Below, one piece after another: positions 1 to 64,000 of a DNA stretch of 64,000 nucleotides (position 1 is the first letter of the stretch; each line of letters opens with the position of its first letter). Location: positions 3,652,995 through 3,716,994 of the forward strand of contig JAUPFP010000020.1 in assembly GCA_036925085.1 (NCBI GenBank), given 5' to 3'. Position numbers and translations under genes: made by a program. This DNA is from Brachycybe producta. Taxonomy: Eukaryota > Arthropoda > Diplopoda > Playtdesmida > Andrognathidae. The notes beneath the pieces are model-generated. The model saw only the letters and a program-made list of their open reading frames with translations, had not been told where the DNA came from and made no database searches.

Positions 1-740
1 TCCCTCACTCACTCCCTCTCTCTCTTTTCATTCAATAAAATAAGACAAGATGACCATTAAGACTGACCATCACAACAAGACAAAAACAAACCGCCCGCCT
101 CCCCCTCCAAAAAAATAAACTTCAAATGATGATAAATCACTCTCGAGAGTTGAAAGATCCTCTCAAGAAAAAAGAAAGAAAAAGAACAGATGATTTTCTA
201 TGCTAATTAAGTGAAATTCCTTCTTTTTTCTTCGGAGATTCCCAAATTCAAGACGTTTTGTTACAACAACAAAAAAACCTATTCAAGAATATTAAAAATA
301 GAAACTGGTTCATTCATTCTCTCTGAATGGCCCAGAGGCCCTTTCCTTTCTCTCAGGTTGACCAAAAAAAAAAAAGATCCACTGAGAGAAAGAAAAAAGG
401 AGGAGGGGGGCCTCTCTAGGGCTTAGAAACAATTTGAGGAATGGGCAAGTGTAAAAACAAAACGACTCTTCGTTTTTCACCTGTTCTTAAGACCACAAAC
501 TGCCCAAAAATTCGAAATCTGTTTCCTTAAACTAGGGTCTCACATGCGTAAAAAACGTCAAACAGTAAAACGAAAACCATTAAACTTTTGGTGTTTTAAA
601 ACAACTGAAAGACTCCCTTTTCCTTACGTGCAACTTGCAAGACGGGTTTACTAAAGTCAACCCATTATAATTAATTAACTGCATAAATTAACTTGCAACT
701 GGAGTTGCCAAGTATAAGAGAAACCATTAATTAAATCAAT
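1..740. other. AT-rich stretch without recognisable gene
   Basis: There are short A-rich and CT-rich runs and small open frames of no recognisable composition. I see no repeat in common with the rest of the window. Confidence 0.4.
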
Positions 741-1213
741 CGGGACAAACTAATCATAGGTCACTCAATGACCTACACATTAGAAATGTAGGTCACTAAA
801 TGACCTACAGTTCTTGTCTGAATAGCTATCTGAAAGCATACGGTTTATAGATCACTGAGTGACCTATGATTAGTGATAGTGTAGGTAGTCGAGTGACCTA
901 CACTTCTAAAGTGTAGGTCACTGAGTGAATTAGACTTCTAAAGTGTAGGTCACCGAGTGACCTACATTTCTAAAGTGTAGGTCACTGAGTGAACTACACT
1001 TCTTCTAAAGTGTAGGTCACCGAGTGACCTACATTTCTAAAGTGTAGGTCACTGAGTGAACTACACTTCTTCTAAAGTGTAGGTCACCAAGTGACCTACA
1101 TTTCTAAAGTGTAGGTCACTGAGTGAACTACACTTCTTCTAAAGTGTACGTCACCGAGTGACCTACATTTCTAAAGTGTAGGTCACTGAGTGAACTACAA
1201 TTAGTCTTATTCC
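741..1213. mobile_element. MITE with inner 67-bp minisatellite (GGGACARACTAAT family, copy 1)
   Basis: The left end is GGGACAAACTAATCATAGG at 742 and the right end ATTAGTCTTATTCC at about 1200-1213, a degenerate inverted repeat. From 940 to about 1200 a 67-bp unit repeats four times (starts 940, 1007, 1074, 1141). Each unit holds two copies of the palindrome GTAGGTCACTGAGTGACCTA, one with GTGACCTAC and one with GTGAACTAC. The same ends and palindrome occur at 5605-5857 and 36620-37683. Confidence 0.7.
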
Positions 1214-1284
1214 AATCAATCATTAATCATTTCTGAATCCTTCAGTTTCAAACCAAACCCGTAAAAACACTTCAAGAAAAAAAA

Positions 1285-1466
1285 AATTTACCTGAGAACC
1301 ACGTCCTCAATCTTCCACCATTCAGATTTTTCCGTTCAGTTCGACGTTCGCGACTTCGACACCCACTTCACAGCACTCATTTCCAACCCTCCCCCCAACA
1401 TACAAGCACCACCTACCACTTGGATCCAAACAACACAAAAGCAACAAAAAAAACACACACATCGCG
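1285..1466 (-). other. Possible non-coding exon on the minus strand
   Basis: On the minus strand a T-rich tract ending TTTTTTATAG at about 1467 could be an acceptor, and GGTTCTCAG|GTAAAT at about 1291 could be a donor. All three frames between them contain stops, so it would be 5' untranslated sequence. The support is splice-site shape only. Confidence 0.2.
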
Positions 1467-1619
1467 AAACTATAAAAAACAAAACAATAACAAAAAAAGG
1501 TATTTTAGAAAGCGGCCATTTTAAAATATGCAAGTGCAGAAAAGAAAAATATAAATTTTATTTTAAAACATAATTTGATTTTCAAACTCGCGTAATTCAC
1601 TGTTTCAGGGTTAAGAAAC

Positions 1620-2600
1620 ACGAGAAATTTAAAAGTGTTTTAGAAACTAGAAAGGGCTCATTCACTCAATAGTATGTATTTTCATGTTTGATATCTGTTT
1701 AAAGTTGGGGTTCATTTTCAAACTTACTTAAAAAGGTTTATTTTGAAAGATATCAATCATGAAATTATCCTTATGTGAATGAGCTATTACCCTTTTCTAG
1801 TTTCTAAAACGCTTTCTAGTTTCTCTTCGTTTTGAACCTGAACAACTCGCGACTTAAACTCAGTGGTTTTATAGCTTAAACTGTCCCCCCCCCATCGATT
1901 ATACTGACTTTCACGTGCAAAATCAAGAGAGACTAGAAAATGTTTTAGAAACTAGAAGGGTAGGCTCAATCACTAGTTTCTCTTCTTCACTTTGAACTTG
2001 AAAAACAGAATAAATCACGAGTTTGAAAGCCGTTTACAATTTAAAACCAGCTTAATTAAGATGGCGTTTTATGAAACAGCTCATTTTTCTGAACTCTTCA
2101 TTACTCAGAGTGAGCATAAAAAAGCTCAGAAGCGTAAAAAAATAACGTGAAACAAGAAAGTGTTTTAGAAACTAGAAGGGTAGGCTCAATCGCTTAAAAG
2201 CTATTTTCGTGTTTGCCCATCTTTCAAAATAAAAATTGACATACTGAAATAACCGTAAGTGATTGAGTTGCCCTTCTAGTTTCTAAATCACTTTCTATAG
2301 TAGAAATTCTCTTCATTTTGCTCTTCTGAAATCAGCTCTTCCGTAAAATCCATCTTATAATTAAGATGGTTTTAAATTGTAAACTGCTCTCGAACTCTTG
2401 ATTTATTCTGTTTTTCTAGTTCAAAATGAAGAAGGGAAACTAGAAAGTGTTTTAGAAACTAGAAGGGCAACTCAATCACTTCAGGTTATTTTCATGTTTG
2501 CCATCTTTCAAAATGAAACTGAACTTAAGTGATTGAGTTGCCCTTCTAGTTTCTAAAACCCTTTCTAGTTTTTCTTCAATTTTGAACTTGAAAAACAGAA
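1620..2600. mobile_element. Cluster of foldback MITEs (TTTCTAGTTTCTAAAACACTT family)
   Basis: At least four related inverted-repeat units lie in a row: about 1622-1838, 1929-2000 (internally deleted), 2150-2335 and 2434-2592. Each starts like AGTGTTTTAGAAACTAGAAG followed by GGGCAACTCAATCACT and ends with the reverse complement. Centres contain TTTTCATGTTTGCCATC. Half copies recur at 19476-19545, 29535-29595, 53195-53240, 57575-57610 and 61310-61540. Confidence 0.75.
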
Positions 2601-2733
2601 CAATTAAGAGTTCGAGAGAGTCGTTTACAACGTTTACTACACTTCTGAGCTCTTTTTTTGCGTCACGCTGTTAAAAAAATCAGCTGTTCCATTAAAACCC
2701 ATCTTAAATTTAAAAATCCAACGTCAGAATACA

Positions 2734-2938
2734 TGCAGTTAGAAATCGGGGAGAACTTCAGTTGGCTCCGCCCTTGTTATGACGACCGGCAACTTCTAAT
2801 TGGTTGGTTACGTAGTCTGACGTCACATGCACCGCCCTTTTTCAACGTCGAACCACACAACAAACCAATTAGAAGTTGCCGGTCGTTATAACGAGGGCGG
2901 AGCCAACTGAAGTTCTCTCCGATTTCTAACTGCCTGTC
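2734..2938. mobile_element. CAGGCAATTAGAAATCGGG MITE, copy 1
   Basis: This is an inverted-repeat element of about 205 bp whose arms carry TTAGAAATCGGG, then GTTGGCTCCGCCCTT, then CAACTTCTAATTGG, with the reverse complement on the right. The outermost bases have drifted (TGCAGTTAG on the left). Better preserved copies lie at 24391, 25332 and 49548. Confidence 0.8.
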
Positions 2939-3499
2939 GTCAGAATCCCGTTTTTTCTGTGATTCAAACTGGGTAAAAAAAAAAGCCTCGTTTGAAACCG
3001 TTTTTTCGAGCAAAATTCATTCGATCTCCAAGTAAAATGAACTAAATTTGGCTTGGAAATCGAACCCAATATCACTGAGAATATAAACTAACAATAAATT
3101 TCCGGGTTTTTTTTTACACATCGCCACTTTCCATTTCCTGGTATTTTTTTTTTTTCTTCTTTCGGAATTTTGACTGAATCCAAAACCGACTTGAAGTCGT
3201 TTCAAAACTCAGAATCGAACCTCAAACGCTCGTCAAACAGGTTAAAATTACAAAACCAACAATCATTTCTATTATTTATCGCTAGAATGAACTGAAGAAT
3301 GTCATTTAAGAGCCGAGAAAATCCCCCAAAATGGAAAGTTTTCCCTCCAAAAACAAAATACCAAGAAACTTCCTCTCGATATAAAACATCGAAAACCATC
3401 TCAAAAGATCGTTTAACCGCCTAATTTACACATTAAGCACTCGATCTCACTTCGGAGGATCGAAAACTCAACAAAAATGCGAAATTTCAATTAAATTCG

Positions 3500-3760
3500 C
3501 GTCATTTTTACCTGAAAAAGAAGCAAACGCAATTAAAAAAAATCACACCATCGGCGCCATTTTCACATTTCTGCTCACTCTAACCTTCAAATAGAAAGCT
3601 GCTTACGGTATTGGTAAGATCTGCAAGCGAATCGATGACGTCACTATGGATGTTGTTCTACGGTACATTGCAGACAACACGTAAAAGCAAACGCTAATGT
3701 CAGAATCGTAGTCTAATATGTACGCATGCGCACTTTACGCAACTGCCGAAACGATTCTCA
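3500..3760 (-). promoter_or_regulatory. Possible promoter and non-coding first exon of a minus-strand gene
   Basis: On the minus strand a candidate donor TTTTTCAG|GTAAAA lies at about 3512. Upstream are AAAATGGCGCCGATGG near 3560 and, at 3637, a CRE-type site GATGACGTCAC. The first ATG frame closes after four codons, so any exon here would be leader. No downstream coding exon is identified. Evidence is weak and rests on motif shape. Confidence 0.25.
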
Positions 3761-5600
3761 ATATCGATACATCGATGATGTTTCGTTATCGAAATGAATT
3801 GTTTCTTACCTTTCTAAAATTTCAAAACGTTAATTTCGATAGAGCTGAGAATATTTCAAAATGTAAAGTGTTTTAATATAGTAAATTTGATTAATTGTTG
3901 ATTAAAAATCATTAATTATAAGTTATAACTGTGCAATTTCTTGTAGAAGCTGATATATTCCTGCCAATCGTAAGAAGACGCTCGTGACATCAGAAGAGTT
4001 GACATAAAATTTAGAATTGTTTCAGTCAGTCTGATAAAAAAATATATGATATCAATATTAATGATTTCAACAGTTTAAATCCAAAGAGTTAATGCCATAT
4101 TTTGTTAATAACCTTTTTTTATCAGACAAAATGACACAAGCCTCCATTTTTTATCAACCCCTCTGACGTCACAAGCTTCTCCTTACGACGAGGCAGGTAT
4201 ATAGACTCTATATGATGTAATCAATACGATATTATCGATTTGTGTGTTGATCGATCGCCTCTCTCGTGATGACGTCATCTATCATTGAAACATACCAAAT
4301 GCAGTATATTTTCTATGTAGTTCAATTGTAATTAATTATTGTTTTTAATTTCATTAATTGTAATTAATGTATTGTTTTTAATTTCATTAAATTGTAATTA
4401 ATGTATTCTTTTGAAATATGACCTTTTATGGTGTTATTTTTCAAAGAAGAATATCAATGAAAATTATGACACAAAAATTACATTGTCATTTTCATTAAAA
4501 CAATTAAAATTGAAAAGCAAATTAAAAAAATCAATTAATATATTTTTTTAAAAAAAAAAAAATTAAACAAAATTAATGTATTTAAACATTAATAATTTGA
4601 AACAAAATATTTAAACATTAATAATTTGAAGAAAAAAATTAATTTAATTATTAAATTCATTAAATTAAATAATTTAACAATAATTACTGAAAATAAGAAT
4701 TTAATAAAATAAAACTAAGTAAAAAAAAATAATTAGAGTAAATATTGGACAGAATTGACGCATAAAATCCAAATATTTTTCACAATATATTTCAAAATAA
4801 ACTTTTTTATGACATGTTTTGAAAATATCATTTTTCAGGGGTCAAAAAATCACCTTTTAAAATTATTTTGACCAACATTTTTAACATTGAAAAAACTGTC
4901 AAATAAATAATATATTTTAAAAACATTCTTAAAAAGGTTCTTTAAGATAACTAAGTTCTCAGTATTTATTTTTCCATGCGCTATTTATCAAACTCAAAAG
5001 TGAATTATTCATGACAATTTCAAAATTCTCATTCTGAAAATTTAAAATTAAGGCATATTAAACTGAAATAAAAAGTTTATTTTTAAAGATATTAAATTTG
5101 AAAAATACTTTTATGTGATTTAAGTTCCTTTTAAAGCTTCTGAAACACTTCAAAAGTTTTTTTCTCTCCCATAATACACAGAGTTGAGATGTGTTTTTCA
5201 TATGAAAGTTACCTGTATTTAATTGAAATTTCATAAAATTCCGGCTGCTCATTTAAATAATCCAACAAATTATCTAAAATTGAAAAATAATTTTATTCTA
5301 AATAAACTATATGAACTTTTTTTTCAAAAGCTGCTTACAAATAACATTTCATAAAAATGATGGTACAAAATTTAATATTTTTAATGCCAAATGTGAAAAA
5401 AACTTTTCACATGAAGTTCAACTTGAACCTTCTAATCGAAGTTATACTGTATAACATATAAGCAAACCTTTTTTAAAGCGCCCTCAATTGAGTTTTCTTT
5501 TTGTAAGTTGGAACCCTGTTCTGAGGGTTCAAGTGAGAAGTTTTTGTCTAGAATTTAGTGCTACGCAGCCAAACACCTGAACTTCAACTTGAACCCTCTA
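3761..5600. other. Very AT-rich gene-free stretch
   Basis: The sequence is mostly A/T with short TTAAT and ATTAAT runs. TGACGTCA-type sites occur near 4162 and 4268. No coding pattern, RNA or clear repeat family is visible. Confidence 0.4.
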
Positions 5601-5604
5601 AAGC

Positions 5605-5857
5605 GGGACAGACTAATCGTAGGTCACTAGGTGACCTACACTTTCAGACAGCTATTTGGAGAACTGTGGGTCACTCCGTGACCTATACACTTTTTTATAT
5701 TCTGGGGGCCTGCACCCCTGAGAACCCCTTACAACAAGCTTAATTTAATGTAACCCCACCTAATCATCGATATAAAAGAAGTTCTAAAGTGTAGGTCACT
5801 GAGTGACCTACAGTTCTGAAGTGTACGTCACCTAATGACCTACGATTAATCTGTTAC
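5605..5857. mobile_element. GGGACARACTAAT MITE, copy 2 (short array)
   Basis: The left end GGGACAGACTAATCGTAGG is at 5605 and the right end TACGATTAATCTGTTACC is at about 5857. The inside holds the shared block CAAGCTTAATTTAATGTAAC (5735-5755) and three scattered copies of the GTAGGTCACT palindrome, not an expanded array. This looks close to the state before minisatellite expansion. Confidence 0.7.
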
Positions 5858-5862
5858 CTCTA

Positions 5863-6171
5863 ATACCTTGTACACACATGAGTGATATGAATTCAAATTA
5901 AATGTGTTTAGGTGAATTTATACGGAATCCAGTTAAGGACATGAACCAAATAAAAATTGACTTTATTATTAATATTTTAAATTGAAATACTAAATCAATG
6001 TTTTAATGTCAATAGTTTATCTGATTATATTTAAGTTAATTAACTCAATATTTTCAGATTAATTAACTGAATAAATTGAATTCGATATATTGTGTGTTTG
6101 TCCTTCACAGGGCTCTGTAGAACACATTTATTATTTAAATGCATTTAAATTATCAGGTGTGTACTAGGTAT
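5863..6171 (+). mobile_element. ATACCTTGTACACAC MITE, copy 1 (309 bp)
   Basis: The ends are ATACCTTGTACACACATGA on the left and CAGGTGTGTACTAGGTAT on the right, an imperfect terminal inverted repeat flanked by TA-rich bases. The interior shares AATTTATACGGAATCCAG and CACAGGGCTCTGTAGA with copies at 9668-9938 (inverted) and 16409-16731. It starts only a few bases after the preceding MITE. Confidence 0.8.
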
Positions 6172-7262
6172 AACGCAATCTCTAAGCAATGTTTTTCTAA
6201 ATTGGAAGTCTGCTCAAGGATTTTCTGCCCAAATTTAATTTGCGCTTTATTGAAACATCTATATGAAACTGGCCACTGGTCTAAAAATCTAAATAGCCTC
6301 CAATAAAAGTCATCTGTTTTTTGTTCGATCCGAAGTTCCTGTCCATAAAATCTCTTCCTCGAAACCTAAAAAAATCCCTCAATAAAAACAAAAACTCACT
6401 GTAACATTAAACTAAAGTGAGGACATGGGACACCTTATGGACACAATCATTATTAGGATGTTAACAGTTATGTTTTTTTAGAGAGTATATCAAATTTAAG
6501 GGTGGGGGAGGATGCTGTGATTGTGAGCACGAAGAGAGAAATAGAGAGGGGAGGGGGGTAGACTCCCTTTGGAGAAAGGAGGGATAGGAGGTGGGGATAT
6601 GGTTGACACTTTCATGGAGAAGTGAATGGGGAAGGAATGCTAAGAAGCTGAAATGGGTTGAGCAGAAGTTGAAATGATCCAAAACCACATGGACCTACTA
6701 TTTCTTATCTTTCATTTAGACACTTATCTCAAGTTAATCTACACATATACGTATATTGGAAGTTAAACATGTTGTTCTAGTAATTACTTCGTGTTCTTCC
6801 TGTAACTTGAAAACTGTCCAACACATTACTCAACAATGACAAACAATGAAGTTTGACAGTTGCTCACAAGAGTTTGCCCAACTGTTTTCATAGTTAGCCT
6901 GTTTTAGCTGTTGTCCAGTTTTGCTTTATTAAGTTTTTGTCCAGTTCTGGATTTATTTAGCTTAGTTCTCGTATATTTTAGCATTTATTCAACTTTGCTA
7001 AGTGTCTTTTTTGTTTATTAGAGACATACATGAATCTCATGTGGACCAGTGGACTTTTTGCAAATTCCAAGCCCAGCCCAATGGTCTGGGTTGGGTCTGG
7101 TTTAACTACTTTATGAAACAAGGCCCTCTCCAGCTGGAGAGACCAGAACTCAAAGATAAAACCAACATCTAGAACAGCTTTATTTTTTTTTTTACTAAAA
7201 GTGATTTTTTTCTGATTGCCTTACTAATTACTATCTCTCAACATGTATATTTAAATATGAAT
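6172..7262. other. Gene-free stretch
   Basis: A minus-strand open frame of 75 codons around 6461-6688 reflects a GA-rich run and has no protein-like pattern. Nothing else is recognised. Confidence 0.35.
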
Positions 7263-7270
7263 GTAAATTT

Positions 7271-7670
7271 TAGAGGTGAGACGAATCCTAAAAGGTTCTC
7301 GAATCTCACGAATCCTTCCTATAAGAATCCTATATTATTCCTTAAGAAGATACAAATAAACGAAATAATATTAAATATTAAATTATTAATAATAAAAAAA
7401 CAAGTGTGGCTTCACTCAGGGTCGCCACAAGGTGATGATATTGGTATCCGGATAACCACCGAAATTGCAACAATCGCCGGTTTTTTTTTTGTTAGTGAAC
7501 GCCTTCTATTGGACGTCAATGGAGTTAAAACTAATTTTACCAAAGTTTTTAACAGTTTTTTTAAGGTTAGGATTCGAAAGATTCGAAAAGACGAAAAAAA
7601 GCGCAAAGATTCAAGTTTTTGAATCTCGAATATTTTTCAAGATTCGCGGAATTCTAATGGCCCATCCCTA
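7271..7670 (+). mobile_element. hAT-like MITE with perfect 8-bp target duplication (TAGAGGTGRGACGAAT family)
   Basis: The ends are TAGAGGTGAGACGAATCC and GGCCCATCCCTA, an imperfect inverted repeat. The flanks are the identical 8 bases GTAAATTT at 7263-7270 and 7671-7678, the duplication length typical of hAT transposons. The interior (CAAGTGTGGC, GGTGATCCGGATAACC, TTAGGATTCGAAAG) recurs in at least five other copies. It is non-autonomous: the open frames on both strands match no transposase. Confidence 0.88.
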
Positions 7671-8259
7671 GTAAATTTAAATTAAATAAGATTGTATTTT
7701 TTTTAAAAAAAATAAATAAATGCTAAATAAATGTCATGATTTAAATACAGAAAAATCAAAAATTTTTATTATTCTTTTCCTACTCTTAATAAAAAAGCGC
7801 TCAATAAGATAACAATCTGTAAGAGATTCGTTGTGAAGTCTGGTTAATAAGCTTTGTAATTTATTACTGATCCAACAATTTGAACCAAAATTTATTAACC
7901 GACATTTTTAAACGAGAGCTAAAGCTATAACTTCAAAATATTAATTTGCATAAATTGGGCACGCGTTTAAACAAACGGGGAAAAAAAAAATACTTCCCTC
8001 CTCCCCATTTTCCTTCTCCTTCTTCGAGAATGAAAGTAACATAATTTCGAATGTCAAATTATACAGAAGAAATAAACGTAAAATAGGTGAGGCCACAAAG
8101 AACAAGAAACAAAACGATCGAAAATAAGGAGTCTCCAATTTTTTTAATTAAATGGGCCACTACTATTAATAAACCACTTAAAATAAGAACCAACATTCAT
8201 GAAGTAAAAACTTGACACTTGAACCCTCTGAAACAGGTTTTCAATAACCGTACAGGAAC

Positions 8260-8360
8260 ACTCTGTTCAGAGAGTTCTTTTCGAGATTCGCGGGATTCGA
8301 GTTTTTCGAATCTCGAATATTTTTCAAGATTCACCGGATTCGAATGGCCCATTCCTACTA
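8260..8360 (+). mobile_element. Right-end fragment of the hAT-like MITE
   Basis: CGAGATTCGCGGGATTCGAG through TTTTTCAAGATTCACCGG to CCCATTCCTA matches the right end of the copy at 7271-7670. The left part is missing. Confidence 0.65.
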
Positions 8361-9310
8361 AGTACACTTCAGGGGGGTTTCAGCTCAATGGAGCTATGTG
8401 TTGACAGCATGTAGGCCAATTTCCATAGTATCTCTAACAATCACTTGGTGGTGCTAGAATCATGGCGCTTTAGCATAATTCTTTTATGAACAAAAGTGGG
8501 GACATGATTGGTAGGTTAGGACCACGCCCTCGCAAAATTAAACTCTGTAATTCAAATTGAACAAAGCTATGGCAACAACAGGTAGTTACAGACTTACAGT
8601 GTTACATACACAGTTCACTTATACATATGAGATGATATAACTGTGGAGTACCTGCTATCTGATATAATTTCAAAAAGATTTCAGCATTATTCATTCATTT
8701 TCTAGTAATTTTGACTTTATGTTTTGCCTGCACCACAAAACAAAGTCAACATTAATAGAAAAAGGAATGAATAACGCTGAAATCCGTTTGAAATTCACTT
8801 CGTTCACTTAAACATAAACATAGCGACCAGGACGAGGGAGGGGGGGGGGGCAAACTAGGTTATTGTTCTGACATCATAATTATGATAGCGCCATCTAGTG
8901 TTTGTTAGGGACATTTACAATGGCTGCCATTTACACCAAATACACTTTCAGTTTTTATTAATATTTTTAAAAGATAGTGACGTCTTTTAATCAAGGTTCA
9001 TATATGGCTCGCGAGCTGCAATTTGAGAACCACAGTTTTAAATTATTGAAAGATAATTTTGACAAGACAAGAAGAGAGAGAGAGACATTTTGAAAATAAA
9101 ATTGCACCTGGAAACTTCCATTTTCGACTCAACCGAGAAAAAAATCACCGTTGTCTTTTTCCATCTTCCTTTCAGTTGTAATCTAACCATAAACAAAAAA
9201 TAATAATAAGAAAAAATTCCAAATGCAAAATACTCTTAAAAATGAAATAAATTTATTATTCTCCAACCCACGCGTCAAATTTCTTTTTACATTAACGTGT
9301 ACCGTTAACA
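8361..9310. other. Gene-free stretch with a G tract
   Basis: It contains a run of G at 8838-8850 and a GCGCCATCTAG motif near 8890 that is also seen near 62.5 and 62.9 kb. Nothing else is identified. Confidence 0.35.
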
Positions 9311-9395
9311 CGGCAATTAGAAAACGGGACGAACAGAAGTTGGCTCCGCCCTTTTTATGACGAACGCAACTGCTAACATCTGACGTCACATGCTC
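9311..9395. mobile_element. CAGGCAATTAGAAATCGGG MITE, left-end fragment
   Basis: GGCAATTAGAAAACGGGACG, then TTGGCTCCGCCCTTTTTATG, then a short remnant TCTGACGTCACATGCTCC. The right arm is absent. Confidence 0.65.
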
Positions 9396-9667
9396 CTAAA
9401 TGTGTAAAAAGAATAATTAAAATTGAATTATTCAAACAAAAAATTAAATTCAATCTTTTTTTTTGTTTTGTAAAAAAAATATATAAAAATAATTTGAGAA
9501 ATTTTTTTTAATCAATTTTAAAAAATTTCCTAGGTCCATCAGGCAAGTTTGGGCCCGAGGAAAAATCCCCACTTCCACCTCCCTCTTGTCAGGACTGAAT
9601 GCATTTGATGAGTTCTGACGTCAATTGAGCTGAGAAGCTTTCGGATCATTTAAAATACATGCACCTA

Positions 9668-9938
9668 ATACCCAGTACACACCTGATAATTTAAATGCAT
9701 TTAAATAATAAACGTGTTCTACAGAGCCCTGTGAAGGGCAAACTCTTGAAAATATTGAGTTAATTAACTTAAATATAATCAGATAAACTATTGACAAAAT
9801 ATTGATTTAGTATTTTCAATTTAAAATATGAATAATAAAGTCAATTTTTATTTGGTTCATGTCCTTAACTGGATTCCGTATAATTCACCTAAACACATTT
9901 AATTTGAATTCAATTTAACTCATGTGTGTACAAGGTAT
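9668..9938 (-). mobile_element. ATACCTTGTACACAC MITE, copy 2 (inverted, 271 bp)
   Basis: This is the reverse complement of the element at 5863-6171. It starts ATACCCAGTACACACCTG and ends CATGTGTGTACAAGGTAT, with GGATTCCGTATAATTCACC inside. Confidence 0.8.
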
Positions 9939-10287
9939 AACCCTTATTGAACTTGAGGCTATTTTTTCTACCAAATGTAATCGTTTTCAAATGAAACCTT
10001 TAGTATGTCTCGTATATAACACAACAAATATTTTGATTAAAAATCACTTAAATTTCTGTCTGTTTTTGTAAATATTTACATAACAATTGTTGTATGGATT
10101 ATTCGGCGCAATTTTAATGCTAAATTTAAACTGTGGCTAAAATTGTCTTGCTAGAAATAAAACGCAGAATTTCTATGTAAAAAAGACTGCATTTTATTTC
10201 TGCAAGCTTTTGACACTATTATTTTACACAAAAAAAAAGTTTTCACTATTTTTTTTTTGAGGATTTCTGCACAATATTGGCATCTTT

Positions 10288-10476
10288 AGGCCTTGTTTCC
10301 ATTGGGGTGAAAAAATTCAACTTTTTAGAAATTTCACCTGGTGAAAAAAATTGAACAAACGTGACCTTTGCCTATGATAGTGAATAGGCGGAGGGCCCGT
10401 GTTTCTTCTATTTTTCACCAATTGACATTTTCAAAAAAAAAAGTTCAAATTTTCACCCCAATGGAAACAAGGCCTT
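10288..10476. mobile_element. Short foldback MITE (AGGCCTTGTTTCCATTGGGG ends)
   Basis: A 189-bp near-palindrome begins AGGCCTTGTTTCCATTGGGG and ends CCCCAATGGAAACAAGGCCT. Arms of about 40 bp surround a non-palindromic centre (GATAGTGAATAGGCGGAGG). Confidence 0.8.
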
Positions 10477-10479
10477 ACT

Positions 10480-11225
10480 CAAAACATATCTGTAGACTTT
10501 TCTCTAAAATTTCTGCTGATTATTTTTAGCAGGGTGCGCTGTGATTTTTTTTTTGAAGCAGACTGTATAAAATAAGCCTATTACATGTCAACTTTTAAAA
10601 TAAAGAAATGACTTTTGAAGAAAAATAGAAAACATGTATAAATTTTAAAAAAGGAGCAATACATAACACAAGATAAAGGTGAAGTAGTAGACAGTGTCAT
10701 AGAACTAGGAGGAGGAGGAGGAGGAGGCTTTAGCTGTTTTTATTTCTTGAAGGAGTGGACCTCACCTGAAGTACATCAATATATACCTACTAAGCATATC
10801 CCTCACTCCCTCCATCCCTCTCTCTCCCCCCCAACTCCACCCGTCAAATATCCATCTCACGACGAGTAACAGTCTCATTTTAACAGGATTTTAAACTGGT
10901 TTAAAACGAGACTTGAACAAAATGTTAGCCTGTCAAAAAAAGGTACAAAAAATATTAAAAGGTCTCTCCATTACAACTACTTCAGATGAGAGATGGATTT
11001 TTATGATTAAGAACATCATGGGAAATCTAAAAAAAAAAAACGTTCAGGTGGCTTAGAGTGAGGTTAAATAATAGCTAAACTGGGTAGAATTTAACTGTTT
11101 AAAAATCTAAGCAGGGAATAACAGTTAAAACTAAACATAAGCTAAGCTAAGCTAAATAAAATTAAAACAACATTAAAACTAACGATGCCTTTTCAAAAAT
11201 CGGACCATAAAATGCCAAATATACT
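10480..11225. other. Gene-free stretch
   Basis: It holds a (GGA)n run near 10710-10728 and CT/C-rich runs near 10800-10850. No gene or repeat family is recognised. Confidence 0.35.
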
Positions 11226-11229
11226 GTGC

Positions 11230-11983
11230 TTAAGAGGCTACATCGCAAAATGACTTCGAAAAATCTCCACAAAGAGCGCTACCATCGTTTTTCTATTGAG
11301 CCCATAGACCCAATGTTAAAAGAAAAAATGTAAATTTTTAAAATACACAGTCGCGGCAACATGTTTATTTTTCATATTTAAAATTGTCCAATTTTGATGG
11401 TTCAAAGTGCAATGTGCACTTCAAATATATGGTCATCTAGTGATAGAATGACAAAAAATTGGTAAGTGCGGTTCTATTTTTAAAAACTATTTCAAAATTG
11501 CGAATTTCTAACTCATGTTAGAAATCCATTGAGTACGGCCCTCGTAAGCAAAAAAAAACACCCATTAAAATGCTTGTAAAAATACCTAAAAATCATTTTA
11601 AAAAACCACAATTAAACCACATTGGCGCGCACACGTGCTGATTTTTTTCTGGCTTTTAAAAATTATGTTTACGTATTTTTACCAACATTATAATGGATGT
11701 TTTTTTCAAATTTGGGTTGACTCAATGGAGTTAGAAATTCGCAATTTTGAAATAATTTTTAAGAATAGAACCGCACTTACCAATTTTTTGTCATTCTATC
11801 ACTCGATCCGCATATATTTACGGTGCGCATCGCACTTTGAAAAACTAAAATTGGACATTTTTAATGCGTATTTTAAAAATTACCATTTTTTCTTTAACAT
11901 CGGGTGTATGGGTTTAATAGAAAAACGATGCTAGCGCTCTTTGCGGAGATTTTTTGAAGTAATTTAGTAATGTAGCCATTTAA
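11230..11983. mobile_element. TTAA-ended ~800-bp foldback element (TTAAGAGGCTAC family), copy 1
   Basis: The left arm begins TTAAGAGGCTACATCGC and runs through AGAGCGCTACCATCG, ACAGTCGCGGCAAC and TGATAGAATGACAAAAAATT. The right arm is its reverse complement and ends TGTAGCCATTTAA. The arms are about 350-380 bp. Other copies lie at 14552, 17413, 18672, 28739 and 51036. The plus-strand 99-codon frame at 11635-11934 is part of the right arm. Confidence 0.8.
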
Positions 11984-12405
11984 TGTTTTTCAAAAAAAAA
12001 AAAACGCTGTTTAGCTAAGAAAAAAATCAAGATCTTTTAGCCTTACATTAGGCATTTTGCACAAGTTGTACTAAATGCCCCGTGCCCTTTGCCCTTCCCC
12101 TTTTACACGGATAGTGCACGCAGATCAGCACACGCCTTTTAATAAACCCTGAATTAAGCCTTTAAAACCTTTTCTTTTTTTTAAAAAAAAACACCAGTAG
12201 ACCCCTTAAGCCATAAAAGAATAATAAATTGTAAACTTGTGACTAGAGAATTCCATGGCATTTCAGGAATGCCCCTATACATTTATTCGTATTAGGGGCC
12301 CTGATGAGCCCAACTAAGAGAAAAATTTTGAACTGTCAAAATTGATGAAGAGCAGCAAACCCATGCACGTGGCAGGTAGAAAAATCTTTGCCCGATGGGC
12401 AAGCA

Positions 12406-12444
<39 letters not shown>

Positions 12445-12950
12445 AGAGCTTGGCTTGTGTGCATAGATTCGGATGGGCCAAATAGAAGAAGAAAAAATCA
12501 CAACCCAAAAAAAAAAGTGAGAGGAACTTGAACCATGAATCTTCTCTCTTGTATATAAGAAAAGAGGACCTGACAACCTACCACCACCCCCATCATCCCC
12601 ACTACCCACCACTCTTGACTTACGAAGAGAGGTCCTCAATAAAACACTCATGAACACCCATTCAAATATACTTTTTCTTCAGAGCTTATACCATTTAAAA
12701 AAATACATACATATAAATATGTCTTAAGCTTTTCTTAAATCATTTTTTTTTATTTTCTTGAAATGAATATCCATCTAAATCATTCAAACGCACCCCCACC
12801 CAACTCTCTGGATCTCTCCTCATCCCCCAGCCCCTCAAAAATCCCTACAAAAAAGTATAAACCACTCAGGAAAAACAAAATCATGTGGCATTTTTTTTAA
12901 AAAAATCAAGGAAAAGTGTGGACATGTATTAAAAGCTAACAGAAAAAAAT
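11984..12950. other. Gene-free stretch with CT microsatellite
   Basis: A (CT)n run lies at about 12409-12444. The 121-codon minus frame across it reflects this simple repeat. A C-rich run follows near 12790-12830. No gene is seen. Confidence 0.4.
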
Positions 12951-13511
12951 TAGAGGTGGGACGAATACTAAATTTTCTCGAATTCGAATCCTAAAAGGTT
13001 CTCGAATATTCCTCTCACAAATCCTTCTTATAAGAATCCTATATTATTCAATAAGAAGATACAAATAAATGAAATAATATGAAATATTAAATTAATTAAT
13101 AATAATAAAACAAGTGTGACACTCAGGGTCGCCACAAGGTGATATTGGTAATCCGGATACCACCAAAATCTTTCGAATCCTAACCTTAAAAAAACTGTTA
13201 AAAACTTTGTTAAAATTAGTTTTAACTCCATTGACGTCCAATAGAAGTGTTCACTAACAAAAAAAACCGGCGATTGTTGCAATTTCGGTGGTTATCCGGA
13301 TCACCAATGGATCCCCTTGTGGCGACGCTGAGTGCCACACTTCTTTTTTATTATTAATAATTTAATATTTAATATTTTTTCATTTATTTGTATCTTCTTA
13401 ATGAATAATATAGGATTCTTATATGAAAAGATTCGAGAACTTTTTAGAATTCGGATTCGAGAACTTTTTAGAATTCAGATTCGAGAAAATTTAGGATTTG
13501 TCCCACCTCTA
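12951..13511. mobile_element. Head-to-head composite of two hAT-like MITEs
   Basis: Both outer ends are the left terminus of the hAT-like MITE (TAGAGGTGGGACGAATAC at 12951 and GTCCCACCTCTA at 13500-13511). The two arms meet near 13270-13300 around GGTGATCCGGAT-type sequence, so the unit is a large inverted repeat with no right terminus. The two flanks do not form a target duplication. Confidence 0.75.
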
Positions 13512-14551
13512 ATTTCTCCTATTTTAACCAACTTCCCCATAACCTATAGAGAACTGAACACACTGAACACAGCATCAATATCAAATTTTTACGGATCCTC
13601 AAAGGACCTGCCCAAGACAACAGGATCCGTTATAGGGAAGTACCTTAAATAGCGTACTTTTCAAATTCAAAATAAAACAAATTACACTCCAGGGCACCAT
13701 GACCTGACACCATATAACCAATTATGACAATAGCAAAATTAAAAATACTAAATTTCCTTCTAATATATTTATTGTATGAAAATGTTTGGCTTTCATTTGT
13801 ATTTACTACCTAATTTCGTATATTAAAACAAAACAAAACAAAACAAAAATATGGAAAAATTTTGTTTTTTCTAAACTAGTTCGACCGTCTTCCTCCGTCA
13901 AAAAATCTTTTAAGGGGTCAGTATCCCATATAAATTGTGCCACGGGCTCACAGTGGGCGTTCCTAACTTCCTCCTCCCCCCATTTCTACTCTTATCTTTC
14001 ACTTTCTTATGATTGACATTTTAAAATTCCACACGTGTGTCATGTATACCACCTACTGACCAATCATACTTGAACTGGAACATCAATAACAGACTTCATG
14101 GCCATGGTCATGGACACATTCGAGATATATTAGACACTTCTTCAACCTAAATAATAACATTCCAAACTCATCATGTTGTCCTCAATACACTGGCATGTTT
14201 ATTGACAGGATTTTAACTATTTTTTTTTCTTTCTTTCTTCTTCTTCTTCTTCTCGAAATCCATTTTCCTGAATTTCATATTCACATTTGGTATTTTTCTT
14301 CACATTAAATTACACTCTCATTTTATATCATTAGCTGGCAAGGCGTTGGGGCAAGGCGAGCGAGGCTACCGCCTTGGGCAGGAGCTCCGCGCTGCTGACT
14401 AAACATTTTGTTTCGCAAATTCGTGCAGCATTTTACTATAATTTGTTGAGTAATGTGATTCCAGCTTGATTTTGTGCGACGATTTTCAGCAGCACCATAC
14501 ATACACACATTTGTGAAAAAAAAAATCCTAATGAGTTTAAGACCTGATAAT
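13512..14551. other. Gene-free stretch
   Basis: It contains (AAAAC)n near 13827-13848 and a CTT-rich run near 14230-14255. No gene is recognised. Confidence 0.35.
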
Positions 14552-15368
14552 GTAAAGAGCCTACATCACAAAATTACTTCGAAAAATCTCCACAAACAGC
14601 GCTAGCATCGTTATTCTATTGTGCACATAGACCCGATGTTAAAAGAAAAAATCGTTAATTTTTAAAATAGACAGTCGCGGTGGCAACATGTTTATTTTTC
14701 ATATTTAAAGTTGTCCAATAATAAGTTTTCAAAGTGTAATATGCACCTTAAATATATGTTAATCGAGTGATAGAATAATAAAAAATTGGTAAGTGTACTT
14801 CTATTTTTAAAAAATATTTCAAAATCGCGAATGTTTAACTCTTAATGTTAAACTCCATTGAGTATGCCATAATAAGAAAAAACCCATTAAAATGCTTGTA
14901 AAAATACGTAAAAATAATTTAAAAAAAAAAAACAGAAAAAGAATCAGTAAGTGCGCCAATGTGTTAGCTTCACTGTGGGTTTTTTAAAATTATTTTTAGG
15001 TATTTTTACGAGCATTTTAATGTATGTTTTTTTTTTTCTTATTTGGACGTACTCATAACGTACTCATAAGCGTTAGAAATTCGCGATTTTGAAATACTTT
15101 TTAAAAATAGAAGGACACTTGCCAATTTCTTGTCATTCTATCACTAGATCAGCAATATATTTAAGGTGCACACATTGTAATTTTGAAACTTAATATTGGA
15201 CAACTTTAAATATGAAACATAAACATGTTGCCGCTGCAACTGTGTGTATTTTAAAAATTAACGTTTCTTCTTTAAAATTGGGTCTATGGAGGGCTCAATA
15301 GAAAAAAACGATGCTAACGCTTTTTGCGGAGATTTTTCGAAGTCATTTTGTGATGTGTAGCCTCTTAA
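14552..15368. mobile_element. TTAA-ended ~800-bp foldback element, copy 2
   Basis: The left end is TAAAGAGCCTACATCAC and the right end GATGTGTAGCCTCTTAA. The centre holds GCGCCAATGTGTTAGC and a repeated TGGTTTTTTAAAATTATTTTT-type stretch. It is nearly full length, with both arms recognisable. Confidence 0.8.
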
Positions 15369-16405
15369 GCATTTTAAAAGTTCTTTTGTCATGTTGCTTT
15401 TGTTGTTTCATTGACTTTTGTCATTTAAGCTTGTTTGAAGCTCTTTCAAAAATATAAAGAGAAAAAACAACATTGAAGAAATTTGCATCTGCAGTGGTTG
15501 GTGTCCGCCGTCTCGAAAAAACACTTTGAAGCAAGAAGCAGCAAGCACCCTTCAAAGTTTTTCATGGGTTAAAAAAAAATCTGCCATCTTTTGTATTCTT
15601 TGTTATTGGTAAAGAGACTAAAAGAGGGCCAATTTCGACTTTTCTTTCAATTCGCCCAAATTTTTTTTTTATTATAAAAAAAAGTACTTCACTCAATAGT
15701 TGGTTAAAATTTTGAATTGAATGAAGTAATCCGAGATCCGATTGCGGCTTTTTTTTTTTAAAAAAACCCTCCCTTTTACGATGAAGTGGGGGCTTTATTA
15801 AAAGGGCCAATTCTGAATCGGTGGCACTCTCATGCCACTCAAGACAAATTTCGTTATTTTTAATAAATAAAGGCTAATCTGATAAACGATATTTTAGTAT
15901 AAAGTAACTTATGCCACAATTGTGTATTTATTTTCTAGAGTTGTCTGTCTTCTTTCCATTTTTTTTTTAAAAAATAGTCTATTATAAACTTTTAGACAAA
16001 CAACTTCAACTTCAACAATAAAAACAACAACAACAAAAAAACTCATTTGAAATGTTGATTGCAACGCGATGATGACAGATCTCTCTCTGCAGTGTGTGTT
16101 AAGCCAATGAATAAAGTTTGGTTTCCAACGGACTGAAAAAATGTGGCAACATTTAAGGTTAAACCGGGATCACAACTACACACAAAATTGTTACGAAACG
16201 CAGTGCAGCCATAAAAAAAGGCCATTTTACACCGAGGTAACATGCCTCGCAGTCATGTAGCTATCAAATTACAATTTTATTCAATTCAAGTTACTCTTCT
16301 AGTTTATAAGAGCAAACTTTGAATTTTACTACATGATCAAAAACATTGCTTAAAATAAAGTTAAGCTTAAAACACAAAGTCAGATAAAAACTATCTACAG
16401 TGAGT
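15369..16405. other. Gene-free stretch
   Basis: Short minus-strand open frames (15562-15810, 16043-16243) show no family pattern. No repeat shared with the rest of the window is seen. Confidence 0.35.
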
Positions 16406-16408
16406 CTA

Positions 16409-16731
16409 ATACCTTGTACACACATAAGTTAAATGAATCCAAATTAAATGTGTTTAGGTGAATTTATACGGAATCCAGTTAAGGACATGAACACCAAATA
16501 AAAATTGACTTTATTATTAATATTTTAAATTGAAATACTAAATCAATATTTTGTCAAATAGTTTGTATATTTATATTTAAGTATTAACTCAATATTTTCA
16601 GATTAATAAATAATAAATAATAAATTGAATTCGACGACATATTGTTTGTTTGCCCTTCACAGGGCAAACAGGCTGTGTAGATCACGTTTATTGTTTAAAT
16701 GCATTTAAATTAGCAGGTGTGTACTAGGTAT
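16409..16731 (+). mobile_element. ATACCTTGTACACAC MITE, copy 3
   Basis: It is in the same orientation and has the same ends as 5863-6171: ATACCTTGTACACACATAA and CAGGTGTGTACTAGGTAT. The interior has a small duplication of CAGGGCAAAC around 16664-16680. Confidence 0.8.
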
Positions 16732-17412
16732 AAGATTTTCACTTTGCCTTAAGGGCATTCTATACATTTTACAACATTGTTGAAAACACGTGTTATTAGC
16801 AATGTTTTTAACAAATATTAAAAATCGGTCTATAAAATGTTATTTCACTTGTGTTATCGACATTTGTTGATAACATTTGCTTTCAGCATTTGATATTTTT
16901 TGCCTATTAATATGAGGATAATATTGTTGCTAACTTTGTTAATAGCAGAAATTCTTTCGTGTTTTTTTTATATTTTCACATTTCTTTTCATTGTTTCTTC
17001 TAATTTTTCTACTTTTATTAACTTTTTGTTAAAAAAAATTATAAATTATCTAGTTGTTTAATTTGCGACAAGTTTTAGTTCAAATACTATAAATATGCAG
17101 TTACATACTTGAACAAAAAAAAGCAAAATATGCAATAATATCTGTGTATTGCATGTATTTATTTTATAAGCATGTTGCATATATATTGTGTGTGTGTGTT
17201 TGGTCTGATCTTTTTTCTTAATATTTTCCCCTTGTCTCGTGATGAAATTCCTCTGTGATCTCCAGCTGTGAACTATGTTAAATGTGAAGTTCCTTTTTGT
17301 TGTTGTTGTTCTTATTATGAGTTTTCATGTACCTTTTTTTTCTAGTCGCAAAAGCTTATTATTATTATGATGCCAAGAGCTATCAAGCCAAACACGCTTA
17401 GAAAGTTAAAAT

Positions 17413-17980
17413 TCATACTTCAGAGGTTACATCACAAAATTACTTCGAAAAATCTCCGCAAAGAGCGCTAGCATCGTTTTTCTATTGAGCCAATAGACCC
17501 AATATTAAGGAAAAACGTTAGTTTTTAAAATACACAGTTGCGGCGGCAATATGTTTATTTTTTATATTTAAAGTTGTCCAATATTAAGTTTCCAAAATGC
17601 AATGTACACCTTAAATATATGCTGATCGAGTGATAGAATGACAAAAAATTGGTAAGTGCGGTTCTATTTTTAAAAAAACTATTTGAAAATCGCGTATTTC
17701 TAAATCTTATGTTAAACTCCATTGAGTAAGCACTCGTAAGCAAACTACATTCATTAAAATGCTCGTAAAAATACCTAAAACTAATTTTAAAAAACCACAA
17801 TTAAACCACAGTGAAGCCAACACATTGGCGCACGTGCTGATTTTTTTCTCTGGATTTTTAAAATTATTTTTAGGTGTTTTACGAGCATTTTAACGGATGT
17901 TATTTTCTTATTTGGGCGTAGTCAATAGAGTTTAATATAAGAATTAGAAATTCGCAATTTTGAAATAATTTTTAAAAATC
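17413..17980. mobile_element. TTAA-ended foldback element, copy 3 (right arm truncated)
   Basis: The left arm begins CAGAGGTTACATCACAAAA and is complete. The right arm stops after GAAATAATTTTTAAAAATC at about 17980, where unrelated sequence starts. Confidence 0.75.
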
Positions 17981-18670
17981 TCTAGTCGATTCCTTTGCAT
18001 CAATATTGCAGATTCTAGACACTAGGTGCGCTGAAAGGTATGTTATCCTATGAGAGCTTTAATTTTCGACCAACAGCGCCGTCTATGTGCTGCACGACAA
18101 CTATAGAAAATATTACGTACAGGAAATTTAAACTTTAAAGAAAAAAATCTAAGCCAAAAAATTCAATATTTCCGGTTGAAAATAAGACAGAAAACTTGTC
18201 AAATCTTTGTTGTTTTTTTTCCTAAGTTGACGTCAGTAAATAAAACCAAACACATCCTATCCCAATACATTGAGACACCAAAAAGTGTTCCAAGCAAAAA
18301 CATCTGGAAAACAAAAACACATACAAACTAAACATGAATTTCAAGTTTTTCTTCTTCATTGAGTTGTTTTAAACTCTTGAGACAAAACGCAGATGGCAAA
18401 ATGACGTCACAAACTAACATCCCATCGAAAAAGAGACAAATTAACTGAAATTAGCTGAGGTTTTGGCAAATAATTTCTTGTAATTCCCTGTCAGCATTTA
18501 CTACAACGGGCTAAAAATTTGAAAATATGTTTTTGATTCATTTTTAACATTTTGGCCTCTTTGCGGCCCCTTGGAGTTTCAGGCTCTGATCTTGTTTTAA
18601 ATTTCTAAGAAGTTAGCAAGAACAGAATACTTTTTAACCCTTTGGGCGATTATGCCCCGCAGTGCACATG
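17981..18670. other. Gene-free stretch between two foldback copies
   Basis: It contains GCGCCGTCTATGTGC near 18070, a motif of the GCGCCATCTA type seen elsewhere in the window, and TTGACGTCAG near 18227. No gene is seen. Confidence 0.35.
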
Positions 18671-18671
18671 C

Positions 18672-19474
18672 TTTAAGAGGCTACATCACAAAATTACTTC
18701 GAAAAATCTCCGCAAAGAGCGCTAGCATCGTTTTTTGAGCCCATAGACTCAATGTTAAAGAAAAAAATGTTAATTTTTAAAATACACAGTCGCGGCAATA
18801 TGTTGATTTTTCATATTTAAAGATATCCAATTTTGATGGTTCAAAGTGCAATGTGCACCTTAAATATATGCTGATCGAGTGATAGAATGACAAAAAATTG
18901 GTAAGTGCGGTTCTATTTTTAAAAAGTATTTCAAAATCGCGAATTTCTAACTCTGATGTTAAACTCCATTGAGTACGCCCAAATAAGATAAAAACATCCA
19001 TTAAAATGCTGGTAAAAATACGTAAAAATAATTTTTAAAAAACCACAATTAAACCACAAGACAACACATTGGCGTACGTGCTGATTATTATTTTTTAAAA
19101 TTATTTTTAGGTATTTTTACGAGCATATTAATGAATGTTTTTTGCTTACGAGCGCGTATAACTCCATAGAGTTTAACATAAAGAGTTAGAAATTCACGAT
19201 TTTGAAATACTTTTTATAAATATAACCACACTTAACAATTTTTTGTCGTTCTATCACTAGATCAGCAATATATTTAAGAGGCACATTGCACTTTGAACCA
19301 TCAAAATTGGACAACTTTAAATATGAAAAATAAACATATTGCCGCCGCGACTGTGTGTTTTAAAAATGAACTTTTTTTTCCTTTAACATCGGATCTATGG
19401 GCTCAATAGAAAAAAAAAACGATGCTAGCGCTCTTTGCGAAAACTTTTCGAAGTAATTTTGTAAAGTAGCCTAT
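18672..19474. mobile_element. TTAA-ended foldback element, copy 4, abutting a foldback MITE half
   Basis: The left end is TTTAAGAGGCTACATCAC and the right end is GTAAAGTAGCCTATAAG. The right end runs directly into AGTGATTGAGATACCC (19476-19530), half of the family clustered at 1.6-2.6 kb. Both arms are well preserved. Confidence 0.78.
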
Positions 19475-19545
19475 AAGTGATTGAGATACCCTTCTAGTTT
19501 CTAAAACACATTCAAATTTCTCTCTTTAATTTTTATAAGTCGTCC

Positions 19546-20395
19546 CAATTGCCCCTTTCTCAAATTCAAGCCTTACATGAAACAGAGAAAACCCAAATAA
19601 ATATTTTTCAAGCCTAAAAAAACCGAAAATATTGATCCACTTTCACTGCCATTTAATAAAGGAAGCCATTTTGTATTTGTTTAGTTCCTTTTTATTTTCT
19701 TCTTCTCTTCTCTCTTTTCAATATATGGCACAATAAATTACATTAGAATGGTAAAAAGTCACGAAAATGAACAGATACTCTTTTGTTATTTTTAGAGTTC
19801 CCAATTTCCTGACTATAGAACATATTACCTATAAAAAATATCTTAAATTACAATAAATCTAAAAAAAAATACGACGTTAACAATATCCATTGCCTAAAAT
19901 AATCTAACTAAAAATAATAATAAAAAATGGCCGCTTGATGGCCATATAACCGGACGAGTGCGTGTCTATTGTTAATAACCCCCCTTCATGACTACTTCCG
20001 AAATGCAATCAACCTATAGCTAACAACAATTAGAAAATTGTCTCTCATTTCTCCTCCCTCTCGTTTTTTTACGATGAGAATTTAAATGACCCAAAAAAAA
20101 AAGCTCATCTCATTTAATCATTACTTTTGATTACCCTCCCCCATTAATGTTTTAATTACACTGTGCATGCATTCGTCTGATCATCATCACTTTAATTATA
20201 GAAGGTAAATGTGAATTTTGACCTAATGTAAACACTCAGAGCAATAAAGTGATGAATCTGATGATGCAAGTGGAGACTGTCAATTTACAGATTGCCTAGG
20301 CAATTTACAAAAACAACCAACCCAACCTTCTTAATTAAAAAAAAAACTTCAAAATGAATCAGTATTTGGTAGAAACTTACAATTTCAGATAGATG
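19546..20395. other. Gene-free stretch
   Basis: AT-rich sequence without a recognised gene or repeat family. Confidence 0.35.
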
Positions 20396-20399
20396 CGTC

Positions 20400-20470
20400 C
20401 TTGAGAAAAAAAGCGGTTCATTTATTCATTTAAATTTATATAAATTCCAACGTGTTTCAAGGTTTGTACA

Positions 20471-20472
<2 letters not shown>
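20400..20472 (-). mobile_element. Truncated Helitron fragment
   Basis: On the minus strand, TTTGTACAGC-type sequence, then AATTTATATAAATTTAAATG, then CCGCTTTTTTTCTCAAGG match the middle of the Helitron copies at 22601 and 32371. It breaks off before the helicase-tail motif. The adjoining (TA)n block replaces its AT-rich 5' end. Confidence 0.55.
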
Positions 20473-20885
<413 letters not shown>

Positions 20886-20890
<5 letters not shown>

Positions 20891-20984
20891 TATAGGATTC
20901 TTATAGGAGAGATTCGGGAGAATCGAGAACCTTTCAGGATTCGGATTCGGATTCGAGAAAATTTAAGATTCGTCCCACCTCTAC
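20886..20984 (-). mobile_element. hAT-like MITE terminal fragment
   Basis: AATATAGGATTCTTATAGG through GAGAACCTTTCAGGATTCGG to GATTCGTCCCACCTCTA is the TAGAGGTGGGAC end. The rest is lost in or beyond the (TA)n block. Confidence 0.7.
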
Positions 20985-22155
20985 TGTAAATGCTATGGGT
21001 TGGGTAAATAACTCAAATTCCATACCATACCCGCCATTTTGCTATATGGAAAATAGCTTTAAAAAACAGGTGCCAATTCACTGACCACCCAAACCTTTTT
21101 TACTGACCAACAAACAGAAAAACACCAGTTGTGACCACAAACATTTGCACTGTAATTTATTTTAACATGTTGCACAAGATGGATTATGTTGCTTTCTTGA
21201 ACAACAATTTACTGATATGAAACTAGAAGAGTAATAAATTGAATCTCCTTCATGTTATTTTTCACGATGCTATTTTTTAAAATAAACTTTTTTTTAAAGC
21301 AGTTAGAACTTAATGAAACCTAAAATATTCGTCTTTTTGAAACTGTCATAAAAAAAGGTTTATTTCAAAACAATCATCGTAAAAATAACATCAACAGCTT
21401 TTTTTCTTTCTTCCTTTTACTCTTCTAGTTTCGAATACATATTTAAATTCTTTTATATGTTATTTCAAAAAAAGCTATACAATTGAGTTTGTACACACCA
21501 TGGTCCATGCCGCCCCCTCCCTCTCCCTCTCTAAAGCACCATATTATAGTTATCCTTATGTTATTCCTCAAGTTACTTGGTTATGGTTTTTTCCTATTTG
21601 ACTCGTGTTACCAACATCCCACTGTTTCACTCCCCCACCCCCTAAGTCTATATGTTCACAAATCTGTCATCACTTGAACTCAATGAAACCAGACGTTTTT
21701 TCAAGTGGTCACTAAATCAAAGACCCCCCCCCCCCAGAAAAGAGGGGGGGGGGGGGAAGAACGATTTTGAATAATTTAAAAGTCCAAGTAAAACCCATTG
21801 GTCCACAACAATTTCAATTAATTATTTATCTATCTATTTATCAGTTTAGTTTGATTTTAATCGCAATTTAAATCAGTTTCTTTGTCATTAAAATCAACGT
21901 GATTTAAATCATTTCTTTAGGTGGCATTATAAACATTTATTTTGCTTTTGTTCCACCAGACAACGCCAATGCAGTGGCTAATGGTATGCTCTATAGACGT
22001 TTTTTTTTGTCAAATTTGGACGTAAAAACTCTTTGTGTTAAAAGAATTTTTATGCTATTCTAATGGATCATACCAAAAACGTATTTCATGTTATCCATTT
22101 TTTCGTGTTAACCGTTTTCATGCAGTGTAAACTATTTAACATGAAAATTTAACAT
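20985..22155. other. Gene-free stretch with a C/G hairpin tract
   Basis: At 21724-21756 a run of 12 C is followed by AGAAAAGA and then about 14 G, a simple hairpin and a likely assembly-sensitive site. No gene is seen. Confidence 0.45.
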
Positions 22156-22159
22156 GATA

Positions 22160-22490
22160 ACCGAACCGTTTCTGCTCGGTTCGGAACCGGTTTAATCGGT
22201 TCGCAATTTTTTTTTTGGAAACCAGCTCTGATCAGGTCGTCTATCTTGACGAACCGGTTCCCAAAATGCATTAGCCGATATTGCACAGCACACTAGTCTA
22301 ATGTAGTAATGTGCTGTGTAAATTTACTAATACGTTTGAACCGGTTCATCAAGATCGACGAACTGAACAGAACCGGTTTCCAATATGCATTAGCAGATTT
22401 GCCAACCACATATTAATTAAGAGGTGGCAAAGGGTAGAACCGAACCGACTCTACTCGGTTCGAAACCAGTTATTATCAGTTCCAGTTTTT
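22160..22490. mobile_element. GAACCGGTT-rich hAT-like MITE region
   Basis: Repeated GAACCGGTT and GGTTCGGAACCGG motifs, with CAAAATGCATTAGCC and CAATATGCATTAGCAG as a diverged direct repeat (about 22265 and 22383). A possible end AGAGGTGGCAAAGGG lies at 22421. A related piece lies at 59737-59910. Confidence 0.5.
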
Positions 22491-22492
22491 TA

Positions 22493-22920
22493 AAATTTAA
22501 ATTAATATGAACATATTTTGCATAGAATTAGAGATGTCAATGGTTTCGGTCAACCGGTTCCATTGACCGAAACCGTTGACATCTCTAATTTTATGCAAAA
22601 TTATTATATATATGATATCCCAGGTCTGTGTGTGTGTGTGTGGAGTAACAAAAACCATTGAAGCACGTCGTAATTTATATAAATTTGAATAAATGAACCG
22701 TTTTTTTTTTCTCAAGGTCAACTATATGTTGAACTCTTCCTTTGGAAAGTGCAGAAGGGGGGGGGGGAAGAGAAAAGTGGGAGGGGTGAATGAAATTGAA
22801 ATGAAAGGAGTAAAAAAAGGAAAAAAAAAAACGATGCACATGCGCACAATTGCCTGTGAATTTTGCTCCTGTCATTTATGACGGGTTACTCCACTAGTAT
22901 GTTCATATTAATTTAAATTT
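22493..22920. mobile_element. Palindromic MITE split by a Helitron
   Basis: A 23-bp perfect inverted repeat (22493-22515 and 22898-22920) is the outer arm. Inside it, 22516-22601 is an 86-bp near-perfect palindrome centred on GGTCAACCGGTTCC. Without 22601-22897 the two sides form one continuous foldback of about 131 bp. Its core, TTAGAGATGTCAATGG to TTGACATCTCTAA, has hAT-like ends. Confidence 0.75.
22601..22897 (+). mobile_element. Complete short non-autonomous Helitron with exact ends
   Basis: The 3' end has the Helitron signature: a hairpin CCTGTCATTTATGACGGG (22869-22886), eight bases later CTAG, then T of the target. The interrupted MITE arm fixes both ends, between A at 22600 and T at 22898, the A-T insertion preference of Helitrons. 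The 5' end reads TTATTATATATATG, not the canonical TC. The interior keeps GGTCAACTATATGTTG, the remnant of the helicase tail GQLYV. It is about 297 bp with no intact protein. Confidence 0.8.
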
Positions 22921-23280
22921 TTCTTAAAAAAAAACGATTTAATTGTTTATTAAAATAAAAATCCCGATTTGTTTCCCCCCACCCTGCATGTCGTTTAGAT
23001 GTAGTAATGTAGTACAATAAAATAAAAGGTACTTTATAGTGTTGATTTACAATAAAAAATGGGAGGTCAAGAAAGCATTAAATCAATGTTAGGCCACACT
23101 AAATAATAAAAGCATTTAAACATGATTACAATTGGGGAAAGAGGGGGGAGGGGGGTCATTAAAAAGGTTTATTTATGGCCACCTACAAAAAAAAACCCCC
23201 ACACAAGTCCAAGTCACAATATGTAGGGTGTCTATAAAATAATAATTTACTCTACGATACTAAAACACTATATATATGTG
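22921..23280. other. Gene-free stretch
   Basis: A-rich and G-rich runs (G tract near 23140-23155). Nothing recognised. Confidence 0.35.
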
Positions 23281-23413
23281 GCATCCATTTGGCGTAATTG
23301 TTCATTACACGAAACGAAATGTCCATCTTCACGAAATGAACATAAACTGGTCTAATGCAAAACGCGAAATGAACGTACATTTCGTGTAATGGACAATTAC
23401 GCCAAATGGATGC
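23281..23413. mobile_element. Short foldback MITE (GCATCCATTTGGCGTAATTG)
   Basis: This 133-bp inverted repeat begins GCATCCATTTGGCGTAATTG and ends CAATTACGCCAAATGGATGC. The arms also hold ACGAAATG motifs pairing with CATTTCGT. Confidence 0.8.
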
Positions 23414-23477
23414 GACATATGCACCTCTGCCTCATTTTTCAATGAGGTGGATTGAAAACTTTTCAGTGCCATCAAAC

Positions 23478-23556
23478 ACAGGCAATTAGAAAACGGGATG
23501 AACAGAAGCTGGCTCCGCCAATTTTTATGAGGACTGTCTACTTCTAATTGGAATGT
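23478..23556. mobile_element. CAGGCAATTAGAAATCGGG MITE, left-end fragment
   Basis: ACAGGCAATTAGAAAACGGG, then CTGGCTCCGCC and ACTTCTAATTGG. Only the left arm is present. Confidence 0.65.
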
Positions 23557-24010
23557 TGTGTGTAGATCATTTTAGGTCTGATGACATTTTGTTGTAGGTG
23601 GTCCCGTATTCGAGTTGTTCGACCCACAAACAATTATGACCAAAAACTCAAAATTTGTTTCTAAAAAATTCATAAAAAAATAACGCCTGAATAAAATTTT
23701 CTGATTGTTTGTCAGGAGCATCAAATTGAACTACTGAATCAAATAAAAAATACTGCATGTCTTTATCTCATTCCGTTCTTGAGTTGTTTGACCAACAAAA
23801 TCGGGGTTCCGGACACACAGACATCCTTTTTTGCCCCTTTTCTTGCATGATCCTATATAATGATCCAAAAAATACTGGGATAGTTTTTCTCAGGTCCCAA
23901 CCAGGAACAACGAACATTGCATTAAAAGTAAAGTTATGGAGAACATGCTCTCAAATGCAACTGACCTGCAGAGGACATTCCCACATATAATCCTGCAATT
24001 TTATAAAATA
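23557..24010. other. Gene-free stretch
   Basis: The plus-strand open frame 23757-23990 has no recognised pattern. A diverged direct repeat of TCGAGTTGTTCGACC and TTGAGTTGTTTGACC lies at about 23610 and 23778. Confidence 0.35.
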
Positions 24011-24011
24011 A

Positions 24012-24275
24012 CTAATGAGATAACCCGTCATAAATGACGGGGCAAAATTTCTAGTTTAATTTGCTACTAAAATTATTTAAGTATTTTATTCAAATTACTT
24101 CATGAGCACCTTACTATTGTTTGGGTTCTTGGATCCGGAGAGTGCAACATAAAGTTGACCATGGGAAAAAACCAGTTCATTTAAATTTAAATCAATTCCG
24201 ACGTGCATAATTTAAACGTTTGTGTCCTTGTTTGTACAGCGTTATACACAGACAGACAAGAGCTAAATATATATA
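24012..24275 (-). mobile_element. Helitron 3' end with helicase C-terminal tail relic
   Basis: On the minus strand, 24163-24116 encodes HGQLYVALSGSKNPNN, the C-terminal motif of the Helitron Pif1-type helicase (usually GQLYVALSR). It is followed by the palindrome CCCGTCATTTATGACGGG (24041-24024) and a terminus TTAG|T at 24015-24011, a drifted CTRR. The AT-rich 5' part fades near 24275. Confidence 0.8.
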
Positions 24276-24390
24276 AAAATATTTAACTGTTTTCGGCGGC
24301 TGGATAATGGCTAGCTATAAAATTATTCGGCAGATTTTGGCTGCAGCAAAAAAATGTGGCTAATGGCGGCGGTTGAGGGGGCCTAGGTAC

Positions 24391-24595
24391 ACAGGCAATT
24401 AGAAATCGGGACGAACACAAATTGGCTCCGCCCTTTTTATGACGACCGGCAACTTCTAATTGGTTTATTGTGTGGTTCGACGTTGAAAAAGGCGGAGCAT
24501 GTGATTTCAGACTACATAACCAACCAATTAGAAGTTGCGTTCGTCATAAAAAGGGCAGAACCAACTTGTGTTCGTCCCGATTTCTAAATGCCTGT
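24391..24595. mobile_element. CAGGCAATTAGAAATCGGG MITE, complete copy
   Basis: The ends are ACAGGCAATTAGAAATCGGG and CCCGATTTCTAAATGCCTGT. The 205-bp element has arms of about 80 bp and a centre with GTGTGGTTCGACGTTG. Open frames on both strands here come from the inverted repeat. Confidence 0.85.
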
Positions 24596-25331
24596 CTCTC
24601 TTACTGCACAAGTCCAGCGGCACACAACGGAGCGTGTAGAGGGAGTTTGTACAATCTTCATTTAATTTCGCTGCTTTTCTGTTTCTCACAGCTGAGCTAA
24701 ACTTGCAGCGATGTACTTGCATCGTCAAGCGGATGACTTGCGCTAGTCTCGGACCCAAGCAGTAGACATGTGCATTGTGCAGTTATTGCCAGTTAATATT
24801 GCAATAAGTAGCAATTTGTTGATCGGTGGTATAATTTTCATTATCTTTGACAACAACCATTTCATTCATAAAAAACGTCTGCAAGAAAACAAGAACTCAT
24901 TTTTAAAAGTGAGAGAGATATAGAGAGTGAGTGAGAGAGATAGAGAGAAAGACCCGTCCAAAAGCTAAACAGATGTCGACCAAATTACTTTCAAGAGTCG
25001 AGAACCTATTCTAAATCTTTTCCACAGTATCGTCAGTATTATTTGATAAGCAGCTTCCCCCCCCCCCCCCCCCCTCCCCCACCCAATTCAAAATTAAGTC
25101 TACATTCAAATCTCGTTACAATTGGCTCACTTCATTTCAATGCATCCCTTTCCCCTCCATTTGTATCAGCATTTATTACCCTCAAGTTAAGTTATTCATA
25201 CACACTTCGCATCAATAAATTGTGATACCGCATTTTTAGAAGCAACTGTTGAATCTTTTAATATTTCAATAAGTAAATTTTAATTCAACTCAGTACACGT
25301 GCAATCGAGCTCGTGAGCCGTGTTGCAGAAA
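24596..25331. other. Gene-free stretch with poly-C tract
   Basis: It contains (GA)n near 24910-24950 and about 18 C at 25057-25074. No gene is recognised. Confidence 0.4.
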
Positions 25332-25535
25332 CATGCAATTAAAAATCGGGACAAACAGAAGTTGTCTCCTCCCTTTTTATGATGACCGGCAACGTCTAAT
25401 TGGTTTGTTGTGTGGTTCGACGTTGAAAAGGGCGGAGCATGTGACGTCAGACTACATAACCAACCAATTAGAAGTTGCGTTTGTCACAAAAAGGGCGGAG
25501 CCAACTTCTGTTCGTCCCGATTTCTAATTGCCTGT
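25332..25535. mobile_element. CAGGCAATTAGAAATCGGG MITE, complete copy
   Basis: TGCAATTAAAAATCGGGAC on the left and CCCGATTTCTAATTGCCTGT on the right. It lies about 740 bp from the previous copy in the same orientation. Confidence 0.85.
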
Positions 25536-26768
25536 GTGGCAGAAGGGAGATAATTCCTAATCATAAGTGGTTGTTATTTAGTTTAGACAAGGTTTAGACA
25601 AACCATCATCAAATTGAATTCGTCCTAAAACAGAACTATGGTACTAGAAGATAATTACATAGCCGAAATACATTTTTGGAAAGAAAGACCACAAATATGC
25701 ATCCCCAGAAGTCCCAAAGAGCTTGAAAAAAAGTACAAGGATTCAAGAATTTTTAAAATTCGAAAAAATGGGCCAAAAGAGAAGTCAATAGAGTTGGCTT
25801 TTTTCCAAAAACCGGCCAAAAATCAAAAAATATTTAAATGATCTAAAAGCTAGAAAAATGCCTCAGGAGCGCTCAACTGGCCACAGAAGTCCCCCTTTTT
25901 CTTGTCTTCATGAGAGTTTGCACAAAGCGCGCCTTATACTCACACAGCGACACTGGGAATCGCGCCCCCCCCTTAATGAAATTATCCCACTGGTTGATCA
26001 CCGCGGTCTTGCGACACAATGAAAAGCAGACGCATGAAAATCCACCTTAAAACAATTATTTGTTTTTGTGGAGCCAAAAAAAAAGTTCCATCAAATTACA
26101 AAAAAAAAAACCTTGACATATCCATATCTAAATAAGTTAGGAACCTGATAGATAATATTTGAAAGATAAAAGAAAATTGCCGTGGTCCTGAAAATGACAA
26201 CCACCAAGAAACAAAAGCGGCTCAATTTTCTCGTTTCATAAACACGAAAAACAAGAACAAGAAAAAATTAATCAGTAAAAATGTAATAAACAGAGAAAAC
26301 ACCAAAAGACGACGAGCCTCGAACAAATGTGATTTTTTATGTGTTGTGTTGGAGGGTTGTTTCCTGATCAAAAAAACTGTCACGGACAGGAGACTCAGTT
26401 TGAAGAGTGGGGCGTGATTACACGTCACGTAATCCACTCCATTTATTTATTTCTATTATTAAAACTAATTATAGTTCTTAGATCAACGATGACTGAAAAC
26501 CCCAGAGACACCTCCCCCCCCCCCTTTTACGATGGCTCTCCGGCTCCACTCCCGCCCTCCCACAAAAAATATTAAATATAATGACATTTTTCGTAATGAA
26601 GTAATAATCAAAATAAATGACAATGCAAATACTTTAAACTTCAATCCAGTTTTTAAACCATTTTAATCTTTGGAATTGAAATCGCAATTAAAATTCATTC
26701 ACGAAACACTAATAGTAGAACTTTTTTAAAAAATACAAATATAGACTGTATTTTTTTTTCTCTCACTA
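25536..26768. other. Gene-free stretch with a small LINE-like piece
   Basis: GGTACTAGAAGATAATTAC to AATATGCATCCCC at 25638-25708 resembles pieces next to LINE relics at about 40515-40585 and 54838-54900. A C tract lies at 26513-26524. No gene is seen. Confidence 0.4.
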
Positions 26769-27541
26769 AGCGCATTTATAGACAAGCGACTTTTAGTCGT
26801 CGAGATGGACTGTAAAAAAAGTGGTCGGCGTATGGCGAAACAAGACCACTCCAGCGGGTTTAGGGAATGGTTCCAGTGCAAATTGAATGAACAGCAAAAG
26901 GTGGACTCGAGTGGTCGGTTTCGGCCACACACCGAAGTCCTTTTGCAGTCCATCTCGACCACTACGGAGGTTCACATGGACGGCGTTGTGGCCCAAACCG
27001 ACCCCTGGATTCGACCGTCAATGACGAATGGAAGATTTCGACTACAGGCCAACCACTTTTCGCAGTCCATCCTGACTATTAAAGGTGTCCTCAGACGAAC
27101 ATTTTGTAGTGGTCAAAATGGGGTGTAAAAAGTGGTCGGCGTGTGGCTGAAACCGATCACTGGAGTAGACTACCACTGATTGAGAAGTGGTTTTAGTGTA
27201 GTTGAATGAACTGCAAATTAGTGAGCTTGCATAAAGTTGACTCGAATGGGTAGGTTTTGGCCACACGCAAACCACTTTTTGCAGTCCATCCTGACTATTA
27301 AAGGTGTCCTCAGACGAACATTTTGTAGTGGTCAAAATGGACTGTAAAAAGTGGTCGGCGTGTGGCTAAAACCAACCCCAGGAGTCGACTGCCACTGATT
27401 GAGAAGTGATTTAATGTATTTGAACAAACTGCATAAAGTGGGGTTGTTACCCAGTTGACTCGAATGCTTAGGTTTTGGCCACAAGCCGATCACTTGTTCG
27501 CTATCCACCTCGACCACTAAAAGTCGCTAGTCTGTTAACGC
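26769..27541. mobile_element. Inverted-repeat element with internal ~218-bp duplication
   Basis: The ends CATTTATAGACAAGCGACTT and AAGTCGCTAGTCTGTTAACG are an imperfect inverted repeat extending through CTTTTAGTCGTCGAGATGG. Inside, a unit containing CAGTCCATCCTGACTATTAA and AAGTGGTCGGCGTGTGGCT occurs at 27062 and again at 27280, a 218-bp period. The many open frames here are overlapping by-products of the duplicated unit. Confidence 0.7.
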
Positions 27542-27905
27542 CCTCATATCCCTCCATCTTCAGTTTAGTTGGTAGTCAAAATCACCTCATTTACCAGTTA
27601 ATATTACCTGTTTTTTCTTAGCTGCCCGTAATTTTCTTACCTTTCCAAACCTCTGCAAAATAACCTAAAATTAAAAAAACGACAAATAACTATAGAGCCA
27701 ATGACAATTTTATTTATATTTAAAATTTTAATTCACACAAACGAATCATTGCAATTAAAACGTTTACTGCATTTAGGATTTTTTTAATTTAATAATTATT
27801 CTTCACAATAGTAAATATTCCTATGAATTTTGCACAACATCAAACGAACTTGAATTGTAAATCTAGGCAAATAAGACGACGATATGTATTATTTCTGATT
27901 GTATT
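27542..27905. other. Gene-free stretch
   Basis: AT-rich; nothing recognised. Confidence 0.35.
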
Positions 27906-27913
27906 GTTTTATT

Positions 27914-28254
27914 TAGAGATGGGACATTCGAATCTTTAAAAATATTCGAGATTCGAAAACTTGAATCTTCGGACATTTTTTGTCTTTCGAATCCTAACCT
28001 TAAAAAACTGTTAAAATTTTTTTGGTAAAATTAGTTTTAACTCCATTGAATTTGACGTCCAAAACCGGCCATTGTTGCAATTTCGGTGGTTATCCGGATC
28101 ACCTTGTGGCGACTCTTGAGTGAAGCCACATTTGTTTTTTTTTTGTTATTAATAATTTAATATTTATTATTTCATTTATTTGTATCTTCTTAATGAATAA
28201 TATAGGATTCTTATAGGAAGGATTCGAGAAAATTTAGGATTCGTTCCACCTCTA
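27914..28254 (-). mobile_element. hAT-like MITE, near-complete, with 8-bp target duplication
   Basis: The ends are TAGAGATGGGACATTCGAAT and GATTCGTTCCACCTCTA. The flanks GTTTTATT (27906-27913) and ATTTTATT (28255-28262) match at 7 of 8 positions. It is inverted relative to the copy at 7271. Confidence 0.85.
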
Positions 28255-28594
28255 ATTTTATTTTATTTTTCATTTCATATTTTTATACCAATAAAGGTCA
28301 ATTTATTATTATTATTAATGTAAAGCAATGACCACGCCCAGTTGTAGCAACTGCGAATTATAAGATAGAGATTGCAAGAAATACCACAGCCAGTCACGTA
28401 CTCGGTTAGAAAAAATCCCACGTCAGCAAAATCCGGCATGGACGCTTCGCCTGTCCTTAGGCTGGTCCCCAGACGTCACGTTCAACAGCACATGTCTACC
28501 TGCTCAGATCCACGACTTGTAAAAGTCATCCCCCTAGACGAATACAAACATATGCCTGCATGCTTAGCCCAGTTGTGAACATTTCAGTGTGAAG
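28255..28594. other. Gene-free stretch
   Basis: A 68-codon plus-strand frame at 28372-28578 has no recognised pattern. Confidence 0.3.
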
Positions 28595-28736
28595 CGGCAA
28601 GTGTGCCCAGCACTAAAAATTTCGTTTTCCCCGCCCTTTTATGAGCGCCATCAATTTATAATTGGTTTATTACTTGTTCTGGTATCATAAAAGGGCGGGG
28701 CAAACGAAATTTTAGTGCTATGCACACTTTGCCTGT
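28595..28736. mobile_element. CAGGCAAGTGTG MITE subfamily, copy 1
   Basis: GGCAAGTGTGCCCAGCACTA on the left and TAGTGCTATGCACACTTTGCC on the right in reverse complement. The centre CCGCCCTTTTATGAGCG and TAATTGGTTTATTA is shared with the larger CAGGCAATTAG family, so this is a shorter relative. Confidence 0.75.
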
Positions 28737-28738
28737 GC

Positions 28739-28875
28739 ATTAAGAGAGGTTACATCACAAAGTTATTTCGAAAAATCTCGCAAAGAGCGCTAGCATCGTT
28801 TTTCTATTGAGCCCATAGACCCAATGTTAAAGAAAAACATGTTAATTTTTAAAATACACAGTCGCCTCAATGGTG
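28739..28875. mobile_element. TTAA-ended foldback element, left-arm fragment
   Basis: ATTAAGAGAGGTTACATCAC to AAAATACACAGTCGCC matches the left arm of the 800-bp family. The rest is missing. Confidence 0.7.
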
Positions 28876-29058
28876 ACATCTTAAAAATAAACATTTCACA
28901 GCAGGTTGACCCGTTTTTTGGGGTTTAAATTGACATTTCATGAAAAACTATTTCCGCTTTTTTTTCAAACTGTAAAAAAAGTATATTTTGAAAGATACCA
29001 TGAAAAACCGTAGCATTATCAACAACTACTCCAGTTTCTAAAACAATAACTTTATTCC

Positions 29059-29440
29059 TAGGAATGGGACATTCGAAACCAACGAATCCCGTGAATCATG
29101 TAAAATATTCGAAGATTCGAAAACTCGAATCTTCACACTTTTTTTCGTCTTTTCGAATCCTAACCTAAAAAAACTGTTCAAAACTTAGCTAAAATTAGTT
29201 TTAACTCCATTGACGTCCAATAGAAGCATTCACTATCAAAAATCAATTTCGGTGGTTATCCGGATCACCAATGGATCACCTTGTGGCGACCCTGAGTGAA
29301 GCCACACTTGTTTTTATTATTATTAATAATTTAATATTTAATATTTTATTTATTTGTATCCTCTTAGTGAATAATATAGGATTCTTATATGAAAGATTCG
29401 AGAACCTTTCAGGATTTGGATTCGAGAAAATTCAGGATTT
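29059..29440 (-). mobile_element. hAT-like MITE with degraded far end
   Basis: It begins TAGGAATGGGACATTCGAA, shares the GGTTATCCGGATCACC and TTGTGGCGACCCTGAGTG core, and ends at GAAAATTCAGGATTTAGG, where the CCACCTCTA terminus is lost. Confidence 0.75.
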
Positions 29441-30139
29441 AGGACGTTCGCTTGAAAAACAAAAAATTTCTTCAAAATCGCAAGTGGACAAAATCTGAGA
29501 GGACAAAAACAAAATAAATATTTATAAAGCCACCTTAAGTGACACAGCTACCCTACTAGTTTCTAAAAACACTTTCTAGATTCTCTTAATTTTGCACCTA
29601 AATGAGAGAATAAATCAAGAGTTCGAGAGGCGTTTACAACCTTTAAAATCGACCTTGAAAGATGATTTTTTTAAAAAGTACAAAAGAATGACCACTTTCA
29701 ATAAGAAACAATAATGCGTTCATATCATTCAGCATCATTTTTGCTGCGCAACCAACACAAAGTTCCATTATTCTCTCTCTCTCTCTCATTCTCTCTGCAG
29801 AAAAATTACAGGAAAGCCAAAAATAAGATAAAGCAACTTGTCAGAAACATGATGCAAATTGGCTAATAGCTAATCATCATAATAGCAGGAGGTGGCAAAA
29901 CTCAATCATTGTGATTCCCCCCACCAAATGGATGAAAAGTGTGGGTGGATGAAACAACCTTCTCCCCCAACACATTGTCTCCTCCCCGCACCCCCAAAAA
30001 CAAGCTACCCCCCCAGCACATCTCTTAATTTGTAATCTCTCATTTTAAACTTCCACACCCCTTGCATGCGCATTAAGTTGGTTATCTCTACAGTTCTCTG
30101 GTTAGCAAAGGTCGCGAACAGCTTATATCCACACTCGTG
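29441..30139. other. Gene-free stretch
   Basis: It contains a half copy of the TTTCTAGTTTCTAAAACACTT foldback family (29535-29595) and a CT run near 29772. No gene is seen. Confidence 0.4.
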
Positions 30140-30282
30140 ACAGGCAAGTGTGGCCAGCACTAGCTTTTCGTTTGCCCCCGCCCTTTTATGAGCGTCATCA
30201 ATTTCTAATTGGTTTGTTATTTAGTCTGACGCTCATAAAGGGCGGAGCAAACGAAAAGCTAGTGCTGGCCAAACTTGCCTGC
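30140..30282. mobile_element. CAGGCAAGTGTG MITE subfamily, copy 2
   Basis: ACAGGCAAGTGTGGCCAGCA and TGCTGGCCAAACTTGCCTG are the inverted ends of a 143-bp element with the arms CTAGCTTTTCGTTTGC and GCAAACGAAAAGCTAG. It is better preserved than the copy at 28595. Confidence 0.82.
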
Positions 30283-31080
30283 CATTCGTGCGCTTTTCAC
30301 CTTCCACACTGCGTTCGTCAAGGGCACGTCTTTTGGGACATGTCATGAACGCATGTCTCAACCTGAACTCACTTGTGAGACAGTAGTCGTGGAAAAATAT
30401 TTAAAATGCTCTGAACGCGCTAAAAATGCCTCAATAGCACTCAACTGGCCCAAAAGTCCCAAAAAACTTGAAAACGCCCAAGGATTCAAAAATTTTTAAA
30501 ATTCGAAAAAATGGGTCAAAAGCCAAGTCTAGTCTTTGGCTTTTTTTTCTCGAAAAATATTTAAATGATCTAAAATGCCTCAGGAGGGCTCAACCTGGCC
30601 CCAGAAGTCAACCTTTTTCTTGTCGAGGGTGCCTTTATAGTTTGAACAAAGGCGCCTTATACCCACGCAGCGGCGCTGCGAATCGCCCCCCCCCCATGAA
30701 ATTATCCTTCCCACATACAATGCTTAATATACTTTACATATATCACTAGACTTTGGGACATTGACCATGTACAATTTTCTTAAACATTTCTGATCTACAA
30801 TGAGCTAAAATATCCCAATGAAGCCCCACCAGCATTTCAGTAACACTATCAGTAAACTTATCTTCAAGTTATAAACACAGACAGAAAACTGAGGCCGAGA
30901 GAGCTCAGTTTTTCCTTCGATTTTGGTGCCAGAACAGTGTTCAAAGCATAAGATTTCGATGGATTCTGTACAGAACCGCAACTAGAGTATACTGAAATAA
31001 GTAAAAAAAAATGCCCTCAATGAATAATTTTAATAACACTCTTCATGCTTTTCATTGTTGCAAACATGTCGATTACATCA
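30283..31080. other. Gene-free stretch
   Basis: CAAGGATTCAAAAATTTTTAAAATTCGAAAAAATGGG-type sequence at 30478-30515 repeats that at 25735-25772, a diverged dispersed repeat of about 240 bp (25690-25990 and 30430-30700). No gene is recognised. Confidence 0.45.
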
Positions 31081-31325
31081 TCAAAAGTTATTTGTCTTAT
31101 CAATTTTGCTTTCAACTGAAAGCACAGCAAGTGCAGATAATCTCTCCTGCGCCATGGATGCTCTTAGGTAGTTTTTAATGAGTTTCAGTTTGCTGAAAGA
31201 CCTTTCAGCACTTGCAGCACAGAAATATTCTAATGGTAATGGTTAAGTTAGGATACACAACCATTACATTGTTGCTAACAATGTATTCCATTATTTGTCG
31301 CAGTCCTTTTGGTGACTTAACATGA
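31081..31325 (-). pseudogene. hAT transposase C-terminal relic (dimerisation region)
   Basis: On the minus strand, 31320-31240 reads SPKGLRQIMEYIVSNN then VMVVYPNLTIT. After a frame shift near 31240, 31235-31081 reads EYFCAASAERSFSKLK, LIKNYLRASMAQERLS, ALAVLSVESKID and KTNNF with a TGA stop. This is the hAT C-terminal dimerisation motif (YPN, then SAERSFSKLK and NYLR), as in ZMYM/DUF4371-type hAT transposases. Only this tail survives and it is frameshifted, so it makes no active transposase. It lies some 500 bp from a hAT-like MITE, but a source relationship is not shown. Confidence 0.85.
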
Positions 31326-31855
31326 CACATTTGGAGATAGGGGTTGCAACTTGCTACCCAGGTACAAGAGCAAAGTTAAAAATGAACAATTAAAAAAGAA
31401 GAATGGCTGATTCACTGGGTGTGGCATAAGTATAGGGAGGCTGCTTATGGTATTAGTTATTACTCGTGAATTAAAATTAAATTATTGAAAATAATTATTT
31501 CAATTTATATATATTACAAAAAGTAAGTTTGATGCCCGGTACAACGCCCCATGGCCCCCTATTTGCGGCCCAGATTCTGTGGAACTGAGTGGAAAAAAAC
31601 GGTACTGGGCGCTGAAAACGTTGCGTGTGGACCGGGCTTTAGCTATCGATACTTATATTTTCTACGACATTAAAAGGAATAGAATGTTTTTTATGTTCAA
31701 AGCCAATTTAGAGGTTGCAAACTTCAAAGAAAGAAAGAAAGAAATTTCAAGTAAGAAATGGTTTCTTGCTGAATTTCGTCCTTGTGTTTCTTGCTGACTT
31801 GTCACTAACTCGTAACTTTCAATCTAACTTGTAATAATACTAGAAGAATTTCGTT
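31326..31855. other. Gene-free stretch including a locally duplicated piece
   Basis: TTTAGAGGTTGCAAACTT to CTTGCTGAATTTCGTCC and TAATACTAGAA (about 31706-31850) recurs at about 32260-32370 on the other side of a hAT-like MITE. No gene is seen. Confidence 0.4.
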
Positions 31856-32249
31856 CAGGGATGGGACATTTGAATCCTACGAATCTTGAAAATATTCGAG
31901 ATTCGAAAACTCGAATCTTCGCATTTTATCCGTCTTTCGAATCCTAACCTTAAAAAACTGTTAAAACTTTGGTAACATTCGTTTTAACTCCATTGACGTC
32001 CAATAGAAGCGTTCACTAACAAAAAACGGCGATTGTTGCAATTTCGGTGGTGACCCGGATCACCAATGGATCACTTTGTGGCGACCCTAAGTGCCACACT
32101 AGTTTTTTATTAATAATTTAATATTATTTCATTTATTTGTATCTTCTTAATGAATAATATAGGATTCTTATATGAAGGATTTGTGAGAGATTCGAGAACC
32201 TTTTAGGATTCGGATTCGAGAAGATTTAGGGGATTCGTCCCAACTCTAG
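31856..32249 (-). mobile_element. hAT-like MITE, near-complete
   Basis: It begins CAGGGATGGGACATTTGAAT and ends GATTCGTCCCAACTCTAG. The core CCGGATCACCAATGGATCAC and TTGTGGCGACCCTAAGTG is shared with the other copies. No clear target duplication remains. Confidence 0.82.
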
Positions 32250-32370
32250 CTGAAACCCATTTAGAGGTTGCAAACTTAAGTTCAAGTAATAAATGTTTTC
32301 TTGCTGAATTTTGTCCTCATGTCCAACGCATGTAATATTTCACTCTTAGCTTGTATTAATACTAGAAAAA

Positions 32371-32736
32371 TTATATATATAATATATTCCAGGTCGGTGT
32401 ATCTATATCTGTCTCTGAAGTAACGCTGTACAACCATTGAAGCACGTAGGAATTTATATAAATTTGAATAAATGAACGGCTTTTTTTCTCAAGGTCAACT
32501 ATATGTTGCACACCACTCCCCATCTAACAACCCCATGATATTAAAATGGATAGCGGAAAAGGTTGGAAAGTGTAGAGGGGGGAGGGGAAGAGAGAAACGT
32601 GGAGGAAGAAAAAAAAGGGGGAGGGGGGGGGTGACTGAAATTGAAATGAAAGGAGTAAACAAGGAACAAACGACGCGCATGCGCACAATTGCCTGTGAAT
32701 TTTGCTCCCGTCATTTATGACGGGTTACCCCACTAG
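32371..32736 (+). mobile_element. Non-autonomous Helitron with intact 3' terminus
   Basis: The 3' end is a perfect palindrome CCCGTCATTTATGACGGG (32707-32724), eight bases, CTAG (32733-32736), then T: a textbook Helitron terminus. The plus strand at 32490-32510 encodes QGQLYVA, the helicase tail motif, then departs into a G-rich region. The 5' end TTATATATATAATATATTCC matches the copy at 22601. The G-rich run explains the open frames here. Confidence 0.85.
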
Positions 32737-32739
32737 TTT

Positions 32740-33990
32740 CATTATATTCTGTTAGCAGTAATATATGCTAATCAGACATTTTCATGCCAAACTACAAAAA
32801 AAAGGGAGGCGGTGACCAACAAAATATAAATTTATGCAGAAGGAATTGTTTCTAAAATTAGCAAACAAAAGATTTGTGAAGTTTGTATAAAACACAAAAG
32901 AATTACTAAAATTTTTTTCAAGATAATAATAACATTAAGAAGAAAAAAAATCTCCACATTTCCATACAAAAAAAAAAAAAACTCACCTCACAAATTCTAA
33001 CAACGGCCTTCATCCAATCTTAAAATTCCTCCTCTACGATGAAATTTCTCATAAAACTGCTAAAGAAACCCAAAAACAAAATAAAACTTAAGTCGATTTC
33101 AATTAAAATTGCCCTTTTTACATTAGGCTAGTGTCGGAACAAATGGAACCAATTACAACCAAATGCACAGCAGTGATTCTCAAAGAGAATTTGCTAAAGC
33201 CTCGTTTTCACGATAGTTGCTGTCATGAGAGCAGCAATATTATAATTTTTGTAATCAGTTCCACCTTTCTCAAAGACTCAAGTCGTCCACAATTGTAATT
33301 TTTTTTTTACAAACAGTTAAGAAAATGTGACAAACCGTAAAATATGCAAACTGTCGAAACGTCCTCGACTCCACATTAAGTACTTCAAAAAATTACATCA
33401 ATGTTCAGAGTTCCATCAGTGCGAAAGTTATCCTGAATAAAAAATTTGTAAGTCCATAAGAAAATGGTAATCACAAATGAAACAAACAATGAATTACCCG
33501 TTGATTATTTCTACAATTATATTTTTTTATACCAGACATGCAACAATACAACGTTAAAAATCTTAAGTACATTTCATTCATCATTAATTTCGGCTTCTAT
33601 TAACTTTTTATAAACTACGTTTTCGTTTCTCTCTCTCTCTCTCTCTCTCCAATTCTTGTGTAATGGATTGTGTCAATTCTGAAAATTTCACATTTATTTC
33701 GCTTCTTGAAATATTTTTGTATGTTTTTTGTTTGGAAATATTCTTGCTGTGAATGAAGTAGATGAAAATGGAGACTAACAAAAAGCTCATCAAAGTGATG
33801 TTTAAGACATATGTTTAATTTATATTGGAAACCATGATGGGACTAACACATACTTGAAGTTTTAATTGCGTGTTAAAATTGGCAAAAATTATGTGAAAAA
33901 TTATGCTTATTATCTCGTAATTGTTTTAATTTTTATCGGTTGACTGAATTTCAGTCCAACACTGTCTGCCACCTTATAGCTTATGGTAAT
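32740..33990. other. Gene-free stretch
   Basis: AT-rich with a (TC)n run at 33628-33650. Nothing recognised. Confidence 0.35.
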
Positions 33991-33994
33991 GAAT

Positions 33995-34615
33995 GGTAAT
34001 GAAATGGTATGTTTTTTTGGAAATGTTTTACAGCTTTTGTAAATGGGATATGGCTTATATTATTGCCTTTGGAAATGTTTTACGAAGGCGTTTACGTTTG
34101 TTGCCCTTCAAAATGAGTTATGCCTTATACTATATTGCCTTTGGAAATGCTGTAAGGCTTATATGATTGCATTTTTAAATGCCGTAAAGGCTTACATGAT
34201 TTCATTTTAAAATGCCTTTAAGGCTTTACAATGACTGCCTTCGGGAATGCCGTAAGGCCGATAGTATTACCTTCTTAAATGCCTTAAGGCTTACATGATT
34301 GCCTTTTGAAACGCTTTGAAGGCTTATATTATTGTCTTTGGGAATGCCTTAAGGCCTATATGATTGCCTTTTTAAATGCCTGAAGGCTTATACGATTGCC
34401 TTTTTAAATGTCACAAGGCATATACATGTATGATTCCATTTTAAAGCGCCTTTAAGACTTACAATGACTGCCTTTGGGAACGACGTAAGGCCTATAGTAT
34501 CGCCTTTTTAAATGCGTTAAGGCTTACATTATTGCCTTTGGAAATGCTTTAAGGCCTATGGTATTGCCTTTTTAAATGCCTTACGGCTTGTATTTTTGCC
34601 CTTGGAAGTAAGTGG
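33995..34615. repeat. Degenerate ~33-bp minisatellite
   Basis: About 17-18 tandem units of the type GCCTTTTTAAATGCCTTAAGG followed by CTTATATGATT, with unit length varying by a few bases. Units alternate between TTTTTAAATGCC and TTTGGAAATGCC forms, which suggests a higher-order dimer. Confidence 0.85.
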
Positions 34616-36379
34616 AAGTGGTCAATGGGGATAGTTTTGTTTTTTGGGTTGATATTTGTATATTAATTTTATTTATATGTGCATGTGTATGTTGCTTGAC
34701 AATGCTTAATGCTGCATGTGGACTTTTATGTCCCTCTGCCATAGACCTATTTGGCTGCTAGCAGAGTACTAATTGTAATTGAATACAAATTTTTCTTTCT
34801 GGGGCTACAAACAAATTTTTTTTGTGACAGCAAACAACCAAACTGCAAATGTTAATATTACGCAGTTTCATTAATGAGCAATGATAGGGGGGGGGGGGCA
34901 TTACATATACAATCAAGAGTATATTACTTTACTATCTGTTGCACAAAATTATGCCTATGAGGCTCTAATAGAAGTCAAGATGCAGAAAACGCCATCTGAA
35001 AACAAAAAATTTCTCTAATTTAAGTAATTCTATTCTGCTCATTTATTACCTTTTTTTCTGCTACTTTTCTGTCAAAATAACATTATTTTAATTAAATAAA
35101 TTTTATTTTCAAGTCAGCATATTCAGCATGTGGGTTCTTGGCCTTATTTATAGGTTAGCATTTTTACAAGACAATATTCACAATGCCATTTGAATTAAAT
35201 TTTGAGTGAATGGGGGAAGATTTTGTATTGTATGTGTTAATAGGTTATTTTGTCAATGCATTTCTTATGCTGCTTTTGGACTTAAAATTGTCCTTCAGCC
35301 ATAGGCCCTGCGCTGCTTGCAGAATAATTTCGATTTTGTAAAATATAATAAATGTGAGTTATTAAGCATTGTAACAATTTTCTTCTCAACAAGTGAGATA
35401 AAACAATAAAGCGTGGTGGTGGTGACGTGTTTTTTTGTTCGAAGACAGTTTGAGAACAGAAGTAAAAACATTTTTTTCTATTTTTTTGATAACTTCTTTT
35501 GGTACCAAGGAGTCATTTTATTCTCCTTCATTAATAATCGGAAAACAAAATTTAAAAAAAAGCTAATGAAAATCAACTTTTGTTGTACTTACATGACTAT
35601 TACTTGGAAGTTTTCCTCAATTCAAACTTGTTCCGCAGTTGCAATATTTCCATAATATTACAAAAACAACTTTTGTTTCGGTCGTGTCTTGTTTTTGTTT
35701 TTTTAACGAACCAAACTTGATTCTTTTATTAAAACTGGCTTTAATCATTCTGGGAGTTATTTTCTTATATGCCAGACATTTGAAAAAAAATACGGGAGAC
35801 AAAAAAAGGAAACTGCAAACGTTCAAATAATAAAATATAACATTTTTATTTTCTGTTTCATTTTGAAAATTAGCTTGAAACAAACAAAATCCTGAATATA
35901 TTTTGCTCAAAACGTTTAAATTTCCTTACTAAAGAATACAAGATGGTTGGATATTTTTTTTTGCTGCAGGAAAATGAAGACAAGAAGGAATTCGTTCAAC
36001 AACATACGTTAGAATTGCAATTGCACTTTATTTTCAGTTGTTGATGGCAGAAAGATTTTTCTCATTTTCCATACAACTCCTGGACAAAAGTTAGTGACAA
36101 TCGTCGAAGTTTGCTTGCAGAAAACATGGAAAAAAAACTACTTGTAATTCAATTAAGTTATGGTGTTTCTTTGAATAAATATATTTAAAAAGCTCAATTT
36201 TTAAAAAATTACTTGTGATTTTTTCTCTCTCACAACGATCACTTTTGCCGTTCCTCGGAATTTTGTGATATCTGGATCCCAAATCCCAAACGAATTTAGC
36301 TATTTTTAGCCCGAATTTCCGAGCTCAGGATATAATACCATAATACACCATGCGTTGTTAGTAATGTATTACTTTAAGG
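34616..36379. other. Gene-free stretch with a dispersed repeat
   Basis: Blocks at about 34690-34800 and 35230-35345 share GCTGCWTKTGGACTT, GCCATAGRCC and TGCTGC(T)TGCAGA motifs, and a third copy lies at 44030-44125. They may be the 3' tail of a retrotransposon. A G tract lies at 34887-34897. Open frames at 35413-35910 on both strands show no family pattern. Confidence 0.4.
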
Positions 36380-36612
36380 CAGTGTTTCCCAAACCATTCC
36401 CAAAGATGGCCTCATTAGATAAGCTGTCGATGGACACGCGGACCACCAACCTGAAAAAGACCTACTGGGACATGCATTGGCGTCAAGTAGCCCTGAGCCA
36501 ATACTGTGGTACACTCCATTCCCCCATATACGAGCACAGTGTCAGGTATATTAGTTATTGTTGACTAAGCTAACTATAACTTTTTTTTCTTAACTTCCGT
36601 TCTGACAGTTGA

Positions 36613-37683
36613 GTGCACTGGGACTAATCACAGGTCACTCAGCGCCCTGCACTGGGACTAATCACAGGTCACTCAGCGCCCTGCACTGGGACTAATCACA
36701 GGTCACTCAGCGCCCTGCACTGGGACTAATCACAGGTCACTCAGCGCCCTGCACTGGGACTAATCACAGGTCACTCAGCGCCCTGCACTGGGACTAATCA
36801 CAGGTCACTCAGCGCCCTGCACTGGGACTAATCACAGGTCACTCAGCGCCCTGCACTGGGACTAATCACAGGTCACTCAGCGCCCTGCACTGGGACTAAT
36901 CACAGGTCACTCAGCGCCCTGCACTGGGACTAATCACAGGTCACTCAGCGCCCTGCACTGGGACTAATCACAGGTCACTCAGCGCCCTGCACTGGGACTA
37001 ATCACAGGTCACTCAGCGCCCTGCACTGGGACTAATCACAGGTCACTCAGCGCCCTGCACTGGGACTAATCACAGGTCACTCAGCGCCCTGCACTGGGAC
37101 TAATCACAGGTCACTCAGCGCCCTGCACTGGGACTAATCACAGGTCACTCAGCGCCCTGCACTGGGACTAATCACAGGTCACTCAGCGCCCTGCACTGGG
37201 ACTAATCACAGGTCACTCAGCGCCCTGCACTGGGACTAATCACAGGTCACTCAGCGCCCTGCACTGGGACTAATCACAGGTCACTCAGTGCCCTGCACTG
37301 GGACTAATCACAGGTCACTCAGTGCCCTGCACTGGGACTAATCACAGGTCACTCAGTGCCCTGCACTGGGACTAATCACAGGTCACTCAGTGCCCTGCAC
37401 TGGGACTAATCACAGGTCACTCAGTGGCCTACACTGGGACTAATCACAGGTCACTCAGTGACCTACACTGGGACTAATCACAGGTCACTCAGTGACCTAC
37501 ACTGGGACTAATCACAGGTCACTCAGTGACCTACACTGGGACTAATCACAGGTTATTCAGTGACCTACACTTTTTCACATTCTGGGGCTCAGCCCTCCCA
37601 GACCGCCTGCAACAAGCTTAATTTAATGTAACCCCACCTAATCATAGATATTCCCCAGAATGACCTACAATTAGTCTGTCCCC
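36613..37683. mobile_element. GGGACARACTAAT MITE, copy 3 (expanded)
   Basis: The right side (37571-37683) has CAAGCTTAATTTAATGTAAC and the end ATTAGTCTGTCCC, matching copy 2. The left end is GGGACTAATCACAGG at 36620, shortened within the array unit. It sits inside the hAT-like element at 36380-37826. Confidence 0.75.
36614..37570 (+). repeat. 34-bp tandem array, about 28 copies, with a mutation gradient
   Basis: The unit is CACTGGGACTAATCACAGG followed by TCACTCAGCGCCCTG, an exact 34-bp period. Copies up to about 37287 carry CAGCGCCCTGCAC and are identical. The next four or so carry CAGTGCCCTGCAC, one has CAGTGGCCTACAC, and the last four CAGTGACCTACAC; the very last also has GGTTATTCAG. The last form completes the palindrome AGGTCACTCAGTGACCT found in the sister MITEs. 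Confidence 0.97.
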
Positions 37684-37829
37684 CAAAAGAGCGCAGAATC
37701 GTTTTTACTTAACAGTGACATTTTGTGCTTGAAGCCCCTGTGGAGCCCCTGCTATTGCAGGGCATGGGGTAAATTGCCCTTCCCCCTCTGGACGGCCCTG
37801 CACAGACCACAGTTTGAGAAACACTGCTT

Positions 37830-39160
37830 TTAAAGAGTATACTGTTCGAAAAGGACCAGACAAATTTGTTAGTATTGGGGCAGTCAAGATTAATAAAGAG
37901 TTGAAGAACAACAAGTTCTAGTTTAAATAAGGCCATTGATTTATATGGGGTTTAACATGTAGATAGCAATAATGTATCAATTAATAATCCTAACGAAAAT
38001 GATTCGAACATGAAAACATACTACATTTATAACTTTCATCATTAAATGGGAGGGGGAAGGCGTAAAGGAAAATGATATTTCAAATGACTGCAATATTATC
38101 TTGAACATTTCCGATAATATCTGACTAAAGTCATCAGAAACAATCCTGTGGCTTATGTAAAAGCCTAATACCATGGCAATAGGCAACAACTATTAAGAAC
38201 GGCAAATCGCCATTCCACTTTGAGGACATTGTAGTACTTAAAACGACTACGAGAGATTGGTTTTATTATATTAATGATTATTCAAATGCACTTCTAAAAT
38301 CCATAAACAGTAATTGATAATCAATTACCAGCAACCCACGCCGCTCAAAAGCTTTTGACCACTGGTGGCACACCTAAAGGTGCAAAACAAATCTCTTAAC
38401 AGGACAGGCAAAAAGCCTGGAGGACCTCCGGGTGTGACAGATAGAATTGTTTTCCAGGGTTACCATCAGAAAAAGCTAAGCACATCTGTGATTAAGCACA
38501 TTTTGGGCAGTCATTTATCCGGTGGTCTGTGATGTCAACATACAAACTGGTGAATCTCATCGTGAAAATGAAATTAAGAGAATATGCAAATTACGTATTT
38601 AAAGCATTTTCCTCTTTTGTTTCTCCAGTTGTGACTCCGATTGGAGTTCTGTAACATATCCACAGCCCGGCTTGCAGCTGGGACATTAAAAATGCGTTAT
38701 TTTGTTTTTCAAAATAGAAACTCCAACCATGTTTTGGTACAAATTATTCTGAAATTCTTTGAAAATAGAAGTATATTATTAAATTTTAACTATTATACTA
38801 CTTAAAGTTGCTTCTAAAAACTGGAGTCGTATGAAAATGCTACATTAGTAGAGAGTTTGCGCCACTATATGACGATAACTTTGTTTACAACAAATACAAT
38901 GCTAATTGATAGTCGTTTTCGATGTCACAAAGTTGTTGTCGTCGTTGCTTTTAGTTTGCGCCAAACGTGACATTAACCACTTCACAAATACAACAAAATG
39001 CACTTATGACCAAATATTCGTACGACTATAACTTTCAGAGCAATCGTAGCAGTTCTAATGGGAACGATAAATACAAATTTTGGGTTGTAGTTGTTGTAAA
39101 TTGCAGTTGTCGTGCATAGTTTATGCGTGGCGCAAACTATCTAGTAAATTAGTTACTAAG
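37830..39160. other. Gene-free stretch
   Basis: No coding pattern. Small inverted repeats occur near 38360-38440. Not otherwise recognised. Confidence 0.35.
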
Positions 39161-39162
39161 GT

Positions 39163-39687
39163 CTTAAGAGCCTAGATACAACTCCATCTTGTTGTTTTGA
39201 GCAGACGACAACAAGACAAATGAGTGTTACAGTATGGATGTCACTAAAATTGCAAGAAATGGTCTCACAATCGTTCAATTAAAATACAGTAAAGCGCTAA
39301 ATGCAATAAAAAGTATTGTTCTTTTAAGTGCTCGCTTTATAGAAATTTTGAAAAGGTCCTATTTTAAAACAAGGTTCAAAATCGTTCGTTTTTTTAAAAC
39401 TCTGTGTTAAATCCCATTGGACCAAAAAACCATCCAGAAACATTTGAAGAGCTCTCGTTAAAAACTACTTAGAACAATCACAAAATAATTAGCACGTGCT
39501 TTAATCTATTGGCTTCACGCCTTTTCCTTTTTATAAGCTTAGCACGTGAAATTATTTTTCTATTAATTATTATGTGACTTCGAACCGGGAGAAAAAACGT
39601 TAAAAACCCGTTTTTCAATCAACAACGATCGCAGCACCTACATTCGGAGACATTTCAAACTAAAAACTGTATCTAGACTCTTAAAGC
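39163..39687. mobile_element. TTAA-ended element (TTAAGAGCCTAGATACA)
   Basis: TTAAGAGCCTAGATACAACTCC at about 39167 and TGTATCTAGACTCTTAA ending near 39683 are inverted ends about 520 bp apart. The interior also has GCACGTGCT and AGCACGTG near 39492 and 39540. The same end motif brackets 58268-59231. Confidence 0.6.
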
Positions 39688-40510
39688 AATAATACCTGCA
39701 AAAGTAAAATATTTTATTAGAGGGTTTTATTTTCGTGTATTTCAATGTTTATTGATTATCTTTAAAACATCATTCAAACTAGACAAACAAAATATTTCTA
39801 GCCCTTTTTTTGTGTAAAAAAAACGGCTCCTACAGAAAAGGAATAATGTCAATGAAGTTATACGACAATAAAGTTCCAAAGGGTGATTTGGACCCTCGCC
39901 CTTCACCATGCGAATGAAATGGCAAGATGAATTTCTTTTTAAAATTTGCTTCTAATCTTTACGCCTAAATACAAATCAACCACGAAACCGCTCTTAATAC
40001 AAGGCGGCACAAAATTATACACCCATAATAAACAAATTATACGAAAACACTTTACAAATAATGCACAATTACTCCATACTTCATAATTATTTCTGTTTAC
40101 GATTAATTTCCATAAAGAAACATCTGTTGCTCACAAAAGCTCACGAGCATAATTTTCGTGTTTCTTTTTCATCTAAAAATGATGAAAGGGTATTTTATTT
40201 TTGTAGGTGGATGGCGTTGGGATAATGTGTGCTGCGTGAACACCATCATAATCAAGGTTAGCAGAAAATGGTTAAGTTATCACATTCACTTATTTTCTTT
40301 TTCTGCTTCGAAACAGCTATTATATGTAAACAACCGTTCCACTATTAAGAGCAAGTGTTTATATAATGTTTGCATGTTGCAAATATTCTTTTCTCGTATT
40401 CCAGGAAATTATCCTGACAATGGACTTTCAACGATGCATTTGGATTTTTTGTTAATTAATCATATTTATTTAGAAGCCATGAATGCATTCGATAACGCAT
40501 TATTCGACTG
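39688..40510. other. Gene-free stretch
   Basis: The plus-strand 144-codon frame 40158-40592 contains PGNYPDN, which by chance resembles exon 5 of the minus-strand gene, but it has no other gene-like features and its 3' part is LINE-associated repeat. Confidence 0.4.
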
Positions 40511-40885
40511 TGTACTGGAAGAAAGCCTAATGAGTAGTAATGACATTTGGGAGAGAAAAAAGACCAAAATATGCATCAGTTCCGGTCAATAAAGGTTGAA
40601 GGCTGTCCAAAAAAGGGGGCAAGGCTTTCCTAATTTCTCCTGGCTGCTAATAATTCCCATTGTTGACTCATGTTTTACGTTATTTGTAAATGGGTTCCAA
40701 AAATTTGGGAACAATATTCCAACACAGGTCTAACTATAGGCTAAAGTCACAGACACCTCTTTTACACTTTCTTTACAATGTTTAAGGCTGCACTGAATAA
40801 ATTGCAGCCTTTTGATTAGCTTTGCAGACTGCTTTAGTAATATGTTCTTTCCAAAGCATGTCTTTTTAATAAGGTAAGGTTTTAC
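40511..40885 (-). pseudogene. LINE (non-LTR retrotransposon) reverse transcriptase relic
   Basis: On the minus strand, 40880-40745 reads KKTCFGKNILLKQSAK and LIKRLQFIQCSLKHCKES. After a frame break, about 40737-40690 reads IVRPVLEYCSQIFGTH. The pattern LVRPxLEYxxxxW/F is the conserved C-terminal region of CR1/Jockey-like LINE reverse transcriptases. Stops and frameshifts make it inactive. The piece at 40515-40585 is a repeat also found beside the LINE relic at 55 kb. Confidence 0.75.
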
Positions 40886-41480
40886 CAACATGCATTAGCC
40901 GAACATCCCCCATAATGTAAGGTCCCCTTGCAAGGTTCATGCTTTCAAGAAATGCGCATGTATGTTGCATTTAGCCCTATTTAGTTGTAAATGTCGTTCA
41001 GAGCGGAAATACTGTGAGGAGAAATCGCTTGTTTGTTGCATAAGTCTAGTAACACATATGTTATGATTTGGGACAACACAGCAGACAAGGTACAGTACTA
41101 ACCAGCTTCAGAGTAACATTTTGATTAATAAGGCAGTTGGTTATGTACTAGTTATGGTTAGAAACTGCATCATTCGTGCAAAAATCTTCAGGGTACGTTT
41201 GAAATTTTTTTTAAAACATTTTTTGACCATGAACTTGACATGCTACAGTGGACTTAGTCCTTCTGCAACATATAGCCTCATGCAGTGCATTTCTTTTTTT
41301 TTTTTCAAATACAAATTAAAAAAAATTGCAGTTTTATCTCTGCCATTGCCTTTCTCGATTGCTTTGCTTGCAGTTTTACAATTCTATTCTATTAACTTAT
41401 ATTGTGTTTTGGGAAACCTGTAAACCTGTCATTTGAAGAAGAAGCTTGTGACATCATTGGGTTTGCCATAATATGTAGAA
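40886..41480. other. Gene-free stretch
   Basis: A 100-codon plus-strand frame at 41121-41423 has no recognised domain. It could be antisense to further LINE sequence. Confidence 0.3.
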
Positions 41481-41745
41481 CTAGTAGGGTAACCCATAAT
41501 AAATGACGGGAGCAAAATTCTAGTTTAATTTTGCTACTAAAATTAAACTATTTTATTCAAATACTTCATAAGTACCTTATTATTGTTTGGGTTCTTGGAT
41601 CGGGAGAGCACCACATAAAGTTGACCATGACAAAAAACCAGATTTATTTAAATTTAAATAAATTCCGATGTGCTTAAACGTGTTTGTCCTTGTTTGTACA
41701 GCGTTATACACAAGACAAGACAAAGCTTAATTAATATAAATAAAA
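41481..41745 (-). mobile_element. Helitron 3' end with helicase tail relic
   Basis: On the minus strand, 41629-41582 encodes HGQLYVVLSRSKNPNN. It is followed by an imperfect hairpin CCCGTCATTTATTATGGGT, then CTAG (41484-41481) and T. Upstream of the helicase tail lies the shared AATTTATTTAAATTTAAAT and GCTGTACAAAC region. Confidence 0.82.
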
Positions 41746-42542
41746 TAAAATTGTCACTCATTTAGTCTGATAAAACCATGATAAAACCCATGACGTCAGA
41801 AGCTTTTTTTTCGGATGATGCAGATATAATTGGGTTCGTTTTGTTGGTTCCACTAATTGAAATAAATTCTAAAAAAAAAACACACAGTGCTCCTTACAAA
41901 CCTCAGAATCGCACATTCGAGTGGAACGGTTGTTTTACGTGACGATAAACCAGAATGCCCAATGCTTATCTGGGCTTTCATGTCACTGTTTTAGCTTTTA
42001 ATTAACAAAAATCACAGATTATCACGTGAAGAATTTTTGTTTTGTTAGGAAATTATTTGTGTCACTCGATATCCCTTTGCTGTCTTTCGAATAAGCACTT
42101 AAGTTAATTCTGAAACGGGGAATATTTCGGTAATACGTTTGACAAGTGAATTTATTTACTCACAAAAGCAAATTTAAAAATTTCTACAAAAAAAATGCGT
42201 ACAGTTAGTTTCCAGACCAAAAAAACAAACTACTCATTGAAACAAAAAAGACAAATGAAAATAATTGATGACGTAACGAAACAAAAAAATTATATTCAAA
42301 CTACAAGAGATGCGTAAAAAATGGTGAGGCAGAGAGAAATACCATTCAGAAATATTTAACTTAAGTTAACTACGACTCAAAAAGATTTATGGTATATTCA
42401 CGAGAAGAAAAAAACAAATGAAAATTTGTATTGCCTTTTTCTCTAAAGAAAAAAACCGAAGTTTACGTCGAAAATGTTCATAAAATTCTTGTCTCTCGCT
42501 CTCCTTTAGCGGACCGAGAGAACAGGTATGGATACTCTCTCT
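41746..42542. other. Downstream flank of the Gly-rich gene, including its 3' UTR
   Basis: The part adjoining 42543 is 3' untranslated sequence of the minus-strand gene. A minus-strand AATAAA at 42156-42151 is the nearest clear polyadenylation signal, which would give a 3' UTR of about 400 bases. Confidence 0.4.
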
Positions 42543-42822
42543 CTAGTATCGTCTCTGAGGTGGAGGCACTCCTCCTCCGCGGCCGGCACCAGCACCACCG
42601 CCTCCGTAACCACCATTCCCACCACCAACACCACCATACCCTCCTTGCTGAACAAACGACGGTGGAGGCATGACACCGCCACCACCGGCACCTCCACCGA
42701 GATTCCACCAACCCCACCACCCACACTATTTGCTCCTGCTCCTCCGATTCCTCCTGCACCACCATAGGTGTCATACGAACCACCGTAGCGGTCGTCGCCA
42801 GCTGAGCGACCACCACCGGCAC
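42543..42822 (-). CDS. Exon 7 (last coding exon) of the Gly-rich RGG gene, with an apparent -1 frame lesion
   Basis: The acceptor CCAATGTAG|GT at 42822 completes a Gly codon in phase. The frame runs through GGGRSAGDDRYGGSYD and GAGGIGGAGANSVGGGVGG, then loses its Gly pattern (ISVEVPVVAVSC). In another frame, from about 42687 on, the pattern resumes as NLGGGAGGGGVMPPPSF and QQGGYGGVGGGNGGYGG, ending GVPPPQRRY and TAG at 42545-42543. One missing base near 42690 explains this; no plausible intron does. A possible polyadenylation signal AATAAA lies on this strand at 42156-42151. Confidence 0.65.
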
Positions 42823-45800
42823 CTACATTGGGATCAAAATTAAAACGACAAGACACTTTTGCAATTATTCAAATATACAGATTAACGGCACGAGACCAAA
42901 TTCGACAAATGATTTTTTTGGTTCGAAGCCAATATCAACAATTCAATAAAATTTAAACTCGGTGGGGTTTTTTTGGGGGTGAAAAAGGTAAGACGAGGCA
43001 AGTGCGACCCAGAAATTGAAAAGTTACACCTTGGAATAATGTAAAATGCCCTAAAATACAAAACCGGGAACTTTTATTTTTTTAGTTTTGAAGCTCCGTA
43101 TGTTCTTAATTCAACACAATGCCTTTTTTGGTTCAAGTCCGTTTTTGCCTCGTACATGGGAGAACAAGTGCCAACCAATTGTACAGTTATCGTGGACTTA
43201 CACCACTAAGTGTATCACAATCTTGTTACACGTCTTAAAATTTCAAAAAAGGCCAAGTTATAATAATTCCATGTGTATAATTCCTTGAAGATTTAAACGC
43301 CCTTTTTTACGTGGGCAAACTGCCTCTGCAAGGTACCACGCGGCCCTCGAAAAACCTTGGACGCCCCCCACACCCCTCCCCGAGGTTCCGGGACGGCATG
43401 AACTCATTTCAAGTTTAACTGATGTCATAAATGCTCCCAGTGTTTCATCATTTCGAGATTCAAGGCTTATTTTTTTACGCGGGCAACTTGCCCCACCTTA
43501 CCTTAATTATTAGACAAGGGCACATAACCTGTACTCAGGAAGTGATACAGTTTTGTTCGTTCGTTTGCTGCACCGTCCCCATTCGTGATACGAGATAATA
43601 AACGATTGCTAATCATATAATATATATTAATGCAATATCGAAAAAAAAGTGCCTGTAAATGTACAGTTAAATGATAAATTTTCGAAATTTAAAACTATTG
43701 TTTGTTCCGTGAACAACTTTGGAAGCAACTATAAAAATCTCAGTGACAGAAAAGGCAGAAAAGTTTGGTCAACTTCGCTGCTTGGTTGGCAACGGCCGAA
43801 ACGTGACGCGTCCGAGAGTCCACAAAAAAATGCTGTGTGTGTGTTTGCTTGGGATCGACCTCGGTTCAATGCAGACAACAAGTTAAACATGTTCACGTGG
43901 CAAAATATGCTCGGCCATTTTCTAAAAGAAGCTTTTGATTATAAGTTGCTTCATTTCAGCTGCTGCCTCATTTTTGCTTATGGGAAACTTAGCTTTTGTC
44001 AAGCTTAAGTTGTTACAGTAGGTGAGACCATAAAGGTTATTTCGACAATGCCATATCTTTTGGACTAAAAGTCCGTTTTGCCACAGGCCCATTTGGGCTG
44101 CTTATTAGAGTAAATATTCAAATTTTCTTAAGCTCGTACGTTAAAAAAATATTAACTTATGGTGGTTCGAAACATGGTAACAATGCATCTTTTACATATG
44201 CTGCATTTCGTAAATTTCGGCATGTGGGGGGGGGGGGGAAATACCGTAGTATAAGTTACTAGCGGGGTAACCCGTCATAAATGACGGGAGTAAAATTCCT
44301 AGTTTAATTTTGCTACTAAAATTACTTAACTATTTTTATTCAAATACTTTATAAGCACCTTAATATTGTTTGGGTTCTTGGATCGGGAGAGTGCAACATA
44401 AAGTTGACCATGAGGAAAAAAACCGGTTCATTTAAATTGAAATAAATTCCGACGTGCTTAAACACGTTTTTGTCCTTGTTTGCACAGCATTATAGACAGA
44501 CAAACTTAATGCTTATCACGAGCCTCGTAAGTTGCCGTCCAACGCAACAGAAGATATTAAAAATTTACCAATGAAACACTGTGACATGTTACGACAACAA
44601 AGTCACGACGATAAACCACAAACTTTGAGTCTTTTAACTTAGAATTGGTTTCGTCCCTCGTTCAAATGGATGCTATCAGTTGGAAAATGAGTAAAAAAAA
44701 TGAAGAAATCTATATATATATAACGTTGGACGGTCCCTCGAGTACATGCCCGCTTTAAACAGCATCGCGGCATTTCGCGGCCGATAGAATTCGTGCACAC
44801 TGGTTTCGATTCCATTAGTTTTTTTTTTACGTTTTTGATTTTTGTTTATCAATTGTTTTCGTACTTTCCACAGTTTTTTTCTTAAGACAAACCGTTAGTA
44901 ACGCTTCATTTGTTAAAGGCCTATATATTTTTTATGGAATGCAAAGTCTGTTTATGTTTTATCCTCTTTATAGTTTGATGCATTTTGTATATCAATATAA
45001 AATATTCTTTGGCAATGTTGTGGAGAAACCTCCTCGAAAACGTAACTTGTCCGATGTCAATTGCTCAAAATAAAAAAAAAACTACAAGTCTTGAGTCACG
45101 AGTTAATTTATATTTACTCGTAATGATGCTACGCTCGTATTTTAATAAACCCCTCTTCCGATAGGTCTGTTTGGGGGGGGGAAGAATAATTAAAAAAAAA
45201 GGTGAACAAAGACCAGATTCACACATTCGAAAGCCTTTGATGCGCACATATGAATCAGGACTTGCCCCCCCCCCCCCCCGTTAATGAAATGCTTTGAAGT
45301 TGTACTATTTTTTCCACTTCACGTGATCTTTTTTCCCCCGTAATTGTGGAAGCGTATTCTCGTAGTTTAAAAAACTGGAACACCAAAGTCACGTCGAAAA
45401 ATTGTCAAAATAAGCTTTGTCTTCGTATGTCTACGGCATCTTAATCAAATTTAGTGGTTATGATTACTAGACACTCGATTTACTTTTCATACAATATGAC
45501 AGCGTCGTTAGCTTACGACAAAATGAGTTTGTAACAAACAAAAAAAAACCTTCAAACTTCGCAGCCGCATTAATCTGGCTGTTACTTTTCTGAACAACTT
45601 AAAATCTAAATTAAAATATAAATAAGAAAGAAAGAAAAAAAAAAAAAAAACGGTTTAAAGACACTTACCACCGCCGTAGTCTTTGGCATACGAAGCACCG
45701 GGATAACTACCACCGTAGCTTCCACTTCCTCCAGTTCCCGACACCGCCGCTGACGCCAACAACTCCGGCTCCTTGGCTACTATCAACACCACCTTTTCGA

Positions 45801-48800
45801 AACAAAAAGAAAAACAAATTTCATGTATGAAACACTTGGTTTCGGGAATTTGCAATTTTGAATAAACAAATGTTCTGTTTCTCGCAACGTTCCAGAACTA
45901 ACCCTTTGAAGTGCCCGCCTCGAGAGCGAACTATGTAACGGTTCGCAAACAGTTCTAGAGCTGTTTCCCTTATTTTTTTTATTGTTTCACAATTGAAACG
46001 CCATCATCGAAATAAAAAAAACTGATGATGAACAATTTTTTCCATGTGAAACAGTTTCGTATCGGCTTTCTGTTGTCTGTTTTGATAAGTAAACACAAAA
46101 CAGGTTTGACGAAAGCCCCCCCCACACAGCTTTATTCCAGTAAATACAAAAAAAAACATGTCTGGAATTAAATCTGAAATTATACTTTTGACAAAATGAG
46201 TAGGAACTTTCTAAATAAGCTTAGTACAGTTTTTACTTAAAAGCCGCAAACAGGCCGAAATGAAACGTTTGCGGACCGCTTAATAGCTGCTTGCGAGCAT
46301 AATATCTATACCAAAAAAATTAGTACGTTCTCATGGCGAACAACACTCGAGATTTTGTTTGTTAGTTCGTCAAGAGTTTGGCGTTGTTAAATGTTTGTAT
46401 AATAATTCTGCACAAATTGTTTGTAGTAATTATAAACAGGAGCGATGAGCTCACTCGCGTCTAGAACTGGATTCTCTGTTCAGCAGATGTTCGAAAACAA
46501 ACCCTTTGATGTACCGCCTCATGAGCGAATTTTGGACCGGTTCGCGAAAGCTCTAGTTAGTTCTCGAGCTCGTCTAAACCGGTTCTGTTTCTTTTCGCAA
46601 GCTGGTCCGGAACTGTTCTAGAACGGCTTGCGAGCTTAAACTTGTACCAAAAACTAAGCCTGCGATTTTTTTTCACAGATGGCACCCATTAGTCTACCGC
46701 GTATCACCAAAACGTGAGCTAACCTCTAGAGGGTTGTAAACACAACAACCAAGCCTCGACTGAGATTCGAACCCGGGACCCCCCAGAACCACAAGCGCAG
46801 GTTACCTCCACTGTGCTACCAAGGCGTCAGCTCAGTAGGCCTACTAGTACTATCGATAGTTTATAAAACTGTCGATAGTACTTCCGCTTGCTCAACCAAT
46901 AGTTTTACAATTAAATAGTCGACTATTGCGATTGTATTCCTAACGATATGACTATCGGATCATCGGAGTTTCACCGTAGGCTCACTTCAAAGGGCCACAT
47001 TTAAGACGTCATGTGAAGTGGTCGTTTTTAGTTGACCACTGATTACATAAGGACGTATCCACACAAACCACTGCCACAGTTGTTTTTTTTTTTTGCATCA
47101 CAGTGGTCACGAATGTTCGAATCCTGCCACAAGTCACGACCACCGCTCGGGTCCACACCAAAAGCAGGCGGCCACAGTTTTATTTGGTTTTCTTCTTTTC
47201 TTTAGTGATCCGTGTGAAGCCGACCTTAGGCCTTTTCTATGACCCTCTTGAATTTCTATCATAAATATACACAGAACCTGAACCTCAAATTTAATAATTT
47301 TGTCACATTATATACACTAAGCATCCACTCACTTCACCCAGTTTAACGCCCACCTTTCAAGACCAATGACCTAAAAAAAATATAATCCAGAAAGAAAACA
47401 CAAAGCCCTCTTATGTTCCAATATCACAACAATCACACCCAAAGGAATGTGGACCCATGACTCCATTTAGAGAAAAAATTTTAGAAACTCCCAAATCACT
47501 CCCCTTACAATGGGGGCCACTCTTTGAACCTCTTCCCCCCCCCCCCCCCCCCAAAAAAAGTAACTCAAGAAAATCCGAAGTGAAACGACTAATTTGAAAC
47601 GGTCATTCAGTGACTCTCAAAAGACACTCTTAAGCACCAAAAAGGACTAGAGATGCGCGTGTTGAACCCCCTTGATCCCCCTTCTTCAGAAACAAAACTA
47701 GAAAAAAACGCTTCAAAGATGGATGGATGGGCCAAACAGTTTTTTTTTTATTTTAAAAAAAAGCCAGTTACAGCCTCCATTCAGGAAACAAAACAGTACC
47801 CGAACCATGATGGATGGGTTCCTCTCTCTCTCTCTCTCTCTGAAAAACACATTCCCGAGGTCCACCTCAAGAACCCAACCCCAACACTCAACAGAGAACA
47901 ATACCAAAAGTGTCGCCCCCCAATTTCAAACCCCTATTGAACTGGATGAAAATAAAAAAAAAACTTTAAAAAAGAATGGGACTCAAAAGAAGACCATATC
48001 ATAAATTCAAAAAGTGACCCCCACCAATTTTCAATTCAAAACTCTTGTCAAAATCTTGTTGAACCTCCCTCCCCCTTCAGCTCCCTATTTTACGCCCTTC
48101 CTCCTCCTGCTAACCCCCATTTCAAAATCCACTATCCTTGCTTGGTCCCTCCTAAAAATACCAACCAAAACTTCCATTTATTTTAGTATACCAGGTGACA
48201 ATAAATGAAACGAGGTTTTAACTTGATCTATAACCTTAAAAACCCATGTTCGTTTTTTTTCGACGAAAACTCATCATCATCATCCCTCCCTCCTCCTCCT
48301 CCTCTCCTTTTTCTGAGTCAGCAAATAACTAACCCCCTTCCCCCACCACCCTCTTTTTTCCTCTTCTTTCTCTCTATTCAACCCCCAACTTTATTGCAAT
48401 ACACTTTCTATTTTACCTTTTGTATTACAAACTCTTTAAAACCAACCAACCACCTCATAAATCAAAACCACTTATAAAACAAGACAACTACAAGTTTCGA
48501 AAAGTTTACAGAGATTATTTCGAAGTGGACTCGGGACTACAACCATAGAGAACACACAAGGACACACGAGGTTTTTGTTTGATTTCGTGGAACTGGGGCC
48601 TCTTTCTCTCTCTCCCTCCCTCTCTCGACGTGGACCGTTTTGTTTGTATTTGACAGATACGAAACATAAGAGAAAAAGAAACCCCACGGACCAGGAACCA
48701 CTTTTTTGTTTTCTTCAAAAAACAACATTTCAAGTTTTAAAAAAACCCACTCAAATACAAATTGCCTAAACGCCAAAACTTGTCGTAACAAACATACGAA

Positions 48801-50319
48801 CAAGTCGCAAGTGTTCGCAATGTGTATCAAAGGCCAATCAAAATTCATCTACCAGAATGCACTGTGCAAAATAAAATTAGCCCCGTTCCTAGTCCTTACG
48901 CTCGTACATTCCATCTCAATCGATTATGAGGGTTGGAGGCAAAGGCTAACAATGATTTTAGGTAAAGTAGTTGGAGTATGCTGACGGAGGCTGTTTATTT
49001 GGTTTATGGCACGGATTGGTATGACACGAATAGTACTAATGTAATCCCTTGCAGGGTTGCCACCGAATCTCATTCCTGAAATTCCCGACTTCATCAGGTT
49101 TTACATATTTCTTTGTTAAATCTCCCACAATTCTTTTGAAAAAAATTTCCACTTTCCAGACATTTTTTTCCAGGTTGAGTGGCAAACGCTGTCTTGATAA
49201 CTAGCCTCCAGCCTCAAACCAGTGTTGTCGTTTGTCATGGGTAAAGGCTAGTTAGTACACACTGCGATACTTTGTGGCGAAACAATGCCGCAAGGCTATC
49301 GCAAATACATTGTTGCGGAACAGAATCGAGAACCACGATAGTCCTGAAACATTGCTCTGTGTCCGCTGTCTTCCAGCCAAGCCGATTCCGTCCGGGCCTA
49401 GTGTGTATTTATCTATTATATTTTTTTTTTGGTTTTTATTCCATCCAGAATTTTCCTTTCGATTCGGCTGGTTTTAGTTTGGGGCAACCTTAAGAGGCTA
49501 TCGACAATATTTGGTATAGACGTTTAACATGGCGTGTGTATTTGGTTACAGGCAATTAGAAATCGGGACAAACAGAAGTTGGCTCCGCCCTTTTTATGAC
49601 GACCGGCAACTTCTAATTGGTTTGTTGTGTGGTTCGACGTTGAAAAGGGCAGAGCATGTGACGTCAGACTACATAACCAACCAATTAGAAGTTGCCGATC
49701 GTCATAAAAAGGGCGGAGCCAACTTCTGTATGACCTGATTTCTAATTGCCTGTGTTTGGTTTTCGTTTAGTCTTTCCGTCGTCTGCGCTCGCACCTTCTA
49801 CACTTCTACACTTTTCCGATCAACAGTTACTTCGCCGCTTATTTAACTTGAAACCATACTTATTTTTTTATTCACTGTTTTATAGCAGCTGCAATTCAAC
49901 AACTACTTTATTCCCAAAAAAAAAAAATCTGATCTTTTAAATTGACAAGTTGTAATCTCAATTCACTTTATTCAATCCACAAAGAGAAGAACTGAAAAGT
50001 GGACAACTAAATTTAAAATCTCATTGGCTTAATTGACTCTAGGGCGCGTCTTTCTGACACTTTTTCACTTCGAAAACATGAATTCTGGGCTAATTAATTA
50101 AACTTTTTTTCAGAGGTGTTGTCTTTGAAAGGCGTTCAGAAAAGATTAGATTGTATTTGGAGTTGGATAGACAGATGAATGGCAAGCGTTTATTATTGAA
50201 AAGGGGCGCTTTTTGATAAATGATTTATCGGATGACCCAGCTTTTATTTCTGAGACTCCGTTTTTTTCCCTTCTCTCTTCAATTTCATTCAAGGCGATTT
50301 TTTTATTGTTGTAACTTTT

Positions 50320-50361
<42 letters not shown>

Positions 50362-53300
50362 CCTCTCATATTTTCAGCCAATGTGTTAATGAGGTTCAAA
50401 CGCTATATTTTGCTAACAAGCGGTGCTTGGACTCAGTACAAAAATATTGTTAGCATGCTGAATGCAACAGGAAGCAAAACGTTGAGAGAAAGAGCAGCAA
50501 GTGTTTTTTTTCGTGGCTGATTATTTTTTCCGCCCAAATCAGAGGAGGAAAAGAAACAATGAAAAGCATTGTGGAAAAGTTGCATTTCATTAAAAATGGA
50601 AGATATGCCCGGCTGTAGACAAGGCAGTAATATTTACACGTGATTCCTGGCACTGTTTTCTTGAATAAAATATAACTACCAAGAGCCCGGTTGTCACGAG
50701 GCTAGTTTAAAAGCCACTAGTAAGTTATTATTTACACGGGGATAGTAAAAATCCAGTGGCAAGTGGCTAGTTTTATTAATAATTTAATTATTTCTTTCGA
50801 ATACCACTTCGTCACGATGCCGAACAGCAAATTCACTAGCCCCGTAACTGAGCAAGTTGGTGTTTCCAAGCAATGACCGGAAGAGGGCAGTAGACCACGT
50901 GACCGATAAAAATACAGTATAGTAGTCGCGCGTCTTCAAATCGAGGGCAAGTTACTAGTGAGGCTGTTTCTAGTGAGTAAATTTACAGATCTGCAAGCAC
51001 TAGCGGCTAGTAAAGTAGCTACATAACACACCTCAGAAGAGGCTACATCACAAAATTACTTTGAAAAATCTCCAAAGAGCGCTATAGCTTCGTTTTTCCA
51101 TTAAACCCATAGACCCGATGTTAAAGAAAAACACGGTAATTTTTAAAATAAACCGTCGCGGTGGCAATATGTTTATTTTTCATATTTAAAGTTGTCCAAT
51201 ATTAAGTTTTCAAAGTGCAATGTGCACCTTAAATCGAGTGACAGAATGACAAAAAATTGGTAAGTGCAGTTCTATTTTTAAAAACTATTTCAAAATCGCG
51301 AATTTCTAACTCTTATGTTAAACTCCATTGAGTACGCGCTCGTAAAGAAAAAAAACATACATTAAAATTGCTCGTAAAAATACCTAAAAATAATTTTAAA
51401 AAACCAGAAAAAAAGCAGCACGTGCGCCAATGTGTTGGCTTCACTGTGGTTTAATTGTGGTTTTTAAAATTATTTTAGGTATTTTTCCAACGTTTTAATG
51501 GATGTTTTTTCTTTTCTTCTTATGAGCGCATAATCAGTGAAGTTTTAACATATTAGTTAGAAATTCGCGATTTTAAAATAGTTTTTAAGAATAAAAGCAC
51601 AAATGCTTGCAAGTATGTTTGGCCGTTTTTTTTTTAATCACTGGAATTGGAATTTCAGAAAATAAATTTCATGACTTTTCCAGGAGGATTTAACACATCT
51701 TTTGCAAAATTCACCGACTCTCGTGAAAATTCTGATTTCGTCACATTTCCTAGGTTGCGTGGCAATCTCGGTTAAGTGATTCATTCAGCTATATTATACG
51801 GTTCTGGTTCCTAAAGCACTGTTCCAAGGTTTGTAAACGTTGCTTTTGAAATGCAGCGTAAGATTGCCAAGCTGCTTGTAATTCAGCAGCTTAGTTGTTT
51901 TTTTTTTGGGGGGGGGGGCGATTAAAAATGCAACCAGTAATAACACAAAAGTACGGATCCCTGTTGAGGACAAAGAATATTTTTTACCTCGTCCGGACGA
52001 GATACTAAGTCGGGTCAGGATGAAAGAATGAACATTGTAGGGTAACTAAAACCTGAAACAGAATTCATTCAGAATTAACTGAACACTACTAACATAGGTG
52101 CGGAACAACATAACCATTTTTTAAATTAAATCATGTGATTTTTTTTTTACAAAAAAGTATAGTGCTCCTCCAATTCTATATGCAGTCTGTTTCGGGGTTT
52201 AGAGTTACCCTACAATGTCAATCTTTTCATCCAGACCTGACTTATTATCTCGTCCGGACGAGATAAAAAAAATATTCCATGTCCTCAAGAGGGCTCCGTA
52301 CATCAGTTATTTTTTTTAGCGCTTTTCCGGTTTATCCACATTATTTTACTTTGATTTGAAGCCCAATTAATTGCAAAAAGGCAATCCATACAAATTCCAT
52401 CAAACAATGCAAGCGACAAATGTTGCTTGTAACTGTGTCAGGAAAGAAATCCTAAAAAAAGTCTGAAGAGTTGCAATTACACACAGGTACACACAAACCA
52501 CACGTAAAAAGCCCCCCCCCCCACTTTTTTTTTTACTCGCGAACAAAACATGTACAAGTCTAGTACATACCATAAGTATACAGGTTTGGTACCCATAATG
52601 AGGGGAATTTGAAATTGAGGGGTGGAGCCGCTCGTTAACGACATGACAAACAAACGATCTTTGGCCAACATTAATCAAACGCAGCAAAAACGAATGAATC
52701 CGTCCATCAAGTGTCATACGAGGAGCTCATAAGCACATCAATCATAATCATCATCTTCGAGCAGCTCTTTCTCTTTTTTTCTCTCTCTCTCTCTCTCTCG
52801 TAAAAAGACTTACGAAGAGATACGGTATTTCTAACACCAAGACAGAAAAGAAAAAACGAAAGATCATCGTGACGAGGATTGTGTTGTCGAAGATCGTTAT
52901 CGCCGTTCTTTGCTTACGAGGCAATTTTAACTAATGCGAAAGAATGTTGCAGTTCGGAAACTAAAACATCACTCCCAACTCTGGATAATCTGCGTTTCGA
53001 GAACAATTTTAAGCAAAACTTGCAACTGTTTTAAAAACTCGAAGAGCAAATAAATCACTTAAAAAGTAGGCAGTTTTCGAACTGTTTAAAAATCTGGCTA
53101 AAAACCAGATTTTGATTTGTTTTCCTAGACGCAATTTTAATATCGAAATCACCAGAGAGAACTCATGATTATTCTCGTTTTATTTTTTTGTAAATTTGGA
53201 AGTATTTTAGAAACTAGAAGAGTAACTGAATCGTTTCAAGGGGATTTGTTTGCTGCCTGCCGTCTTTACAAATGAACTTTTTCTGGTGGTTTGAAAATTA

Positions 53301-56300
53301 CAAAGTTTCAAATTCTGAACATTCTGAGACATTTTTTTGTTTCACTTTTGGACCAAGTGGACGCAAAACCACTTCAAGGTGGTTGAATAGATATTTATTT
53401 TTTTTTATCCCCCCGAATGGCGCCACTGCAGTGGCTATTATGTTCTAGGCGGTCTCTTCTCCCCACCCTGCGGTTTTGAGAAAATTTATATTTTTCAAGC
53501 GAACGTTTTTTTTCAGGAGAAAAATTACGAAAAAATTCAAAAGCGTTTTAAAAACTAGAATAGTTTGATGATAATATTAGAAGTTTTTTTTTACGATGAT
53601 ATCTTTCAAAATAAACTTTTTATGACAGTTTGGAAAAAAGGTGAAAATAGTTTTTCATGAAAAGTCAATGAAAAACCTAAATTACAAACTGAACGATAAA
53701 CGTTTAAAACGTAGCATGACCTACCAATCCAGTTTCGAAACCAATTCGAATTATTTTCATGTTATTAAAAAAAACCGTTTGCTTGACGTTTTTGCGTCCA
53801 AGTTTTGCAAAAACAAAACGTCTATGAAACATAGCTTTAGCCACTGCAGTGACCCCATCCGGAGGAGACCAAAAACAATAATTATATATTCAGCCACCTT
53901 AAGATGGTTTATGAACAACTCATTTTCTTTAAGTCATTTTCAAAATCACATAAAAAGCATATTTTGAAAAGATATAAACTGGAGAGAGCTTAAAAATCGG
54001 GTCGAATCAAGTTAAAGTTCAAGTGTCACCCTTTTCCTTCTTGAATTTGGCCCTTTAAAAAAAATTACAGCCATAACGATAACAGACAAACGTCTTAATC
54101 ACGTGTCTCCCTTAATTAACGAGACTGTCTCGGGGTCGTAACCCAACCCATCACTCAGCCCGAGAAACACCAACAAGTTCACAAAACCATCCTTTGTATT
54201 ACCTTAATAGCTTTCACAATCAAAACAAAACAAAAAAAGCTCCCTTTGTTCAAACTAACTTGTAAGAAAAACAACAAACGTTTCGAGCCCTCAACAACCT
54301 CAGTTATGTTTTTTTTTTCGAAAGACTCCGTTAGACAACGTATCAATCATTTCTTTTATTATTATTGAATGGTAGTGAAAGGAAGGCACAGGTCCACTCA
54401 TGAATAAGGGAGAGAGGGTTAAAGGTTCGAACACCCACCCAAAAAAAAAAGTCTAAATACAAATACCACTTGCATCTTACACAACAAGCAGCCATTTTTG
54501 TGTGATTGGCCTCTCATTTCCTTCGCAAACATAATTGCTGACAAGCATCACAAAGTGGCCAGTGCCGGAGTAGGCCCTCCTCCAAACACTGACTGAAAAC
54601 TAGAGCCAACCGTGGACGGGTGTTCATTCAACTCGTACTTTTTCAACACGAGGCATCACAAAAAAGGTGTAAAGCAGCAGTAAAATCGCCAATCGATTGA
54701 AACTGTTGTTTCAGGAGACAAATATGCCATTTGGGTCCAAATGTTGGCATGTCACTAGAACTTCCTAGTTCTAGTGAATTAGAATGCCGGGTTCACACAC
54801 TTCTAACTTAACTCATTAGCTTAAAACAGAACAACGTGCTGGAAGAGATCTTCCATAGTCAAAATATATTTTTGGAAAAGAAGACCAGAAATTTGCATCA
54901 GTTCTCTAGCCTTTATTTCTTCAATAAGCATTGGATGACCGTGTCTACTTATTACGGGGGTTTCTAGTAAGAATTCCATCTAATAATGCTCTCTGTTCTT
55001 TACAGCTAGCAATCGGTTCAACGAGGGCAGGCTTTGGTCAGCTCTACAGTCTTGCGAGCGATTCTCACTGAAGTTCATCCAGTACAAAGGTTACACTGTC
55101 AGAATGTACGAGCGTATTTACTAGGGATGGAGCATTCGAATCCTCGAATCCGGATCACCTCGTCCCACCTCTAGTATTTACCTTTAACAAATCTTGCAGC
55201 TCCACGCTGTATCTTTTCTATTTCATGTATTAAGATTACCTCGAAAAGGATTCCAAATTGGGGAAGAATATTCTAATAGTGTTCGGACAAGAGTAAACAA
55301 ACAGCCCTCTTTTGTTCTCCTCCAAGCATGGCCCCTTTCATCTACATAATTGCACTTTTTGCCAAGGTAATACGCACTGAAACAGTCTGGTTACACCATA
55401 AAGCCTGGTTTACACGGGTAGAGTTTTTAGTAGAGTACTGGGTAGAGTAGAGTAACTACCTGTAGAAACACGGCAAAAGCAGTAGAGTACTGGTTTGCTA
55501 GTAGAGTAGAGTACTATCGCACACGTGGCAAGGTACTTACCCCCTCCACCTCGAAACACTACTAGCCTCCCCACTATACCCGTGTAGACTCAACTTTCTT
55601 CAGTAGAGTAGAGTGACTGGTAGAGTTCAGTCTACTCTCCTCGCTACTCTACTAAAAACTCTACCCGTGTAAACCAGCCTCAAGTGATAAAATTCAATCA
55701 ATGAATACACCGAAGTCAAGAAATTTACGACCGACAACGACATGCGCGGCTGTGGTCGGTTGTAAATTTCTTGACTTCGCTTCCTCATCTTTCCCGATAT
55801 TCGACAGAAAACCTACACGTCGACAGAAAATAAACTACTGCTTATCGAGCAACCAAAACGTAACACTTTCATTACATCAAATTGCATCCCTTGTGTCGAA
55901 AGTTAATTATAAACTACTTCATCGTTCTATTACTACTGACAAGACAAGCCACGAGAGGAAACAAAAAGCAGTAAGCATTCAACACTCACCATAGCCTCCG
56001 TATCGCGCCGCTCCGTATCCGCTGCGATCATCGTACGTCTGCGTTGCAGTGGCTCCGCCGTACGGCTGAGGAGCATAGGCTCCACCCACGAGCGGTTGAA
56101 TATCGCTCCTTCCTTGGTTCGGATCGTAAGCAGGTTTCATCGGATTGGACCCAGCTCCACTGTAGTCTTGAGTGGGCGTCGGATAACCACCGCGATCGGC
56201 AGTTCCGTAACCGCCACCACCACCGCTCATGTCTCTGTTCACTTGCGACACGTAATCGTTTCCACCGGGATAGCTGTTGTTATCCGGGTAGTTGCCAGTC

Positions 56301-59300
56301 ATTCTGAAAAATATTAAGTCAAAATATTTAAGCAAATTCAACAAAACCGCGGAAGAAAAACTAAAAACCTTCCCCTTATTTTTTTTTATTGTTGTTTCAC
56401 AATTGAAACGCCATCATCAAAATAAAAAAAACTGATGATGAAACAATTCTTCCATGTGAAACAGTTTCGTATCGGCTTTCTGTTGTCTGTTTTGATAAAC
56501 ACAAAACAGGTTTGACGAAAGCCCCCCCCCCCACAGCTTTACACCAGTAAATACAAAAAAAAACATGTCTAGAATTAAATCTGAAATTATACTTTTGACA
56601 AAACGAGTAGGAACTTTCTAAATAAGCTTAGTACAGTTTTTACTTAAAAGCCGCAAACAGGCCGAAATTAAACGTTTGCGGACAGCTCAATAGCTGCTTG
56701 CAAGCATAATATCTATAGGAATTAGTGCGTTTGCATGGCGAACAGCACTCGAGATTTTGTTTGTTAGATCGTCAAGAGTTTGGGGTTGTTAAATTTGATT
56801 GCAATAATTCGGCACAAATTGTTTGTAATAATTATAAACTGGCGAGATGAGCTCACTCGCGTCTAGAACCGGGTTCTCTGTTCAGCAGATGTTCAAAAAC
56901 GAACCCTTTGATGTACCGCCTCATGAGCGAACTTTGTACCAGTTCGCAAACAGCTCTACAGTCAGTTCTCGAGCTCAAGCCTAAACCGGGTTCTGCTTCT
57001 GTTCGCGAGCTGGTCCGGAACTGTTCTAGAACGACTTGCGAGCTTAACTTGTACCGAAAACTAAGCCTGCGATTTTTTTTCCACAGACGTCACCCATTGT
57101 CTACCGCATATCACCAAAACGTGAGCTAACCTCTAGAGGGTTGTAGTGACGAATACAATTGCCTTGGTTATGCTATTAAGTTCATACTTAGGGTTGTATT
57201 CCTAGTCAAAGGTAGTGCACGCTAAACACGTGAACTTGTGATAGGAAGTTTCATATAAATTTTAATGAGTTGAAGACTTAAATCAACGGTTAGTGACACG
57301 TAATGCTAACAGCAAACCTTCAGATGAATTTTACACCTAAGTTCATGATTTAATTCTAGGACACAGCACCGCCTAGAGCGTACTTTGTGCTGCTTTGCAA
57401 ACAGCTCTAGAACTGTTTTGCGAGCTTCCGACTAAACCAGGTTCTGTTTCTGTTCGCAAACTGTTCGAGAACGGCCCGTGAGCTTGGTCAGGTACATGGC
57501 TTTAGATGGCTTACCAAAGGCTGATTTTCGAACACTTGATTATTCTGCATTTCAGGAGCAAAATTAAGAGAAACTAGAAAATGTTTCAGAAACGACAAAA
57601 GTTCACTCAATCTGGCTGAATAGATGATTCTTTTCAAACATTTCATATATATGCTGATACCAATATATTAACATACTCAACTATCGCCAGTGATACAAAT
57701 TGGGTCGCCTATGTATCATTCAACCTCTAGTTACCTTAAATCTCTCGATTACACAGAACTTTTTACAACCGTAAATCACAACTTGGCTGCGAAAACCAAT
57801 AACACAACAGCATCATCGAATTCCGTTCGCAACCGAACGTCAAATTCTACTAAAAAAAAAAACGCAAAACTTACTGAGATCTGTATGTAGGAGTTCCATA
57901 ACCAGCGCCATTTGGACCACCGCCAACGCCACCAACACCACCCGGCCCACTCATTCCGCCAACGGAAGCACCACCCAATCGGCCAGGTTGAAGACTCTGA
58001 TAACCACCGCGATCGTCACTACCACGATTCATTCCAAAACCACCGTCTTCTCCGGGGTAACCGTTACCACCAGACGGAACTCTGTAGAACATACAATACA
58101 TCAAAACAGTATCAGTGTTTGAAGAACACATACAGTAAGTAGAACGACGACTATCGGAACGAACGACGGACATGACTAGTTCCGATAATCAAAAGTTAAT
58201 ATAATCGAACTCGCACTAAAAAAAAAAGTAGCAAAAAAAAAAAAAAAAATAGCCTTATTCATATTCATTAAGAGCCTAGACACTCCAGTTCCACGTGCCG
58301 CATGAGACACGGTCAATTTTGCAGTTCAAAAATTGCCTAAATGGCTGTAGCAACCGAACGGCAATTTGAAATGTCATGAATTTACCGCGTTACCTGTACA
58401 CATATAATATACACAATTTATCTTAATGATCAGAGATGATTTTAAAGAAACGAGAGGTGGCTACCAAAATGGACCTTTTCGAAGTCAACGGTCTTTAAAG
58501 AGACCATTTACCTCCAGAAAATACTTTTCAAAATTTTGTCAAGAATTATTCAACAATTACCAAAACGATTTTTAAAATTCAACATAAGTCATTAATATAA
58601 TTTAAAAATTAAAAATCAATTACCTTCATATAAATGGACTTTATCAGATAGATGCGTCACCAAACAGACATTGGCAATAAAAACAAAACAAGTATACGCT
58701 CCATTACTCCCTATTCCCTCTATTCATTTCAAAGTACTATGGATTTAACATTTGAATTATATCCACCTGCTACGTGGCTATCCAGTTCATGTGAAAGTTG
58801 TATTGAGCTTAATATGACTAGGGAATACACGCAAATGAATTAGGTATTATGGAAATGTGAGGCCAGGTTCAGTTGGAAATTTAAAATGGCGTCGTTTGGT
58901 TTAAAATCGTTGGGCAAGTCTCGATAATATTTTGAAAAGAAATCTCTGGAGGTAATTCTCTAACATGGATAAAAGCAAATTTAAGATAATTCAAAATTGT
59001 ATCAAATAAAAACGCCTTTAAATATATTACAATAAACAGATGTTAATACGTGGCCACAACATTCATGAAGAAATTACAACGTTAATTATCGTCAAAAACT
59101 CAACTTAAAGGCACTTAGGTGGCTAGAATCGCGACGATGTTTTTAGAAACATCAAATTTCGCTTAACGTTGCGTCTATGGAGTCATGCAACGCGTGCACA
59201 CTGAAGTGTGAGGGACTCTAGGCTCTTAAATAAAACGTTCTAAATCTTCAAAGCAATTCCCTTGAAGCATTTAAAAATTTCGCCTTGTGATAAAAAACCC

Positions 59301-62261
59301 CCTACTAAATTAGTGAATTACCTTACTCCCAATGGAAACCCATTCGGAGACTGATTCGAACCTCCATCGTCCCAACGTCCACGTTTCGAAGGCGGTCCTC
59401 CGCCTCGTCCACCGTCACCTCGTCTCGCTCCCCTCGGACCTCCACGACCTCTGCTTTCCCCACCGCCCAATCCGGCAGTTAGAGATGGCGGACGGCCTCT
59501 TCCATTACCACCGCCGCCACCCATTCCAGGTGAACCATCCCATGATCCCTGCATCGGACCGCCTCCTCCTCCGCCTCGCATCAGATCCATTTGTTCGCCA
59601 TGCATCCCTGCAGAAAATCAATCAAAATTGCAGGAGTGTTGCAAGCCGAAAAGAGGTTCATTTAAATCAAATTATATTTTTTATACAATAAATGGTAAAA
59701 ACAAACTACAACAAATAGATTCGGGTCGGTTTCAACTTAGCCACCTCTAATCACAATCAGCTAATGCTTACTGGAAACCAGATCGAAATGGTTCGCGAAG
59801 ATCCACGAACTGATCAAAATCGGTTTCCAAAAAACCGCAAACCCCAAACCGATTAACGGGTTCCAAACCAAGCAGAAACTGTTCGGTTCTACCCACTGCC
59901 ACCTCTAATGCCCACAAACACGTTGCAAACGTAAGGAAACGCACAAAAAACAAAAATGGTGGAGAAATGGCGGAAAACATGAAACTGCTTTCGAAGCAAG
60001 GAAAACGCAGTTTTAAAAAATACATATTTTTTGCACCACTATTTAAATTCTCTGTCGTTCCGCGGGTTTTCCCGTTCCGTCCGTTTCAGCAACTTTCTCT
60101 ACATTTGCACGCACGTGCTTTACAATGAGAACTTTCACGTGTTCTACAATGAGAACTTGCATGTGTTCCCGCGCCTTTCATATTCTTACCCCTTTTTCTC
60201 ATGTGTTTAAACGCTTACCAGCACATTTGCACGTGATTTACATGCGCGTTTCCCTGCTTTTCCGCGCGTTTTGCTTTTTATTATTGAACTGTTTCATTTC
60301 ATTTGCACGTGGATATACATGAATTCACGTGGGTACGCAATTCGACGTCTACGGCCGCAGCTAAGCCCAAGGAGCGAATTTATCGGTACAAGTACGTAGG
60401 TTTTTAAAAGCATTTATTTAAAACAAAACACATTGTCTTTTCTAAACGTAACGAATAAATGAATCGAGGGAACCCTTTTTTTGTTGCCGATCTGTTCAAA
60501 AATAATTATTTAATAACAGTTTTAAAACCTCGATAAAACCTAAAATCGGTGTTTTAAAACTGTCATAAAACGATTACTTCCGAACAGGTCATCACAAAAA
60601 ACGGTTTCAATCCCTGCATTTATTCCTCAAGTTCTGAAAAGACAATTGAGTTCTGTGTTTAATAAATGCTTTTAAAAACCTACATACCGGTATCGGTAAA
60701 TTCGTTCAAACAAGACTTCTGAAAAGAATCACTAGAAAGTTTTTGAAAGTATTGTAAAAAAAAAGTATTAAAATACTTAGTGATTCTTTTCAGACGGTTT
60801 ACGAACAGCCAGACGATTTTTTAAAACTATGATTCATCTGTCTTTCACGAGCAAAATCAAGACAAACAAAACTGTATTTTACAATTTTCTAGATGGTTAG
60901 TTAGTTCAATCACTTCAGGGTTATTTCTATGTTGATATTTTTCAAAATAAACTTTTTGTCGACAAAAATTCAAAAATATCGTCAGCTTAAAGTTCGGTCC
61001 TTTCCAAACTGGCATACAAAGCTTATTTTGAAAAATATCAACATCAAAAGTCCCTTAAGAACAGGCATGTAAAGACAGGGAGATACAGTTGTTTGCCTCG
61101 CCCGTTGGAAATTGAAAAGGACCGGGCACGTGAGGTCAGACCACATAACAAACCAATTAGAAGTTGCTGGTAATCATAAAAGGGGCGGAGCAAACGACTG
61201 TATCTTACTGTCTTTACTTGCCTGTCCCTTAAGGCGACTATGTATTTATTTTGCTTTCAACCCCACCAGGCGGCGCCACTGAAATGCCCCAGACTTTTTT
61301 GTAAAAATTCAAATTGTTTGTTGAAACTAGAAAGAATGGTAAAAAATTATGTTTAAGTTTTGTCATAGCATTCATTATCTTAAAAAATAAACATTTAACC
61401 CGTTTTTTGGTTTTTCCATTGTCATTTCCAATGAAAACCAATAATATTTCGCCTTTTTTTCTTCAAAACTGTCAATAAAAAGTTTATTTTGAAAAAACTT
61501 AACATTATCACCAACTATTCTAGTTTCTAAAACACTTCGGATTTTTGTCATAATGTTTCTTATAAAAAAAAAAAACGTTCCCTTTGAAAACAATTTTTTT
61601 CAAAATCTTCGAGACCTCGAACGTAACAAAAGCCACTGCAAGCGCGCCAACCAAAGCGACGAAAACAAATTAAATACCTATTCAACCACGTTAAACTAAG
61701 ATCTCCTTGATTTAGATTTTAAAGACCTCAAACAAAAGGTTTTTTCTTCAGATCTGGTTTTCAAAATATAAACCAAAAGGGGATCCGTACCACCACCACC
61801 CATGGGTCCACCACCGCGCCCCATAAGGCTCGTGGCTCCTCCTCGTGGCCCACCTCGTCCACCTCTTCCGAGAAGACCTCCACGTCCTCCTGGTCCACCA
61901 CCACCGCCTCTTCCTCCTCCACTCATTCCTCCACCGCCTCCTCGTCCACCTCCGCCTCTCATTCCAGGTGGACCACCTCTGGAACCACCTCGACCACCAA
62001 ATGGACCACCGCGAGACATCGGTCCTCCACCACCACGTCCTCCTCCTCGATCACCACCCATTCCACCTCGTCTGAAACAAGAAAACATAACAAAACCAAC
62101 GTTAGACCTACTACGCAAAGACGATCCTTTCAAGCTAAAAAAAAAACTGACCCTCTTGGTCCACCACGTCCTCCCATTCCACGTCCGCCGCCACCTCTTG
62201 ACCCTCTTCCACCTCGACCACGTCCGTCTGTAGAAACGTCCATCAAATTACCGATTTCCAT
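42543..62261 (-). CDS. Spliced gene for a Gly-rich RGG/YGG low-complexity protein (7 coding exons)
   Basis: Seven exons on the minus strand join as 62261-62152, 62071-61791, 59607-59322, 58081-57875, 56303-55990, 45792-45669 and 42822-42543. All introns are GT-AG and codon phase carries across every junction. The product is about 530 residues. The first ~200 are dense in RGG, GRGG and GGPR repeats, then comes a basic patch PPSKRGRWDDGG, then a Gly/Tyr/Ser tail with YGG, GSY and DRYGG motifs, ending PPPQRRY and a TAG stop. RGG boxes bind RNA and are substrates of arginine methyltransferases, and Gly/Tyr tails drive condensation, so a nuclear RNA-binding role is likely (family knowledge plus inference). 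No RRM, KH, DEAD-box or zinc finger is seen. An RNA-binding domain could lie in exons beyond the window if the ATG used here is not the true start. Two exons need one-base corrections. The exact orthologue is not recognised. Confidence 0.75.
42823..44257. other. Intron 6 of the Gly-rich gene, repeat-poor part
   Basis: No coding pattern. The plus-strand 119-codon frame 43649-44008 is unrecognised. The 44030-44125 block repeats one seen at 34690 and 35230. A G tract lies at 44226-44238. Confidence 0.4.
44259..44525 (-). mobile_element. Intronic Helitron 3' end with helicase tail relic
   Basis: On the minus strand, 44412-44365 encodes HGQLYVALSRSKNPNN and is followed by Ile. Next come the perfect hairpin CCCGTCATTTATGACGGG (44288-44271), eight bases, CTAG (44262-44259) and T. 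This is the best preserved helicase tail in the window, and it lies in sense orientation inside intron 6 of the Gly-rich gene. Confidence 0.87.
44526..45668. other. Intron 6 of the Gly-rich gene, upstream part
   Basis: It contains G and C tracts at 45172-45181 and 45266-45280 and a near-pure A tract at about 45630-45650. Nothing else is recognised. Confidence 0.4.
45669..45792 (-). CDS. Exon 6 of the Gly-rich RGG gene, with an apparent +1 frame lesion
   Basis: The donor GGTG|GTAAGT at 45669 is strong; the acceptor CGAAAAG|GT at 45792 is weak. Entering in phase 1 from exon 5, the frame reads GVDSSQGAGVVGVSGGVG, then runs into a stop. One base later the frame GTGGSGSYGGSYPGASYAKDYGGG is open and exits in the phase exon 7 needs. 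Removing one G from the GGG near 45743 would restore a single frame. An alternative acceptor GATAG|TA at about 45783 would use one frame throughout (VAKEPELLASAAVSGTGG) but gives an atypical composition. I favour a one-base lesion or assembly error. Confidence 0.55.
45890..46740. repeat. ~770-bp duplicated block, copy A (intron 5)
   Basis: From about 45967 (TTATTGTTTCACAATTGAAA region) to 46737 (ACCTCTAGAGGGTTGTA) the sequence matches 56375-57147 at high identity, by eye well above 90%. The right half holds GTTCGCAAACAGTTCTAGA and GGAACTGTTCTAGAACGG motifs that recur, diverged, at 45890-45965 and 57365-57490. It may be an old hAT-like element, not a simple segmental copy. Confidence 0.8.
46753..46825 (-). 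tRNA. tRNA-derived SINE head or degenerate tRNA pseudogene
   Basis: The minus strand has an A-box-like TGGTAGCACAGTGG (46821-46808) and a B box GGTTCGAATC (46773-46764). The 7-bp acceptor stem GCCTTGG/TCGAGGC pairs with two G-T wobbles, over a total of 73 bases. The D and anticodon arms do not fold properly, so this is not a working tRNA. It starts right after duplicated block copy A and is absent from copy B. Confidence 0.65.
46826..49547. other. Intron 5 of the Gly-rich gene: low-complexity stretch
   Basis: Short palindromes of ACTATCGATAGT type lie at 46848-46885. A possible inverted-repeat element with TGGTCGTTTTTAGTTGACCA and GTGGTCACGAATG lies at 46975-47230. A C tract lies at 47536-47552, (CT)n at 47823-47841 and CT/C-rich runs near 48270-48380. 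No gene is seen. Confidence 0.4.
49548..49753. mobile_element. CAGGCAATTAGAAATCGGG MITE, complete intronic copy
   Basis: The left end is ACAGGCAATTAGAAATCGGG and the right end is GATTTCTAATTGCCTGT. The 206-bp inverted repeat has the same centre as 24391 and 25332. Confidence 0.87.
49754..51030. other. Intron 5: stretch with (CT)n
   Basis: A (CT)n microsatellite lies at 50322-50357. Around 50700-51020 the motif GCCACTAGTAA or CACTAGC and its complement recurs many times, perhaps a further decayed foldback. No gene is seen. Confidence 0.4.
51036..51606. mobile_element. TTAA-ended foldback element, copy 5 (right arm truncated)
   Basis: The left end is AGAAGAGGCTACATCACAAA. The left arm and centre (GCGCCAATGTGTTGGC) are present, and the right arm stops after TAGTTTTTAAGAATAAAAGC. 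Confidence 0.78.
51951..52301. mobile_element. 351-bp foldback element with CTCGTCCGGACGAGAT palindromes
   Basis: GTACGGATCCCTGTTGAGG at 51951 pairs with CCTCAAGAGGGCTCCGTAC ending at 52301. Within each arm lies the perfect palindrome CTCGTCCGGACGAG (about 51988 and 52246). The arms continue through CATTGTAGGGTAACT and AGTTACCCTACAATG. One copy only is seen in this window. Confidence 0.85.
52302..54837. other. Intron 5: mostly unrecognised
   Basis: It contains (CT)n at 52780-52799, halves of the TTTCTAGTTTCTAAAACACTT foldback family (53195-53240, 53545-53640) and a GCGCCACTGCAGTGGC palindrome near 53420. The 108-codon plus frame 53641-53967 is unrecognised. Confidence 0.4.
54838..55390 (-). 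pseudogene. LINE reverse transcriptase relic, interrupted by a hAT MITE
   Basis: On the minus strand, about 55288-55242 reads VRTLLEYSSPIWNPF and 55222-55187 reads IEKIQRGAARFV then KGKY, the conserved end of the CR1/Jockey-like LINE RT domain (LVRPxLEYxxxxW, then IExIQRRAARF). The two parts are in different frames. A 52-bp hAT-like MITE at 55122-55173 splits the copy just downstream. The tail at 54838-54905 is shared with the relics at 40.5 and 25.6 kb. Confidence 0.82.
55122..55173 (-). mobile_element. 52-bp hAT-like mini-MITE with perfect 8-bp target duplication
   Basis: The ends TAGGGATGGAGCATTCGAAT and CGTCCCACCTCTA are those of the 400-bp family at 7271. The flanks GTATTTAC (55114-55121 and 55174-55181) are identical 8-mers. 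Almost the whole interior is deleted, leaving two ends and a GGATCACC core. Confidence 0.9.
55402..55680. mobile_element. Foldback MITE (AGCCTGGTTTACACGGGTAG ends)
   Basis: A 279-bp inverted repeat begins AGCCTGGTTTACACGGGTAG and ends CTACCCGTGTAAACCAGCCT. The arms are rich in TAGAGTA and TACTCTA units (AGTAGAGTACTGGGTAGAG). Confidence 0.87.
55990..56303 (-). CDS. Exon 5 of the Gly-rich RGG gene: Tyr/Gly/Asn segment
   Basis: The acceptor is TTTTTCAG|A at 56303 and the donor TATG|GTGAGT at 55990, both strong. The 314 bases encode MTGNYPDNNSYPGGNDY, a DMSGGGGGYGTADRGG stretch, a Pro/Asn-rich piece (YDPNQGRSDIQPL) and a tail ending SGYGAARYGGYG in phase 1. This is the least repetitive part of the protein and the best probe for an orthologue search. 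The following intron is 10.2 kb and filled with repeats. Confidence 0.8.
56375..57147. repeat. ~770-bp duplicated block, copy B (intron 4)
   Basis: It matches 45967-46737 with small indels, for example in the C tract of CGAAAGCCCCCC (56515-56532). It starts about 70 bp upstream of exon 5, while copy A starts about 175 bp upstream of exon 6, in the same orientation. A diverged third piece follows at 57365-57490. Confidence 0.8.
57875..58081 (-). CDS. Exon 4 of the Gly-rich RGG gene
   Basis: The acceptor is TTCTACAG|A at 58081 and the donor is TCTCA|GTAAGT at 57875, a near-perfect consensus. The 207 bases encode VPSGGNGYPGEDGG, then MNRGSDDRGGYQSLQPGR and a GGVGGVGGGPNGAGYG run ending TYRSQ. 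Here the composition changes from RGG to Gly with Tyr, Asn and Pro, and Arg becomes sparse. The final CA joins the A of exon 5 to make Gln. Confidence 0.8.
58268..59231. mobile_element. TTAA-ended element in intron 3 (TTAAGAGCCTAGA ends)
   Basis: ATTAAGAGCCTAGACACTCC at 58268 and GGGACTCTAGGCTCTTAAA at about 59212-59230 are inverted ends about 960 bp apart. The same end type occurs at 39163-39687. The interior has no transposase-like frame. Confidence 0.6.
59322..59607 (-). CDS. Exon 3 of the Gly-rich RGG gene
   Basis: The acceptor is TTTTCTGCAG|GG at 59607, whose two bases complete the Gly codon left open by exon 2. The translation starts GMHGEQMDLMRGGGGGG and includes SWDGSPGMGG, further RGG repeats and the basic patch PPSKRGRWDDGGSNQSPNG, a plausible nuclear-localisation or RNA-contact segment. 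Two donors overlap at the end (GTAAG|GTAATT and GGA|GTAAGG). Only the first, ending at 59322 in phase 2, keeps the next exon open: its AG joins the A of exon 4 to give Arg (LGVR|VPSGG). Confidence 0.8.
59737..59915. mobile_element. GAACCGGTT-type hAT-like MITE fragment
   Basis: GAAACTGTTCGGTTCTACCC then ACTGCCACCTCTAATG at the right, with GATCAAAATCGGTTTCC inside, resembles the 22160-22490 region. A second CCACCTCTAA end at 59740-59750 suggests two partial copies in tandem. Confidence 0.5.
59916..61060. other. Intron 2: mostly unrecognised
   Basis: Repeated CACGTG, TTTGCACGTG and ACGTGTTCTACAATGAGAAC motifs lie at 60108-60330. TACCGATAC-type sequence near 60380 and 60690 pairs across AAACCTACRTA arms (60398 and 60675), a possible foldback of about 330 bp. 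No gene is seen. Confidence 0.4.
61061..61226. mobile_element. CAGGCA MITE, third subfamily
   Basis: ACAGGCATGTAAAGACAGGG and TACTGTCTTTACTTGCCTGT are inverted ends. The centre ACATAACAAACCAATTAGAAG and ATCATAAAAGGGGCGGAGC is shared with the CAGGCAATTAG family. Confidence 0.75.
61791..62071 (-). CDS. Exon 2 of the Gly-rich RGG gene: core RGG block
   Basis: The acceptor TTGTTTCAG precedes 62071 and the donor GGTG|GTACGG ends the exon at 61791. The 281 bases enter with one base completing a Gly codon (GG|A) and leave in phase 1 (G|). The 94 codons read RGGMGGDRGGGRGGGG and onward with repeated RGG, GRGG and GGPPGMRGG units and no negative charge apart from one Asp. This is the densest RGG region of the protein and the likely RNA-binding and arginine-methylation segment. 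On the plus strand the same DNA gives a long Pro-rich open frame, which is only the complement of Gly codons. Confidence 0.8.
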
Positions 62262-62273
62262 CGTTTAAGTGAC
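62152..62273 (-). CDS. Exon 1 (first coding exon) of the Gly-rich RGG gene
   Basis: The ATG at 62261-62259 opens MEIGNLMDVSTDGRGRGG and continues in RGG repeats to a donor AGAGG|GTCAGT at 62152/62151, phase 2. An in-frame TAA lies two codons upstream (62267-62265), which supports this ATG as a true start. The exon probably begins at 62273 after a TTAAAG acceptor that is preceded by a pyrimidine-rich run and a textbook TACTAAC branch site, so a 5' untranslated exon should lie further upstream. An alternative acceptor, TTTCTACAG, sits inside the exon after the codons for MDVS. If it is used, the protein would continue from unseen upstream coding exons instead. The next intron is only 80 bp. Confidence 0.7.
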
Positions 62274-64000
62274 CTTTAATGAAAAAATAAAAGCAAGTTA
62301 GTATAAGCGAATATATATGCGATTATTTTTTTTAGTTCATTGCTTGTTCTGTCTTCAAAGCGGCTTGCAATAACCGCACGAAAAGCTAACTTCAAGCAAT
62401 TCGAGCAATCCTGTCGACAGTGTTTCTAAATTTATGAATCTGTATTTGTTTCTATGATAAAGACATGGCAGTTACATTATTTTCCGCGTGGCTACATAAA
62501 TGTTCCATTCTATATTTCACCCTTCAGATGGCGCCACATTACATTTCATAATACATACTTATTATTGGGATTCCTCTATTAAGTGTACGGTGGAAACATT
62601 TTTTAAAAAACAAATTCCTTTAAATATACTAAATGAATTTAAAAGAAAAACACAATAACATGATCCCATATAATGTACCTTTCAACAAAAATATTATTTA
62701 TTAAAAACTAGAATTTTCGTCCGGCATACGACCATCATTTGGCCTACCATAGCCTCCTATGTAAATGTATTATGAGGCTACAGCACACTCCTACTAGAAC
62801 TAGCGTTTGCCCATTAGAATTAGCAGAGCGCATGCGCATTACCATCTTATCGTTTTATATAGGAAAACTAACCTAACCAATCCTATAGTGAACGTCTCAT
62901 CGGCAGTTTCCATTGGTGATCAATAGATGGCGCTGCTAACGCAAATCTGCAATCACTTTCGCATATCATAGCCTCCTATAGTATATTTCTCCTATAATAT
63001 ATTATAGGAGGCTATGCCTATATATAAAACGATAAGATGGTAATGCGCATGCGCTCTGCTAATTCTAATAGGCAAACGCTAGTCTACTAGAGGCGCGCCG
63101 TTACGGCTCATTAGCCGCTAAAATATAATAATATAACTATTTATAAAAAAATAATTAAATATATTTATACAGCTCAATTTACTTTAAAATAAAGAAAATT
63201 CTTGAGAATGTACAGCTTTTTCGCCTCATTTCGCGCCCGCGGCTCATAATGGAAAGAACGACTGTTAAATCACATCACGGTTACCGCAACTGTGTATATA
63301 GTCAATCAACAGCCGTAGGCCCGTAACGAATAACCACACAAAAAAAAACGATCATGGACTCTGCAAATGCAAACGTCGATGTGTGCGCGGTCATCAATCC
63401 ATTGTCTGTTGCCGCACCAAGAGACACGAACCATACATTCTACAATAAATAATTGCAGCACGGCGTGGAGCACCCAAGACAAAGGAATAAACGAAAATGT
63501 TCATTAAAAATGGCGACAACTACCATAACATTCAATGTAAAATAAACGCCATATACGTACACCTCTTAACAAAATATAAGCTTCAATAACGTGATCGTAT
63601 GCCACTCAAACCTGAAAACCATGCCGTAAACAGAAAATCTCAAAACACGTAAAAAATACGCCCAAAACAATAAGGAACCACAGAACGGTTAAAAATATAT
63701 CACTAAGAATATAATTTCATATATTTTATAACCTAAACCCAAGAAAATTAAATAAAATCCGTACAAAAACGACACAAGTCCTAACACGAGGACCGCAATT
63801 TACGCCTTAGAGGAATCAAACAAGATGAAACCGCTTATTACACTAAATATTACGGCCAAATAAACACAGAACAGACAGATTATATCATAAATATCATTAC
63901 CTGATTAGATGTGTTTGATTACAAATGATTAAAACAAGAAAACCGACATATAAAACAAATATTTTCACTATTTCAGCGGACAAAGAAAATAACTAAACTC
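62274..64000. other. Upstream region of the Gly-rich gene
   Basis: A minus-strand donor-like AATCAG|GTAATG near 63900 could end a leader exon that joins 62273. All frames before it contain stops. AT-rich otherwise, with no coding pattern. Confidence 0.3.
62746..63092. mobile_element. Nested palindromic MITE upstream of the Gly-rich gene
   Basis: TAGCGTTTGCCCATTAGAAT to TAAGATGG-type sequence (62801-62878) pairs with its complement at 63018-63082 (CTAATAGGCAAACGCTAG). Inside and outside are copies of ATAGCCTCCTATA and TATAGGAGGCTAT (62747, 62969, 63004). GCGCATGCGC is part of each arm. Confidence 0.82.

Follow-up and report, generated by a model that had tools for sequence, protein, structure and literature searches.

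How does a short internal repeat of a transposon come to form a tandem array whose units change in order from one end to the other? The question is raised by a 34-bp array in the 64,000-nucleotide stretch of the Brachycybe producta genome analysed here (the window), for which an initial annotation proposed a satellite with a stepwise mutation gradient, lying in a MITE that lies in turn in a hAT-like element. TRF places this array at 36614-37571, one base beyond the end at 37570 previously given, with 28.2 copies of a 34-bp period, 99% matches and 0% indels; the unit length and the count of about 28 copies thus stand, and only the span is altered. Cutting the array at GGGACTAATC delimits 28 units, and these fall into one-way blocks of 19 + 4 + 1 + 3 + 1, bearing out the stepwise change along the array:

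36614-37571, + strand: 34-bp tandem array of 28 units, full units from 36620 (TRF and unit-by-unit comparison)
36620-37265, + strand: units 1-19, identical and most derived, with the end CAGCGCCCTGCACT (unit comparison, as in the four lines below)
37266-37401, + strand: units 20-23, intermediate form, with the end CAGTGCCCTGCACT
37402-37435, + strand: unit 24, a single intermediate with the end CAGTGGCCTACACT and G at the A-to-C site
37436-37537, + strand: units 25-27, ancestral form, with the end CAGTGACCTACACT and the palindrome AGGTCACTCAGTGACCT intact
37538-37571, + strand: unit 28, with an ancestral right half and a changed left arm

Unit 28 shares the end CAGTGACCTACACT with units 25-27, but in it GGTTATTCAG replaces GGTCACTCAG. 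The block order is not due to chance: complete sorting of the five unit classes into blocks has a chance probability of p = 7e-9, and neighbouring units differ on average by 0.22, as against 1.21 after shuffling, with 0/5000 shuffles as low. As 28 tandem units of 34 bp, with the exact core at one locus only, the array is a minisatellite; it has neither the long arrays nor the genome-wide abundance of satellite DNA (958 bp, one locus), and the term 'satellite' was too strong for a single 1-kb array at a single locus. The six bases before the first full unit (TGCACT, 36614-36619) are those of the derived-unit end, TGCACT, and not those of the ancestral TACACT, which may be chance or the trace of an exchange with the flank.

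Read from 3' to 5', the net changes in the units are A to C (via G), A to G and T to C. GC-biased conversion was considered, since all three are towards G or C, and was set aside, three sites being too few. The direction of change was read instead from the wider family: at the three changing sites the 3' base is present in 147/150, 147/150 and 148/150 family matches elsewhere (66 loci, i.e. 68 less L001 and L039, scanned on both strands with overlaps allowed and up to six substitutions), figures that lean towards the consensus because only matches within six substitutions, on both strands, enter them. Since the family units share these bases with the 3' focal units, the latter represent the ancestral state and the long 5' block the derived one. 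Block order and family bases together support the earlier proposal of an ancestral 3' end and a recent, homogenised 5' expansion.

The genome search covered 295 Mb in 442 contigs. All exact matches of the core CACTGGGACTAATCACAGGTCACTCAG (27/27) lie inside the focal array; at up to three mismatches there are 20 further places, made up of unit 28 plus 19 at other sites. Two of the latter sit on C96 at a distance of 34 bp. The core in reversed form, taken as a control, gave no genome matches at this threshold. The expanded focal unit is private to this array. Its 19 identical units show zero differences across 646 bp. The MITE family is old: across the other 39 of the best 40 candidates, identity to the unexpanded sister is 83-89%, and the right part of the focal MITE is 80-94% identical to other copies over short stretches (again among the best 40 candidates). 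Set against so old and diverged a family, 646 bp free of differences indicate that the array grew far more recently than the MITE inserted.

Judged by its sequence, the 34-bp unit already existed as an internal repeat of this foldback-like MITE family, two further members of which lie in the window, one with a 67-bp unit and one unexpanded, both as the initial annotation had described them:

37572-37669, + strand: rest of the focal MITE body, with TTTAATGTAACCCCACC common to the sister at 5744-5760 (sequence comparison)
37670-37682, - strand: right terminal repeat, GGGACAGACTAAT on the - strand (sequence comparison)
742-1213, + strand: sister element with a 67-bp array of 4.9 copies (TRF and sequence comparison)
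5605-5857, + strand: unexpanded sister element of about 250 bp (sequence comparison)

The family has the properties of MITEs, with dispersed copies of about 250 bp, ends GGGACAGACTAATC / GATTAGTCTGTCCC (the focal copy being without the left repeat) and target duplications of constant length. At 9 bp and zero offset, 7/27 copies have a perfect duplication and 9/27 match at no fewer than 8/9 positions, and other offsets at this length give 0 or 1 perfect duplications (30 loci, L009-L038, of which the 27 with both ends found were counted). This length agrees with the 9-bp target duplication described as typical of MULE transposases (PMC3169594, in excerpt). A Pfam search of 7 ORFs and an Rfam search of the window gave no matches. 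Members have GGGACAGACTAAT ends and several AGGTCACTNAGTGACCT palindromes; the annotation would have been overturned by sisters devoid of the palindrome or of the terminal repeats, and the sister copies have both. In foldback elements the inverted ends consist of tandem subrepeats in variable number; in this family tandem palindromic subrepeats are found by TRF in 42/55 sequences, mostly in about two copies. Exact palindromes TAGGTCACTNAGTGACCTA occur at 229 places in the genome, each palindrome being counted on both strands, and the control at no places; among 50 matches listed, 10 fall in 4 clusters with a spacing of 32-34 bp. The limits given for the focal MITE, 36613-37683, hold at the right end, where the terminal repeat occupies 37670-37682, and fail at the left, where the terminal repeat is absent and the array reaches the insertion border: position 36620 is GGGACTAATC, a junction internal to the family, and not the left end GGGACAGACTAATC.

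The surroundings of the MITE comprise the following features:

36380-37826, + strand: non-autonomous hAT-like element, host of the MITE (inverted ends CAGTGTTTCCCAAAC / GTTTGAGAAACACTG; relatives elsewhere in the genome)
36611-36617, + strand: GAGTGCA, probable 5' part of the MITE target duplication (aligned to GAGTGTA at the relatives' empty site)
37689-37695, + strand: GAGCGCA, probable 3' part of the MITE target duplication (alignment to relatives)

The inverted ends of the outer element are of the CAGTGTTTC type, and its CAGTG-type ends are what we take to be hAT-like; its arms were reported at 36373-36394 and 37812-37833, with 86% identity. The signal of 8-bp duplications among its relatives is weak but exceeds the control (at least 6/8 in 5/14, control 7%). 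The proposed nesting is upheld both by the presence of the ends at 36380 and 37826 and by relatives that do not contain the insert: 14/18 aligned relatives are continuous across the site, the remaining 4/18 being too gapped (judged by eye). Of 13 relatives, seven are homologous to the left flank as far as 36615, one as far as 36618, four as far as 36610 or 36611, and one as far as 36588. GAGTGCA and GAGCGCA match one and the same stretch of the host and probably represent the duplicated target of the focal MITE. This duplication is short and imperfect, and unaccounted-for extra bases adjoin the right end, a point that counts against the explanation favoured below. The hAT-like copy also has extra sequence near its own right end (37728-37800) that is absent from the aligned relatives.

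Sequence comparison shows the nesting, the family origin of the unit, the ancestral 3' end and the private 5' block. As to how the array grew, we consider it probable that a transposon-borne minisatellite underwent recent, one-sided growth by register-shifted copying, the copying being deduced from one allele. A MITE of the foldback-like family, with its 9-bp duplications and GGGACAGACTAAT ends, would have inserted long ago into the hAT-like element. Its internal 34-bp unit would then have duplicated and overrun the left end, such that the tandem run replaced the left part of the MITE, including the terminal repeat. The run would have grown one way, to the 5' edge, by repeated register-shifted copying, for which unequal sister exchange, synthesis-dependent strand annealing or slippage are candidate routes; each new substitution would have been multiplied by the following round and the 3' units left behind. 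The explanation invokes no host function.

The state of the left border also bears on an alternative that we regard as unlikely, if worth weighing: a longer but otherwise ordinary array, in which unequal crossing-over kept the units similar, with a homogenised middle part and diverged edges, may have lost its 5' part together with the left end of the MITE to a deletion, the gradient being the surviving edge. The absent left terminal repeat, an array that abuts the border and the CA common to flank and unit are all in its favour; however, since the probable target duplication still adjoins the array, such a deletion would need an endpoint practically coincident with the insertion border. The same features may, in a reading we think decidedly doubtful, reflect a growth front fixed at that border, where the repair of breaks or of stalled forks at the end of the MITE would copy the adjacent unit. 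Were this so, every round would add units only at the 5' edge, erasing the terminal repeat, so that strict nesting, a homogeneous 5' edge, a lost left end and a surviving target duplication would all follow, and the TGCACT of the flank, like the ends of the derived units, would be a trace of flank exchange. That the count of identical units is an artefact of assembly is very improbable: whilst the number 19 comes from the assembly alone, the array is shorter than 1 kb, lies within a 4.33-Mb contig, has unique flanks and contains ordered variants.

The folding of the unit is predicted to weaken as the unit becomes more derived. From the ancestral to the most derived form, single-unit folding energies are -5.8, -3.6, -3.8 and -1.7 kcal/mol, folding z values for three units run from -5.0 through -1.75 to +0.42, and stem pairs number 8, 7 and 6 of 8 going from unit 25 to unit 1 (unit 28 also has 6). 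These trends could suggest that loss of the hairpin drives growth, with broken-palindrome units copied more freely and the gradient a product of selection for weaker folding. Comparison with other arrays makes this highly implausible. The mean number of stem pairs is 6.39 in the focal array and 7.75, 6.83, 6.60, 6.38 and 6.40 in five others, and 137 dispersed cores, a selected set, average 6.68; as the array means (6.38 to 7.75 of 8) bracket the dispersed value, no general folding rule emerges. Moreover L002, an array of 17 copies, has 13/16 units intact. A first count, giving 7.39 for arrays and 6.68 for dispersed cores, was discarded for the arrays, since the motif used missed units that had over five substitutions and caught only 4/28 focal units; the dispersed mean of 6.68 is retained from it.

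The remaining family members indicate how far array growth extends beyond this locus. TRF was run on 55 sequences, i.e. 53 loci and the two window sisters. Among loci fetched with the unexpanded sister 0/30 reach three copies, and among those fetched with an array or palindrome, a group picked for arrays, 21/23 do so, the focal locus included. The main periods of the sister arrays are 32, 34, 38, 49 and 66/67 bp (TRF), and such differing periods point to several separate beginnings. The initial annotation held that the family seeds tandem arrays repeatedly; several arrays of different periods agree with this, but among the eight arrays compared in frame strict nesting is seen in the focal one only.

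Spatial order was compared across the arrays by shuffling. In a layout of nine arrays, L070, L069 and the window array at 878-1199 were out of frame; the in-frame repeat took eight, using the first 18 units of L070 and the first 15 of L069 and excluding 878-1199. Order is evident in 2/8, with 0 of the 5000 shuffles as low as the focal array and 7 as low as L070. No significant spatial order was detected in L069 (1804), L002 (552), L003 (525), L072 (1717), L077 (490) or L005 (2521), of which L077 and L005, with 5 and 4 units, have too few for the test to have power. A gradient as a family-wide trait was accordingly rejected, 6/8 arrays showing no significant order and strict nesting being found in the focal one only, and the lack of such order in most sister arrays counts against recent one-sided copying as the best explanation. 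In L070 the nesting is not strict (unit 15 reverts), and the diverged edge beside a homogeneous block in this array counts in favour of the deletion alternative for the focal locus. L070 (G000:C2:6478700-6479850) and L069 (G000:C9:2165750-2167200) both have a 38-bp palindromic unit, in 23.8 copies each (TRF). At L003 (G000:C3:11516851-11520185) a 34-bp array at about 1488-1857 has the palindrome-breaking base of focal units 1-23. This array too has C at the first of the changed sites (AGGGCAC, read on its own strand), which also counts against the favoured explanation, since this state either had a second origin, arising twice, or predates the focal locus by shared descent.

The conversion of transposon pieces into minisatellites is already well described: slippage or unequal crossing-over duplicates a piece of the element, and amplification follows (PMC6947457, in excerpt). 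The focal array is of this same kind, with the steps in unusually clear order. As regards origin, the best analogues are Tetris (PMC4079207) and Tm1 (PMC3169594), both as presented in excerpts of the papers. In Tetris, a foldback transposon of Drosophila virilis, TIR-220 repeats within the element are amplified, so that the element's own tandem repeats give longer homogeneous arrays, and its target duplications of 8-10 bp are comparable to the 9 bp of the focal family; the Tetris unit is, however, about 220 bp, in up to 66 copies and in heterochromatin, as against 34 bp, 28 copies and one locus, and the likeness is one of description (PMC4079207). The Tm1 Mutator/foldback elements of root-knot nematodes resemble the focal family in their 9-bp target duplications, in composite ends that contain short tandem motifs in varying number, and in having MITE-like members; they differ in a known MULE transposase and a motif of about 14 bp rather than 34 bp (PMC3169594).

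For the block pattern the best analogue is MSY1, a human Y-chromosome minisatellite whose 25-bp repeat is predicted to fold into a hairpin; annealing of strands from sister chromatids has been proposed for MSY1 (PMC2599865, in excerpt). Predicted hairpin repeats, constant unit length and substitution variants in blocks are common to both. In contrast to the focal array, the excerpted account of MSY1 does not describe a transposon origin or present the blocks as an age series, whereas alleles and mutation rates are known for MSY1 and the focal array is represented by one assembly (PMC2599865). A literature search gave several related cases, and in the excerpts obtained no mention of the focal MITE family was found. 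The focal array is a legible record of tandem array growth that alters no known rule; its family offers several trials within one genome, with arrays of at least five periods on one palindrome, the focal one ordered.

Further repeats are present in the window. A second, older-looking array at 34034-34607, with periodicities of 32, 64 and 233 bp, about 69-81% matches and a unit like ATTGCCTTTTGAAATGCCTTAAGGCTTATATG, is unrelated in sequence to the focal array. Dispersed, related copies of another repeat, with CCAATTAGAAGTTG and TGACGTCA-like motifs, lie at 24390-24595, 25330-25535, 49547-49752, 2730-2915 and 61104-61203, and a repeat of about 400 bp has five dispersed copies at 11232-11634, 14555-14956, 17421-17823, 18675-19070 and 51037-51432 (families D3, D7, D8, D12 and D16).
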